Of a stretch of 45,791 nt of DNA, positions 1 through 45,791 are shown piece by piece (the stretch's first letter is position 1; each line of letters begins with the position of its first letter). Position numbers and translations under genes: made by a program. The stretch is from contig JAUHXR010000031.1 of NCBI GenBank assembly GCA_030426845.1, positions 1 through 45,791 of the forward strand. The letters run 5' to 3'. The notes beneath the pieces were generated by a model. The model had not been told where the DNA came from. It saw nothing but the letters and a program-made list of their open reading frames with translations, and did not search any database. This DNA comes from Polyangia bacterium. Lineage in GTDB: Bacteria; Myxococcota_A; Polyangia; Polyangiales; Sandaracinaceae.

Positions 1-995
1 GCCGGGATGACGACCTCGGCCTGGAGGCGCAGCTTCTCCAGCTCGGAGCGGATCTGCTGCAGCTCGAGCTCCGCGTTGGCGCGCGCGGTCTTGGCCGCCG
101 CCTCCGCCTCGCGCTCGACCGACTGGGCCTTGCCCTCGAGCTCGGCTTGCACGCGGCGAAGCTCGTTTTGCTTCATCTGGATCTCGGTGTTGGCGCCGGC
201 CTTGCTGATCTCGGCGCGCTGGGTCGCCGCGGCCTGGGCCTCGGCGATCTCCTGCATCGCCTGGTTCTCGGCGTTCTCCGCGTCGCGGAGCGCGTTCGCG
301 ATCGCCGGCCGCCCGATCGAGTCGAGGTAGCCGGTGTCGTCCGAGACGCTCTGGATCTTCAGCGTGTCGAGCTGAAGCCCCAGCTTGTCGAGGTCGTCCT
401 CGGCCGTGTCGATCAGGTTCTGCGCGAACTTGAGGCGGTCCTCGTTGACCTCCTCGGGCGTGAGCTGCGCGAGGACCTCGCGGAGCGCGCCCTCCATCGT
501 CTGCTGCGCGACGAGCTGGATCTCGCCGGTCGGCTTGCCGAGGAAGCGCTCGATGGCGTTGCCGATGAGGCGATCGTCGCTGTGGATCTTCACGTTCGCG
601 ATCGCGTGGATCATCAGCGGGATGTTCCCTCGCGAGTACGCGTTCTGGACCACGACGTCGACCGGGATGAGCGTCATGTCCATCCGATCGATGCGCTCGA
701 TGATCGGGTACTTGATCGACCGCCGCCCCTGGCGGACGACCTTGTAGCCCACGCGCTGCCCGTCGGGCGTCGTATAGCTTTTTCCGCTGAAGATCAGCGC
801 CTCATTGGGTCTCGCGATGTAGAGCAGCCGCCGCATGATCGCGACGAACAGGAGGATGCCCACCGCCAGGAGGAGGGCTCCGAAGACCACGTACCAGACC
901 GTGTCCAGCCCCGACGAGGAGGCCTGCGCGGTTAGGTCCGCGGCCTGATCGAGGCCCCCTCCGGGGCTCTGATAGGGCGCGTAGGGTTGTTGCAT
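1..995 (-). CDS. Flotillin-like SPFH/band-7 membrane scaffold protein, C-terminus cut by window edge
   Basis: Flotillins are membrane-anchored scaffolds that organise lipid microdomains. The reading frame starts at ATG 995 behind a clear AAAGGAGAG ribosome binding site and stays open to base 1, giving 331 visible codons of a protein usually 450-550 residues long. Residues about 33-54 form one hydrophobic segment after a Gln/Pro/Gly-rich head. The SPFH domain follows at about 58-230 (I-A-R-P-N-E-A at 60-66 is the typical entry). From about 235 an Ala/Glu/Gln-rich coiled coil begins, the hallmark of the flotillin C-terminal half. The neighbour upstream on the same strand (1120-1758) is an NfeD-like protein, the classic flotillin partner, 124 bases away. 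No minus-strand frame was listed here, but direct translation of the complement is unambiguous. Confidence 0.9.
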   Translation of the reverse strand, partial: MQQPYAPYQSPGGGLDQAADLTAQASSSGLDTVWYVVFGALLLAVGILLFVAIMRRLLYIARPNEALIFSGKSYTTPDGQRVGYKVVRQGRRSIKYPIIERIDRMDMTLIPVDVVVQNAYSRGNIPLMIHAIANVKIHSDDRLIGNAIERFLGKPTGEIQLVAQQTMEGALREVLAQLTPEEVNEDRLKFAQNLIDTAEDDLDKLGLQLDTLKIQSVSDDTGYLDSIGRPAIANALRDAENAENQAMQEIAEAQAAATQRAEISKAGANTEIQMKQNELRRVQAELEGKAQSVEREAEAAAKTARANAELELQQIRSELEKLRLQAEVVIP

Positions 996-1119
996 CGTCT
1001 CGTCTCTCCTTTGTCTCCGCGGCTGTCACCCCGCGGACCCCCCGGCGGCGCGAGCGCCGCCTTCGTCTGTCGATTCCGCCGCGCGCAGTCCTACGCTCGC
1101 GGCGCGAAAGTCCCCCGGG

Positions 1120-1758
1120 CTACCGGTCGGCCTTCTTGGCCGGATCCATCCGCGCGACCCGCGCGCGCGCCCCGTCCATCTCGACGATCAGGACCTCCTC
1201 CACGTCGTCGTAGGTCTCGTCTTCGAGCCCCGACGCGAGCAGGTCAACCGAGCTGCCGCGGATGTCGACGCGGACCTTGCCCATGCCGGCGCCCCGGATG
1301 GGCACGATCACGCGCGCGGTCTTGCCGATGTAGTCCTGGTCCGTCGTCACCCGCGAGTCCTTGTCGGAGCCGAGGCGGCGGATGAGGGTCACCGCCCCGA
1401 AGCCCGTCCCCGCGCCCATCGCGATCGCGAGGGCCAGCCCGATCCAGGGGCTCGAGACCAGGTCGAGCCCGTCGAGGGTCATGCCGGTCAGCCCGAAGAA
1501 CGCGAGGAAGAACACCCAGAAGCGAAGCGAGAGGAAGGCGTAGAGGAAGCCGGCGGGGTCGCCGTGGCCGAAGTCCTTGTCGAGCCCGCCGTCGGCCTCC
1601 GCCTCGAGGTCCGCGTCCGCGTCGGCGTCCACGTCCACGTCGGCATCGGCGTCCGCGTCCACGTCACCGTCGACGTCGTCCTGACCTCCGAGGAGGATCG
1701 AGGCGCCGAGCAGGACGCCCCCTACGATGAGTGAAAACAGGTACAGATAGATCAGCAA
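1120..1758 (-). CDS. NfeD-like OB-fold membrane protein, flotillin partner
   Basis: A 212-residue protein of the short NfeD type (YuaF/YqiJ-like, no protease domain), which pairs with flotillins at the membrane. Visible parts: membrane segment 1 at about 2-24; a striking acidic spacer at 27-62 made of alternating Asp with Val or Ala; membrane segments at about 71-90 and 98-128; and a soluble beta-rich OB-fold domain at about 145-212 containing Y-I-G-K-T-A-R. It is the first gene of a probable two-gene operon with the flotillin. The only start that includes the first membrane segment is TTG 1758, and no good ribosome binding site precedes it, so the true start is uncertain. The family call rests on domain order and on the flotillin neighbour. 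Confidence 0.82.
   Translation of the reverse strand: MLIYLYLFSLIVGGVLLGASILLGGQDDVDGDVDADADADVDVDADADADLEAEADGGLDKDFGHGDPAGFLYAFLSLRFWVFFLAFFGLTGMTLDGLDLVSSPWIGLALAIAMGAGTGFGAVTLIRRLGSDKDSRVTTDQDYIGKTARVIVPIRGAGMGKVRVDIRGSSVDLLASGLEDETYDDVEEVLIVEMDGARARVARMDPAKKADR
1591..1680 (-). repeat. Asp/Ala/Val codon repeat in the NfeD-like gene
   Basis: Alternating GAC with GCG/GCC/GTG codons encode residues 27-56 of the NfeD-like protein. The result is a run of short, imperfect hexanucleotide-type repeats and a strongly acidic, extracytoplasmic or cytoplasmic spacer between two membrane segments. Confidence 0.75.
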
Positions 1759-1925
1759 CGCGACGGTCCCCCGGCCGGTCAGCGGTCACCGCGACCCGCG
1801 TGTCCCGACGCCTCCGTGAGGAGGGCGGCCGGGTCGAAACGCGGTCCGTTCCCGCAACCGGGGAGGAGAATAGGTCATTCCGGAGATCCGCGCTCGGTCG
1901 GCGGGCGGCCCCGCGCGAAGAGAAA

Positions 1926-1954
1926 TTGACACCTGGGCGCCTGGGGGGATAGCT
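1926..1954 (+). promoter_or_regulatory. Candidate sigma-70-type promoter for the KDPG-aldolase-fold gene
   Basis: A perfect TTGACA (1926-1931) is followed after 17 bases by ATAGCT (1949-1954). Transcription would begin near 1961. That is just before ATG 1964 and downstream of the alternative GTG 1955, so if this promoter is used the protein starts at 1964 on an almost leaderless message. The -10 match is weak. Confidence 0.4.
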
Positions 1955-2617
1955 GTGTCCCCCATGGGGGAGGCCACCCAGCTCCTGGAGACCGCCCGGC
2001 TCGCGGCGATCGTCCAGTCGCCCGACCGCGCGGATCTGATCGAGCGCGCGCTCGCGGCCGCCAAGGGTGGCATCCAGCTCCTCGCCCTGCCCATCTCGGT
2101 GCCGTTCGTGGCCGAGATCGCGGCCGAGGTCGCCGACGCGGCCGACGTGACCGTGGGGATCAGCGACGTGGTCAAGGCCGACCACCTCAACGTGGCGATG
2201 GCGGCGGGCGCCGAGTTCGTGTTCTCGCCGGTGTTCGACCCCGAGCTGTTCGAGACCGGGCGCTCGCGCGGGATCGACGTCATCTGCTCGATCAGCACCC
2301 CGAACGAGCTGCGCTCCGCGTCGGCGATGCACGACGGCGCGATCTGCGTGGTGCCGGCGGCGGGCCTGGGCGGGCCGAGCTACGTCGGCTGGCTGCATCA
2401 GGCGTTCCCCGGGGTGCGCCTCATCGCGATGGGCGGGATCGGCTCGGACAGCGCGCCGCTCTACCTCGAGCGCGGCGCGGCCGCGGTGGTGGTCGATCAG
2501 GGCCTCTTCCCGGCGACCCTCGACCCCGAGGCGAACGCCGTGATCAGCATGCGCGCGATGGCCCTCGTCGAGCTCTGCGCCGACGCGAGCGCCGGCGAGC
2601 GCCAGTCCATCGTCTGA
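1955..2617 (+). CDS. KDPG/KHG-aldolase-fold protein lacking the catalytic residues
   Basis: A 220-residue TIM-barrel protein that aligns by eye along its length with Eda-type 2-keto-3-deoxy-6-phosphogluconate aldolases: A-A-I-V at 17-20, G-G-I at 38-40, A-G-A-E-F-V-F-S-P at 84-92, and the phosphate-binding G-G-I near the C-terminus. The residues that make Eda an aldolase are not there. The general-base Glu of the E-V-T-L-R strand is Ala44, its Arg is Ser48, and the Schiff-base Lys before F-F-P-A is Cys131. It is therefore unlikely to be a KDPG aldolase; a binding or regulatory role is possible. The start is GTG 1955 (GGGGGG six bases upstream) or ATG 1964 (fits the promoter at 1926). It stands alone, not in a sugar-acid operon. 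Confidence 0.72.
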   Translation: MSPMGEATQLLETARLAAIVQSPDRADLIERALAAAKGGIQLLALPISVPFVAEIAAEVADAADVTVGISDVVKADHLNVAMAAGAEFVFSPVFDPELFETGRSRGIDVICSISTPNELRSASAMHDGAICVVPAAGLGGPSYVGWLHQAFPGVRLIAMGGIGSDSAPLYLERGAAAVVVDQGLFPATLDPEANAVISMRAMALVELCADASAGERQSIV

Positions 2618-2641
2618 CCTCGCGCGCGGGCGCGTTACATT
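2614..2641 (+). promoter_or_regulatory. Candidate leaderless promoter of bpt
   Basis: CTGACC (2614-2619) overlaps the stop codon of the previous gene and is followed after 16 bases by TACATT (2636-2641), a TANNNT -10 box that ends seven bases before GTG 2648. The G run next to the start is too close to act as a normal ribosome binding site, so a leaderless message is the simplest reading. Confidence 0.4.
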
Positions 2642-2647
2642 CGGGGG

Positions 2648-3376
2648 GTGCGACCGCGCTGGACCTCCCGACGACCGCCCGAGCTGGTCGTGCACGACGC
2701 GCCGCACCGCTGCCCGTACCTGCCGGATCGCGACGCGACCCTGCCGATGCGCCTGCCCGCCCGCGCGCTCGGCCCCGAGGAGCTCGACGCCCGGCTCGCC
2801 GAGGGCGACCGGCGCCACGGCCCGTTCCTCTACCGTCCGAGCTGTGCGCCGTGCGTGGCCTGCGAGGCGATCCGCCTGCCGGTCCAGGAGCTTACCTCGC
2901 GCCGGGCCCACCGGCGGATCCTCGCGCGCGGCGACGCGGTCTTTCGCGTCGAGCTCGGGCCGCCCCTCGTCGACGCCGCGCGGCTCGAGCTCTACGAGAA
3001 GCACAAGCGTGAGCGCGACCTGGTGGCCGACTCGGGAGCTCGGCTCGACGCGCGCGGCTACCGCGGCTTCCTCGTCGACAGCTGCGCCGAGACCTACGAG
3101 CTGCGCTTCTATGACGGCAAGACGCTCGCCGCGGTCGCGGTGCTCGATCGGGGCGCGCGCGCGATGAGCGCGGTCTACTGCCTCTGGGACCCGGCCTACG
3201 CGCGGCTGAGCCTCGGCACCTACTCGATCCTCAAGCACGTCGAGCTCTGCCGGCGTTGGGATCTGACGCACCTGTACCTGGGCCTCTACATCGAGGACAA
3301 CCCGCACATGAGCTACAAGGCGCGCTTCCGGCCGCACGAGCGGCGGATCGCCGGCGCCTGGATCCGCTTCGACTGA
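2648..3376 (+). CDS. bpt: Aspartate/glutamate leucyltransferase (Bpt), N-end-rule protein transferase
   Basis: Bpt transfers leucine from leucyl-tRNA to proteins that begin with Asp or Glu, marking them for ClpS/ClpAP degradation in the cytoplasm. The 242-residue length is normal for the family. Typical motifs are present: H-R-C-P-Y-L at 20-25, Y-R-P-S-C-A-P-C-V-A-C at 62-72 with the conserved cysteines, Y-C-L-W-D near the middle, L-G-T-Y-S-I, and Y-L-G-L-Y-I followed by M-S-Y-K-A-R-F-R-P-H. The start is GTG 2648; nothing longer is possible without running into the preceding gene. It lies on the same strand 30 bases after the aldolase-fold gene but probably has its own promoter. An arginyl-transferase (ATE) activity cannot be fully excluded, because the two families share this fold. 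Confidence 0.93.
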   Translation: MRPRWTSRRPPELVVHDAPHRCPYLPDRDATLPMRLPARALGPEELDARLAEGDRRHGPFLYRPSCAPCVACEAIRLPVQELTSRRAHRRILARGDAVFRVELGPPLVDAARLELYEKHKRERDLVADSGARLDARGYRGFLVDSCAETYELRFYDGKTLAAVAVLDRGARAMSAVYCLWDPAYARLSLGTYSILKHVELCRRWDLTHLYLGLYIEDNPHMSYKARFRPHERRIAGAWIRFD

Positions 3377-3388
3377 GCGACCCGCGGC

Positions 3389-3787
3389 TCAGCGTGCGAG
3401 GAGGAGGAGGCCCTTGTCGGCCGCCGCGTCGAGCGCGGGCTCGGGGCCGACGGCGAGCCGCGGGCGATCGGTCACGAGCCGAGCCACCCGGTGCACCGAG
3501 CCGCGCTCGCGCAGGCACCGGTTGAGGAGCTCGACCACCGCGTCGACCGAGGGGCCGCCCGGATCCACGCTCGTCGCGAAGGACGCCGACCGGTCGTGCG
3601 CCCAGAGGATCACCGGCTCGGGCTCCCCCGGCGCGACCGGCTCGAGCAGCTCGGCCGCCTCGCGCGGGTAGCGCTCCACCGCCTCCGGCGGGACCTCCTC
3701 GAACTGGACCCCGGTGAGCTCGCCGGCGGCGGCGGCGGAGCAGCGGTAGAGGAGGTCCTCGACCAGCTCTTCACGGTCGGCGCTCAC
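3389..3787 (-). CDS. Unknown protein, C-terminal part of a frameshifted gene or second gene of an overlapping pair
   Basis: A 132-residue frame that starts at GTG 3787 and overlaps the TGA of the upstream frame as GTGA, the classic arrangement for translational coupling. The residues are protein-like (E-E-L-V-E-D-L-L-Y-R-C, then a Pro/Glu-rich part, W-A-H-D, and an end in L-L-L-L-A-R). The same frame stays open upstream to about 4081, and its residues between about 3845 and 3787 look more natural than the Arg/Ser-rich tail of the other frame there. So the alternative is one protein of about 330 residues broken by a single missing base near 3835-3855. I recognise no domain in either half. It lies tail to tail with bpt. 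Confidence 0.55.
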   Translation of the reverse strand: MSADREELVEDLLYRCSAAAAGELTGVQFEEVPPEAVERYPREAAELLEPVAPGEPEPVILWAHDRSASFATSVDPGGPSVDAVVELLNRCLRERGSVHRVARLVTDRPRLAVGPEPALDAAADKGLLLLAR

Positions 3788-4380
3788 CACCAGGCCAGCG
3801 CGGGCGAGGACCGCCTCCGCCCAGGCACCGCGCGGGGCCGAGCGTGATGCGCGAGCTCGAGGAGCGCGTCCCGGATGGACACCGCCGCCGCCTCGTCGGT
3901 CACCGGCTCGCGGGCCCGCGCCTCGAGCGCCTCGAGGTCGGGCCGGAGGCCGGGCGCGGGCGTCATCGGCCGAGGCCCCGCCTCGCCCAGCGCGTAGCTG
4001 AGCACGGAGCGCACCCGCTCCTCCGGCTCGCGGTCGCGCCACCCCTGGATCCAGCGCGCGACGCTGGGCTGCTCGGCGCACTCGCGGAGCAGCGCGCCGA
4101 AGGTGAGCTGCAGATCGAAGGGCCGCTCCTGCTTGGCCGCCTCACGGAGGCTCTCCGCGAGCCCGTCGCGCATCCGGCGGTCGCCGCTCTGGACCCGCGC
4201 GATCACGTAGCCGCGCGGCGGGAAGCGGAACGGCTCGCTGAAGAACGGCTCGGTGGCCGCCGGCAGGGGCTGGCTGAAGCGCTGGGTCAGGGCGCTCGAG
4301 GGTCGGGCGACGATGTGCACGAGGGGGGGAGCCACGGCCGCCTGGGTGTGGACGACCCGGACCGATCGGGCCAGGAACAT
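3784..4380 (-). CDS. Unknown protein, N-terminal part of a frameshifted gene or first gene of an overlapping pair
   Basis: A 198-residue frame from ATG 4380. The first 175 or so residues look like a genuine soluble protein (W-I-Q-G-W-R, R-V-R-S-V-L-S-Y-A-L-G-E, S-I-R-D-A-L-L-E-L). The last 20 become rich in Arg, Pro and Ser with rare AGG and CCT codons, as expected after a frame slip. In the other frame the same bases continue sensibly into the downstream coding region. No domain is recognised and there is no signal peptide. It is divergent from the quinone oxidoreductase at 4486, with about 100 bases between them for both promoters. Confidence 0.6.
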   Translation of the reverse strand: MFLARSVRVVHTQAAVAPPLVHIVARPSSALTQRFSQPLPAATEPFFSEPFRFPPRGYVIARVQSGDRRMRDGLAESLREAAKQERPFDLQLTFGALLRECAEQPSVARWIQGWRDREPEERVRSVLSYALGEAGPRPMTPAPGLRPDLEALEARAREPVTDEAAAVSIRDALLELAHHARPRAVPGRRRSSPALAWW

Positions 4381-4485
4381 CGGCCTTAGGCGGGGCTTAG
4401 GACGACCTTACGGGCCACCCGTGTGGGCGCGAGAGCCTCACGATCTCGAGGGCTTGGGCGAGGGGGACGGTGGTACGGTCCGGCC

Positions 4486-5463
4486 ATGAAGGCGCTTTTG
4501 GTCAAGGAGCTCGGGGGCCCCAACACCCTGGTCTACGAGGACGTCCCGGACCCGGAGGTCGGGCCGGGTCAGGTGCTCGTCGACGTGCGGGCGGCCGGGG
4601 TGAACTTCCCCGATCTGCTGATCATCGAGGGGAAGTACCAGTTCCAGCCGCCGCTGCCCTTCTCGCCCGGGGGCGAGGTCGCGGGGGTGGTCGCGGCGAT
4701 CGGCGACGGGGTCGAGCGGTTCGCGGTGGGCGACCGGGTGGTCGCGATGGGCATCTGGGGCGGCTACGCCGAGAAGATGCTCGCGGCCCAGGAGCGCGTC
4801 CTGCCGCTCCCGGACGAGGTGTCCTTCGAGGTCGGCGGCTCCACGATCACGACCTACGGCACGATGCTCTACGCGCTGCGCGACCGGGGCCAGCTGAAGG
4901 CCGGCGAGACGGTCCTCGTGCTCGGCGCGGCCGGCGGGGTGGGGACCGCGTCGATCGAGCTCGCCAAGGCGATGGGGGCCAAGGTCATCGCGGCGGTGGG
5001 CAGCGACGACAAGGTCGAGGTCTGCCGGCGGCTCGGCGCCGACGAGGTCATCAACTACGCGCGCGAGGACCTCAAGCAGCGCGCCAAGGCGCTGAGCGGC
5101 GGCGGGGTGGACGTGGTGGTCGACCCGGTCGGCGGCGCGCACTCCGAGGCCGCGCTCCGCGCCATGGCCTGGGGCGGACGCTTCCTCGTGATCGGCTTCG
5201 CGGCCGGCGAGATCCCGCGGATCCCCCTCAACCTCACGCTCCTGAAGAGCTGCGCGATCGTCGGCGTGTTCTGGGGCGCGTGGCTCGCGCGTGATCCGGC
5301 GGCCGGGGCGGCCCAGCTCGTCGAGATCGGCCAGCGGATCGCGGCCGGCGAGCTCACCCCGCTCGTCTCCCGGACCTACCCGCTCGCCGAGGGCGCCCGC
5401 GCGCTCGAGGACGTCGCCGCGCGGCGCGCGACCGGCAAGATCGTGCTGCTCCCCCGAGGGTAG
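4486..5463 (+). CDS. Zinc-free NADPH:quinone oxidoreductase, medium-chain dehydrogenase family
   Basis: A 325-residue cytoplasmic oxidoreductase of the QOR/zeta-crystallin type, expected to pass electrons from NADPH to a quinone or enone. The N-terminal GroES-like half carries G-V-N-F-P-D and G-E-V-A-G-V-V. The Rossmann half has the nucleotide loop G-A-A-G-G-V-G at 147-153, followed by S-I-E-L-A-K-A-M-G-A-K-V-I. The catalytic-zinc cysteine and the structural-zinc cysteine cluster of alcohol dehydrogenases are absent. The ATG at 4486 opens the conserved M-K-A-L-L start; upstream extensions are unconvincing. A TACGGT box sits at -12 to -7 from the start and no Shine-Dalgarno sequence is seen. 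The substrate cannot be told from sequence. Confidence 0.88.
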   Translation: MKALLVKELGGPNTLVYEDVPDPEVGPGQVLVDVRAAGVNFPDLLIIEGKYQFQPPLPFSPGGEVAGVVAAIGDGVERFAVGDRVVAMGIWGGYAEKMLAAQERVLPLPDEVSFEVGGSTITTYGTMLYALRDRGQLKAGETVLVLGAAGGVGTASIELAKAMGAKVIAAVGSDDKVEVCRRLGADEVINYAREDLKQRAKALSGGGVDVVVDPVGGAHSEAALRAMAWGGRFLVIGFAAGEIPRIPLNLTLLKSCAIVGVFWGAWLARDPAAGAAQLVEIGQRIAAGELTPLVSRTYPLAEGARALEDVAARRATGKIVLLPRG

Positions 5464-5475
5464 ACCGGTCCGGCC

Positions 5476-5919
5476 TCAGTCGAGGCGGAAGGTCCGCTCT
5501 CCGTCCTCGGAGCGGAGCACGCCCGACGCGTCGAGGATCGCCCGCGGCCCGAGGAGCTCGCGCGCGCGCCGGAAGCGACGGACCTCGCGGAGCAGACCGA
5601 GAGCGGCGAAGGGCACCATGAGCGCGAGGGCCGCGCCGAGGAACCACGCGCCGGTGGTGAGGAGCGCGCCGGGCGCAGGTGCGTGTCCCTCGAGGAGCGC
5701 CGCGCCATGGACGCAAAGGACGCCGGTAGGGGTGAGCACCGCGGCCGCGAGCCCGACCGCCAGGGCGAAGAGGCCCCGGGCGCGCCGCGCCTCCTCGCGG
5801 GGGGTCGGCAGGCTCACGACGCGGGTGCGCAGCCCGGGGTCGGGGCGGCGGTAGCCGTCCCCGAGGGACTCCTCGGGCATACGCCGGGCCATCCGGGCGA
5901 GCGCGTCGAGCGTGAGCAT
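5476..5919 (-). CDS. Small two-span membrane protein of unknown function
   Basis: A 147-residue protein. About 45 soluble residues rich in Arg are followed by two hydrophobic spans: one with L-F-A-L-A-V-G-L-A-A-A-V-L, and one with A-W-F-L-G-A-A-L-A-L-M-V-P-F, leading into L-G-L-L. After these comes a charged C-terminal tail of about 40 residues. I do not recognise a family. ATG 5919 is preferred over a longer frame that runs upstream with shadow-like Arg/Ser composition. It is convergent with the quinone oxidoreductase (12-base gap), and its start faces the DUF4331-like gene at 6027. Confidence 0.6.
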   Translation of the reverse strand: MLTLDALARMARRMPEESLGDGYRRPDPGLRTRVVSLPTPREEARRARGLFALAVGLAAAVLTPTGVLCVHGAALLEGHAPAPGALLTTGAWFLGAALALMVPFAALGLLREVRRFRRARELLGPRAILDASGVLRSEDGERTFRLD

Positions 5920-6026
5920 CGACCACAATCGTCGCCGACTTCGCGCCCCACGTCGAACCGACCGCGCGGGCGCCTCGTAGGTCCAGTGGCTCCGGGGGGA
6001 CCCCGCGGAGCGGATGGAGGATCCCA

Positions 6027-6776
6027 ATGAGAGAGAGACTGAGTACCTTGGCCCTCGTCGCCGCGGGCGGCGCAGCCGTCGCCGCGCTGGCGATGCTCGC
6101 GCCGGACGGCGCGTCCGGGGCCGATCACACCGACTCGCCGAACGCCTCGGCGGAGCCGTCGGCCGACATCGGCGACTTCTACGCCTGGATGAGCGGCGAC
6201 GGCAGCGACGTCAACATGATCATCACCGTCAACCCGTTCGCGGGCGCGGCGACGCAGTTCCCGACGTCGACCCAGTACGTGTTCCACACCAACAGCCGGC
6301 CCGCGTTCGGCATGGCGGTCGCGGAGACCAACGACGTCGTCTGCCAGTTCTACGACGTCAACGCGATCGAGTGCTGGGTGCTCGACAACGACGGCAACGT
6401 CGCGGCCTACGTCGAGGGCGACCCGAGCAACCCGAGCGGCCTCACCAACGCGGCGGGCAACCTCCGCGTCTACGCGGGCGTCCGCAACGACCCGTTCTTC
6501 TTCGAGCTCGGCGGCTTCGCGGCCACCGGCACGCTCGTGCGGGGCGCGGCCGGCTCACTGACCTTCGACATGGGCAACTGCCCGCAGCTCGACATGGCCA
6601 CCTCGAACGCGGTCGTGAGCACGCTGACGACCAACGACGGCGACGGCACCTCGGCGCCCGAGGACGACCTCGCGGGGACCAACGTCCTCGCGCTCGTGGT
6701 CCAGATCGACGAGAGCCTCGTCAACACCGGCGGCGACATCGTAGGCGCGTGGGCGGCGACCCACGCGGCCCCGTGA
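6027..6776 (+). CDS. Secreted DUF4331-like protein
   Basis: A 249-residue exported protein. A signal peptide covers about 1-32 (basic start, long Ala/Leu stretch, S-G-A cleavage site). The mature N-terminus A-D-H-x-D-S-P, then A-D-I-G-D-F-Y-A-W, is the recognisable opening of the DUF4331 family, a periplasmic or extracellular beta-rich domain of unknown function. Full-length members are usually about 400-500 residues, so this looks like the N-terminal half only. The next gene, 11 bases downstream, may supply the rest. A good GGAGG sits six bases before ATG 6027. Function is unknown. Confidence 0.78.
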   Translation: MRERLSTLALVAAGGAAVAALAMLAPDGASGADHTDSPNASAEPSADIGDFYAWMSGDGSDVNMIITVNPFAGAATQFPTSTQYVFHTNSRPAFGMAVAETNDVVCQFYDVNAIECWVLDNDGNVAAYVEGDPSNPSGLTNAAGNLRVYAGVRNDPFFFELGGFAATGTLVRGAAGSLTFDMGNCPQLDMATSNAVVSTLTTNDGDGTSAPEDDLAGTNVLALVVQIDESLVNTGGDIVGAWAATHAAP

Positions 6777-6787
6777 GGAGAAGCGAC

Positions 6788-7522
6788 ATGCGTAGGAACC
6801 TCACCACCCTCTTCGCGCTCCTCGCGCTGTCCAGCGTCGCGCTCACCGGCTGCGACGACGGCGACGGCGGCACCGACTCGGGCCCCGGCAACGACGCCGG
6901 CCCCGTCACCAACGACGACGCGGGACCTGGCCCCACCGACGCCGGCCCTGGCCCCACCGACGCCGGCCCCGGCGGCCCGATGGCCCGCGGCATGGCCAAC
7001 CCGCCCACGCTCGGCAACCAGATCGACCGCGCCGGTCGCCCCGCGGTGAGCAGCGCGCTCATCGGGACCTTCACGATCGTCGACGACGCGATGCGTGACG
7101 CGGCCAAGAACGCCTACAACGAGGACTCCGATCCGAGCATGTGGGCCGCGAACTACACCGACGACATCGCCAACAACCTCGGCGTGCTCGACGGCGTGGA
7201 TCGCAACTGCGGCAACCAGCTCGCGGCCGGCGCGACCGACGCGCCCGAGCGCTACGACGCGCTCGCCGGCGTCCTCGCGGCCGACTACCTCCTCATCGAC
7301 ACGACCGACACGGCGTGCCCCGAGTACCTCGGGGTCGAGGCCGAGGCGCTCGGCGTGGTGCCCGACGGCGGCTGCGGCGGCCGGCGGCCCACCGCCGACA
7401 TCATCGAGCGGAGCTACTCGGTCCTCGTGGCCGGCGCGCTCAGCGGCATCGACGACGGCATCACGAGCGACGACGCCACCCACAGCGACGACACGTTCCC
7501 GTTCCTCGCCGCGCCGCTCTGA
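6788..7522 (+). CDS. Lipoprotein resembling the C-terminal part of DUF4331 proteins
   Basis: A 244-residue lipoprotein with a signal peptide ending in L-T-G-C (lipidated Cys22). About 45 residues of Asp/Gly/Pro/Ala linker follow, including two exact G-P-T-D-A-G-P units. The folded part starts near 70 with L-G-N-Q-I-D-R-A-G-R-P-A-V, a phrase typical of the second half of DUF4331 domains, and contains three cysteines outside the lipobox. GAGGAG overlaps the stop of the upstream gene and serves ATG 6788, so the pair is co-translated or tightly linked. The suggestion that the two proteins form one split DUF4331 unit is inference. Confidence 0.75.
   Translation: MRRNLTTLFALLALSSVALTGCDDGDGGTDSGPGNDAGPVTNDDAGPGPTDAGPGPTDAGPGGPMARGMANPPTLGNQIDRAGRPAVSSALIGTFTIVDDAMRDAAKNAYNEDSDPSMWAANYTDDIANNLGVLDGVDRNCGNQLAAGATDAPERYDALAGVLAADYLLIDTTDTACPEYLGVEAEALGVVPDGGCGGRRPTADIIERSYSVLVAGALSGIDDGITSDDATHSDDTFPFLAAPL
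6926..6967 (+). repeat. Exact 21-bp tandem duplication in a lipoprotein linker
   Basis: Two identical 21-bp units (6926-6946 and 6947-6967) encode repeated Pro-Gly-Pro-Thr-Asp-Ala-Gly in the linker behind the lipobox of the DUF4331-related lipoprotein. Such a repeat can change length by slippage without breaking the frame. Confidence 0.85.
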
Positions 7523-7542
7523 GCGGCACGACGGTCTCCCCT

Positions 7543-7579
7543 GCGCGGCGCCGCGGGCCCTCGGGCCTCGGCGCCGCGC
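7543..7579. terminator. Bidirectional terminator-like hairpin between convergent genes
   Basis: An 11-bp perfect stem (7543-7553 with 7569-7579) encloses 15 bases that can fold further through GGGCCC/GGGCC. It lies exactly between the ends of the lipoprotein gene (7522) and the kinase gene (7590). No T tract follows on either strand. Confidence 0.65.
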
Positions 7580-7589
7580 GCCTGTTCCG

Positions 7590-8819
7590 TCAGGGCGCCT
7601 CGCCGGACTCGCTCGGCAGCCGCACCGCGCCGCCGCGGCGCGGGCCCGCGATGAAGATCGCGGCGGCGGTGAGCATGAAGCCGACGACGAGCGCGAGGAT
7701 CGCGGCGAGCACGATGAGCAGCCAGCGCGGGGCGCCGCGGCGCGGCTGGCGGGTGGGGACGTCGGGGAGCGCCTTGTCGCTCGGCGGCGTCCACACCGCG
7801 GTGAGCTGACCCGGGTCCGTCGACGAGAGGGCGTCGGGCTGCTCGCGCAGGAGCAGGCGCAGCGAGTCGAGCCGGTGCACCACCGCCTTGGTGCTGCGCG
7901 GGCGGTCCTTGGGCCGCTTGGCGAGCAGGTCGCGGACGAACGTCTCGAGCGCCCCGGGGATCCGCAGCGACGGGTCGATCTCGCGCAGGCGCCGCGGCTC
8001 CTCGTGGAGGTGGCGGTACATCGTCCCGACCGCGTCCTTCTCGTAGAAGGGCGGCTCGCCAACGAGCATCTCGTAGAGGATGACGCCGAGCGCGTAGAGG
8101 TCGGACTGGGGGTAGAGGCCCGCCTTCGTGATGACCTCGGGGGCCATGTAGACCGGCGTGCCGACCACGCGGTGGGCCTCGGTGAGCGATGGCTCGTTGG
8201 CCTTCGGCTGGTCGCTCACGAGCGCCTTGGCGATGCCGAAGTCGACGACCTTGAGGGTGCCGTCGCTGCACAGGAAGATGTTGTCCGGCTTGAGGTCGCG
8301 GTGGATGACCTGGGCCTTGTGCGCCGCCTCGAGCGCGCAGGCCACCTCGTGGGCCACGTGCACCGCCTCGAGCGGCGTGAGCGCGGGCGGCCGGCGCAGG
8401 CGCTCGGTGAGGCTCTCACCCTCGAGCCGCTCCATCACCATGTAGGCGCGCCCGTCCGCGCTCATCCCCGAGTCGTAGATCGCCACGACGTGCGGGCTCT
8501 GGATGCTCGAGGTGTGGCGCACCTCGCGCAGGAAGCGCTCCTGGACGGTCGGGTTTCGCACGTGCTCGGGGCGCACGATCTTGATCGCGACCTCGAGCTC
8601 GTCGGGGAGCCGCTCGGCGAGATAGACCGAGCCCATCCCGCCCTGCCCGATCGGCTCGACGATCTGGTAGCGGTCTCCGAGCACGCTGCCGATCAGCGGG
8701 TCGTCCGCCCAGACGTGCAGCGCGCCGCCGTCCCGCGGGCACACCCGCAGGTTCGGGTCGCGGTACGAGGCGCGGCACACCGTGCAGATCCGGATCACCT
8801 CCGCTGCGCCCGCGAGCAT
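7590..8819 (-). CDS. Membrane-anchored Ser/Thr protein kinase with zinc-ribbon-like head
   Basis: A 409-residue Hanks-type kinase. An N-terminal C-T-V-C (Cys12, Cys15) and C-P-R-D-G (Cys27) resemble the zinc-ribbon cap common on myxobacterial kinases, with Asp in place of a fourth Cys. The catalytic domain is at about 47-315: G-Q-G-G-M-G loop, V-A-I-K, H-R-D-L-K-P-D-N, D-F-G, and an activation segment ending in G-T-P-V-Y-M-A-P-E. All catalytic residues are intact. A Ser/Pro linker leads to a single membrane span at about 364-391 and a short external tail without a sensor domain. The start is ATG 8819; a TATCAT box lies 15-10 bases upstream, with no Shine-Dalgarno sequence. The targets are unknown. 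Confidence 0.93.
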   Translation of the reverse strand: MLAGAAEVIRICTVCRASYRDPNLRVCPRDGGALHVWADDPLIGSVLGDRYQIVEPIGQGGMGSVYLAERLPDELEVAIKIVRPEHVRNPTVQERFLREVRHTSSIQSPHVVAIYDSGMSADGRAYMVMERLEGESLTERLRRPPALTPLEAVHVAHEVACALEAAHKAQVIHRDLKPDNIFLCSDGTLKVVDFGIAKALVSDQPKANEPSLTEAHRVVGTPVYMAPEVITKAGLYPQSDLYALGVILYEMLVGEPPFYEKDAVGTMYRHLHEEPRRLREIDPSLRIPGALETFVRDLLAKRPKDRPRSTKAVVHRLDSLRLLLREQPDALSSTDPGQLTAVWTPPSDKALPDVPTRQPRRGAPRWLLIVLAAILALVVGFMLTAAAIFIAGPRRGGAVRLPSESGEAP

Positions 8820-8828
8820 CGACCCTCG

Positions 8829-8858
8829 ATGATACGGGAGGAGCTGGCCGGGTGACAG
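8829..8858 (-). promoter_or_regulatory. Candidate promoter of the kinase at 7590-8819
   Basis: On the minus strand CTGTCA (8853-8858) and TATCAT (8829-8834) are separated by 18 bases. The -10 box matches TANNNT and ends nine bases before ATG 8819, which implies a leader of only a few bases. Confidence 0.45.
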
Positions 8859-8892
8859 AACGCGCTGGTCGGATCGGGCTCTTGGGCCGCGA

Positions 8893-9750
8893 TCAGACCG
8901 CGCCCTCGGTGGCGCGGCGCCGGTACGCCTCGGCCACCGCGACGATGACGTCGAGGGACGCCCCGAAGAAGCGGGCCTCGGTCCGCGCGAGGCGGGTCGA
9001 GTCCACCCCGAAGACCTCGAGCGCCGGGGCGCCGTGGTCGGTGAAGCCTTCGGTGAAGCGGCTCACCCGGCTCCAGTCGACCGCGCGCACGCTCTGACCG
9101 TCGAGGCCGCCGACGAAGGCGTCGGGCGTCAGCACGAGCACGCGACCGGTGGTCTTCTTGCGCAGGAGCTCCACCCCGCCGACGACCCCGCCGCCGCCGA
9201 GCGCGCCGACGCCCCCCGCGACCAGCAGCCCCACCGGGCCGAACGCGAGCCCGTACAGACCGAGCGCCGCGGCGCCGACCGCGGCCCCGATCAGGGAGCT
9301 GCGCATGACGCTCGGCGTCGCGGCCGGGATCTCGACCGCGCCGGGCAGCTCGCGCCGGGCGAGGACCTGGGTCAGCACCTCGTCGGGGGGCAACGGGTCG
9401 CGCCGCCGACGCCGGTCGCGGTAGCCGCGGTGCTCGATCGCGTCGAGCCGGGTGCGGACGACCTTCTGGATCTCGTCGACGTCGGCGCCCGCGAGCTCGA
9501 ACCACGGCGGACGCGGCGGCCGGCGGGGGGCGGCGAGGAGCAGGCGCCCCGGGTCGGTCAGGGCGATCGGCACGAGGATCTCCTCCCACCGCACCGCGCT
9601 CGCCTTGCGCCCGCGCCGCAGCACGACCCCCTCGGCGAAGACCCGGACCTTGAACGGGCGGCCGTCCATCGCGGCGGCGTCGCGCTGCGCCCAGTCGGGC
9701 AGCGCCGCCGGTTCGACCTCGTCGTGCGCGAGCCACTCCACGGGGCTCAC
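8893..9750 (-). CDS. Unknown protein with a glycine-rich membrane segment
   Basis: About 285 residues from GTG 9750. The N-terminal half (R-P-F-K-V-R-V-F-A-E-G-V, then V-R-W-E-E-I, then L-L-A-A-P) reads like a PH-like or bacterial PH-type beta fold. A very basic stretch of six consecutive Arg follows, then a hydrophobic Gly/Ala/Val block of about 45 residues (two closely spaced spans or a hairpin), then a second beta-rich part with V-L-V-L-T-P-D-A and W-S-R-V. The frame is open up to 9852, but those extra residues have shadow-like composition. I do not recognise a family. It lies upstream of, and in the same direction as, the kinase, 73 bases away. Confidence 0.6.
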   Translation of the reverse strand: MSPVEWLAHDEVEPAALPDWAQRDAAAMDGRPFKVRVFAEGVVLRRGRKASAVRWEEILVPIALTDPGRLLLAAPRRPPRPPWFELAGADVDEIQKVVRTRLDAIEHRGYRDRRRRRDPLPPDEVLTQVLARRELPGAVEIPAATPSVMRSSLIGAAVGAAALGLYGLAFGPVGLLVAGGVGALGGGGVVGGVELLRKKTTGRVLVLTPDAFVGGLDGQSVRAVDWSRVSRFTEGFTDHGAPALEVFGVDSTRLARTEARFFGASLDVIVAVAEAYRRRATEGAV

Positions 9751-9989
9751 AGGGTCCGGCCACTCGCCCCTGTGCGCAAGCGGCGCGCGCGCGGCCTCGC
9801 ATTTTCTGCGACACGCCCCCGGCCGACCGTGCACCGGGTGCGCGCAGATCACGGATCGAGCCCGCTACTCCGCTGGCCCGACGTCTGCAAAGTGGGGTCG
9901 CAGCCCGAGGTCGGACCGGCCGCGACACGGTCGGGGGCGCGCCCGCTCGCGCCGCGGCGCTTCGGGAGCATCATGACGGGGGACTGCGG

Positions 9990-10568
9990 ATGAGCGAGAA
10001 GATCGTAGTAGGCGTCGACTTCGGCGAAGAGGGCGACCTGGCCCTGCACGAGGCCCTGCGCCTCGCCAAGCGCCTCGACGGCGCGGAGCTCCACCCGGTG
10101 CACGTGCTGCCCAAGCCGGACGCGGTGGGCCGCAAGGACCAGCTCGACGTGCTCTCCCACATGCTGAGCGCGGCGGCTCAGGAGCTGCGCGACCGCACCC
10201 TCAACGTGGCCGAGGGGATGGGCGACGACGTCTGGGAGCAGCACGTCACGGTCCACGTGCGCTTCGGCAAGGCGGCCGAGGTGCTCCAGCAGGTCGCGGT
10301 CGACGTCGACGCGGACCTGATCGTGGTCGGGACGCACGCGCGGCGCGGGATGCAGCGCCTCATCCTCGGCTCGGTCGCGGAGGAGGTCCTGCGGCTCGGG
10401 CGCTTCCCGGTGCTCGTCGCGCGCCCGAAGAACACCGAGGGCCTCACCGCGAGCGAGACGATCGAGCCGCCGCGCGAGGGCGAGGACCTGCACGAGCAGC
10501 GCACGTTCTCGCGCAGCGAGCGCCTGCGCTTCGGTCAGCGCGACGGGCACATCGCCGGCATGATCTGA
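9990..10568 (+). CDS. Universal stress protein (UspA family)
   Basis: A 192-residue cytoplasmic protein with one Usp domain at about 4-145: I-V-V-G-V-D at the start, and the ATP-binding signature V-G-T-H-A-R-R-G-M-Q-R-L-I-L-G-S followed by V-L-R. The glycine spacing is that of the ATP-binding subgroup. A further 45 or so charged residues follow the domain, unlike most single-domain members. GGGGGA lies a few bases before ATG 9990. A GC-rich hairpin follows the stop codon, so the gene is probably monocistronic. Confidence 0.9.
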   Translation: MSEKIVVGVDFGEEGDLALHEALRLAKRLDGAELHPVHVLPKPDAVGRKDQLDVLSHMLSAAAQELRDRTLNVAEGMGDDVWEQHVTVHVRFGKAAEVLQQVAVDVDADLIVVGTHARRGMQRLILGSVAEEVLRLGRFPVLVARPKNTEGLTASETIEPPREGEDLHEQRTFSRSERLRFGQRDGHIAGMI

Positions 10569-10580
10569 AGGCGGGCGAGA

Positions 10581-10600
10581 GCCCGGCGCCGTGGCCGGGC
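10581..10600 (+). terminator. Hairpin after the universal stress protein gene
   Basis: GCCCGGC (10581-10587) pairs perfectly with GCCGGGC (10594-10600) around a six-base loop, 12 bases after the stop codon. There is no U tract, so this is a candidate terminator or 3' stabiliser. Confidence 0.5.
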
Positions 10601-10664
10601 CGCGGTCCGGCGCGCCTCGGGGAGCGCGGGCCCGTCCGCCGCTTCCGTGGTAACCCGCCCCGTC

Positions 10665-12278
10665 ATGGAGCCCCATCGAGGCAACGGCGTCAGCCCGTCG
10701 AGCACCGACCCCGCGACGCCCCTCCACCCCGTCCGCGACGGGGCGATCCACCGCGTCTGCCCGCTGGACCTGAGCGCGCTGCCGCCCGTCGCGGTGTCGA
10801 CCGCGGACGAGGTGCGCGAGGCGGTCCAGATCGCGCGACGCGCGCAGCGCGTCTGGGCCAACCGGACGCTCGACGATCGAGTCGGCGCGATGCGGCGCGC
10901 GGCCCGGCGGATGCTCGAGCAGCGCGCGGAGATCCTCACGCTCGTCAAGCGCGAGGCCGGCAAGCTCGACGTCGACGCGATGTTCACCGAGGCGCTCGGC
11001 CCGCTCGACGCGGTCAACGGCTGGGCGTCGGTGGTGCGCGGCGCGGTCCGCCAGAAGGTCTCGCTCAACCCGATCAACTTCCCGCGCAAGCGCGCGCGGA
11101 TCGACCTCGTCCCCCGCGGCGTCATCGGGGTGATCGCGCCCTGGAACTTCCCCGTCGCGGGGCTCTACCGCTCGCTCGTGCCCGCGCTGCTCACCGGCAA
11201 CGCGGTGGTCCTCAAGCCGAGCGAGTACACGCCCAAGAGCAGCCAGTGGTTCGCCGACATGCTCGCGGCCGAGCTCCCCGAGGGCCTCGTCCAGGTGGTA
11301 CACGGCGGCGGCGAGACGGGCCGCGCGCTCCTCGACGCCTCGATCGACGCCTGCGTGTTCACCGGCTCGTGCCGCACCGGGGCCAAGGTGCGCGTGCGCT
11401 GCGCCGAGCTCGGCATCCCCTCGAGCGTCGAGATGGGCGGCAACGACGCCGCGATCGTGCTCGCGGACTGCGACCTCGACCGCACCGTCGCGGGCATCAC
11501 CCAGTGGGCGCTCCAGAACGCGGGCCAGGCGTGCGGCGCGATCGAGGTCGTCTACGTCGACGAGCGCATCGCCGACCGCTTCGTCCGGCGCCTCGGCGAC
11601 GCGTGGTCGCGCCTGCGGACCGGGCACGGCGACTTCGCCGAGGTGGACGTCTCGCCGCTGAGCAACCGCGCCCAGCTCGAGCTCGTCGCCGCGCACGTCG
11701 AGGACGCCAAGGCCAAGGGCGCGACCGTCGTCACCGGCGGCGCGCGCGTCGAGCCGGGCCTGTTCTACGCGCCGACCGTGCTCGACCACTGCACTGACGC
11801 AATGGACGTGGTCAAGGAGGAGACCTTCGGCCCGGTCGTCGCGGTGGTCCGCGTGAACGGCGCGGCCGAGGCGATCCAGCGCGTCAACGACGGCCGCTAC
11901 GGCCTCGGCGCCTCCCTCTGGACGGCGGACGTCGCGCGCGCCGAGCGGCTCGCCGAGCGCCTCGAGGTCGGGGTGGTCGACGTCAACAACCACGCGATGA
12001 CCGGCGCGATCGCGCAGCTCCCCTGGACGGGCACGCGCGACACCGGCTTCGGCGTGGCCAACAGCGCGTGGTCGCTGCTGACCTTCTGCCGGCCGCGCAG
12101 CCTGCTCGTCGATCAGAACCCGGGGCCCGACCCGTACTGGCTGCCCTTCGACCCGGCGACCTTCGAGCTCGGTGACATCCTCGCCGACGCCCAGATCATG
12201 CGGATCGGGCGCGCCTGGCGCCTCCCGATCCTCCTCGCGCAGCGGGCCTCGCGCATCAAGCGCTTCTTCGGCGGCTGA
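10665..12278 (+). CDS. NAD(P)-dependent aldehyde dehydrogenase
   Basis: A 537-residue ALDH-superfamily enzyme that oxidises an aldehyde to the acid with NAD(P). Seen: I-A-P-W-N-F-P in the coenzyme domain, K-P-S-E-Y-T, the loop F-T-G-S-C-x-T-G, the general base in V-E-M-G-G-N (Glu256), the catalytic thiol in G-Q-A-C (Cys290), and E-E-T-F-G-P-V near the end. The length is slightly above the usual 480-500, with an extended N-terminus and a basic C-terminal tail. ATG 10665 is chosen; GTG 10647 in the same frame is possible, and neither has a clear ribosome binding site. The physiological aldehyde is not evident and no pathway genes are adjacent. Confidence 0.92.
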   Translation: MEPHRGNGVSPSSTDPATPLHPVRDGAIHRVCPLDLSALPPVAVSTADEVREAVQIARRAQRVWANRTLDDRVGAMRRAARRMLEQRAEILTLVKREAGKLDVDAMFTEALGPLDAVNGWASVVRGAVRQKVSLNPINFPRKRARIDLVPRGVIGVIAPWNFPVAGLYRSLVPALLTGNAVVLKPSEYTPKSSQWFADMLAAELPEGLVQVVHGGGETGRALLDASIDACVFTGSCRTGAKVRVRCAELGIPSSVEMGGNDAAIVLADCDLDRTVAGITQWALQNAGQACGAIEVVYVDERIADRFVRRLGDAWSRLRTGHGDFAEVDVSPLSNRAQLELVAAHVEDAKAKGATVVTGGARVEPGLFYAPTVLDHCTDAMDVVKEETFGPVVAVVRVNGAAEAIQRVNDGRYGLGASLWTADVARAERLAERLEVGVVDVNNHAMTGAIAQLPWTGTRDTGFGVANSAWSLLTFCRPRSLLVDQNPGPDPYWLPFDPATFELGDILADAQIMRIGRAWRLPILLAQRASRIKRFFGG

Positions 12279-12333
12279 GCCCTCCGCGCCGGGGCGGGCG
12301 CGGCCACGACGCAGCGGCGCCCTTCGGGCTCAG
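12275..12333. terminator. Nested inverted repeat joining two convergent gene ends
   Basis: CTGAGCCC (12275-12282) and GGGCTCAG (12326-12333) are perfect inverted copies, and each contains the stop codon of one of the two convergent genes. Inside them GGGCGC (12296-12301) pairs with GCGCCC (12317-12322). The structure is symmetric and could stop transcription from both sides. Confidence 0.5.
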
Positions 12334-15300
12334 CGCGGCTCGAGCGCGGCGTCGAACGCGTTGGCGAGCTCGCCGCGCGCGGCGGCGCGGCCGAGCGCCA
12401 GGACCTCGCGCAGCTCGTCCTCGTCGTAGTCCGCCCGCACCGCCTCGAGGCGCGCGAGCCCCGCCGCCGCCGCCTCGGGCTGGTCGCGCAGCGCAGCCAC
12501 CGAGGCGCGGAGCGCGGCCGTCATGCAGCGCTCGACCCGGCTCCCCGCCTCGGCCCCGGCCGACGACGCCTCGGCGACGTGGGCCGCGGCGCGCAGCGCG
12601 TCGCCCTCCCGGAGCGACCAGCACGCGAGCTGGATCTCGGCGATCGAGAGGTGCTGGCGGAGCCCGAGCGCGCGCGCCTGCGCGCCGACCGCCCGCATCT
12701 GCTCGGCCGCCTCGCTCCGGCGACCCACGAGGTAGAGCGCGTCCGCGTAGACCTGCCGGATCGCGAGCTCGCCGCGCCGCGCCCCCACCTCCATCGCCGC
12801 CTCCAGCGCGCGCTCGAACAGGGCGAGGCTCTCGGTCGGCGCCATGTTGGCGAGGTGCATGAGCGCCTTGGCCTCGACCGCGCCGTCTCCGCGCGCGCGC
12901 GCGATCTCCGCCGCACGTCGAAACCGAGCTTGCGCCTCGTCGTTCGCCCGACGCCGGCGCGCCCCGAGCGCGAGCAGCCCCGAGGCGTGCATCTCGACCT
13001 CGTCGTCGCCCGCCTCGAGCGCGGTCTCGGCCGCCGCGCGCGCCGCCTCCTCGTCGCCGAGCGCCGCCGCGACCTGCGCGTCCCGGAGCCGGACCCACGG
13101 CGCGCTCGAGACCGCGCGCGCCTCCGCGATCTGCGCGCGGGCCCGGTCGGCGTCGCCCTCGGAGGCGGCGAGGAACGCGAGCTCCGCGAGGGCCCGGCCG
13201 CGGTGCGCCGGCGCGTGCTGCTCCTCGGCCCACCGCAAGAGCGTGGTCGCGCGCGCGAGGCGCGCCCGACCATCCGCCCGGTTGACGCTGGCCACGATCG
13301 CCTCGGTCATCGCGTCGCAGGCCGCCTCGCGCTCGCCGCCGGCCCACAGGTGATGGGCGCGCTCGGCCTGCGCGTCCTCCCGCCCCGCGAGCGGCGCGAG
13401 CGCGCGGGCCGCCGCGAGGTGCAGGCGCGGGCGGTCGGCCGGCTCGACGCTCGCCGCGAGGTGCGCCCGGAGCTGCCCGTGGGCCCAGTGGTAGGCGCCG
13501 CGCCGAAGGTGCAGGAGGCCGGCGCGGGTCGCGCGGCGGACCTCGGCCTGGAGCTCCGGGCCGAGCTCCATCGCGAGCCGGGCGACCGTCTCGACCGACG
13601 GGCGCGGGCGGGTCAGCGCGACCGCCCCCAGCCGCCGCCGATCGATCCCGAGACGGACGAGGCGGCGGTCCCACAGCGCGGGGAGGTCGCGCGGGAGCGC
13701 GTCCGGGTCGCGATCCGACCGCAGCGAGTAGACCCCGCCCGCCCGCTCCAGCGCGTCGTCCTCGACCAGCTCGGCCAGGAGCTGCGAGGCGAACAGCGGG
13801 TTGCCGTCCGCGCGCTGCGCGACCAGCGCGGCGAGGTGATCGTCGACCTCGAGCAGCCCCCGGACGAGCCCGCGCAGGTCCGACGCCCCGAGCGGCGCGA
13901 GCTCGATCACCGCGTCGGGGTCGCCGACCCGCTCGTCGTCATCGGCCCCGGTCACCACGACCGCGACGGGCCCGCCGCGCGCGCGGAGCGCGAGGAGCAG
14001 CGCCTCGGCCGCCTCGCGACCCCAGCTCGCGTCGTCGAGCCAGATCACCGCGGCTCGGTGCTGAGCGAGCCGGTGGATCGCCTCGGCGCAGACCCGCGCC
14101 GGGAGATCCGCGTCGAGCGCCGCCTGCTTGGGGTCGAGGAGCATCCGCGCGTCGCTGACGAAGCGGGGGTCACGGCCGCCGAACCGGTCGGCCCACGCGC
14201 GGAGCGCGAGGGTGAGGTCGGACCCGACCACCCCGCCGACCCCGAGGGCGTGCGCGAGCAGCGCGCGGAGGCCCTCGTTGCCCGCGCCGCCCTCGCTCCA
14301 CGCGGTCTGGGCGGTGTGCGCGAGGCCCGCCTCGTGCGCGCGCTCGAGGAGGTCCCGCGCGAGCCGGCTCGTACCCGTGCCGGCCGGCCCCGCCAGAGCG
14401 ATCACCCGAACCTCACCGGCCGCGCGGGCCGCGGTCAGCTCGGACCAGGCCCGCCGGCGCTCGGCGTCGCGGCCGACCGCGGGGAGATCGCGCAGCCCGA
14501 AGAGCGCGTAGGCGCCGGGGGTCGGCGGGGCCTGGTCGCGCGGCGGCGACGACGGCGCGGGCGCGGGGCCCGGCACGGTCGGTGCGCTCGCGCTCGGGGT
14601 CGACGGGGTGCTCGCCGTGGGTCGGGACGGCGCCGCCGCGGTGGGCTCGTCCTCGCTCACCTGGGTAGGCGCGCCCGACGGGGCGGCGCGCGGCGGGGGC
14701 GGTTGATGGTCGGGCGCAGGGGGGATCTGACGGAGCGCGTGGAGCACGTCGGCGGCGTGGCTCGGGCGGTCACCCTCCCGCGGCGCGAGCAGCGCCTCGA
14801 GCAGGTCCGCCAGCTCCTCGGGCAGCCCGAGGGGCGCCGCGTCGAGCCGCGGCGGGCGACGGAAGGGCCGGTCCGTCAGCGCCTGGTCGGCGAACGCGGA
14901 GCGCCCCGCGAGCACGCGGTAGAGCGTCGCCCCGAGGGCGTAGAGGTCGGTCCACGGCCCCATCGACGGACCCGCGTCGAGGATCTGCTCCGGGGCCATG
15001 TAGGCGTGCGTACCGAGGACCACGTCGCGGGCCCGCGCGCCGGCGTCGGGGTTGCGCCAGGCGCGCGCGATCCCGAAGTCGAGCAGCGTCGCGCGCGGCG
15101 CCTGGGGGTCGCGCTCGACGAGGACGTTGTCCGGCTTGATGTCGAGGTGCAGCACGCCGCGGGCGTGCGCGTAGGCGAGCGCCTCCAGCAACCTGCAACA
15201 CACCTCGCGAAGCTCCTCGAAGGGGAGCCAGCGCAGCTTCGAGAGCGCGGCCCCGCGCCGGAGCTCGAGCACGAGGGCGAGGCCGTCGTCCTGCTCGAGG

Positions 15301-15533
15301 AGATCGTAGACCCGCGGGATCGCCGGGTGCTCGAGCCGCGCGGTCGCGAGCGCCTCGTCGTGGAACAGCCGCGCGGTCGTCTCGTCGAGCACCTCCGCGC
15401 GCACGAGCTTGAGGGCGACGTCCTGCCCGCGCTCGAGGTCGTGGCAGCGCCAGACCTCGCCCATGCCGCCGCGCCCGAGGAGCTCCGCCGCCTCGTACCG
15501 CTCGCAGAGCACCGCGCCGGCTGCGATCTGCAC
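12330..15533 (-). CDS. Ser/Thr protein kinase fused to an AAA/STAND-like ATPase and TPR-like repeats
   Basis: A 1067-residue soluble protein. The kinase domain is at about 12-270 with G-R-G-G-M-G, V-A-L-K, L-D-I-K-P-D-N (His-Leu-Asp instead of His-Arg-Asp in the catalytic loop) and D-F-G-I-A. A Pro/Ala/Ser/Thr linker covers about 270-345. An ATPase region begins near 375 with V-I-A-L-A-G-P-A-G-T-G-T-S (382-389), where the P-loop Lys is Thr388, and has a good Walker B (V-I-W-L-D-D) near 500. Ala/Arg-rich helical pairs from about 700 to the end look like TPRs. GTG 15533 is the start, with a TAGCCT box at -12 to -7. It is the last gene of a minus-strand run with the TAXI, GMC and envelope genes. 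The architecture resembles bacterial kinase-AAA signalling giants; the substrate is unknown. Confidence 0.88.
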   Translation of the reverse strand: MQIAAGAVLCERYEAAELLGRGGMGEVWRCHDLERGQDVALKLVRAEVLDETTARLFHDEALATARLEHPAIPRVYDLLEQDDGLALVLELRRGAALSKLRWLPFEELREVCCRLLEALAYAHARGVLHLDIKPDNVLVERDPQAPRATLLDFGIARAWRNPDAGARARDVVLGTHAYMAPEQILDAGPSMGPWTDLYALGATLYRVLAGRSAFADQALTDRPFRRPPRLDAAPLGLPEELADLLEALLAPREGDRPSHAADVLHALRQIPPAPDHQPPPPRAAPSGAPTQVSEDEPTAAAPSRPTASTPSTPSASAPTVPGPAPAPSSPPRDQAPPTPGAYALFGLRDLPAVGRDAERRRAWSELTAARAAGEVRVIALAGPAGTGTSRLARDLLERAHEAGLAHTAQTAWSEGGAGNEGLRALLAHALGVGGVVGSDLTLALRAWADRFGGRDPRFVSDARMLLDPKQAALDADLPARVCAEAIHRLAQHRAAVIWLDDASWGREAAEALLLALRARGGPVAVVVTGADDDERVGDPDAVIELAPLGASDLRGLVRGLLEVDDHLAALVAQRADGNPLFASQLLAELVEDDALERAGGVYSLRSDRDPDALPRDLPALWDRRLVRLGIDRRRLGAVALTRPRPSVETVARLAMELGPELQAEVRRATRAGLLHLRRGAYHWAHGQLRAHLAASVEPADRPRLHLAAARALAPLAGREDAQAERAHHLWAGGEREAACDAMTEAIVASVNRADGRARLARATTLLRWAEEQHAPAHRGRALAELAFLAASEGDADRARAQIAEARAVSSAPWVRLRDAQVAAALGDEEAARAAAETALEAGDDEVEMHASGLLALGARRRRANDEAQARFRRAAEIARARGDGAVEAKALMHLANMAPTESLALFERALEAAMEVGARRGELAIRQVYADALYLVGRRSEAAEQMRAVGAQARALGLRQHLSIAEIQLACWSLREGDALRAAAHVAEASSAGAEAGSRVERCMTAALRASVAALRDQPEAAAAGLARLEAVRADYDEDELREVLALGRAAARGELANAFDAALEPR

Positions 15534-15556
15534 GCCTTCAGGCTACGTCATCTCGG

Positions 15557-15574
15557 GAGCCGGCTGAACGGCTC
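15557..15574 (-). terminator. Small hairpin between the TAXI and kinase genes
   Basis: GAGCCG and CGGCTC (15557-15562, 15569-15574) form a 6-bp stem with a six-base loop, 13 bases after the TAXI stop codon on the minus strand. It is a weak terminator or attenuator candidate ahead of the kinase gene. Confidence 0.35.
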
Positions 15575-15587
15575 CGTCACGAGCCGC

Positions 15588-17003
15588 TCACCCCGCGTCG
15601 GCGTCCTCGTCGCCCAGCTCGCCGACCGCCCCGAGCCAGAGCTCGCGCCGCACGTCGTCCTCGTGATCGCTGCGGCGCGCCTTCTTCTCGAGGCGCTCGC
15701 GCTCGTGGAGGATCAGCGCGTTGAGGTAGGTCCGCACGTCGGTCACGTGGTTGAGGAAGCTGTTGAGCAGGTCGGCCGACGCGATGCGACCCGCGCCATA
15801 GCCCTCGAGGGCGCGGTTCTTCAGCTCGCTCAGCTCGCGCTGGATCTTGAGCAGCCGCGGCAGATCGAGGTCGGCCGCGAGCTCGAGGTGGAGCACCTCT
15901 CGCTCGAGCTTCGTCACCTGGTGCAGGTACTGCTCGAAGCCGCGCTGCTGCCGCGTCCGCAGCCAGCGCCACCCGAGGAAGAGCGCGACGACGATCGAGA
16001 CGAGGAAGCTGCGCAGGCTCTCGACGTTGTCGATCACCTCGGGGGTGATCCACGGCTCGTTCCGCCGGATCCACTCCACCGCCCCCTTGTGCAGCTCGAG
16101 CTCCGGCTGCCCGAGCGAGTCGTGCGGGGCGGGGACGAGGTCGGCCGCGCGCTCGAACTGGTCCGAGGCGAGGACGTCGAGCAGCGCCTTGACCGAGTCG
16201 TTCGACACCCGGCGGTTCGCCACCACGATCATCCGCGTCGCGATCGTCGGCACCGGGCTCGGGGGGTGGGGCGGCGAGCCGCCGTACGCGTAGGCCGGGA
16301 TCGTCGCGTCGAGGATGCCGATGTCCCGCAGCCGCATCGCGCCCGCGTAGGGGAGCGGTACGAGGTGATAGCCGCGGCGACGCACGAGGTGCTCGGCGAC
16401 CCGCGAGGGCATCGTGCTCACGTGGAAGATCGCGTCGGGGAGCTGGTCGGCCGGCTTGCTCACCAGCTCGTCGTAGGTGAGCGTCCGCTCCTCGAAGTCG
16501 CGGCCCGGCTCGAGGTGCACGAGCGAGAGCAGCTCGAGGCTGAGCGCGCGCGTCCCCGATCCCTCGGTGCTCAGGTCCACCGTGCAGCCGCGCAGATCGA
16601 GCAGGTCGTCGAGCTCCGGGTCGCGCACGAGCAGGTGGAGCGGCTCGAGCTCCAGCGGCGCGACCTCGCGCACGTCATCGCCGGCGGGCAGCCCGCCCTG
16701 AACGAGGGCGACGTCCAGGCTGCCGTCCTGCACCCGCGCGAGCGCCTCGGCCGAGCCGCTCGTCGGCTCGATGACGAGGTGCACGTCGCGCCTCGCGGCG
16801 AGGCGCTGGAGGACCTCGGCGATGCGGTGCCGGCGCCCGAGCTCGTCGCCCGCGCTGACCCGCAGCTCGACCGGCGGCGAGTAGAGCGCGACCCCGAGCA
16901 GGACCGCCGCGAGCGCGAGGGTGAGCAGCAGCGCGCCGAGCACGAGGCCCGGGCTCCGCGACGCGTCCTGCGCCCACGTGAGCCATCGCCGGAGGGCCTT
17001 CAT
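15588..17003 (-). CDS. TAXI-family solute-binding protein anchored by two membrane spans, with a cytoplasmic helical tail
   Basis: A 471-residue protein. Membrane span 1 is at about 19-41, followed by a periplasmic TAXI domain (about 45-330): L-R-V-S-A-G-D-E then G-S-A-E-A-L, D-V-A-L-V-Q-G-G, and G-S-G-T-R-A-L-S. TAXI proteins normally bind small anions or amino acids for TRAP transporters. Span 2 is at about 332-349, followed by about 120 residues of charged helix with heptad-like Leu spacing, predicted inside the cell. No TRAP permease gene lies nearby, so a sensing role is at least as likely as transport. ATG 17003 is 41 bases after the GMC gene, which points to an operon. A frame open far upstream is only the shadow of the GMC gene. 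Confidence 0.82.
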   Translation of the reverse strand: MKALRRWLTWAQDASRSPGLVLGALLLTLALAAVLLGVALYSPPVELRVSAGDELGRRHRIAEVLQRLAARRDVHLVIEPTSGSAEALARVQDGSLDVALVQGGLPAGDDVREVAPLELEPLHLLVRDPELDDLLDLRGCTVDLSTEGSGTRALSLELLSLVHLEPGRDFEERTLTYDELVSKPADQLPDAIFHVSTMPSRVAEHLVRRRGYHLVPLPYAGAMRLRDIGILDATIPAYAYGGSPPHPPSPVPTIATRMIVVANRRVSNDSVKALLDVLASDQFERAADLVPAPHDSLGQPELELHKGAVEWIRRNEPWITPEVIDNVESLRSFLVSIVVALFLGWRWLRTRQQRGFEQYLHQVTKLEREVLHLELAADLDLPRLLKIQRELSELKNRALEGYGAGRIASADLLNSFLNHVTDVRTYLNALILHERERLEKKARRSDHEDDVRRELWLGAVGELGDEDADAG

Positions 17004-17044
17004 CCCCCGGGGTTCTACCCGACCCGGGACGATTCGAGAACGGC

Positions 17045-18964
17045 TCAGCGCGCGAGCTTGTCGGCGATCAGGCCGGCCGCGCGGGTCGCCATCGCCATGA
17101 TCGTGACCTGCGGGTTGACCCCGAGCGGGCCCGGGACGGTCGAGCCGTCGACGAGGAAGAGGCCCGGCACGTCGTGGGTCTCGTGATCCAGCCCGACCAC
17201 GCTGGTGCGCGGGTCCTTGCCCATCTTGCACGAGCCGAGCGGGTGGTAGCTGGTGAGCATCAGGTCGCTCGCCTTGAGGTCGTAGCGCTTGAAGCGCTCC
17301 CACTCGGCCCGGCTCTCGACGCGGGAGAACGAGACGCAGACCGGGTGAAGCCGCTTGGCGCCGGCCGCCCAGAGCATCTCGCCCGCCCGCACGAACCCGT
17401 CGTGCATCCGGCGCACGTCGTTCGAGGTCAGGCTGTAGCGCACGACCGGGAGGCCGCCCGGGCCGACGTGGACGACCCCGCCCGCGCGGTCGTCGCTGAT
17501 CATCACGCCGAACGACGCCATGCGGTCGAACTCGCCGGTGAGCTCCATCAGCCGGTCGCCGGTCTGCGGGAAGAGGAGCGGGGCGAAGTTCTTGTCGGGC
17601 TGGGCGGCGTTGATGAGGATGCCGTCCTTGATGTGCTCCTCGACGTAGTAGCCCTGCGGGATGTGCTTGTGGGCCTCGACCAGCTCGTCGAAGAGCCCGC
17701 TGAAGCCGGTGCTCGGGTGGACCGTCAGGTTGCGCCCGACCTGTCCACTCGAGTTGCAGATGCCCTGCTGCATGAGGAACACGGGGGTCGGCAGCGCGCC
17801 GCCCGAGAAGACGACCGCGTCGCTCCGCACCTTGAGCCGCCGCCCGTTCGCGTCGACGCCCTCGACCCCGCGCGCGCGGCCGTCCTCGACGATCACCCGC
17901 GTCGCGCGGAAGCCGGTGAAGAGCATCGCGCCGTTCTCGAGCGCGGGCGGGACGTAGCTGAGGTTGGTGCTCTTGCGCGCGTCGGTGCGGCAGCCGAAGT
18001 CGCAGAAGCCCTCGCCGCGGCAGCCGGGCGCGTTGCGGAGCATCTGGCGGTGCTCCCAGCCGAGCGCGTCGCAGCCGCGGGCGATGATGCCGGCGATCGG
18101 GCCCGCCGCGTCGAGGTCGGCCGGCTCGACGGTGAGGGTCGCCTCCACCCGCTCGAAGTGCGGGCGCATCGTGTCGGGCTCGAAGGCGTCGGTGCCGATG
18201 TCCTCGTTCCAGCGGTCGAGGACCCACGGCGGCGTGCGGAAGCAGCTCCCCGTGTTGATCGCGGTCGAGCCACCGACGAGCCGGCCCATGAAGATGGGCA
18301 TCGGCGCGTTCCCGAGGGTGATCGAGCCCCGGTAGAAGTCGAAGTGTGCCTGGACGGAGCTGCCGGTGAAGGACTTGCGCCCGTGGTGGCCGCCCTCCTC
18401 GACGAACACCACCGCGTAGCCGCGGTCGGCGAGCTCCTTGCCCACCACCGCGCCGCCCGCGCCCGTGCCGACGACGACGACCTCGCACTCGATCTCCTCG
18501 GCGTCGTCCCAGTCGCGCGCCTCCACGATCTGCGAGAGCCAGCGCGGGTGCTCTTCGTTGGTGACGACGTTGAGCTTGCCGCCGAGCGACTCGTAGACCT
18601 CGGGCGAGTCGAAGTGGGTGAACTTGAGCGCGAAGGCGATCGCCCCGAGCGGGCCGCGCAGGACCGGGTCGACCTCCCACTTGGCGAGCAGCCGCTGCTG
18701 GGCCGCGCGGTCGAGCTTGTGGAAGCGCCGGCCGGTCGAGAGGACCGCGGCGTTGTCGAGGAGCTGGACGAAGCCCTCGAAGGCCCGGCTCGCCCACGGC
18801 GAGACGTGGGCCACCACCGCCTCGGCGAGGCCCAGGGTGTGCTCGTCGCCCGGCCGCACGGTGTCCGACCCGGGGAGGATCGCCTCGCACAGCGCCAGGG
18901 CGGCGCGCGACGGGCGACGGGCGGGGGAAGAGGCGTCCTGTACGTCGGGGCGCAGCTTCAGCAC
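17045..18964 (-). CDS. GMC-family FAD oxidoreductase with fused gluconate-dehydrogenase-subunit-3-like N-terminus
   Basis: A 639-residue enzyme from GTG 18964 (TTG 19000 is possible). Residues about 15-120 are helical (A-L-C-E-A-I-L-P-G, then L-D-N-A-A-V-L, then W-E) and resemble the small subunit of membrane gluconate/sorbitol dehydrogenases. The FAD domain follows with V-V-V-G-T-G-A-G-G (GTGAGG at 166-171) and the catalytic pair in H-P-L-G (His574) and N-P-Q (Asn617). A Cys-rich G-C-R-G-E-G-F-C-D-F-G-C segment is shared with long-chain alcohol and sterol oxidases. I expect oxidation of an alcohol or sterol-like substrate with FAD. There is no Tat signal. It lies 41 bases upstream of the TAXI gene and 66 bases downstream of the envelope-protein gene. 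Confidence 0.9.
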   Translation of the reverse strand: MLKLRPDVQDASSPARRPSRAALALCEAILPGSDTVRPGDEHTLGLAEAVVAHVSPWASRAFEGFVQLLDNAAVLSTGRRFHKLDRAAQQRLLAKWEVDPVLRGPLGAIAFALKFTHFDSPEVYESLGGKLNVVTNEEHPRWLSQIVEARDWDDAEEIECEVVVVGTGAGGAVVGKELADRGYAVVFVEEGGHHGRKSFTGSSVQAHFDFYRGSITLGNAPMPIFMGRLVGGSTAINTGSCFRTPPWVLDRWNEDIGTDAFEPDTMRPHFERVEATLTVEPADLDAAGPIAGIIARGCDALGWEHRQMLRNAPGCRGEGFCDFGCRTDARKSTNLSYVPPALENGAMLFTGFRATRVIVEDGRARGVEGVDANGRRLKVRSDAVVFSGGALPTPVFLMQQGICNSSGQVGRNLTVHPSTGFSGLFDELVEAHKHIPQGYYVEEHIKDGILINAAQPDKNFAPLLFPQTGDRLMELTGEFDRMASFGVMISDDRAGGVVHVGPGGLPVVRYSLTSNDVRRMHDGFVRAGEMLWAAGAKRLHPVCVSFSRVESRAEWERFKRYDLKASDLMLTSYHPLGSCKMGKDPRTSVVGLDHETHDVPGLFLVDGSTVPGPLGVNPQVTIMAMATRAAGLIADKLAR

Positions 18965-19030
18965 GGCCGATCTCTTGGGGCTCCCCCCGATCGAAAGCAA
19001 GCCGAGCGGCCGAAATTCGAGGAGCGGTGG

Positions 19031-19840
19031 TCAGAACGCGGCCGCCACCCCGATCTGGACGTGGGCGTCGGAGTGGCCCGCGATCAGCTCACCGTCCCGG
19101 AGCTCGTAGATCGGCAGCGGGCTGGAGGGCAGCTCGTAGAGCAGCGCCCGGACGTCGAGGAACGGACCGATCGCGAGGACGTCGTCGACCCCGATCAGGT
19201 AGCGCCCGGCCACCGCTCCGCCGAGCACGCCGCGCACCCCGTTGTGGGTGTGCACCATGCCGCCCACCACGCCGCCCGCGAGCACGAGCCGCTCGCCCGC
19301 CACCCGGAGCTCGCTGCGGAGCATCAGCGCGAGGGTGAGGAACCCGACATGGCTCTCGGACGCGTCGGGGAGGGGAAGTGTCACGACCGAAACGGTGTAG
19401 GCGAGCTGAAGCTCGATGACCTCGTGCGGGATGACGCCCACGATGAGCCCCGGCGTGTACGTCCCGACCGGAGCCCCGAAGGTGCCGCCGTACCAGTGGG
19501 AGAAGCCAAGACTGACCTGCATCCACGTGCGCTCGGGACCCGTCCCGCGCGGCGCGGGCTCGGGAGACGGCTCTGCGGGAGACGGCTCTGCGGGAGACGG
19601 CTCTGCGGGAGAGGCCTCAGCCGGCGCGGGCTCGGGGCCTGGCGCCGTGTCCGCGTCCGCCTCGTCGCCAGGCGTGGGCTCGGCCGGCGACGCCTCCTCG
19701 TCCGCGGCGGGCGCGGCGGTCCCGTCGACCCCGGAGGGCTCTGGGCCCGGATCGCTCGAAGGCGCGCCGGCTTGCTGCTGCGCGCTCGCGGCGACCGGGG
19801 TGGCGAGGAGGAGGACGAGCGTGGCGACGACGCGACTCAT
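19031..19840 (-). CDS. Secreted beta-rich envelope protein with Pro/Ala/Glu linker
   Basis: A 269-residue exported protein. A signal peptide covers 1-21 (M-S-R-V-V then a hydrophobic core, A-S-A-Q). An approximately 85-residue Pro/Ala/Glu/Ser linker with three identical P-A-E-P-S units follows. The C-terminal domain of about 155 residues has alternating polar and hydrophobic strands and ends in A-A-A-F, compatible with a small outer-membrane beta barrel. ATG 19840 is chosen because it opens the signal peptide. It is divergent from the histidine kinase gene and upstream of the GMC gene in the same direction. No specific family is recognised. Confidence 0.68.
   Translation of the reverse strand: MSRVVATLVLLLATPVAASAQQQAGAPSSDPGPEPSGVDGTAAPAADEEASPAEPTPGDEADADTAPGPEPAPAEASPAEPSPAEPSPAEPSPEPAPRGTGPERTWMQVSLGFSHWYGGTFGAPVGTYTPGLIVGVIPHEVIELQLAYTVSVVTLPLPDASESHVGFLTLALMLRSELRVAGERLVLAGGVVGGMVHTHNGVRGVLGGAVAGRYLIGVDDVLAIGPFLDVRALLYELPSSPLPIYELRDGELIAGHSDAHVQIGVAAAF
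19562..19606 (-). repeat. Three exact 15-bp tandem repeats
   Basis: Three identical 15-bp units encode repeated Pro-Ala-Glu-Pro-Ser in the linker of the envelope protein. Perfect identity at the DNA level, including third positions, points to recent slippage duplication. Confidence 0.88.
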
Positions 19841-19853
19841 GCCGGCACCCTGC

Positions 19854-19867
19854 GACCGGCGCCGGTC
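19854..19867. promoter_or_regulatory. 14-bp perfect palindrome in a divergent promoter region
   Basis: GACCGGCGCCGGTC lies between the envelope-protein start (19840) and the histidine kinase start (19951). It could be a dimer-binding operator, for instance for the neighbouring NarL-type regulator, but GC-only palindromes are not rare at this base composition. Confidence 0.3.
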
Positions 19868-19950
19868 ACGAGACAACGCGCCACAGGTCATGGGTCGGCG
19901 TGACCTCCGTCGGGGTCGCGGGCGGGCCCGGCGCGCGGCAAGCTAGCCGG

Positions 19951-21069
19951 GTGCGACGGCGACTCCTCGAGCCCTGGAGCGCCCTCGCGCTCGTGGTGCT
20001 GGTGCTCACCTCCTACGTGCCCGCCGCCCTGGCCCTGGGCGGGGGACGCGCCGTGGCGGTGAGCGCGCTCGGGCTGGCCTTCGTAGCCTCGAGCCTGGCC
20101 GGCGCATGGACGTTCGAGCGCGCGCATGGCGTGGCGCAGCACGTTTGGGTGTTCGGGGTGCCGCTCACCTGCGGCGCCGTGGCGCTCTACCTGTCGGGCG
20201 GGCGGACGATGATGTCGCTGCTCGCCACCCTGAGCCTCGCGGTGATGCTCGCGGAGGGGCTCGCCCGCGCGGTGACGATCGGGCTCGTGGTCGCGGCGAT
20301 CGCGATGGGGCTCGGGCTCTACGCGTCCAGCCTCGCCGAGCTCGCGCAGGGGGCGGCGGGGATGGGCGCGCTCGGCGCGTTCGTCGGGGCGTTCTCCCAC
20401 ATGGTCCGGGCGCGGGACGACGCACGCGCCGAGCTCGCCGACGCGCACGCCTCGTTGAAGGAGCGCTCTCTCGATCTCGCGGCGCTCGCCGCCGAGCGGG
20501 AGAGGCTCCGGATCGCCCGCGAGATCCACGACTCGGTCGGTCATTGGCTGACCGCGGCGCACGTCCACCTCGAGACCGCTCGCGCGCTCGTCGACGCGGA
20601 CGAGGCGGGGTGTCGAGCGGCGATCGACGGGGCCCAGCGGGCCAGCCGCGAGGCGCTCACCGAGGTGCGCACGTCGGTCCAGGCGCTGCGCGCCGAGGGT
20701 GGACTCCCGCTGGAGGTCCAATTGCGTCGGCTGGTGGGCCAGAGCCCCGACGCGGCCCTGCAGGTGGCGCCTCTCGGACCGCTGCCCTCCTCGGTCGAGC
20801 ACGCGCTGCTGCGCGTCGCCCAGGAGGCGCTGAGCAACGCGCGTCGGCACGGGCGCGCGTCGCACATCGACGTCCGGCTGGAGCCGACGGATGACGGGGT
20901 CGCGCTGACGGTGCGGGACGACGGGGTCGGGTTCGATCCGAACGCGGACGTGGGGGGCGGGACCGGCCTCGCGCACATGCGCGAGCGGGTGGAGGACCTC
21001 GGCGGGCTGCTCTTCGTGCGCACCGCGCCCGGCGACGGAGTCCAGATCCGCGCGGAGGTGCCGGCGTGA
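19951..21069 (+). CDS. NarL/DesK-type sensor histidine kinase
   Basis: A 372-residue membrane sensor. The N-terminal 170 or so residues hold about five or six hydrophobic spans with almost no periplasmic loop, so it probably senses a signal in the membrane. After a charged helix, the HisKA_3 box R-E-I-H-D-S-V-G-H carries the phosphoaccepting His. The HATPase domain has E-A-L-S-N-A-R-R-H-G (N box), D-D-G-V-G-F (G1) and G-T-G-L-A-H-M-R-E-R (G2). GTG 19951 starts at V-R-R-R-L-L; GTG 19900 is an alternative with a less natural extension. The regulator gene overlaps by four bases (GTGA), so the two are translationally coupled. Confidence 0.92.
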   Translation: MRRRLLEPWSALALVVLVLTSYVPAALALGGGRAVAVSALGLAFVASSLAGAWTFERAHGVAQHVWVFGVPLTCGAVALYLSGGRTMMSLLATLSLAVMLAEGLARAVTIGLVVAAIAMGLGLYASSLAELAQGAAGMGALGAFVGAFSHMVRARDDARAELADAHASLKERSLDLAALAAERERLRIAREIHDSVGHWLTAAHVHLETARALVDADEAGCRAAIDGAQRASREALTEVRTSVQALRAEGGLPLEVQLRRLVGQSPDAALQVAPLGPLPSSVEHALLRVAQEALSNARRHGRASHIDVRLEPTDDGVALTVRDDGVGFDPNADVGGGTGLAHMRERVEDLGGLLFVRTAPGDGVQIRAEVPA

Positions 21070-21713
21070 CGCTCCGGGTGCTCCTGGCCGACGACCAGCC
21101 TCTGTTTCGAGAAGGTCTCGCGGCGCTGCTGCGCACGTGCGAGGGCCTCGAGCTCGCCGGTGTGGCCGAGGACGGCGACGAGGCCGTGGCGCTCACCGCG
21201 CGCCTTCGCCCGGACGTGGTGCTGATGGACCTGCGCATGCCACGCGCGAGCGGGATCACGGCCACGCGGCGCATCCGAGAGGCCCACGGCGCGGACGTCC
21301 GGGTGCTCGTGCTCACCACCTTCGAGGACGACGCGTCGATCCGGCGCGCGCTCGACGCGGGGGCCGTGGGCTACCTCCTCAAGGACGTCACGCGCGCGCG
21401 GCTGATCGACGCGATCTTCGCCGCCGCCCGCGGCGAGGCCCCCCTGTCCGACCGGGTGGGAGCGAAGCTCGTCCGGTGGGTCGGTGGAGCCGGACACGAG
21501 GACCCCGCGGCCGCGCTCGGCCTGTCTCCGCGCGAGCGCGAAGTGCTCGAGTGCCTCTGCCGCGGACGGTCGAACAAGGAGATCGCGGCGCAGCTCGGGC
21601 TCTCCGACGGGACGGTCAAGAACCACCTCACCCGGGTCTTCGAGAAGCTCGGCGTCGAGGACCGCACCCAGGCGGCCCTCCGCGCGGTCGAGCTCGGGCT
21701 GGTCACCCCCTGA
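21066..21713 (+). CDS. NarL/FixJ-family response regulator
   Basis: A 215-residue DNA-binding regulator, partner of the preceding kinase. The receiver domain (1-120) has D9-D10, the phosphoacceptor Asp55 in L-M-D-L-R-M-P, a Thr in V-L-T-T-F, and the Lys in L-L-K-D. The C-terminal LuxR-type helix-turn-helix has L-S-P-R-E-R-E-V-L, S-N-K-E-I-A and T-V-K-N-H. The start GTG 21066 overlaps the kinase stop codon. The divergent envelope-protein operon is the obvious candidate target, which is inference from position only. Confidence 0.95.
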   Translation: MTLRVLLADDQPLFREGLAALLRTCEGLELAGVAEDGDEAVALTARLRPDVVLMDLRMPRASGITATRRIREAHGADVRVLVLTTFEDDASIRRALDAGAVGYLLKDVTRARLIDAIFAAARGEAPLSDRVGAKLVRWVGGAGHEDPAAALGLSPREREVLECLCRGRSNKEIAAQLGLSDGTVKNHLTRVFEKLGVEDRTQAALRAVELGLVTP

Positions 21714-21890
21714 GACGACGAGCTCGCCGCGGCGCGCGCCGTGCCGGGAGGAGCTCGCGCAGGTGGGTCTCGGGTCGACCTGGCCCGAGGGCATCTCTTC
21801 GGCTTCGCGGTGCGGCTCCATTGCCGCACGCATCCCGGGGAAGACGCCTTGCTCTGGGCGGTCACGACCGGCGGGTGCGAGCTCCGGTCG

Positions 21891-22433
21891 CTACCGGCAA
21901 GCGTGGTCGGGGAGCGGCTCGGGGTAGAAGCCGTCGGGAGGACCGCGGCGACCCCGGCTCTCCAGCACGCCGCACCCTGGCTCGGCGTCGACGAGGTCGC
22001 GCCAGATCAGCGCGTCCTCGTCGGTCTCGAGCTCGAACCGAGCGCGGGGGCCCGAGGCCTCGACCGTGCGCACCTCGAAGCTCCGCTCGTCAATCGCCAC
22101 CGCCTGACGCGTGTAGGTCTGCCAGCCGCCGGAGTGCTCGGTCGCGTCCGACAGCCAGGCGCGGCCATCGCCGCACACCGTGAGCCAGACGACGCGGTTG
22201 ACCGAGTCGCAGATCGGCGACCTGAAGGTCCAGTCGTCTGCCAGGGCGGCGGGGACGGCGGGCGCGCCAGCGTCGCGCGGACCGGCGTCGGGCGGGCCGG
22301 CGTCTGGCGGGCCGGCGTCTGGCGGGCCGGGGTCGGACGGACCAGCGTCGGACGGGGCGGGGTCGCCGCGGGTGTGCGACAGCGCGCAGCCGGCCAGCGC
22401 GAGCGCACCGAGCACGAGGGCAGCGCGGGTCAT
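21891..22433 (-). CDS. Lipoprotein with Pro-Asp-Ala-Gly repeat linker, unknown function
   Basis: A 180-residue lipoprotein. The signal peptide ends in A-L-A-G-C (Cys16). A linker of about 40 residues made of D-A-G-P and P-P-D-A-G units follows, then a domain of about 115 residues with W-T-F, V-W-L-T-V-C-G-D-G-R-A-W-L and a Cys pair. The strand-rich pattern and C-G-D-G suggest a small beta fold; no family is recognised. The start is ATG 22433, with ATG 22445 as an in-frame alternative. It is convergent with the response regulator and separated from it by 177 bases, in which I see no gene. Confidence 0.68.
   Translation of the reverse strand: MTRAALVLGALALAGCALSHTRGDPAPSDAGPSDPGPPDAGPPDAGPPDAGPRDAGAPAVPAALADDWTFRSPICDSVNRVVWLTVCGDGRAWLSDATEHSGGWQTYTRQAVAIDERSFEVRTVEASGPRARFELETDEDALIWRDLVDAEPGCGVLESRGRRGPPDGFYPEPLPDHACR
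22291..22320 (-). repeat. Two exact 15-bp repeats plus partial copies in a lipoprotein linker
   Basis: Identical 15-bp units at 22291-22305 and 22306-22320, with diverged copies on both sides, encode Pro-Pro-Asp-Ala-Gly repeats behind the lipobox. Confidence 0.75.
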
Positions 22434-22540
22434 GCAAGGAGTCATGCACGCATCACGCGCCCGTGCAACGCCGACCGCGCGCCACGTCCCGCCCGAGGCA
22501 CGCTCGACGGATCCCGTGGAAGACCTCTCGGGCGCCGAGC

Positions 22541-23950
22541 TCACCGTCCATCCCAGGGCTCGCCGCGGATCCGGCGGAGCGCCCGCTCGACGTCCCGGCC
22601 CGGTCGACCGGCGGCCCGCTCGCGGGCCAGGAGGCGCTCGAGCGGCGCGAGCGCGGCGGAGGCTGCCTCGCCCACGCGCGCGAGGGCGGCCACCGCGAAG
22701 TAGTCCGCGACCGGCGCGGCGTCGATGGCGCGGATCAGCTGCGGCAGCGCTGGCCTCGCCGCCGGGCCGAGCGACGCGAGCGCCTTCAGCGTCGCCGGGC
22801 GAGGCGCGCGACCCGCGTCGAGCGCGTCGGTCAGGTCGCGACAGAGCGCGTCGAGGAACGGCCGCGCGTGCTCGCCGAGATCCGAGAGGCCCTCGAAGGC
22901 GCGAGCGCGCGACTCCTCGTCGCCGGACAACCAGGCCGCGAGCGCGGCGTGGGCCTCCTCGACCGGCGGCCCGCCCAGCGCGCGCTCGGCGAGCGCCCGA
23001 TCGCCTCGGCTCGAGCCGAGGTAGCGCTCCACCAGCGCGGCGCGCACGTCGGGCGGGATGACGTCGAGGCGCGCGAGGGCGGCCGCGGCGTCGCCGCGAT
23101 GATCCCGGCCGCGCTGCTTCACGGCGGGGTACATCCAGGACAGCAGACGCCGGGCGAGCCGCTCGGGGGCGCGATCCTCGTAGACCCGGAGCAGCTCGAG
23201 CAGCTCCGGTCGATCCGAGTCCAGCGCGCCCGCCTCCACTTGCGTGAACAGCGCCTCGACCCGCGCGTCGTCGAGCACCGCGCCGAACGAGGCGAGCGCG
23301 GCGACCGCCGGCCTCCGCGAGACCGGGGCGATCGAGCGACTGAGCAGCCGGTCGAACAGAGCCATGCCCACCCGCGGGCGCTCGGCCGGCGCGACCCCAC
23401 GGAGCGCGTCGATCGCCGCGCGACGATCGGTGTCTCGAGGGTGATCCAGGCGGCGGATCCACGTCGTCGTACGGTCGTCGGTCCCGTCGGCCCAGTCGAG
23501 GCACGCGAGCGCGTCTCGGACGTGCCACCGATCGGCCCGGGCGGCCTCCGCCTCGAGGGCCGACCGGAGACGGATACGCAGCGCGTCATCCAGCGTCGCG
23601 AGCGCGTCCGCACCGAAGGCCGCAACGATCGTGGGGAGCTCGCGCGCGCTCCGCTCCCCGCCGCCCTCGACCGCCGCGAGCACCGCGGGGAGGACCCCCA
23701 CGCCGTGCGCCGCGAGCGCGATCGCGGCGGCGTACGACACGGTGTGATCGGTCCAGCCGACGACCGCGCCCTGGTCGATCCAGTCCTCACGGGTGTAGCC
23801 GGGATCCTCGAGCGCGGCGACGAGCGCGGCCACCACCTCGGGATCGCCCTCCGTCGCCTTGGCGAGCGCGGTCGCGGCCGCCCTCCGCCCGTCCGCGTCG
23901 GGGTCCTCGCGCAGCCGCGCGAGCTGCGCCGCCCGTCGATCCGCGTCCAT
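22541..23950 (-). CDS. HEAT-repeat protein of unknown role
   Basis: A 469-residue soluble protein built of helical pairs with the HEAT pattern: R-R-A-A-A-T-A-L-A-K then P-E-V-V-A-A-L-V-A-A-L-E, later A-A-A-L-A-R-L-D, A-L-A-S-L-G-P-A-A-R-P-A-L-P, and V-A-A-L-A-R-V-G-E near the end. Such proteins are protein-protein adaptors, and no catalytic motif is seen. ATG 23950 is preferred; GTG 23968 is in frame. It lies between the LysR gene (44 bases upstream) and the lipoprotein gene (107 bases downstream), all on the minus strand, but no functional link is visible. Confidence 0.8.
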   Translation of the reverse strand: MDADRRAAQLARLREDPDADGRRAAATALAKATEGDPEVVAALVAALEDPGYTREDWIDQGAVVGWTDHTVSYAAAIALAAHGVGVLPAVLAAVEGGGERSARELPTIVAAFGADALATLDDALRIRLRSALEAEAARADRWHVRDALACLDWADGTDDRTTTWIRRLDHPRDTDRRAAIDALRGVAPAERPRVGMALFDRLLSRSIAPVSRRPAVAALASFGAVLDDARVEALFTQVEAGALDSDRPELLELLRVYEDRAPERLARRLLSWMYPAVKQRGRDHRGDAAAALARLDVIPPDVRAALVERYLGSSRGDRALAERALGGPPVEEAHAALAAWLSGDEESRARAFEGLSDLGEHARPFLDALCRDLTDALDAGRAPRPATLKALASLGPAARPALPQLIRAIDAAPVADYFAVAALARVGEAASAALAPLERLLARERAAGRPGRDVERALRRIRGEPWDGR

Positions 23951-23994
23951 CGCGGGACGAGTATCCACCCCGTCGGCGCGGTGTCGAGGCCCGT

Positions 23995-24891
23995 TCAGCC
24001 GGGGACGCGCGCTCCGCCGAGCAGCTCCGCCAGGGTGTCGCGGAGGATCCGGTGGGCCGGGTCCTCCTGCATGCGCGGGTGCCAGGACATGCCGAAGGGG
24101 ATGGGAGGCAGCGCGACCGGCGGCGCGAAGGCCTCGAACCCGAGGCGTGGACCGAGCGCCGCCGCGAGGCCTCCGGGGAAGAGCCCGAGGTAGCCCCCGC
24201 CTGCGACGAGGAGGGCAGCGTCCAGGAAGGACGCGACCACGATCGGCACCTGGCGCGCGCGTCCGAGGGCCGCGAGCGCCTCGTCCAGCGGCCCGCGCGC
24301 CCGGCCGGTCCGCGACACCGCGACGTGGGGGACGTCGCAGTAGGCGTCCAGCGTGGGTGCGGCCAGGATCGGGTGCCCCCGGGCCGCGATCGCGCGCATC
24401 GGCACGGTGAGCAGTCGGCGTACGAGGATCTCGGGTCCCAGCTCGCCCTGCACCCCGAGGTCCAGGTCGACCGTCCCGTCGCGCAGCGCGCCGGGCCCCT
24501 CGTCACCTTCGGAGACGAAGACCAGCGCGGCCCCGTCGACGCGCGTGGCGAGCGCCTGCGCGAGAGGCGGGCCGAGGAGGCAGGGCACCGCGTCCGACGA
24601 CCGGATGCGGAACGGACGGCTCATCCGGGGACGGCCCCCGTCGGGGCGGGCGAGGAGCCGGCGAAGCGCCCCCAGCGGCCCGGGCAGCGTGTCGCGCAGC
24701 GAATGCGCCCGCGGGGTGAGCACCATGCGACGCCCCGCGCGTACGAGCAGCGGATCGCCGAGCTGGGTGCGCAGCCGCCCCAGCGCGCGGCTCATCGCCG
24801 GCGGGCTCAGCCCCATCCGCTGCGCCGCGAGGGTCACGCTCTCGGTGGCGAGGAGGGCCTCGAGGTGAGGCAGCAGATCGATCGATTCCAC
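23995..24891 (-). CDS. LysR-family transcriptional regulator
   Basis: A 298-residue regulator. The N-terminal winged helix reads L-L-P-H-L-E-A-L-L, then V-T-L-A-A-Q-R-M-G-L-S-P-P-A-M-S-R-A-L-G-R-L-R, then L-G-D-P-L-L-V-R, the standard LysR signature. The ligand-binding domain of about 200 residues is of the NodD/LinR-like short type. GTG 24891 is chosen because the protein then begins V-E-S-I-D-L-L, as LysR proteins do, and because GATAGT lies 15-10 bases upstream; GTG 24900 is the alternative. It is divergent from the O-methyltransferase gene, which is its likely target, with a T-N11-A site between them. Confidence 0.92.
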   Translation of the reverse strand: MESIDLLPHLEALLATESVTLAAQRMGLSPPAMSRALGRLRTQLGDPLLVRAGRRMVLTPRAHSLRDTLPGPLGALRRLLARPDGGRPRMSRPFRIRSSDAVPCLLGPPLAQALATRVDGAALVFVSEGDEGPGALRDGTVDLDLGVQGELGPEILVRRLLTVPMRAIAARGHPILAAPTLDAYCDVPHVAVSRTGRARGPLDEALAALGRARQVPIVVASFLDAALLVAGGGYLGLFPGGLAAALGPRLGFEAFAPPVALPPIPFGMSWHPRMQEDPAHRILRDTLAELLGGARVPG

Positions 24892-24916
24892 CTGGCGCAC
24901 ACTATCATTCAAACCG

Positions 24917-24931
24917 TTGCACGAGACGCAA
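24917..24931. promoter_or_regulatory. Candidate LysR operator (T-N11-A dyad)
   Basis: TTGC, seven bases, GCAA: a perfect 4-bp dyad whose inner T and A are 11 bases apart, the LysR box rule. It overlaps the expected -35 region of the regulator itself and lies 42 bases before the methyltransferase start, as for an autorepressed, co-inducer-dependent divergent pair. Confidence 0.55.
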
Positions 24932-24949
24932 ATCAAAAGGGCCGCAAGC

Positions 24950-24969
24950 TCTCTCCTCGAGAGGAGAGA
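24950..24969 (+). promoter_or_regulatory. Hairpin hiding the methyltransferase ribosome binding site
   Basis: Nine bases (24950-24958) are exactly complementary to 24961-24969, separated by GA. The 3' arm is GAGGAGAGA, the only Shine-Dalgarno sequence for ATG 24973. In RNA the stem would be closed by a tight loop and would sequester the ribosome binding site completely. Confidence 0.6.
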
Positions 24970-24972
24970 CCC

Positions 24973-25674
24973 ATGGCTGATCCCCTGACCCACTCGCCCC
25001 TGAACGACCCCCGCGTCCACGGCGTCCTCGATCGACTGCACCGGGCGGCCGCGCGCGAGAAGCCCGCGCTCGCGCTGTCGTTCGTGACCCAGCTCCCCGG
25101 CCTGCTGCTCGGCCGCGGCGTGCGCTTCGACCCGGCAAGGTCCGGCGCGCTCGACGACAAGCTCATCCCCATCGGCCCGGCTCAGGGCCGCCTGCTCTAC
25201 ATGCTCGTGCGCGCGATGCGGGCGGAGCTCGTGGTGGAGCTAGGCACGTCCTACGGAGTCTCGACCCTGTACCTCGCCGCCGCGATGCGGGACCAGGGCC
25301 GCGGCCGGGTGATCACGTCGGAGATCATCCCCGAGAAGGCCGCCCGGGCGCGCGCCCACTTCGAGGAGGCGGGCCTCTCGGAGTGGGTGGAGCTCCGCGA
25401 AGGCGACGCGACGGAGACGCTCGCTGCGATGCCAGGGCCGATCGACCTGGCGCTCCTCGACGGCTTCCCCACGATCGCGCTCGACGTGCTCCGGACGCTC
25501 GAGCCTCATCTGCGGGAGGGCGCGACGGTGCTCGCCGACGACCTGCACCTGTTCCGTCACGACCTCGGCCCCCTGGTCGAGCACCTCGAGGACCCGGCGA
25601 ACGGCTACCGCACGCTCGAGCTGCCGATCGACGACGGCTTCCTGTTCGCGATCAGGGAGCGCGCGGCCGGCTGA
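24973..25674 (+). CDS. Class I SAM-dependent O-methyltransferase
   Basis: A 233-residue cytoplasmic methyltransferase of the O-methyltransferase/Methyltransf_24 kind. The SAM loop is V-V-E-L-G-T-S-Y-G-V-S at 87-97. I-T-S-E-I at the end of strand 2 binds the ribose, E-G-D-A-T-E-T-L marks motif II, and L-A-L-L-D-G-F-P and L-A-D-D-L-H follow. There is no signal peptide. The strong GAGGAGAG lies five bases before ATG 24973 but within a perfect hairpin, so translation may be regulated. It is divergent from a LysR regulator. The methyl acceptor is unknown; a small phenolic or similar molecule is typical of the fold. Confidence 0.9.
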   Translation: MADPLTHSPLNDPRVHGVLDRLHRAAAREKPALALSFVTQLPGLLLGRGVRFDPARSGALDDKLIPIGPAQGRLLYMLVRAMRAELVVELGTSYGVSTLYLAAAMRDQGRGRVITSEIIPEKAARARAHFEEAGLSEWVELREGDATETLAAMPGPIDLALLDGFPTIALDVLRTLEPHLREGATVLADDLHLFRHDLGPLVEHLEDPANGYRTLELPIDDGFLFAIRERAAG

Positions 25675-25720
25675 TGGCCATGGGGGGATCGGGCTCGGTT
25701 CGGCGTACCCTGGGATCGCC

Positions 25721-26107
25721 GTGAACCCGACCGAGCCCGACGCCCCATCGTCCGAGTCCTACCGAGAGCCATCCGTCCCCGAGAGCGTAGCGGCAGAGCA
25801 ACGCCTGAACGCACGCCTGGACGCGATGCGACAGAGGACCGACGGCGCCCGACGCCGGGCAGAGGCCCGCCGCGCGTGGCTGCGCATGGTCGGCAGGGGG
25901 CTCGCCGGAGCGCTCGCGCTCTGGACGGTGATCGGCGCCCTCGGGGCCTGGCTCGGGCCGACCGGCTGGCGCACCGGGCTGGCGGTCAGCGGCGGGCTCG
26001 CGTTCGTCGCGCTCCTCGGCATCGGCCTGGCGCTGATCGGCAGCCGCAACCCGCCGCGCGACGCGTCGCAGTACCCGGGCATCAGCCGCAGCACCCCGGT
26101 TCGCTAG
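25721..26107 (+). CDS. Small two-span membrane protein of unknown function
   Basis: A 128-residue protein from GTG 25721. A charged N-terminus rich in Glu and Arg (about 1-55, likely helical) precedes two membrane spans, G-A-L-A-L-W-T-V-I-G-A-L and G-L-A-F-V-A-L-L-G-I-G-L-A-L-I-G. A short polar tail follows. TACCCT sits at -15 to -10 from the start and no Shine-Dalgarno sequence is seen. No family is recognised. It follows the methyltransferase after 46 bases. Confidence 0.6.
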   Translation: MNPTEPDAPSSESYREPSVPESVAAEQRLNARLDAMRQRTDGARRRAEARRAWLRMVGRGLAGALALWTVIGALGAWLGPTGWRTGLAVSGGLAFVALLGIGLALIGSRNPPRDASQYPGISRSTPVR

Positions 26108-26116
26108 AGCGCCAAT

Positions 26117-26129
26117 CGGTTTGAAACCG
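26117..26129. promoter_or_regulatory. Odd-centred palindrome in the 26108-26339 intergenic region
   Basis: CGGTTT, G, AAACCG is a perfect 13-base dyad in otherwise GC-rich DNA, ten bases after a stop codon. The loop is too small for a terminator, so an operator is more likely. In the rest of 26108-26339 I see no convincing gene; a 71-codon minus-strand frame there looks like a shadow. Confidence 0.3.
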
Positions 26130-26339
26130 CCGCAAATCACGGGCGGGACAGCCGTCCGGGGCGGCCAGCCGCTCCTCGACGATGCCTGACGGGCTCCCGG
26201 CCGTGAGGCGCGCGGAGAGGTTCTTCAAGGGGCTGCTAGTACCTCGCCGCCGGAACCATCCCCGTTCGCCGGTCAGACGTGTCGAGCGGGTGCGCACGAG
26301 AGGGCTCGAGAAGCTCGGACCGTCCCCGCGTCGCCGCGA

Positions 26340-27287
26340 TCAGTCCCAGTCGAGGTCGTCGATCGGAGCCCCGCTCGCGAGCCCGAGGAGGAAGGCGCGG
26401 GCCGTCGGGAAGCGGCGCGCCGGATCGGGATCGAGCGCGCGGTCGATCGCCTCGGTGAGCGGGCGCGGCAGGTCGGGGCGACGCTCGGCGAGGCTCGGCG
26501 CTCGCTCGCGGACGATCTTCAAGAGCAGTCGACCGACCGAGTCGTCGTCGAACGGCGGGGCGCCCGCGAGCGCGTGGTAGAGCGAAGCCGCGGCGGACCA
26601 GAGATCGGCCGCCTCGGTGATCGGGAGCCCACGGCACATCTCGGGGCTCATGTACTCGGGCGTCCCGAGGATCAGGCCGTCGAGGGTCTGGAACGTGACG
26701 GCCGCGCTCGGGCGGGTGAGCTTGGCGATCCCGAAGTCGAGGATCTTCAGCCGGATGCCGCCCGACGGGTTGCTCACGAGGAAGAGGTTCTCCGGCTTGA
26801 TGTCGCGGTGGACGATCCCGCGCTGATGGGCGGCGTGAAGCGCTCCAAGGAGCTGACGGCCGATCTCGAGGACCTCGTGCGGCGCGATGCCGCACAGCAT
26901 CCGCGTGTGGAGCAGCTCGCCCTCCAGGCGCTCCATCACGAGGAACAGGGAGCCACCTGGCTCGCGGCCCGCGTCGAGCACGCGCACGACCGCGGAGTGG
27001 GTGACCTGGTGGAGCGCGCGGATCTCGCGGTCGAAGCGCGCCACCGCGTCCGGCCGCGCCTGGAGGTGCGGGTGGAGGACCTTCACCGCGACTGACGCGC
27101 CGGTCTCGACGTCGACCGCCGCGTAGACGGTGCCCGAGCCGCCACGCCCGAGCCGCGCGCCGATCCGATAGCGGCCCGCGAGGTGGATGGGCGGCGGCTC
27201 GCGGAGCTCGCGGACGTCGGAGCACGGCTCGACGAGCGTGTCGCGCGCCTCCCCGTCGCTCTCGTTCGCGGCGTCCCGTACGCTCAC
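26340..27287 (-). CDS. Soluble Ser/Thr protein kinase
   Basis: A 315-residue Hanks-type kinase with little beyond the catalytic domain. Seen: G-R-G-G-S-G-T-V-Y, V-A-V-K-V-L, the full catalytic loop H-R-D-I-K-P-E-N, D-F-G-I-A-K, G-T-P-E-Y-M-S-P-E, and D-L-W-S-A-A-A-S in the F helix. An acidic head of about 45 residues precedes the domain, and the protein ends in Asp-Asp-Leu-Asp-Trp-Asp. No membrane span or sensor is present, so input must come from another protein. GTG 27287 is chosen because GGGGGAGG lies six bases upstream. It is divergent from the YkgJ-type gene at 27432. The 144 bases between them hold a comparatively AT-rich patch but no promoter I would defend. Confidence 0.92.
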   Translation of the reverse strand: MSVRDAANESDGEARDTLVEPCSDVRELREPPPIHLAGRYRIGARLGRGGSGTVYAAVDVETGASVAVKVLHPHLQARPDAVARFDREIRALHQVTHSAVVRVLDAGREPGGSLFLVMERLEGELLHTRMLCGIAPHEVLEIGRQLLGALHAAHQRGIVHRDIKPENLFLVSNPSGGIRLKILDFGIAKLTRPSAAVTFQTLDGLILGTPEYMSPEMCRGLPITEAADLWSAAASLYHALAGAPPFDDDSVGRLLLKIVRERAPSLAERRPDLPRPLTEAIDRALDPDPARRFPTARAFLLGLASGAPIDDLDWD

Positions 27288-27431
27288 TGCGCGCCTCCCC
27301 CGGTCGCTGTGCAGCCTACGTACATGGATGCGGCCAGATTCCCCGACCTTCAAGCGAAGGCGGGAAAAACCTCGTGCGCGATCCACCCCGCGCGGATCAT
27401 CCTGCGCACACGGCACGCGATGACCTGAAAC

Positions 27432-28655
27432 GTGGACGATCCGACCGACCGACCTCGCCTCGCGGACCATGTCCGCGCGCGCCGGCATCACGTCGGTGAC
27501 CGCGCGCTCGTGGTGCTCAGCGACGACCGCCGCGGGCAGACCCTCGCGCTCGGCCCGCGCGAGTGGCGGCTGGTGGCCGCGATGGACGGCACCCGCGACG
27601 CGGCCGGCGTGCGGGCCGCGGCCGGGGTCCGGGTCGCGGACGAGGAGCTCAGGCGGTTCGTGACCGAGCTCGCGGGGTTGGGGCTCCTCGACGCGGAGCC
27701 GGGAGAGCCGGCCTCGACGAGCGCGTTCGCGCGGGACCTCCCGCTCGAGGTCCTCGAGGGGGCGCGCTTCCGGTGCGACGGCCGCGGCGACTGCTGCGGC
27801 AGCTTCGACTCGATCCTGTTCACCCCCCTCGAGCAGGCCCGCGCGCGCGCCGCCGCCCCCGAGGTCCTCGACGGAGGCGACGACCCGGGCCGCGTCTTCC
27901 TGCCGGCCTACGGCCTCGACGACGCCCTGGCCGCGGTCGCCGCGATCGACGGGACCTGCGCCTACCGCGACGCCGCCACCGGGCGCTGCCGGATCCACCC
28001 GGCGCGGCCGCATGGCTGCCGCTCCTACCCGCTCGCGCCGCTCGACGTGGGCGACGCGATCCGCGTGTCGCTCCGCACCGACTGCGCCTGCGCGCTCGAC
28101 CTCGACGGACCGCCGCTCGAGACGCCGGCGCGAGGCGGCGAGCTCCCGCGCGCGCTCCACGTGCCGCGCCTCCCCGCGCGGGTGACGATCGCCGAGGGCG
28201 AGGACGTCTCGCGGGAGGCCTACCTCGCGTGGCTCGACGCGCGGCTCGCGGAGGCGCGGGGCGACGCGCCGCTCGAGGCCCTGAGCGCGATCGCGTTCGG
28301 CGACCGCGATCCGGTCGCCGGTCTGGCCGAGCCCCTCGCTCGCCTGCGCGCCCGCCACGCGTTCCGTGCGCCCCACGACCCGACCCGGCGCGCCCTCGAG
28401 GCGGCCACCCGCGCGCTCGACCGCGCGCCCGCCCCGCTCCCCGAGGCCCGCGAGCGCGCGTTCCTGCGCGCCCGCCTGTTCGTGCTCTGGCCCGAGCCGA
28501 CCGCCCGCGACGCGCTCGCCGCGGTGGTGCTCACCCTCGCCCTCGCGCGCCGCTTCGCGCCCGAGGATCGCGCGGCGATGGCCTGCCCGATCGCGAGCGC
28601 CGACGCCCTGCGCGCCCACGGGCTTCGTCCCGCGGCCCGCGCCGTCCGGCCATAG
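27432..28655 (+). CDS. YkgJ-type cysteine-cluster protein (zinc/iron-chelating domain)
   Basis: A 407-residue protein. The N-terminal 100 or so residues look like a small winged-helix or PqqD-like domain (E-W-R-L-V-A-A-M-D-G-T). At about 115-205 the YkgJ/UPF0153 cluster appears: R-C-D-G-R-G-D-C-C-G-S, G-T-C-A-Y-R-D, G-R-C-R-I-H, and H-G-C-R-S-Y-P-L. The conserved cysteines are thought to bind zinc or an Fe-S cluster. The C-terminal half is Ala/Arg-rich and helical, without known motifs. GTG 27432 is the start. It heads a plus-strand run with the FAD oxidoreductase, glyoxalase and M20 peptidase. Confidence 0.8.
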   Translation: MDDPTDRPRLADHVRARRHHVGDRALVVLSDDRRGQTLALGPREWRLVAAMDGTRDAAGVRAAAGVRVADEELRRFVTELAGLGLLDAEPGEPASTSAFARDLPLEVLEGARFRCDGRGDCCGSFDSILFTPLEQARARAAAPEVLDGGDDPGRVFLPAYGLDDALAAVAAIDGTCAYRDAATGRCRIHPARPHGCRSYPLAPLDVGDAIRVSLRTDCACALDLDGPPLETPARGGELPRALHVPRLPARVTIAEGEDVSREAYLAWLDARLAEARGDAPLEALSAIAFGDRDPVAGLAEPLARLRARHAFRAPHDPTRRALEAATRALDRAPAPLPEARERAFLRARLFVLWPEPTARDALAAVVLTLALARRFAPEDRAAMACPIASADALRAHGLRPAARAVRP

Positions 28656-28813
28656 TCGTCGGGTGACGCGTGGGGGATGCGGGTCGCGGCGGACGTGGCG
28701 CGGACCGTCGCGAGCTTCTGATCGCGCGGGCGGGCCGACCGCTCGGGGCCGCGAGCCGACGGCTCACCGGCGAGCGCGAGCCGACCTGGCGCGGACGTGC
28801 GAGGCTCCGCCGC

Positions 28814-30187
28814 ATGGAGCCAGGCGTGGCGAAGAAGCGGATCGCGGGCTGGGGCAACTACCCGCGCCTCGCGTGCGAGGTGCACCACCCGCAGTCGGCG
28901 CGCGAGGTGCGACGCGCGGCGGCCGGCGCACCCGCGGGCGGGGCGATCGCGCGCGGCCTCGGCCGGAGCTACGGCGACCCCGCGCTCAACGCCGACGGTG
29001 TGGTGCTCGACCTCACGGACCTCGACCGCTTCGTCTCGTTCGACGAGGCCACCGCGACGCTCACGTGCGAGGCGGGGGTGAGCCTCGCCCAGATCCTCGA
29101 GGCGTTCGTGCCGCGCGGGTTCTTCCCTGCGATCACGCCGGGCACCAAGCACGTGACGATCGGCGGCTGCATCGCCAACGACGTGCACGGCAAGGCCCAC
29201 CACGTCGACGGCTGCTTCTCCCGCTGCGTGGACTCGTTCGAGCTGCTCCTCGCGAGCGGCGAGGTGGTGACGGTGAGCCGCGAGCAGGACGCGCCGCTCT
29301 TCTGGGCGACGGTCGGCGGCGTCGGGCTCACCGGGATCATCCTGCGCGCGACGCTGCGCCTGCGTCCGATCGAGACGGCCTACTTCCACAAGCGCGCGGT
29401 GGTGGTGGACGACCTCGACGCGATGCTCGACGCGATCGCGGAGAACGACGCGCGCTACCCCTACTCGGTCGCGTGGATCGACCCGCTCGCGACCGGGCGT
29501 TCGCTCGGCCGAGGCGTGCTCTCGGTGGGCGATCACGCCCCGCTCGACGCCCTGCCGGCGAAGCTCCGCCGCGCGCCGCTCAAGGTCAGCGCGCCGCCGG
29601 CGATCGACGTGCCGTTCGAGCTGCCCGACTTCGCGCTCAACCCGGTGACCCTTCGGATCCTCAACGCCGCGTTCGGGCAGATCCTCTCGCGCGGCGGCGC
29701 CTTCGCGCACTACGAAGACTTCTTCTACCCGCTCGACATGTTCGACCACTGGAACCGCGGCTACGGCGCGCGCGGGTTCACCCAGTACCAGTTCGTCATC
29801 CCCCTCGAGGACGGCCGGCGGCGGATGCGCGAGCTGCTCGAGACGATCGCGCGCTCGGGTCAGCTCCCGTTCCTCAACGTGCTCAAGCGCCTCGGCCCGT
29901 CCAACGACGCCCCGCTCTCGTTCCCCTTCGAGGGCTGGACCTTCGCGATCGACTTCCCGATCGCGCGCGGGCTCGAGGACCTCTGCCGCCGGCTCGACCG
30001 CATGGTCCTCGACGCGGGCGGGCGGGTCTACCTCGGCAAGGACGCGTTCCTCGACGCGGCGTCGCTGCCGCCGATGTACCCGCGGCTCGACGCGTGGCGC
30101 GAGGTGAAGCGGCGGGTCGACCCGGACGAGCGGTTCCGCTCGCACCTCTCGGATCGCGTCGGGCTCACCGGGCCGCTCGCGCGCTGA
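28814..30187 (+). CDS. DprE1-like FAD-dependent oxidoreductase
   Basis: A 457-residue enzyme of the p-cresol methylhydroxylase/L-gulonolactone oxidase class. The FAD site reads G-R-S-Y-G-D-P-A-L-N, and later G-T-K-H-V-T-I-G-G-C-I-A-N-D-V-H-G-K-A-H-H-V-D-G; the H-G-K-x-H-H phrase is typical of DprE1, which oxidises decaprenylphosphoryl ribose in cell-wall arabinose synthesis. It begins R-I-A-G-W-G-N-Y-P, again like DprE1. In a bacterium without arabinogalactan the substrate is probably another prenyl-linked or free sugar. No DprE2-type reductase lies next to it. ATG 28814 is chosen; upstream codons look like a shadow. Confidence 0.85.
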   Translation: MEPGVAKKRIAGWGNYPRLACEVHHPQSAREVRRAAAGAPAGGAIARGLGRSYGDPALNADGVVLDLTDLDRFVSFDEATATLTCEAGVSLAQILEAFVPRGFFPAITPGTKHVTIGGCIANDVHGKAHHVDGCFSRCVDSFELLLASGEVVTVSREQDAPLFWATVGGVGLTGIILRATLRLRPIETAYFHKRAVVVDDLDAMLDAIAENDARYPYSVAWIDPLATGRSLGRGVLSVGDHAPLDALPAKLRRAPLKVSAPPAIDVPFELPDFALNPVTLRILNAAFGQILSRGGAFAHYEDFFYPLDMFDHWNRGYGARGFTQYQFVIPLEDGRRRMRELLETIARSGQLPFLNVLKRLGPSNDAPLSFPFEGWTFAIDFPIARGLEDLCRRLDRMVLDAGGRVYLGKDAFLDAASLPPMYPRLDAWREVKRRVDPDERFRSHLSDRVGLTGPLAR

Positions 30188-30215
30188 CCTCCGCGTGCGG
30201 TAGCGTGGCGGCGCC

Positions 30216-30641
30216 ATGCGCTTCCTCCACACGATGCTCCGCGTCCAGGACCTCGACCGCGCGCTCGACTTCTTCGTGAACAAGCTCGGGCTCGAGGAGC
30301 TGCGGCGCCACGACTCCGAGGGCGGCCGCTTCACGCTCGTGTTCCTCGGCACCGGCCATTCCGACGACCCGGCGACGATCGAGCTGACCTACAACTGGGA
30401 TCAGGCCGAGCCCTACCCGGTCGGGCGCTTCTTCGGCCACCTCGCGTTCGAGGTCGACGACATCTACGCGACCTGCCAGCGGCTGATGGACGCGGGAGTG
30501 ACGATCAACCGGCCGCCGCGCGACGGGCGGATGGCGTTCGTGCGCTCGCCCGACCTGCACTCGATCGAGCTGCTCCAGCGCGGCGGCGCGCTCGCGCCGC
30601 GCGAGCCCTGGGCGAGCATGGCCAACACGGGCGAGTGGTAG
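30216..30641 (+). CDS. gloA: Glyoxalase I (lactoylglutathione lyase)
   Basis: A 141-residue metal enzyme that turns the hemithioacetal of methylglyoxal and glutathione into S-lactoylglutathione in the cytoplasm. The four metal ligands are where expected: His5 (R-F-L-H-T-M-L-R-V), Glu in T-I-E-L-T-Y-N, His in F-G-H-L-A-F-E-V, and Glu in S-I-E-L-L-Q. The length and sequence are close to E. coli GloA, the nickel-type short form. TAGCGT lies at -15 to -10 from ATG 30216 and no Shine-Dalgarno sequence is visible. It follows the DprE1-like gene by 28 bases and precedes the M20 peptidase by 5. Confidence 0.95.
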
Positions 30642-30646
30642 GGACG

Positions 30647-32023
30647 ATGAGCGCGACCACCCAGTCCACCCCGGCCGGGCGCGCGCTCGACTGGGCCGCG
30701 ATCGAGGCCGAGGCGCTCACCCACTTCAAGGCGCTGCTCCGCATCGACACGACCAACCCGCCGGGCAACGAGCGGCCGGCGGCCGAGTACATCGCGCGGG
30801 TCCTCGCGGCCGACGGGATCGACAGCGAGATCCTCGAGTCGAAGCCGGGCCGGGCCAGCGTGATCGCGCGCCTCGCGGGCGACGGGAGCCGCGACCCGCT
30901 GCTGCTCAACGGTCACCTCGACGTGGTGCCCGCGGACCCGGACTTCTGGACGCACCCGCCCTTCGAGGCGGTCGAGGCCGACGGCTGCCTCTGGGGCCGC
31001 GGCGCGATCGACATGAAGAACATGGTGACGATGGGCTTCATGAGCCTGATCGTGGCCAAGCGGGCCGGGCTGCGGCTCGAGCGCGACCTGATCTTCGCCG
31101 GGGTCGCGGACGAGGAGGCGGGCAGCCACGAGGGCGCGCTCTTCCTCGTGGAGGAGCACCCCGAGAAGGTGCGCGCGGAGTACGTCCTCAACGAGGTCGG
31201 CGGCCACACGTTCCACATGGGTGACGCGCGCTTCTACCCGATCCAGGTCTCGGAGAAGGGCATCTGCTGGTTCGAGATGACGGTCGACGGCGAGCCCGGG
31301 CACGGCTCGATGCCGCGGCCGGACAACGCGGTCACCCGGCTCGCCCGCGCGATCGAGCGGCTCGGCTCGACCCGCCTGCCGCAGCACCTGACGCCGGTGG
31401 TCGAGGGGTTCCTGCGCCAGCTCGCGAGCGCCGCGCCGTTCCCGCGGAACAAGCTCATGCCGCTCCTCCTCGAGCCGCGGCTCGCGGGGTTCCTCCTCGA
31501 CCAGATGGAGAAGCAGAACCTCGAGCAGGCGATCGGGATCAACGCGATGCTCCGCAACACCGCGTCGCCGACGATGCTCGAGGCCGGAAAGAAAGTGAAC
31601 GTCATCCCGTCGAGCGCGAAGGCGCGGGTCGACGGGAGGATCCTCCCGGGCATGACCCTCGAGCAGTACCTCCAGGAGGTGCAGCGGGTGGTCGGGCCCG
31701 AGGTGAAGCTCAACGTCTTCGACCACCACGAGGGCACGGTCTTCAGCCCGGACACCCCGCTCTACGACACGATCTGCGAGGTCGTCGGCGAGCGCGACCC
31801 GGGCGGCGTCCCGGTCCCCTACATGGTCCCCGGCTTCACCGACTCCTTCGCCTACGCGCGGCTCGGCGCGACCTGCTACGGCTTCTCGCCGGTGCGGCTC
31901 GGACCCGAGCTCAACTTCACGCGGATGTACCACGGCCACGACGAGCGCATCCCGGTCGACGGCTTCACCTGGGGCCTGCGCACGCTCTACGAGGTGGTCG
32001 CGCGCTTCTGCTCGGCCCGCTGA
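30647..32023 (+). CDS. M20-family zinc metallopeptidase
   Basis: A 458-residue cytoplasmic hydrolase of the M20 (carboxypeptidase/ArgE/DapE) family. The first zinc ligand is in N-G-H-L-D-V-V-P and the bridging Asp in G-A-I-D-M-K-N. The catalytic Glu pair is in A-D-E-E-A-G-S, and the dimerisation domain starts at K-G-I-C-W-F. The late ligand His is in M-Y-H-G-H-D-E-R-I-P. Conserved N-P-P-G-N-E opens the enzyme. ATG 30647 is used, five bases after gloA, so the two are probably co-transcribed. The substrate (acylated amino acid or dipeptide) cannot be deduced. It is convergent with the FHA activator across 24 bases. Confidence 0.92.
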   Translation: MSATTQSTPAGRALDWAAIEAEALTHFKALLRIDTTNPPGNERPAAEYIARVLAADGIDSEILESKPGRASVIARLAGDGSRDPLLLNGHLDVVPADPDFWTHPPFEAVEADGCLWGRGAIDMKNMVTMGFMSLIVAKRAGLRLERDLIFAGVADEEAGSHEGALFLVEEHPEKVRAEYVLNEVGGHTFHMGDARFYPIQVSEKGICWFEMTVDGEPGHGSMPRPDNAVTRLARAIERLGSTRLPQHLTPVVEGFLRQLASAAPFPRNKLMPLLLEPRLAGFLLDQMEKQNLEQAIGINAMLRNTASPTMLEAGKKVNVIPSSAKARVDGRILPGMTLEQYLQEVQRVVGPEVKLNVFDHHEGTVFSPDTPLYDTICEVVGERDPGGVPVPYMVPGFTDSFAYARLGATCYGFSPVRLGPELNFTRMYHGHDERIPVDGFTWGLRTLYEVVARFCSAR

Positions 32024-32047
32024 GCGCAGCGGCTCGACCGGCGCGGC

Positions 32048-33367
32048 TCAGTCGTCGCGGAGCTTGCGGTAGAGCGTGCTCTTGTCGATGCCGAGGCGCG
32101 CGGCGGTGCGCTCGACGCTCTCGTCCGTCCCGTCGAGCGCGTGACGGAGCACCCGGCGCTCGAACGCGCGCACCGCGTCGCGGAGCGGCAGCTCGAGCAG
32201 GTCGTCGACGTCGAGGCGCACCGACGACGAGGCGCGCCGACGCTCGGGGGCGAGCTCGCCGTGGACGAGGTAGCGGTAGACGTGGTTGTGCAGCTCGCGG
32301 ACGTTGCCGGGCCAGGTGCGCGACGCGAGCTGGGCCGCGACGTCCTGGGGGACGTGATCGCGCGTGATCCCGTCGGGGTCCGCGGCGAGGATCCGGTCCA
32401 CGAAGACGTCGACGAGCAGCGGGATGTCCTCGGGGCGCTCGCGGAGCGGGGGCAGGACGATCTCGTCGCCCGCGAGGCGGTAGTAGAGGTCCTCGCGGAA
32501 GCGCCCGTGGTTGATCTCCTCGAGCAGATCGCGGTGGGTCGCCGCTACGATCTTTGCGTCGAACGGATGCTCGGTCGACGCGCCCACCGGCTGCACGCGG
32601 CGCTCCTGGAGCGCGCGCAGGAGCTTCGACTGGAGCGCGATCGGGATCTCCGCGACCTCGTCGAGGAACACCGTGCCGCCGTCGGCGAGGAGGAACGGGC
32701 TGCGCTTGGTCTTGGTCGCGCCGGTGAACGCGCCGACCTCGTGGCCGAAGAGCTGCGACTCGATCAGGGTCGGGGTGAGGCCGGCGCAATTGACGACGCA
32801 GAACGGGGCCACCGCGCGCGGACCGGCCTCGTGGAGCGCCCGGGCGGCGAGCTCCTTGCCCGTCCCGGTCTCGCCCCGCAGCAGCACGGGCAGGTCGCGC
32901 GAGCGGGCGCTGCTCTTGAGCCGCTCGAAGGCACGCCGCATGGCGGGCGCGCGGCCGAACATCCCGGCGAAGCGCGGGTCGGGGCTGGTGGGGACGGGAC
33001 CCCGATCGCGCGGCTCGATCCGGAGGACGCTCGAGCCGAGCCTCACCTCGGCCGGGCCCTCCAGCGCGACCGCCTCGAAGCGCGCGGGCCCGAAGCGAGA
33101 GCCGTTCAGCGTGCGGAGGTCCTCGACGTGCACGCAGGCGCTCCGCGGCGTCAGCCGGAGGTGGAAGCGGCTCACCGCGGGGTCGTCGAGCACGACGTCG
33201 TTGCCCGGCGCGCTGCCGATCGTCACGGGCCGCGCGTCGGCCGACGTATACTCGTCCGGGCGGCCGTCGCCCCTCAGGACGCGCACGACGACCTCGTGCA
33301 CCTCGAGCGGCTGATCCTCGAGTCGATGGGTGGATTCCACGGGCGCGACCCTCGCGAGCACACCCAT
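32048..33367 (-). CDS. FHA-domain sigma-54-dependent transcriptional activator
   Basis: A 439-residue enhancer-binding protein. The FHA domain (about 25-105) has [12 protein letters not shown] (66-69) and L-N-G-S-R-F, so the Ser, His and Asn of the phosphothreonine pocket are present, but the usual Arg after the first Gly is Ser52. The AAA+ domain (about 130-365) has Walker A G-E-T-G-T-G-K (165-171), the sigma-54 contact loop G-A-F-T-G-A (212-217, intact), L-D-E-V-A-E and a clear R-finger region. A Fis-type helix-turn-helix ends the protein ([13 protein letters not shown]). ATG 33367 has a G-run ribosome binding site and overlaps the ATG of the divergent kinase. FHA activators in myxobacteria answer to Ser/Thr kinases, and this neighbour is the obvious candidate. 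Confidence 0.94.
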
Positions 33368-35693
33368 GTCGCACGCCCCCCGACAGCACGGCAACCGCAA
33401 CCTCGCCCCCGGCCACCGGGTCGCGGGGCGCTACGAGGTGCGCGGACCGCTCGGCCAGGGCGCATCAGCGAGCGTCTACTCCGCGCGCGACGCGCTCACC
33501 GGGCTCGAGGTGGCCCTCAAGTGGATCCCGCTCGAGGGGGTGTCGCGCGCGCGCGTCCGCCTCGAGATCGCCGCCCTCCGACGCGTGCAGCGCCCCGAGC
33601 TCACCCCCGGCGTCGTGCGGCTGCTCGACGACGGCGAGGCGCGCGAGGGCGACGCGCTCTGGCTCGCGATGGAGCGGGTGCGCGGCCGACCGTTCCCCGG
33701 CGCGGCGACTCCCTGCGACTGGGCGACCTTGTGGCCCGCGCTCTCGTCGCTCCTCGTAGCGCTCGGGCGCGTGCACGCGGAGGGCGTCTGGCACCGCGAC
33801 CTCAAGCCGTCGAACGTGCTCGTGAACGACCTCGGTCAGTCGGTCCTGATCGACTTCGGCGTCGCGTCGGTCGGGGCGCGGCTCGAGGCGGGAACGACCG
33901 AGGCGTGGCGCGTGCACGGGACGGCGGCCTACCTCGCGCCGGAGCGCCGCCGCGGCGACGGCGACGCGCGCTCGGATCTGTACGCGGTCGGGGTGATGGC
34001 GATGGCCGCGCTCGGCGCCCGGCCGGGGATGGACGCCGCGCTGCCGCGCGTCCCGACCGGCGCCGCGGAGACGCTCCGGCGCATGATCCACCGGAGCCCC
34101 GCGCGCCGGCCCGTGACCGCGGAGGCGGCGCTCGAAGGCCTACGTGACCGCCCGCGATTCGAGAACAGCCCTCGTCGGTCTACGACGACCGCGCCGCTCC
34201 TCGAATGGCCGCGGGGTCACGGACCTGCCCGGCGGGAGGGGCCGCTCCAGGCCCTGCGCGAGCGCGGCGCGCGCTGGACGCCCGACGCGCTCGCCGCGCG
34301 GATCCACGGCCCCGAGCGCCTGCTTCACCTCCCCAGCGACGCGGCGGCCTACGGGGTGCGAGCGACGGGCGGCGAGCCGGCTCGGATGGCCGACCTGTTC
34401 GAGCGCCTGGTCCACGCCCGCGACGCGACGATCGACGGATCGCGCCTGCGGCTGAGCCGGGCGACCCTCGATCGCCTGCTCGACGCGAGCCCGCGGCGGC
34501 GCCCTCAGACGCCGACCGCGTGGCTGCGGCGCGCGCGGCGGTGGCTCGCGGCCGGGCGGCTCGCGCTGGCGGAGGGCCCGCTGGTCTCGGCCCTGCGCGC
34601 AGGGATCGCCGATGGCGACGACGGGCTCGCGCTCGCCGCGGCGCGGCTGTGGGTGCGCGGCGCCCTCGCATCGCGCGACCGCGGCTACGTCGCGCGGCTG
34701 CTCTACGAGCTGAGCCGGGCGCCGGCGGGCTCGCCGGCGGCCGACCGGATCGCGCCGCTCGCCCGCGCGGTCGACACGATCGGCCAGTGGACGCCCGACG
34801 CGCTCGAGCGCGCCCGCGCGCTGCCGCCGTCGCCCCACCGCGGGACGGAGCAGCTCCGCTGGAGCGTGCGGATGTTCGTAGCGCGCAAGGTGTCGATCGC
34901 CGCGCTACGGGACGAGGTAGCCGCGGCGCGGCGCGCGCATCCGCGAGCCCGGCACCCGAGCTGGGTCGCCTGCTTCGCGATGGGGGAGGGGCGGCTCGCC
35001 TACGTCGAGGAGCGCTACGCGGACGCGGCCGCGCACTACCAGCGGTCGGCGGTGCACGCGGGCTGGACGACCGATCGGCTCGGCGCGTCCCTCAACGCGG
35101 CGTCGGCCTGGATGGAGGGCTTCGCGCTCGAGCGCGCCATCGCGCTGGCGGACGCCGTGCGCGCCGAGGCCCGGGACGCGCGCCTCGCCTACTACGAGGG
35201 CAAGGCCGAGTGGATCCTCAGGACCGCGCGCGACCGGGCCGGCCACGCGCTCACCCCGGACCACGCGCTGCTCGAGGCGGCGCAGTCGATCGGCGCCCCC
35301 GATCTCGCGCTGCTGGTCGCGCTGACGGAGGCGACCCTCGCGTTCCGCGCGGGCGATCGGGAGGCCCTCACCGGCTTCGCGGCCGCGGCGCGCCGGGCGG
35401 CCGGGGTCGACAACGAGCCGCTGTGCCTCGCGACGATCGAGGCGCTCGAGGTCGCGCTCGGCCTCCGACCGCCCGACCCGGCCGCGCGCCGCCTCGCCGA
35501 CCGCCTCGCGGCCCGGGGCGTCCCGCGTCTCGCGCTCGAGGTCGCCGCCCTGGTCGAGGATCCCGCCCACCTCGACGACGCGCGCCGCGCCTGGCTCCGC
35601 GGCCTGATGGCGCACGTCCCCGCGCACCTCCACCACGTAAGCCTCGGGGTGCTGAGCGTGGACGAGTGCCGGGCGCGGCTTGGCTTGACCTGA
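33366..35693 (+). CDS. Ser/Thr protein kinase with long helical C-terminal region
   Basis: A 775-residue soluble protein. The kinase domain (about 22-285) is intact: G-Q-G-A-S-A-S-V (30-37), Lys52 in [12 protein letters not shown] from 143, D-F-G at 163-165, and Y-L-A-P-E. From about 345 to the end are Ala/Arg-rich helical pairs that look like degenerate TPRs ([11 protein letters not shown], then A-Y-Y-E-G-K-A-E-W). There is no membrane span. ATG 33366 shares three of its bases with the ATG of the divergent FHA activator on the other strand; GTG 33330 is an in-frame alternative that would lengthen the overlap. Its stop codon lies inside a 14-bp tandem repeat that precedes a sigma-54 promoter. 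A role as activator kinase for the FHA protein is inferred. Confidence 0.9.
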
Positions 35694-35718
35694 TCCGTCG
35701 CAGCTGATCCGTCGCAGC
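35691..35718. repeat. Perfect 14-bp tandem repeat, candidate upstream activating site
   Basis: TGATCCGTCGCAGC occurs twice back to back (35691-35704, 35705-35718). The first copy begins with the kinase stop codon, and the second runs into a 10-bp perfect palindrome, GCAGCGCTGC (35713-35722). The repeat lies about 70-100 bases upstream of the sigma-54 promoter at 35788, the usual distance for enhancer sites of sigma-54 activators. Confidence 0.6.
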
Positions 35719-35787
35719 GCTGCCACGGTCGTCGCGAGGACGCGCCGGCTCCGGTCGCGCCGCGCGGACCGGAGCCCGCCCGACCGC

Positions 35788-35804
35788 CTGGCACGGGGAC
35801 TGCT
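35788..35804 (+). promoter_or_regulatory. Sigma-54 (-24/-12) promoter
   Basis: CTGGCACG (35788-35795), four bases, then CTGCT (35800-35804). The -24 part is a complete match to YTGGCACG; the -12 part differs from TTGCW at one base. The GG (35790-35791) and GC (35802-35803) doublets are separated by exactly ten bases, as sigma-54 requires. Transcription would start near 35815, giving a leader of about 125 bases before ATG 35940. The rest of 35694-35939 holds no gene I can support. Confidence 0.72.
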
Positions 35805-35939
35805 GTTGTCAGAGGGCAGCAGCGACGAGCCGCCCCACGCCCCGGTCGAGAGCGCCGGTGTGGGAGACTCGCGCCCGCTCGACCCGGGGCGCGCGCGACG
35901 CGCGGCTCGTCGCGTCGAGATCGATCAGGAGGAGTGATC

Positions 35940-36293
35940 ATGGGAGCACGAGGACTGCTTGACGCGCACGAGGGCGAGGTCGATCCGGGCGTCATCCGGA
36001 TCTACGACCAGGACAACGGAGGAGCCCTGGTCGGCTACGCCTGGAAGACCGGCAGCTCGGCGATCATCTACTGCCTTCACACGAGCTTCGAGTGCGACGT
36101 CGACCTGCGGGCCAACGACAACGCGTCGCTCCTGTTCAAGCACAACAAGACCAGCGATCCGCTTCGCGCGAGCGCCCACGGCGGGGGCGTGCCGAAGGCG
36201 AGCGACGTCCACGCGGACTGGCAGTCGAACAGCAACAAGCCCCTGACGTTCGAGTGGACCTGGAGCCTCGGCTCCACATACGTGCCGCAGTAG
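35940..36293 (+). CDS. Unrecognised 117-residue protein behind a sigma-54 promoter
   Basis: The ribosome binding site, AGGAGGAG five bases before ATG 35940, is the best in the window, and the base composition is visibly less GC-rich than its neighbours, with Asn, Lys, Ser and Tyr well represented. There is no signal peptide, membrane span or known motif. The sequence alternates short hydrophobic strands with polar turns (V-I-R-I-Y, A-I-I-Y-C-L, L-L-F-K, F-E-W-T-W) and has two cysteines (45 and 52), so a compact beta-sandwich is likely. It is the first gene after the sigma-54 promoter and 48 bases ahead of the TPR protein. High expression is inferred from the ribosome binding site. I cannot assign a function; a structural, lectin-like or toxin-like small protein are all open. 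Confidence 0.72.
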   Translation: MGARGLLDAHEGEVDPGVIRIYDQDNGGALVGYAWKTGSSAIIYCLHTSFECDVDLRANDNASLLFKHNKTSDPLRASAHGGGVPKASDVHADWQSNSNKPLTFEWTWSLGSTYVPQ

Positions 36294-36341
36294 GCCACGC
36301 CCGACGGGCGTCGCGAGAGGCCGGGCGGCTCGGGGGGGAAG

Positions 36342-37097
36342 ATGGACGAGGGACGACACGGGCGCCCCGGCACCGGCCGGGCGCGTGGATGGAGGGGTGC
36401 GCCTCGCGAGCGCGTGCCGGCGTGGCTGGCGACGGTCTCGGTCGCGCTCGTCGCGGCCGCGGCGTTCCCCGCCGCGGTGCGGGCCCAGGACGCACGGGCG
36501 CTGTTCGAGGAGGGGGCGCGGCTCTACGAGGACGGCGAGTACGCGCAGGCGGCGCGCCGGTGGGAGGCGGCCTACGCAGAGGACCCGCGACCGGGGTTCC
36601 AGTACAACCTCGCGCAGGCCTACGAGCGGCTCGGCGAGGGGACGCGGGCCCTCGCGGCCTACGAGCGCTACCTCGCCACCGAAGCCGCCGGCGCGCCGAA
36701 CCGAGCCCGGGCCGAGCGGCGTCGCGCGGCCCTGCGGCGGCGGGTCGCGGCGGCCGAGGCGGAGGCCCGGGTCACGCGGGAGCCAGCCGCGGTGGATCGG
36801 GCGGCGGCGACGATGGCTCCGGCGATGGAGCCCGGGCCCGCGATCGTCGGTCCGGTCCTGGTGGCGGTGGCCGCGCTCGCCGCGGTAGCCGCGGTCGTCA
36901 CCGGCGCGCTCGCGCTCGAGGCGGCGAGCGCGTCGCCCGACGCGCCGGACGACGCCTATGCGCTGGCGACCGCGACCGACGTCCTCGCGCCCGCGGCGGG
37001 GGCGCTCGCGGTCGGCGGCGGGCTGATGTGGTGGTGGCACCCGGAGAGCCCAGATCGGGCGTCGGCCGGCGTGGCCTTGCGAGGGAGGTTCGAGTGA
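36342..37097 (+). CDS. Exported TPR-repeat protein with C-terminal membrane segments
   Basis: A 251-residue protein. After a basic, Gly-rich start a signal sequence (about 27-48, ending V-R-A before Q-D) leads to two or three TPR units at about 50-120 (A-R-A-L-F-E-E-G-A-R-L-Y-E-D-G-E-Y, then Y-N-L-A-Q-A-Y-E-R-L-G). A charged helix follows, then a hydrophobic stretch (V-G-P-V-L-V-A-V-A-A-L) and a further Ala-rich one. This layout is common among myxobacterial envelope TPR proteins. A G-run ribosome binding site precedes ATG 36342. The next gene starts on the overlapping GTGA at its stop codon. Confidence 0.82.
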   Translation: MDEGRHGRPGTGRARGWRGAPRERVPAWLATVSVALVAAAAFPAAVRAQDARALFEEGARLYEDGEYAQAARRWEAAYAEDPRPGFQYNLAQAYERLGEGTRALAAYERYLATEAAGAPNRARAERRRAALRRRVAAAEAEARVTREPAAVDRAAATMAPAMEPGPAIVGPVLVAVAALAAVAAVVTGALALEAASASPDAPDDAYALATATDVLAPAAGALAVGGGLMWWWHPESPDRASAGVALRGRFE

Positions 37098-37543
37098 AGA
37101 TCGTATGGCTGAACGCGCTGCTGGCGGCGATCTGCGTGGGCGCGGCGACCGCGGTGATCGCGGGGTCGCTGGCGACGAACGGCGCGCCCCGTCCACGCGC
37201 CGAGCGCCCAAGCGCCGAGGCGCACGAGCGCGCCCCCGCGCCGAGCCCGGGCGCGGCCCTCGAGGAGTGGACGTGCGCGGGCGTGATCACCGCGCCGATG
37301 ATCCGGACGGTGGTCGAGCGCCACGCCTCGGAGCTCGCCGCGTGCCGCGCGCCGGAGGGCGATCCGCGGGAGCTGCTCGTCTACGTGCGGGTCGACGCGG
37401 AGGGCGGGGCGTCGCTGGCGCGGGCGGTCGGCCCGCACGCGACCGACACGCGGGAGTGCGTGCTGAGCGCGGCGGCGACGTGGGGCTTCCCGCCTCCGCT
37501 CGACGGCGACTGCGCGGTGGTGCGGCTGCCTCTGGTCCTGTGA
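37094..37543 (+). CDS. AgmX/PglI C-terminal-domain protein, TonB-like
   Basis: A 149-residue protein that starts at GTG 37094 within the previous stop codon. An N-terminal membrane anchor (about 4-24) and a Pro/Ala/Glu spacer lead to a domain of about 90 residues: I-R-T-V-V-E-R-H-A-S-E-L-A-A-C, then V-Y-V-R-V-D-A-E-G, then E-C-V-L-S-A-A-A-T-W-G-F-P. This is the pattern of the AgmX/PglI C-terminal domain, found in gliding-motility and envelope proteins of myxobacteria and related to TonB C-termini. The two cysteines in the canonical positions probably form a disulfide. Translational coupling with the TPR protein suggests they work in one complex. Confidence 0.75.
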   Translation: MKIVWLNALLAAICVGAATAVIAGSLATNGAPRPRAERPSAEAHERAPAPSPGAALEEWTCAGVITAPMIRTVVERHASELAACRAPEGDPRELLVYVRVDAEGGASLARAVGPHATDTRECVLSAAATWGFPPPLDGDCAVVRLPLVL

Positions 37544-37568
37544 GCCTCACGAGAGGGGAGTTGGAGCG

Positions 37569-37910
37569 ATGTCAAGAAGGCTACTTATACACGTCGCGGT
37601 GATCGCGATCGGTCTGCTCGCCGCGGGCTGCCCCGGCGAGGCGGATCCCGACGGCGGACCGCGCCTCGCGGACGCGGGCGCGCCGCGCGACGGCGGACCG
37701 GACGGCGGGCGCGTCGACGCGGGCGAGGAGGGCGTCGAGGACGCCGGGCCGCGGCGACGCGAGGCCGCGCAGCGGGGGGTGGTCACGGGCGGATCCGTGC
37801 AGGCGTCGTCGGCGTCCTATCGCCTGCGCCTCAGCGCGGGCCCGCCGATGGGACGCGCCGCGGGCGCGGTGCGAGCCGCCCAGCTCGGCCCGGCCGCGGT
37901 GCAGCGATGA
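37569..37910 (+). CDS. Small lipoprotein, unknown function
   Basis: A 113-residue lipoprotein. The signal peptide ends in L-L-A-A-G-C (Cys21, with Ala at -3 instead of the usual Leu). Nearly all the mature part is low-complexity Asp/Ala/Gly/Arg (D-A-G-A-P, R-D-G-G-P-D-G-G), followed by a short Arg/Ala/Gln-rich end. It looks like a tether without a folded domain. A GAGGGGAG-like ribosome binding site precedes ATG 37569. It is 25 bases behind the AgmX/PglI-domain gene and 34 ahead of the secreted protein gene. Confidence 0.66.
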   Translation: MSRRLLIHVAVIAIGLLAAGCPGEADPDGGPRLADAGAPRDGGPDGGRVDAGEEGVEDAGPRRREAAQRGVVTGGSVQASSASYRLRLSAGPPMGRAAGAVRAAQLGPAAVQR

Positions 37911-37944
37911 GCTTCGAGGGAGACCCGAGATGGAGGAGAGAGTG

Positions 37945-39195
37945 ATGCGGAAACGAACGACGATCGGGGCCGTGCCCCTGACACTGCCCCTGGGCTTGCT
38001 GGTGGGGTCGCTCCTGGCGCTTGCCTCGCCCACGCTGGCCCAGGCGCCGGCGCAGGTGCCCGTGCAGGGCTTCTTGACGGACGCCGACGGCGCGCCGCTC
38101 GACGGAGACCAGACGTTGGAGCTCGCGCTCTACGACGTGGAAGCGGGCGGCACGCCGCTGTTCTCCGAGACCCAGACCGTGCGCGCGGCGGCCGGCTTCT
38201 TCACGGCCTACGTGGGCGACGTGGGGACGCTCGACCTCGCGACGTTCCGCGACAACGGGACGACCTACCTCGAGCTGACGGTCGGGGGCGAGACGCTCAC
38301 ACCGCGGATGCAGCTCGGCTCGACGCCCTACGCCGGCTTCGCCGAGCACGCAGGGAGCGTCGACTTCGCAGGGATCCAGAACCTCCCGACGGGGCTCGAC
38401 GACGGGGACGACGACACGATGTACATGGCCGGACTCGGGCTGAGCCTCACCGGCGACACGTTCGCGGTCGACTTCGGAGCGGTGCAGCGCCGCGTGAGCG
38501 CGCCGTGCCCCGCCGGGCAGGCGCTGCAGGGCGTCAACGCGGACGGGAGCGTAACCTGCGCGGCCCTCCCCGCCGCGGGGGCCGGGCTCACCGACTCGGC
38601 GGGCGTCTGGAGCGTGGACTTCGCGCGCGCTCAGGCGCGCGTCACCGGCGCGTGCCCGGCGGGCTCCTCGATCCGCGCGATCGCGGCCAACGGCAGCGTC
38701 ACGTGCGAGACCGACGACTCGAACATCGGCGACGTCACTGGCATCACCACCAGCACCACGAGCGGGCTCGACGGGGGCTGCACGTCCGGCACCTGCACCC
38801 TGCTCCTCGACCCGACCGAGCTGAACGGCTCCTCGCCGATCGACACCGGGACGCACAGCAGCACCACCGTCGCCCCCGGGACCACCGTCACGCTCACGAG
38901 CGTCCGGCCGGTCGTCGGGGCGTTCGGGGGCGAGGTCGGCTTGCTCGCGATCGGCGAGTACGCCGAGGTCTCCACCGGCGCCTCGCTGTACGCCGACGTG
39001 GGCTTCTCGACGAGCTCCACCGGCTCGCCGGGCTTCTCGCCGGTGCGGTTCTCGAGCTCTGGAGAGACCGCCTACGCGGTGGCGACCGTGCCCGCCTCGA
39101 CGAGCGCGACCTACTACCTCCGCGCGCAGTGCACCGGCACCGGCGCCTGCATCCTGTCGAACTTCCGGGCGATGGCCTTCTTCATCCCGGACTGA
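37945..39195 (+). CDS. Secreted modular protein with twin Cys-flanked repeats
   Basis: A 416-residue exported protein. The signal peptide is about 1-32 (T-L-A before Q-A). The first domain (about 38-150) starts V-Q-G-F-L-T-D-A-D-G-A-P-L-D-G and ends R-M-Q-L-G-S-T-P-Y-A-G-F-A-E-H-A, a conserved module of large secreted proteins in this lineage. Two copies of a Cys-flanked motif follow, C-P-A-G then N-A-D-G-S-V-T-C or A-N-G-S-V-T-C, about 50 residues apart. The C-terminal part is Ser/Thr/Gly-rich beta structure with one further Cys pair. ATG 37945 is chosen over ATG 37930 because GGAGGAGAG lies between them. A surface or appendage-like role is likely; no enzyme motif is seen. Confidence 0.78.
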   Translation: MRKRTTIGAVPLTLPLGLLVGSLLALASPTLAQAPAQVPVQGFLTDADGAPLDGDQTLELALYDVEAGGTPLFSETQTVRAAAGFFTAYVGDVGTLDLATFRDNGTTYLELTVGGETLTPRMQLGSTPYAGFAEHAGSVDFAGIQNLPTGLDDGDDDTMYMAGLGLSLTGDTFAVDFGAVQRRVSAPCPAGQALQGVNADGSVTCAALPAAGAGLTDSAGVWSVDFARAQARVTGACPAGSSIRAIAANGSVTCETDDSNIGDVTGITTSTTSGLDGGCTSGTCTLLLDPTELNGSSPIDTGTHSSTTVAPGTTVTLTSVRPVVGAFGGEVGLLAIGEYAEVSTGASLYADVGFSTSSTGSPGFSPVRFSSSGETAYAVATVPASTSATYYLRAQCTGTGACILSNFRAMAFFIPD

Positions 39196-39198
39196 GAG

Positions 39199-40641
39199 AT
39201 GCGCGCGACCCTCCATCGACTCTGCCTCGTCGCCGCGCTCGCGGCGAGCGGTTGCAACCTCGTGGTCCACGGCGTCGTCCAGGGCGCCCGCCCGGACGCT
39301 AGCAGCGACGCTAGCAGCGACGCGGACCGCGACGCCGGCCCCGCGCACGACGCCGCGCGTCCCGACGCAGACGTCGATGGAGGGCCCGCGCACGCGTGCG
39401 AGTCCCAGGCCTGCGAGGAGATCGGCCGCGTCATCAGCCGGGACACGCGCTGGGACGCGTCGACGATCCGGGTCCTGCGCGAGCAGACCTACGTGCTCGG
39501 CGACACGACCCTGACGATCGCCGCGGGCGCGGTCGTGCTCGGCGACGGCGGCGCGCTCGTCGTCAGCCCGCGGGCCCGCCTCATCGTCGAGGGCACACGC
39601 GACACGCCGGTCGTCTTCACGAGCTACGCGGCGCTCGGCACGGAGCGCGCAGCGCAGCCCGGCGACTGGGGGGGCATCGTCCTGCTCGGCGACGCGCCGG
39701 CTCAGTCGGTGCGGGCGCAGGTGCCGGGCCTCGACTACAGCGCGGGCACGCTCCCGAGCAGCGACCCGAGCGTCTACACCTACGGCGGCTCGGACCCCGC
39801 CGCCGACTGCGGGCGCCTCCGCTTCCTCCGCGTCGAGCACGCGGGCCAGCTCGCCACGTCGACCGCCCCGATGGCCGGCCTCACGCTCGCCGGGTGCGGC
39901 GCGCCGACGAGCCTCGACTTCGTCCAGGTGAGCGCCTCGAGCCACGTCGGCCTGCTCGCGCTCGGGGGCGCCCCGGACCTCGCCCACGTCGCGCTCACCG
40001 CCAACCGAGGCGATGGGCTCGCGTGGTCGGACGGCTTCGCCGGGCGGATCCAGTTCCTCGTCGTGCTCCAGGGCGGAGGGGCGCGCGCGGGGGGCCGCGG
40101 GGTGCGGGGCGCGTCGAACGGTCCGGCGGCCGCGCCGGTGTCGTCGCCGACGATCTACAACGCGACCCTCGTCGGTCCGCCGCCCGACCAGCCGAGCGGA
40201 GAGCTCGAGGGGATCCGCCTCGAGGCGGGCAGCGGCGCGCGGATCGGCAACGCGCTCGTCCTCGGGTTCCGCGAGCCGTGCCTCGACATGGACGGGGACA
40301 CGATCGGCCGGTTCGGCGCCGACGCGCCGCTCTCCGCGAGCGTCCTCGACCGCTGCGGCGCCGACGGGACGCGGTACCTGTCGGCCGAGGTGCGCGACGC
40401 GTCCAACGGGCTCGGAGCGCGCCTCGCCGCCGGCAACCAGCTCGGCGGTGGGAGCGGCGTGGGCCTGCCGCTCGACCGCGACGCCCCCGTGCTCGCGCCG
40501 GCGGTGGGCTCGCCGGCCGATACCCTGGGCGAGGCGCCCCCGGAGGACGGATTCTTCGCGCAGACCGCGACCTACGCCGGCGCGGTCGCCCCGGGCGCGG
40601 AGTCGCCGTGGACCCTCGGCTGGGCCCGGCTCGGTCGCTGA
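39199..40641 (+). CDS. Large lipoprotein with parallel-repeat (beta-helix-like) domain
   Basis: A 480-residue lipoprotein. The lipobox is A-S-G-C (Cys19), followed by a linker rich in Asp, Ala, Ser and Arg. The folded part begins with I-S-R-D-T-R-W and carries the stacked turns of beta-helix proteins: L-T-I-A-A-G-A-V-V-L-G-D-G-G, L-I-V-E-G-T-R-D-T-P-V-V-F-T-S, W-G-G-I-V-L-L-G. Later come N-R-G-D-G-L-A-W, P-T-I-Y-N-A-T-L-V and I-G-N-A-L-V-L-G-F. This family is widespread as cell-surface lipoproteins in delta-proteobacteria. It starts three bases after the previous gene and is the last of the six-gene run. Confidence 0.82.
   Translation: MRATLHRLCLVAALAASGCNLVVHGVVQGARPDASSDASSDADRDAGPAHDAARPDADVDGGPAHACESQACEEIGRVISRDTRWDASTIRVLREQTYVLGDTTLTIAAGAVVLGDGGALVVSPRARLIVEGTRDTPVVFTSYAALGTERAAQPGDWGGIVLLGDAPAQSVRAQVPGLDYSAGTLPSSDPSVYTYGGSDPAADCGRLRFLRVEHAGQLATSTAPMAGLTLAGCGAPTSLDFVQVSASSHVGLLALGGAPDLAHVALTANRGDGLAWSDGFAGRIQFLVVLQGGGARAGGRGVRGASNGPAAAPVSSPTIYNATLVGPPPDQPSGELEGIRLEAGSGARIGNALVLGFREPCLDMDGDTIGRFGADAPLSASVLDRCGADGTRYLSAEVRDASNGLGARLAAGNQLGGGSGVGLPLDRDAPVLAPAVGSPADTLGEAPPEDGFFAQTATYAGAVAPGAESPWTLGWARLGR
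39295..39318 (+). repeat. Exact 12-bp tandem duplication
   Basis: GACGCTAGCAGC occurs twice in a row in the linker of the large lipoprotein and encodes Asp-Ala-Ser-Ser twice. Confidence 0.85.
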
Positions 40642-40674
40642 GCGAGACGTGCTGCCCGCGGCTGCTGCGCGGTG

Positions 40675-41199
40675 CTACTTCGCGATGCGGACGACGCCGC
40701 TGGTGTCGCGCTCGAAGGCGTCGCGGGCGTCCTGGGCCTGGTCCTCGTCGTCGGCCGCGCGGAAGAGCTCGGCCGCGAGCCGGTCCTCGCCGCGCATCAG
40801 CAGGCCATGGGCGAGCTGGACCAGCTCGGTCGGGCGGACGACGTCCGGGTTGGTGGCGCGCATGCGGAGCTGTCGGACGCGCTCGCGCTCGCGCTCGATG
40901 GTGTCGACGAAGACCTCGCGCATCCGGCCGAGCTCCGCCTCGGGGCCACCGCTCCGCCGGGCCTCCTCGACGAGCGCGAGCGCCTCGCGCGACGCGTCCT
41001 CGAGCCGGGTCAGGACGAGGCTGGCCGCGTCCTCGTAGGTCAGGGCCGCCAGGGCCATCAGCACCGCCGGCGTGCGGGGCCCGCCCTCGGCGAGGTGGGC
41101 CTCGAGCGCCGCGATCGCCTCCTCGTGCCCCACCCCGTCGTGGAGCGCGCGCTCCACCTGGGCCGCGAGGGCCTCGGGGAGGTCCGAGGGCGGGATCAT
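40675..41199 (-). CDS. Small helical protein of unknown function
   Basis: A 174-residue soluble protein, almost all helix by composition: E-A-L-A-A-Q-V-E-R-A-L, then A-S-L-V-L-T-R-L-E-D-A-S-R-E-A, then a long charged helix E-R-E-R-E-R-V-R-Q-L, then L-A-A-E-L-F-R-A-A-D-D-E. TPR- or HEAT-like adaptors look similar, but no motif is definite. ATG 41199 is used; GTG 41208 is in frame. It is convergent with the large lipoprotein gene (33-base gap) and divergent from argJ. Confidence 0.6.
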   Translation of the reverse strand: MIPPSDLPEALAAQVERALHDGVGHEEAIAALEAHLAEGGPRTPAVLMALAALTYEDAASLVLTRLEDASREALALVEEARRSGGPEAELGRMREVFVDTIERERERVRQLRMRATNPDVVRPTELVQLAHGLLMRGEDRLAAELFRAADDEDQAQDARDAFERDTSGVVRIAK

Positions 41200-41266
41200 C
41201 GACGTCACAAATCACCGTACGGCGGAGCAGACCGGACTACCCCCACAAAAATCCGATGACATTCCA

Positions 41267-41280
41267 TGACCGGCCGGTCA
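41267..41280. promoter_or_regulatory. 14-bp perfect palindrome upstream of argJ
   Basis: TGACCGGCCGGTCA lies between the divergent small-protein and argJ starts, 106 bases before argJ. The outer TGA/TCA ends make it look like a dimer operator of the TetR type more than random GC dyad. The rest of 41209-41385 holds no gene. Confidence 0.45.
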
Positions 41281-41347
41281 CGTTTCTGATCACCGTCGCG
41301 CGGGCCGCGTTTGAGCGGCCATTCTCGCGTGTCCGCCCCTTTGGAGG

Positions 41348-41376
41348 TTGACGGGGCAGGTGTTTCTCGTGGGATT
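41348..41376 (+). promoter_or_regulatory. Candidate argJ promoter
   Basis: TTGACG (41348-41353), 17 bases, GGGATT (41371-41376). The -10 is weak. The TTGAC box begins exactly 38 bases before GTG 41386, so the message would be nearly leaderless. Confidence 0.35.
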
Positions 41377-41385
41377 CTGCGCGCC

Positions 41386-42588
41386 GTGAGCGACTCGCAG
41401 CATCCCACCGTCCCTGGCTTCAAGTTCGCCGCCACCGCCTGCGGCATCAAAGCCAACGGCCAGCTCGATCTCGGCCTGATCCTCGCCGACGAGCCGGTCT
41501 CGACCGCGGCCGTGTTCACGCGAAACCGGGTCAAAGCGGCGCCGGTACAGCTCTCGCAGCAGCGCGTGGAGCGGGGCCGAGCCCAGGCGATCGTGGTGAA
41601 CAGCGGCAACGCCAACGCCTGCACCGGGCGCAAGGGCCTGCAGGACGTGAAGGTCATCACCTCGATCATCGCCGACGAGCTCGGGGTGGCCGACGACATG
41701 GTCCTGATGGCCTCGACCGGGGTGATCGGCGACCCGCTGCCCTCCGAGAAGATCGAGGAGGCGTGCCCGGCGCTCGTGGCCGCGGCGACCCCCGACCAGA
41801 TCGACGGCTTCGCCCGCTCGATCATGACCACCGACCGGTGGCCCAAGGTGTCCTCCATCAAGTTCCCGATCGGGCACGACAAGGAGGTCACGGTCCTGGG
41901 CATCGCCAAGGGCGCGGGGATGATCCACCCCGACATGGCCACGACCCTCGGGTTCATCCTCACCGACGCCCCGATGCACAGCTCCTTCCTCAAGCGCGCG
42001 CTGAGCACCGCGGTGGATCGCACCTTCAACCAGCTCACGGTCGACGGCTGCACCTCGACCAACGACTGCGTCTTCGCGATGAGCTCGAGCAAGGTCGACG
42101 CGGAGCCGCTCCGCGGCAGCGACCGGGACGCGCGGCGCTTCATCGACGCGCTGGTCGACGTGCTCGGCGAGCTGGGCAAGCGCATCGTCCAGGACGGCGA
42201 GGGCGCACAGCACGTGGTCGAGCTCGAGGTGGTCGGCGCGCCGAGCGAGGACGCGGCCCGCAAGGTCGGTCAGGCGATCGCGTCGAGCCTCCTCGTCAAG
42301 GCGATGGTCCTCGGCCGCGACCCGAACTGGGGCCGCATCCTCGCCGCCGCCGGCAACGCGGGCGTCGCCTTCGACCCGACCAAGGTCGAGGTGAAGATCG
42401 GCAAGGTCCTCGTCGTGAAGAAGGGCATGCGGGTCGGCCGCGACGCCGAGGAGGACGCCCGCCGGGTGATGGGCGACTCGCACTACCGCATCGCGGTCAA
42501 GCTCGGGCCGGGCAAGGCCAAGTCGAGCTACCTCTTCTGCGACATCGGCGAGGACTACCTCCGCCTGAACGCCGCCTACCGCTCGTGA
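41386..42588 (+). CDS. argJ: Bifunctional ornithine acetyltransferase / N-acetylglutamate synthase (ArgJ)
   Basis: ArgJ moves the acetyl group from N-acetylornithine to glutamate in the arginine pathway and, in bifunctional forms, can also use acetyl-CoA. It is made as a precursor of 400 residues, a normal length. Motifs: N-S-G-N-A-N-A-C-T-G, K-G-A-G-M-I-H-P-D-M-A-T-T-L with self-cleavage expected before Thr186, and R-D-P-N-W-G-R-I near the end. GTG 41386 begins close to the conserved V-P-G-F-K-F; a frame open further upstream has no support. The next gene starts on the overlapping GTGA. No other arg genes lie in the window. Whether it is mono- or bifunctional cannot be read from sequence. 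Confidence 0.95.
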   Translation: MSDSQHPTVPGFKFAATACGIKANGQLDLGLILADEPVSTAAVFTRNRVKAAPVQLSQQRVERGRAQAIVVNSGNANACTGRKGLQDVKVITSIIADELGVADDMVLMASTGVIGDPLPSEKIEEACPALVAAATPDQIDGFARSIMTTDRWPKVSSIKFPIGHDKEVTVLGIAKGAGMIHPDMATTLGFILTDAPMHSSFLKRALSTAVDRTFNQLTVDGCTSTNDCVFAMSSSKVDAEPLRGSDRDARRFIDALVDVLGELGKRIVQDGEGAQHVVELEVVGAPSEDAARKVGQAIASSLLVKAMVLGRDPNWGRILAAAGNAGVAFDPTKVEVKIGKVLVVKKGMRVGRDAEEDARRVMGDSHYRIAVKLGPGKAKSSYLFCDIGEDYLRLNAAYRS

Positions 42589-43391
42589 GCCCAGCGGACG
42601 GGGCCCGCTGCGCGCGGCACCCCGACGCCCCCGCCACCGAGGCCTGCGCGCGCTGCGGCGACTTCTTCTGCGCGGGCTGCGCCGACCCGAGCTACGCGGG
42701 CGTCTGCGCCCCCTGCGCGGCCCGGCTCCCGCACGGGATCGCGTGGGAGGACCCGCGCGCCGGCCGCCTGCCGTGGCGCTTCCTGCTCACGCTGAAGGAC
42801 GTGCTCTTTCGGCCCTCGATCGGCTTCCCTGGCCCGGCGCGCGTCGGGCCGGCGTTCGCCTTCGCCGCGCTGTGCGGCGCGGGGACCTGGATCGCGTGCG
42901 GCGTGGTGATCGGCGCGATGGCCGCGAGCGACCTGCCGCTGCCGGGTCCCGCGCCCTCGGAGCCCGCGATGATCGGCGGGGTCGCCCTGTTCCTCCTCGG
43001 CCTGATCGTCTCGGCGACGCTGGCCGCGGCCGCGCTCCAGTCGGTGTCCTTCGCGGTGGGCCTGCGCATCGCCGGCCGATCGCGCGGGCTCCTCCGCTTC
43101 GCCGGCCGCGCGAGCGGATACGCGCAAGGCGTCGTGCTCGCCTTGAACGCGATCATGCTCGGGGTCAACGCCCTCGCGCTCCTCGAGATCGTGCCGCTCG
43201 AGGTCTCGTGGGGGACCCAGCTCGCGGCCCTCGCGCTCTGGCCGACGCTGAGCGGCCGGGTCTGGCTCGCGGCCGCGCGGGGCCTCGGCCTCCCCTACGC
43301 GCGATCGGCGCTCGCCGCGATCGGGCCGACGCTGCTGTGCGCCCTTCCGAGCGCCTACGCGAGCGTGTGGCTCCTCGAGCGCGCCCCCTGA
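42585..43391 (+). CDS. B-box-type zinc finger protein with Yip1-like membrane domain
   Basis: A 268-residue membrane protein coupled to argJ by a four-base overlap. The N-terminal 45 or so residues form a zinc-binding cluster: C-A-R-H-P, then C-A-R-C-G-D-F-F-C-A-G-C, then C-A-P-C, as in B-box-like fingers of bacterial membrane proteins. Then come about five hydrophobic segments from about 85 to the end (F-A-F-A-A-L-C-G-A-G-T-W, V-A-L-F-L-L-G-L-I-V, V-V-L-A-L-N-A-I-M-L-G-V), in the style of Yip1-domain proteins. No enzymatic motif is seen. The link with argJ may be only positional. Confidence 0.8.
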   Translation: MSPADGARCARHPDAPATEACARCGDFFCAGCADPSYAGVCAPCAARLPHGIAWEDPRAGRLPWRFLLTLKDVLFRPSIGFPGPARVGPAFAFAALCGAGTWIACGVVIGAMAASDLPLPGPAPSEPAMIGGVALFLLGLIVSATLAAAALQSVSFAVGLRIAGRSRGLLRFAGRASGYAQGVVLALNAIMLGVNALALLEIVPLEVSWGTQLAALALWPTLSGRVWLAAARGLGLPYARSALAAIGPTLLCALPSAYASVWLLERAP

Positions 43392-43395
43392 CGGC

Positions 43396-44499
43396 TCAGG
43401 GCGTGCGGACGCAGTCGTAGGTGAGCGCGATGTCAGGCCCGGTGTCGATGACCTCGAAGTCGTTCGGCTCGATCGCGTCGAGGTCGCGCGGGCCGAGCAG
43501 GCCGTCCCACGACGTGGCGCGGAACTGATCGGACGCCGCGGTGAGCGCGATGTTGCCGCCGTCGGCGAGGACCATCCCGTAGCGCTGCATCGCGCGGGCG
43601 ACCGTGCGGGCCGCGTCGTTCGGGAGCCGGGCCATGTCGAAGTCCGCGCGCAGGCGCCACCGGCCGCCGTAGACCGGGGCGTCTCCGCCCGCGCTCGGGC
43701 CGCCCGCGTGCGTGGCCGGCCGGGTGTAGAGCGCGGCGCGCATCCGCGCGTTCGGGAGGATGAAGCGGATCGCGTGCGCGATCTCGCCGGCCGCGACCTC
43801 CTCGGGCGTGAAGAGCAGCGGCGCGATGGGGAAGCCGGCCGCGTCCGCGCTCGTGCACTGCTCGCCCCGGCCCTCCGGCGGGTAGACCCGGTCCATGTCC
43901 CAGACCGCGAGGCAGCCGCCGTTGAACGCGCCGCCGCGGATGTCGGCCCGCCACATCTCGAACAGCCGCCGCGCGCCGCGGTCGACCACGATGAGGTGGC
44001 AGTCGCCGTCGCTGTCGCACGCGTAGCCGGTCTCGCCCTCGAGCGCGCCGACCGCGGGGACCGGGACGGGGTCGAGGTCGCAGTCGGGGCTGTAGTGATC
44101 GCCGGTCGGGGTGAACGCGCGCGCGGCCGAGCCGTCCGCCTCGAGCACCTCGATCGAGAAGTCGATCCGCATCGTGCCGGTGCCCCAGCCGCCGTTGTCG
44201 GTCAGCCACTGGGTGATCCGGGCCGAGTCGGCGCGCAGCGGGGCGCTCGAGACGTCCTCGTAGATCCACGAGCCGTTCGGGAAGTACGCGCCGCCGCTCG
44301 GCGGCCCCGCGTCGAAGCCCGCCGCGTCACGATCGCCCGCGTCGAACGCTGGCCCCGCGTCGAAGGGCGCCCCCGCGTCGAAGCCCGCCGCGTCGCGATC
44401 GCCCGCGTCGCGCCGCGGACCTCCGTCGAGGTCCCCGCCGTCGTCACACCCGAGCGCCGCCAGGAGCGCGAGCGCCCACGTCCATCCCCACCTGCCCAT
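43396..44499 (-). CDS. Lipoprotein with Asp-Ala-Gly repeats and a conserved uncharacterised secreted domain
   Basis: A 367-residue lipoprotein from ATG 44499. The signal peptide ends in L-A-A-L-G-C (Cys18). The next 50 or so residues are repeated D-A-G-D-R-D-A-A-G-F-D-A-G units. The large domain contains I-R-F-I-L-P-N-A-R-M, then P-A-T-H-A-G-G, then Y-G-G-R-W-R-L-R-A-D-F-D, then A-M-Q-R-Y-G-M-V-L-A-D-G-G-N. I know this order from uncharacterised secreted proteins of actinobacteria and myxobacteria in which A-T-H and Y-G-M are conserved; no activity is established as far as I know. It is convergent with the zinc-finger protein gene, only four bases apart. Confidence 0.75.
   Translation of the reverse strand: MGRWGWTWALALLAALGCDDGGDLDGGPRRDAGDRDAAGFDAGAPFDAGPAFDAGDRDAAGFDAGPPSGGAYFPNGSWIYEDVSSAPLRADSARITQWLTDNGGWGTGTMRIDFSIEVLEADGSAARAFTPTGDHYSPDCDLDPVPVPAVGALEGETGYACDSDGDCHLIVVDRGARRLFEMWRADIRGGAFNGGCLAVWDMDRVYPPEGRGEQCTSADAAGFPIAPLLFTPEEVAAGEIAHAIRFILPNARMRAALYTRPATHAGGPSAGGDAPVYGGRWRLRADFDMARLPNDAARTVARAMQRYGMVLADGGNIALTAASDQFRATSWDGLLGPRDLDAIEPNDFEVIDTGPDIALTYDCVRTP
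44305..44410 (-). repeat. 40-bp direct repeat in a lipoprotein linker
   Basis: 44305-44344 and 44371-44410 are identical except for one base and lie 66 bases (22 codons) apart, in frame. They encode the repeated Asp-Ala-Gly-Asp-Arg-Asp-Ala-Ala-Gly-Phe-Asp-Ala-Gly linker. Confidence 0.85.
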
Positions 44500-44560
44500 G
44501 CGTTCGATGGTGCCGCGCCGCGCGGTCGCGGGGAAGCGTGTGGAGAAACGTGAAGCGCGA

Positions 44561-44589
44561 TTGACCGAGCGCCCCGCGCGGCCAACAGA
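44561..44589 (+). promoter_or_regulatory. Candidate promoter of the metallophosphoesterase gene
   Basis: TTGACC (44561-44566), 17 bases, AACAGA (44584-44589). The -10 is poor. The TTGAC box begins 38 bases before ATG 44599, the same distance as at argJ and at ATG 1964. Confidence 0.3.
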
Positions 44590-44598
44590 GTGCCCTAC

Positions 44599-45756
44599 AT
44601 GGGATGGGGTCGCGTCGCGGTGTTCCTGCTGGTCGTCTCCGGGCTGACCGCGGGTGTCCACTATTATCTCTGGCTCCGGCTCGTGCGGAGCCCCGCCTGG
44701 CCGTCGCCGTGGCTCGCGGTCGGCACCTGGGCGCTCGTCGCGCTCGCGCTGTCGATCCCCCTCGGCATGCTCACCTCGCGCGTCGTCCCGCGCGAGATCG
44801 CGAGCCCGGTGGCGTGGACCGCGTTCGTCTGGATGGGCGCGCTGTTCCTCTGCCTCGTGATGCTCCTGCCCGCGGAGCTGCTGCGGCTCGGCGAGGGCCT
44901 GCTCGCGCGCGGCGCCGACGTCGCCGACCCGGCTCGCCGCCAGATGCTCTCGCGCCTCATCGCGGGCGGCGTCATGAGCGCCGGGGTCGGGCTGAGCGGC
45001 TTCGGCATGGTCACCGCGCTCGGGCGCGTCGGGGTCAAGCGGGTGGAGGTGCCGATCGCCGGGCTCCCCGCGAGCCTGCGCGGGCTCACGATCGCGCAGC
45101 TCTCCGACATCCACGTGGGCCCGACCATCGGGCGCAGCTTCATCGAGCAGATCGTCGAGACCACCAACGCGCTCGAGCCGGACATCATCGCGATCACCGG
45201 CGACCTCGTCGACGGATCGGTGGCCGACCTCGGCGAGCACGTGCGCCCGCTCGGGCGGCTGCGCGCGCGCCACGGCGTGTTCTTCGTGACGGGCAACCAC
45301 GAGTACTACTCGGGCGCGGCCGAGTGGGTCGCGTTCCTGCGCGGGCTCGGGATCACCGTGCTCCAGAACGAGCGGGTGACGATCGAGCACGACGGCGCGG
45401 CGCTCGACCTCGCCGGGGTCAACGACTGGACGGCGGGGCAGTTCGACGACCCGCACGACCTCGACGCGGCGCTCGACGGCAAGCCCGCCGACCGGACGGT
45501 GGTGCTCCTCGCGCACCAGCCCAAGCACATCGAGCAGGCGGCGGCCAAGGGCGTGGACCTCCAGCTCTCGGGCCACACCCACGGCGGGCAGATCTTCCCG
45601 TTCAACTACCTCGTGCGGCTCCAGCAGCCCTACGTGGCCGGCCTGCACACGCACGGCGCGAGCAAGCTCTACGTCAGCCCGGGCACCGGCTACTGGGGGC
45701 CGCCGATGCGGATCGGGGTCGCGCCAGAGATCACCTCCCTCTGCCTCACCGCCTGA
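44599..45756 (+). CDS. Membrane-anchored metallophosphoesterase (YkuE/YaeI-like)
   Basis: A 385-residue protein. About three N-terminal membrane spans (1-100) and a further hydrophobic stretch near 120-140 tether a calcineurin-like phosphoesterase domain at about 150-385. The two-metal site is complete: S-D-I-H, T-G-D-L-V-D, G-N-H-E-Y, L-A-H-Q-P, and G-H-T-H-G-G-Q. Relatives cleave phosphodiesters or the pyrophosphate of UDP-diacylglucosamine-like lipids at the membrane; which applies here is open. ATG 44599 is used; GTG 44590 is possible. No Shine-Dalgarno sequence is seen. 35 bases after its stop remain and show nothing. Confidence 0.9.
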   Translation: MGWGRVAVFLLVVSGLTAGVHYYLWLRLVRSPAWPSPWLAVGTWALVALALSIPLGMLTSRVVPREIASPVAWTAFVWMGALFLCLVMLLPAELLRLGEGLLARGADVADPARRQMLSRLIAGGVMSAGVGLSGFGMVTALGRVGVKRVEVPIAGLPASLRGLTIAQLSDIHVGPTIGRSFIEQIVETTNALEPDIIAITGDLVDGSVADLGEHVRPLGRLRARHGVFFVTGNHEYYSGAAEWVAFLRGLGITVLQNERVTIEHDGAALDLAGVNDWTAGQFDDPHDLDAALDGKPADRTVVLLAHQPKHIEQAAAKGVDLQLSGHTHGGQIFPFNYLVRLQQPYVAGLHTHGASKLYVSPGTGYWGPPMRIGVAPEITSLCLTA

Positions 45757-45791
45757 GCTCGCGGCGGGGAGGGCGGGTTTTGGCGGGGCGC

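Follow-up and report, generated by a model that had tools for sequence, protein, structure and literature searches.

Gene organization around a candidate sigma-54 promoter

The window analysed here is the whole 45,791-nt stretch of contig JAUHXR010000031.1 from a Polyangia bacterium (Sandaracinaceae), in which divergent genes for an FHA-domain activator and a Ser/Thr protein kinase are followed by intergenic DNA carrying putative regulatory elements and by a gene for a 117-aa protein (Table 1).

Table 1. Positions of genes and sequence elements at the locus (window coordinates; dyad centres relative to the predicted +1).
Feature	Position	Strand	Remarks
Activator gene, FHA + sigma-54 AAA+ + Fis-type HTH	32048..33340	-	Likely cognate activator
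Ser/Thr protein kinase gene	33366..35693	+	Pkinase PF00069, long C-terminal region; divergent from activator gene
Tandem 14-bp duplication, CTGATCCGTCGCAG x2	35690..35717	+	Spans kinase stop codon; adds extra GTCGCA half-site
Putative activator-site dyad 1, GTCGCA-GCGC-TGCCAC	35711..35726	+	Centre -96.5; equivalents in L208 at -97.5 and, second copy, -96.5
Putative activator-site dyad 2, GTCGCG-AGGA-CGCGCC	35731..35746	+	Centre -76.5; equivalents in L208 at -76.5 and, second copy, -75.5
Perfect 10-bp inverted repeat, GGCTCCGGTC-N10-GACCGGAGCC	35747..35776		Between dyads and promoter
-24 element, CTGGCACG	35788..35795	+	GG = 35790-35791; read directly
-12 element, CTGCT	35800..35804	+	GC = 35802-35803; read directly
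Predicted 125-nt 5' leader	35815..35939	+	Noncoding in all frames
Shine-Dalgarno site, AGGAGGAG	35927-35934	+	Precedes 117-aa gene
Predicted target gene, 117 aa, in no known family	35940..36293	+	All-beta low-confidence model

The 17-mer at 35788-35804 differs from YTGGCACGRNNNTTGCW at one position, a C in place of the first T of TTGCW; the spacer between its two elements is GGGA, and the GG and GC doublets lie 10 nt apart (GG-N10-GC), in the YTGGCACG/TTGCW context of sigma-54 promoters. A preliminary description of this DNA had reported a -24 element matching in all eight positions, an exactly correct GG-to-GC spacing and a single -12 mismatch, all of which were borne out when the sequence was read against this pattern. 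With the C of the GC doublet set at -12, the predicted +1 falls, as an approximation, at 35815. The genome also encodes rpoN, recognized as a 510-aa frame with the activator-interacting domain of sigma-54 (E 4e-18; the only domain searched for). No sigma-70-like promoter was found, which also favours transcription of the 117-aa gene from a sigma-54 promoter.

The activator gene product has the features of sigma-54 enhancer-binding proteins, namely a Sigma54_activat AAA+ domain (PF00158, E 2e-59), a Walker A motif, a GAFTGA loop and an HTH (PF02954, HTH_8), together with an FHA domain (PF00498); GAFTGA and GETGTGKE were read in the sequence. The earlier statement that the only such activator lies 2.4 kb away, beyond the kinase gene, holds for the entire contig, where the sole sigma-54 activator match is at 32051-33367 (minus strand) and the gene is 2448 nt from the promoter site. 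Whether this neighbour is relevant is a separate matter, to which distance contributes nothing: candidate sites 2–3 kb from activator genes numbered 3, compared to 3.6 expected, and closeness was accordingly rejected as evidence. Its relevance is instead supported because another genome carries the whole set of promoter, two dyads, activator, kinase and small gene, as described below. Within the kinase gene, a palindromic repeat of ~80 bp (GTGACCGCCCGCGATTCGAG...CTCGAATGGCCGCGGGGTCAC, 34140-34223) lies in frame; relatives occur in at least five other places in the same genome, and the orthologous kinase described below is without part of this stretch. In-frame palindromic elements are known from Rickettsia, which the repeat recalls.

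Occurrence of the site relative to chance

Matches to the promoter pattern were evaluated both by letters and by position. The bare string TGGCACGNNNNYTGCW is not enriched, since it occurs 16 times in the whole genome versus 15 for the reversed pattern. In the window, three matches with at most two mismatches to TGGCACGNNNNTTGCW were obtained, compared to 3.7 in shuffles, and 35788-35804 is the sole match with one mismatch. We also scanned 1.37 Mb of the same genome, comprising the window and stretches chosen to be rich in activator loci, using an approximate sigma-54 weight matrix drawn from general knowledge of published compilations. Gene calls came from a simple codon model and are likewise approximate; sites were termed promoter-positioned if intergenic and no more than 300 nt upstream of a start codon. 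Eleven sites scored at least as high as 35788-35804, with 10 of the 11 promoter-positioned. The reversed matrix gave five sites at that score, none promoter-positioned, and nine wrong gaps (0–3 and 5–9) gave 0–3 promoter-positioned sites each (mean 0.6). When the threshold was lowered to 12 bits, 43 sites were obtained versus about 3 in controls. The low counts in the spacing and reversed-matrix controls correspond to a false-discovery rate of ~5% for such a score at promoter position, prior to any conservation evidence. Position, not letters alone, sets 35788-35804 apart from chance.

Conservation in an orthologous locus

A search with the C-terminal region of the kinase, covering 183 genomes of the order, revealed one clear ortholog (50% identity, E 1e-114) in the 13.5-Mb genome G480; all other matches fell well short of it (E values of 5e-39 or worse). 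At this locus, L208, activator and kinase are divergent exactly as in the window. The L208 FHA activator is 53.8% identical to its window counterpart over 422 residues and carries GAFTDA rather than GAFTGA; the recognition-helix region RLGID[KR]STLYR is common to both. The noncoding DNA after the kinase is alignable between the two loci, and the L208 site, CCGGCACG-ACCC-GTGCT, starts 97 nt after the kinase stop, compared to a gap of 95 nt in the window. Specifically, GGCACG (L208 10817-10822) and TGCT are conserved, and all four spacer bases differ (GGGA versus ACCC). The L208 promoter has two mismatches (CGGCACG, GTGCT) and a score of 11.2; judging from wrong-gap rates at related loci, the chance of such a score at most two bases from the corresponding position is about 3e-4. 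A second, diverged copy, CCGGCACG-GCCC-GTGCT, follows the remnant of a duplicated kinase 3' end at a distance of 96 nt. This duplication, which takes in the kinase 3' end and promoter region, lies on the other side of the activator (L208 3163-5340), and downstream of it is a gene whose product, from its sequence, looks like a lipoprotein of lectin-repeat/trypsin-like type. L208 is the only close orthologous locus in our data. A more distant divergent pair in G325 (L171; activator 40%, kinase 36%) has no comparable site after the kinase.

Upstream of the promoters, both loci carry a tandem pair of dyads of the form GTCGCR-N4-YGCSAC, separated by 4 or 5 bases. Measured against GTCGCG-N4-CGCGAC, window dyads 1 and 2 are imperfect (9/12 and 11/12 positions) and owe their credibility to the match with L208. 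The 9.4-Mb genome of the window holds a single match to a relaxed tandem dyad pattern, at the 35788-35804 promoter, and G480 has matches only at its pair of equivalent promoters; among other members of the order, the pattern does not exceed its reversed control in frequency. The centres are 20–21 bp apart, about two helical turns, and lie around the upstream distances at which sigma-54 activators usually bind, consistent with putative activator-binding sites near -97 and -77. We know of no described activator with the motif GTCGCR-N4-YGCSAC. A 20-bp dyad, CCGTCGCAGC.GCTGCCACGG, was chosen first and was replaced by the 6-N4-6 reading upon comparison with L208. The inverted repeat between dyads and promoter has a 10-bp loop and no T-run after it, and no counterpart is evident in the L208 alignment. 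Overall, 35788-35804 is very probably a real sigma-54 promoter, and sequence context, spacing controls and conservation in the orthologous locus lend strong support to the proposal that a functional one precedes the 117-aa gene.

The leader and the 117-aa gene

Positions 35694-35939 are noncoding in all six frames, and the 117-aa frame scores as coding, with coding-type codons. The predicted leader is atypically long, given that ~40 of 49 candidate sites in the genome lie within 80 nt of a start codon. It is foldable, although not clearly beyond shuffles (z only -1.64), and was not retained as a riboswitch or attenuator; a short TTG-initiated ORF (35806-35937) was rejected because it scores noncoding.

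The preliminary description had called the downstream gene unknown. This stands insofar as the 117-aa protein has no match in Pfam, NCBIfam or PDB sequences, but the gene does have relatives beside the orthologous activator. Scans of genome contigs gave no relatives, and a weak match in G184 (E 0.009, 48 residues) was taken as chance. A single-sequence AlphaFold model is all-beta (pLDDT 55), and a Foldseek search with it returned Ig folds at non-significant E values above 0.1. The resemblance emerged at the N-terminus, where MGARGLLDAHEGEVDPG is similar to MIARGLFDELHIGEIDPG, encoded by a tandem pair of small genes next to the activator in L208, a pairwise match that is modest by sequence score alone. 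A profile of these three proteins finds members only in G480 and the genome of the window (G000) among the 183 genomes, exactly the two with a close kinase ortholog; as the profile was built from its own members, its informative part is the absence elsewhere. The L208 small genes sit on the other side of the activator, and both have a weaker TGG-N8-TTGCT site 96 nt before a Shine-Dalgarno-preceded ATG. The small gene may therefore be a sigma-54 target in both genomes, through different promoter copies.

Related kinases (loci L171, L172, L173, L175, L176, L179, L209-L215, L217 and L218) usually adjoin a gene for a small beta-type protein with a motif like [QE][IV]D.G......G..VG, which in some cases has a trypsin- or subtilisin-like protease next to it or fused with it; these protein labels come from reading the sequences. 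This adjacency suggests a kinase/small-protein partnership, to which the statistical link of the 117-aa protein is weak: scored against a model of the wider small-beta-protein family, it ranked 4th of 1181 proteins from its own genome, with 3.8 bits, which is suggestive only of membership.

Proposed circuit and alternatives

Our preferred account, which we consider highly likely, is that occupation of both dyads by the FHA activator turns on sigma-54 transcription of the 117-aa gene, with the kinase as the probable input. RNA polymerase with sigma-54 (RpoN, encoded elsewhere in the genome) would bind the -24/-12 elements; the activator would bind the tandem dyads and open the promoter using ATP; and the transcript, starting near 35815, would run through 125 nt of leader, equipped with a good Shine-Dalgarno site, into the 117-aa gene. 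FHA domains bind phosphothreonine, and it is this property, along with gene order, that points to the kinase, which would phosphorylate either a partner or the activator itself, to be read by the FHA domain. Several observations count against this circuit: there is one clear orthologous locus, where the promoter has two mismatches and apparently precedes a different, leaderless ORF; the window leader is long; the orthologous activator has GAFTDA; and read-through from the kinase gene may occur.

A rival reading is that the promoter serves a different product, be it a small RNA or a short ORF that escaped recognition, the 117-aa gene being a passenger or co-transcribed with the same-strand kinase gene upstream. 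In L208, an ATG lies 15 nt past the -12 element of the post-kinase promoter and opens a 68-codon ORF, and this promoter seems for that reason to drive a different leaderless ORF. However, the 35788-35804 promoter has no ATG or GTG at leaderless distance, the open frame at 35806-35937 scores noncoding, and a strong Shine-Dalgarno site and a coding 117-aa ORF come directly after, making a different product unlikely. It is also quite unlikely that the promoter is real and driven by another activator, with the neighbour a bystander. Although the genome has about 83 activator-like matches and sites are not enriched 2–3 kb from activator genes, a distant genome keeps dyads and promoter together with the orthologous activator and kinase, the genome of the window has no second tandem dyad pair, and the two activators share their recognition-helix region. 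A chance match in G+C-rich intergenic DNA, with the 117-aa gene expressed otherwise, would fit the unenriched bare string and the atypical leader, but is very improbable given the low false-discovery rate at promoter position and the same-place conservation with matching upstream dyads in L208.

Leaderless sigma-54 promoters in the order

Among 49 candidate sigma-54 promoters of the genome (G000, loci L071-L170), 13 are followed by a start codon at precisely 12 or 13 nt from the -12 element, versus about 0.8 expected, and many of these sites precede genes for exported or lipoprotein-like proteins. The distance implies leaderless sigma-54 mRNAs. Across 43 sampled members of the order, TGGCACN5YTGCW-N12-13-ATG occurs 195 times versus 11 reversed, and the same motif with N26-27 before ATG 26 times versus 25 reversed (tables summed by hand). 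Leaderless genes seem common in general in this organism: across the start codons of 642 of its genes, TANNNT shows a strong peak 12–15 nt upstream (96 versus about 9 expected), so that leaderless genes with sigma-70-type -10 elements appear to be common. Overall, it is likely that a sizeable share of sigma-54 promoters in the order have the start codon on the transcription start or only a few nucleotides from it and so feed leaderless mRNAs, mostly of exported or lipoprotein-like genes. The 35788-35804 promoter falls outside this class, in which the start codon is 12–15 nt past the -12 element: its start codon is 135 nt downstream and has a Shine-Dalgarno site, so that it would be a Shine-Dalgarno-led exception under a dedicated FHA-activator/kinase pair. 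In the portions available of PMC3616915 and PMC5243855, leaderless mRNAs and sigma-54 motifs are reported side by side, with no leaderless sigma-54 class in those portions, and the word "leaderless" is absent from a 2025 survey of sigma-54 regulons (PMC12316311). No report of a leaderless sigma-54 regulon was found in the literature searched, which lay mostly outside subscription papers.

Significance and comparison with known systems

Myxobacteria possess dozens of sigma-54 activators, most without a known binding site or target. Here, one FHA activator is given a candidate motif (tandem GTCGCR-N4-YGCSAC), a promoter, a target gene and a candidate input kinase from sequence alone; a whole small control circuit becomes readable in this way because its parts reappear in a distant relative with their spacings preserved. 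The leaderless side finding may matter more than the single promoter, in that sigma-54 promoters leading straight into ATG suggest an unexpected link between sigma-54 and leaderless translation.

Systems of the NtrC, NifA and PspF type combine -24/-12 sigma-54 promoters with upstream activator sites. The present locus resembles these in its GG-N10-GC core, its tandem dyads at about -100 and -75, and an activator that joins a GAFTGA-bearing AAA+ domain to a C-terminal Fis-type HTH, but differs in the sensor, where an FHA domain takes the place of a receiver, GAF or PAS domain, and in the dyad sequence. At -12 the Klebsiella nifH promoter carries CTGC in place of TTGC, a naturally occurring variant with strong dependence on its activator; the window promoter shares this CTGC, although genes and activator differ. 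Myxobacterial FHA-domain sigma-54 activators combine FHA, AAA+ and HTH domains in large genomes rich in Ser/Thr kinases. The activator described here is like them by domain layout, as opposed to residue by residue, and stands out in having one particular kinase, promoter and small gene as partners.
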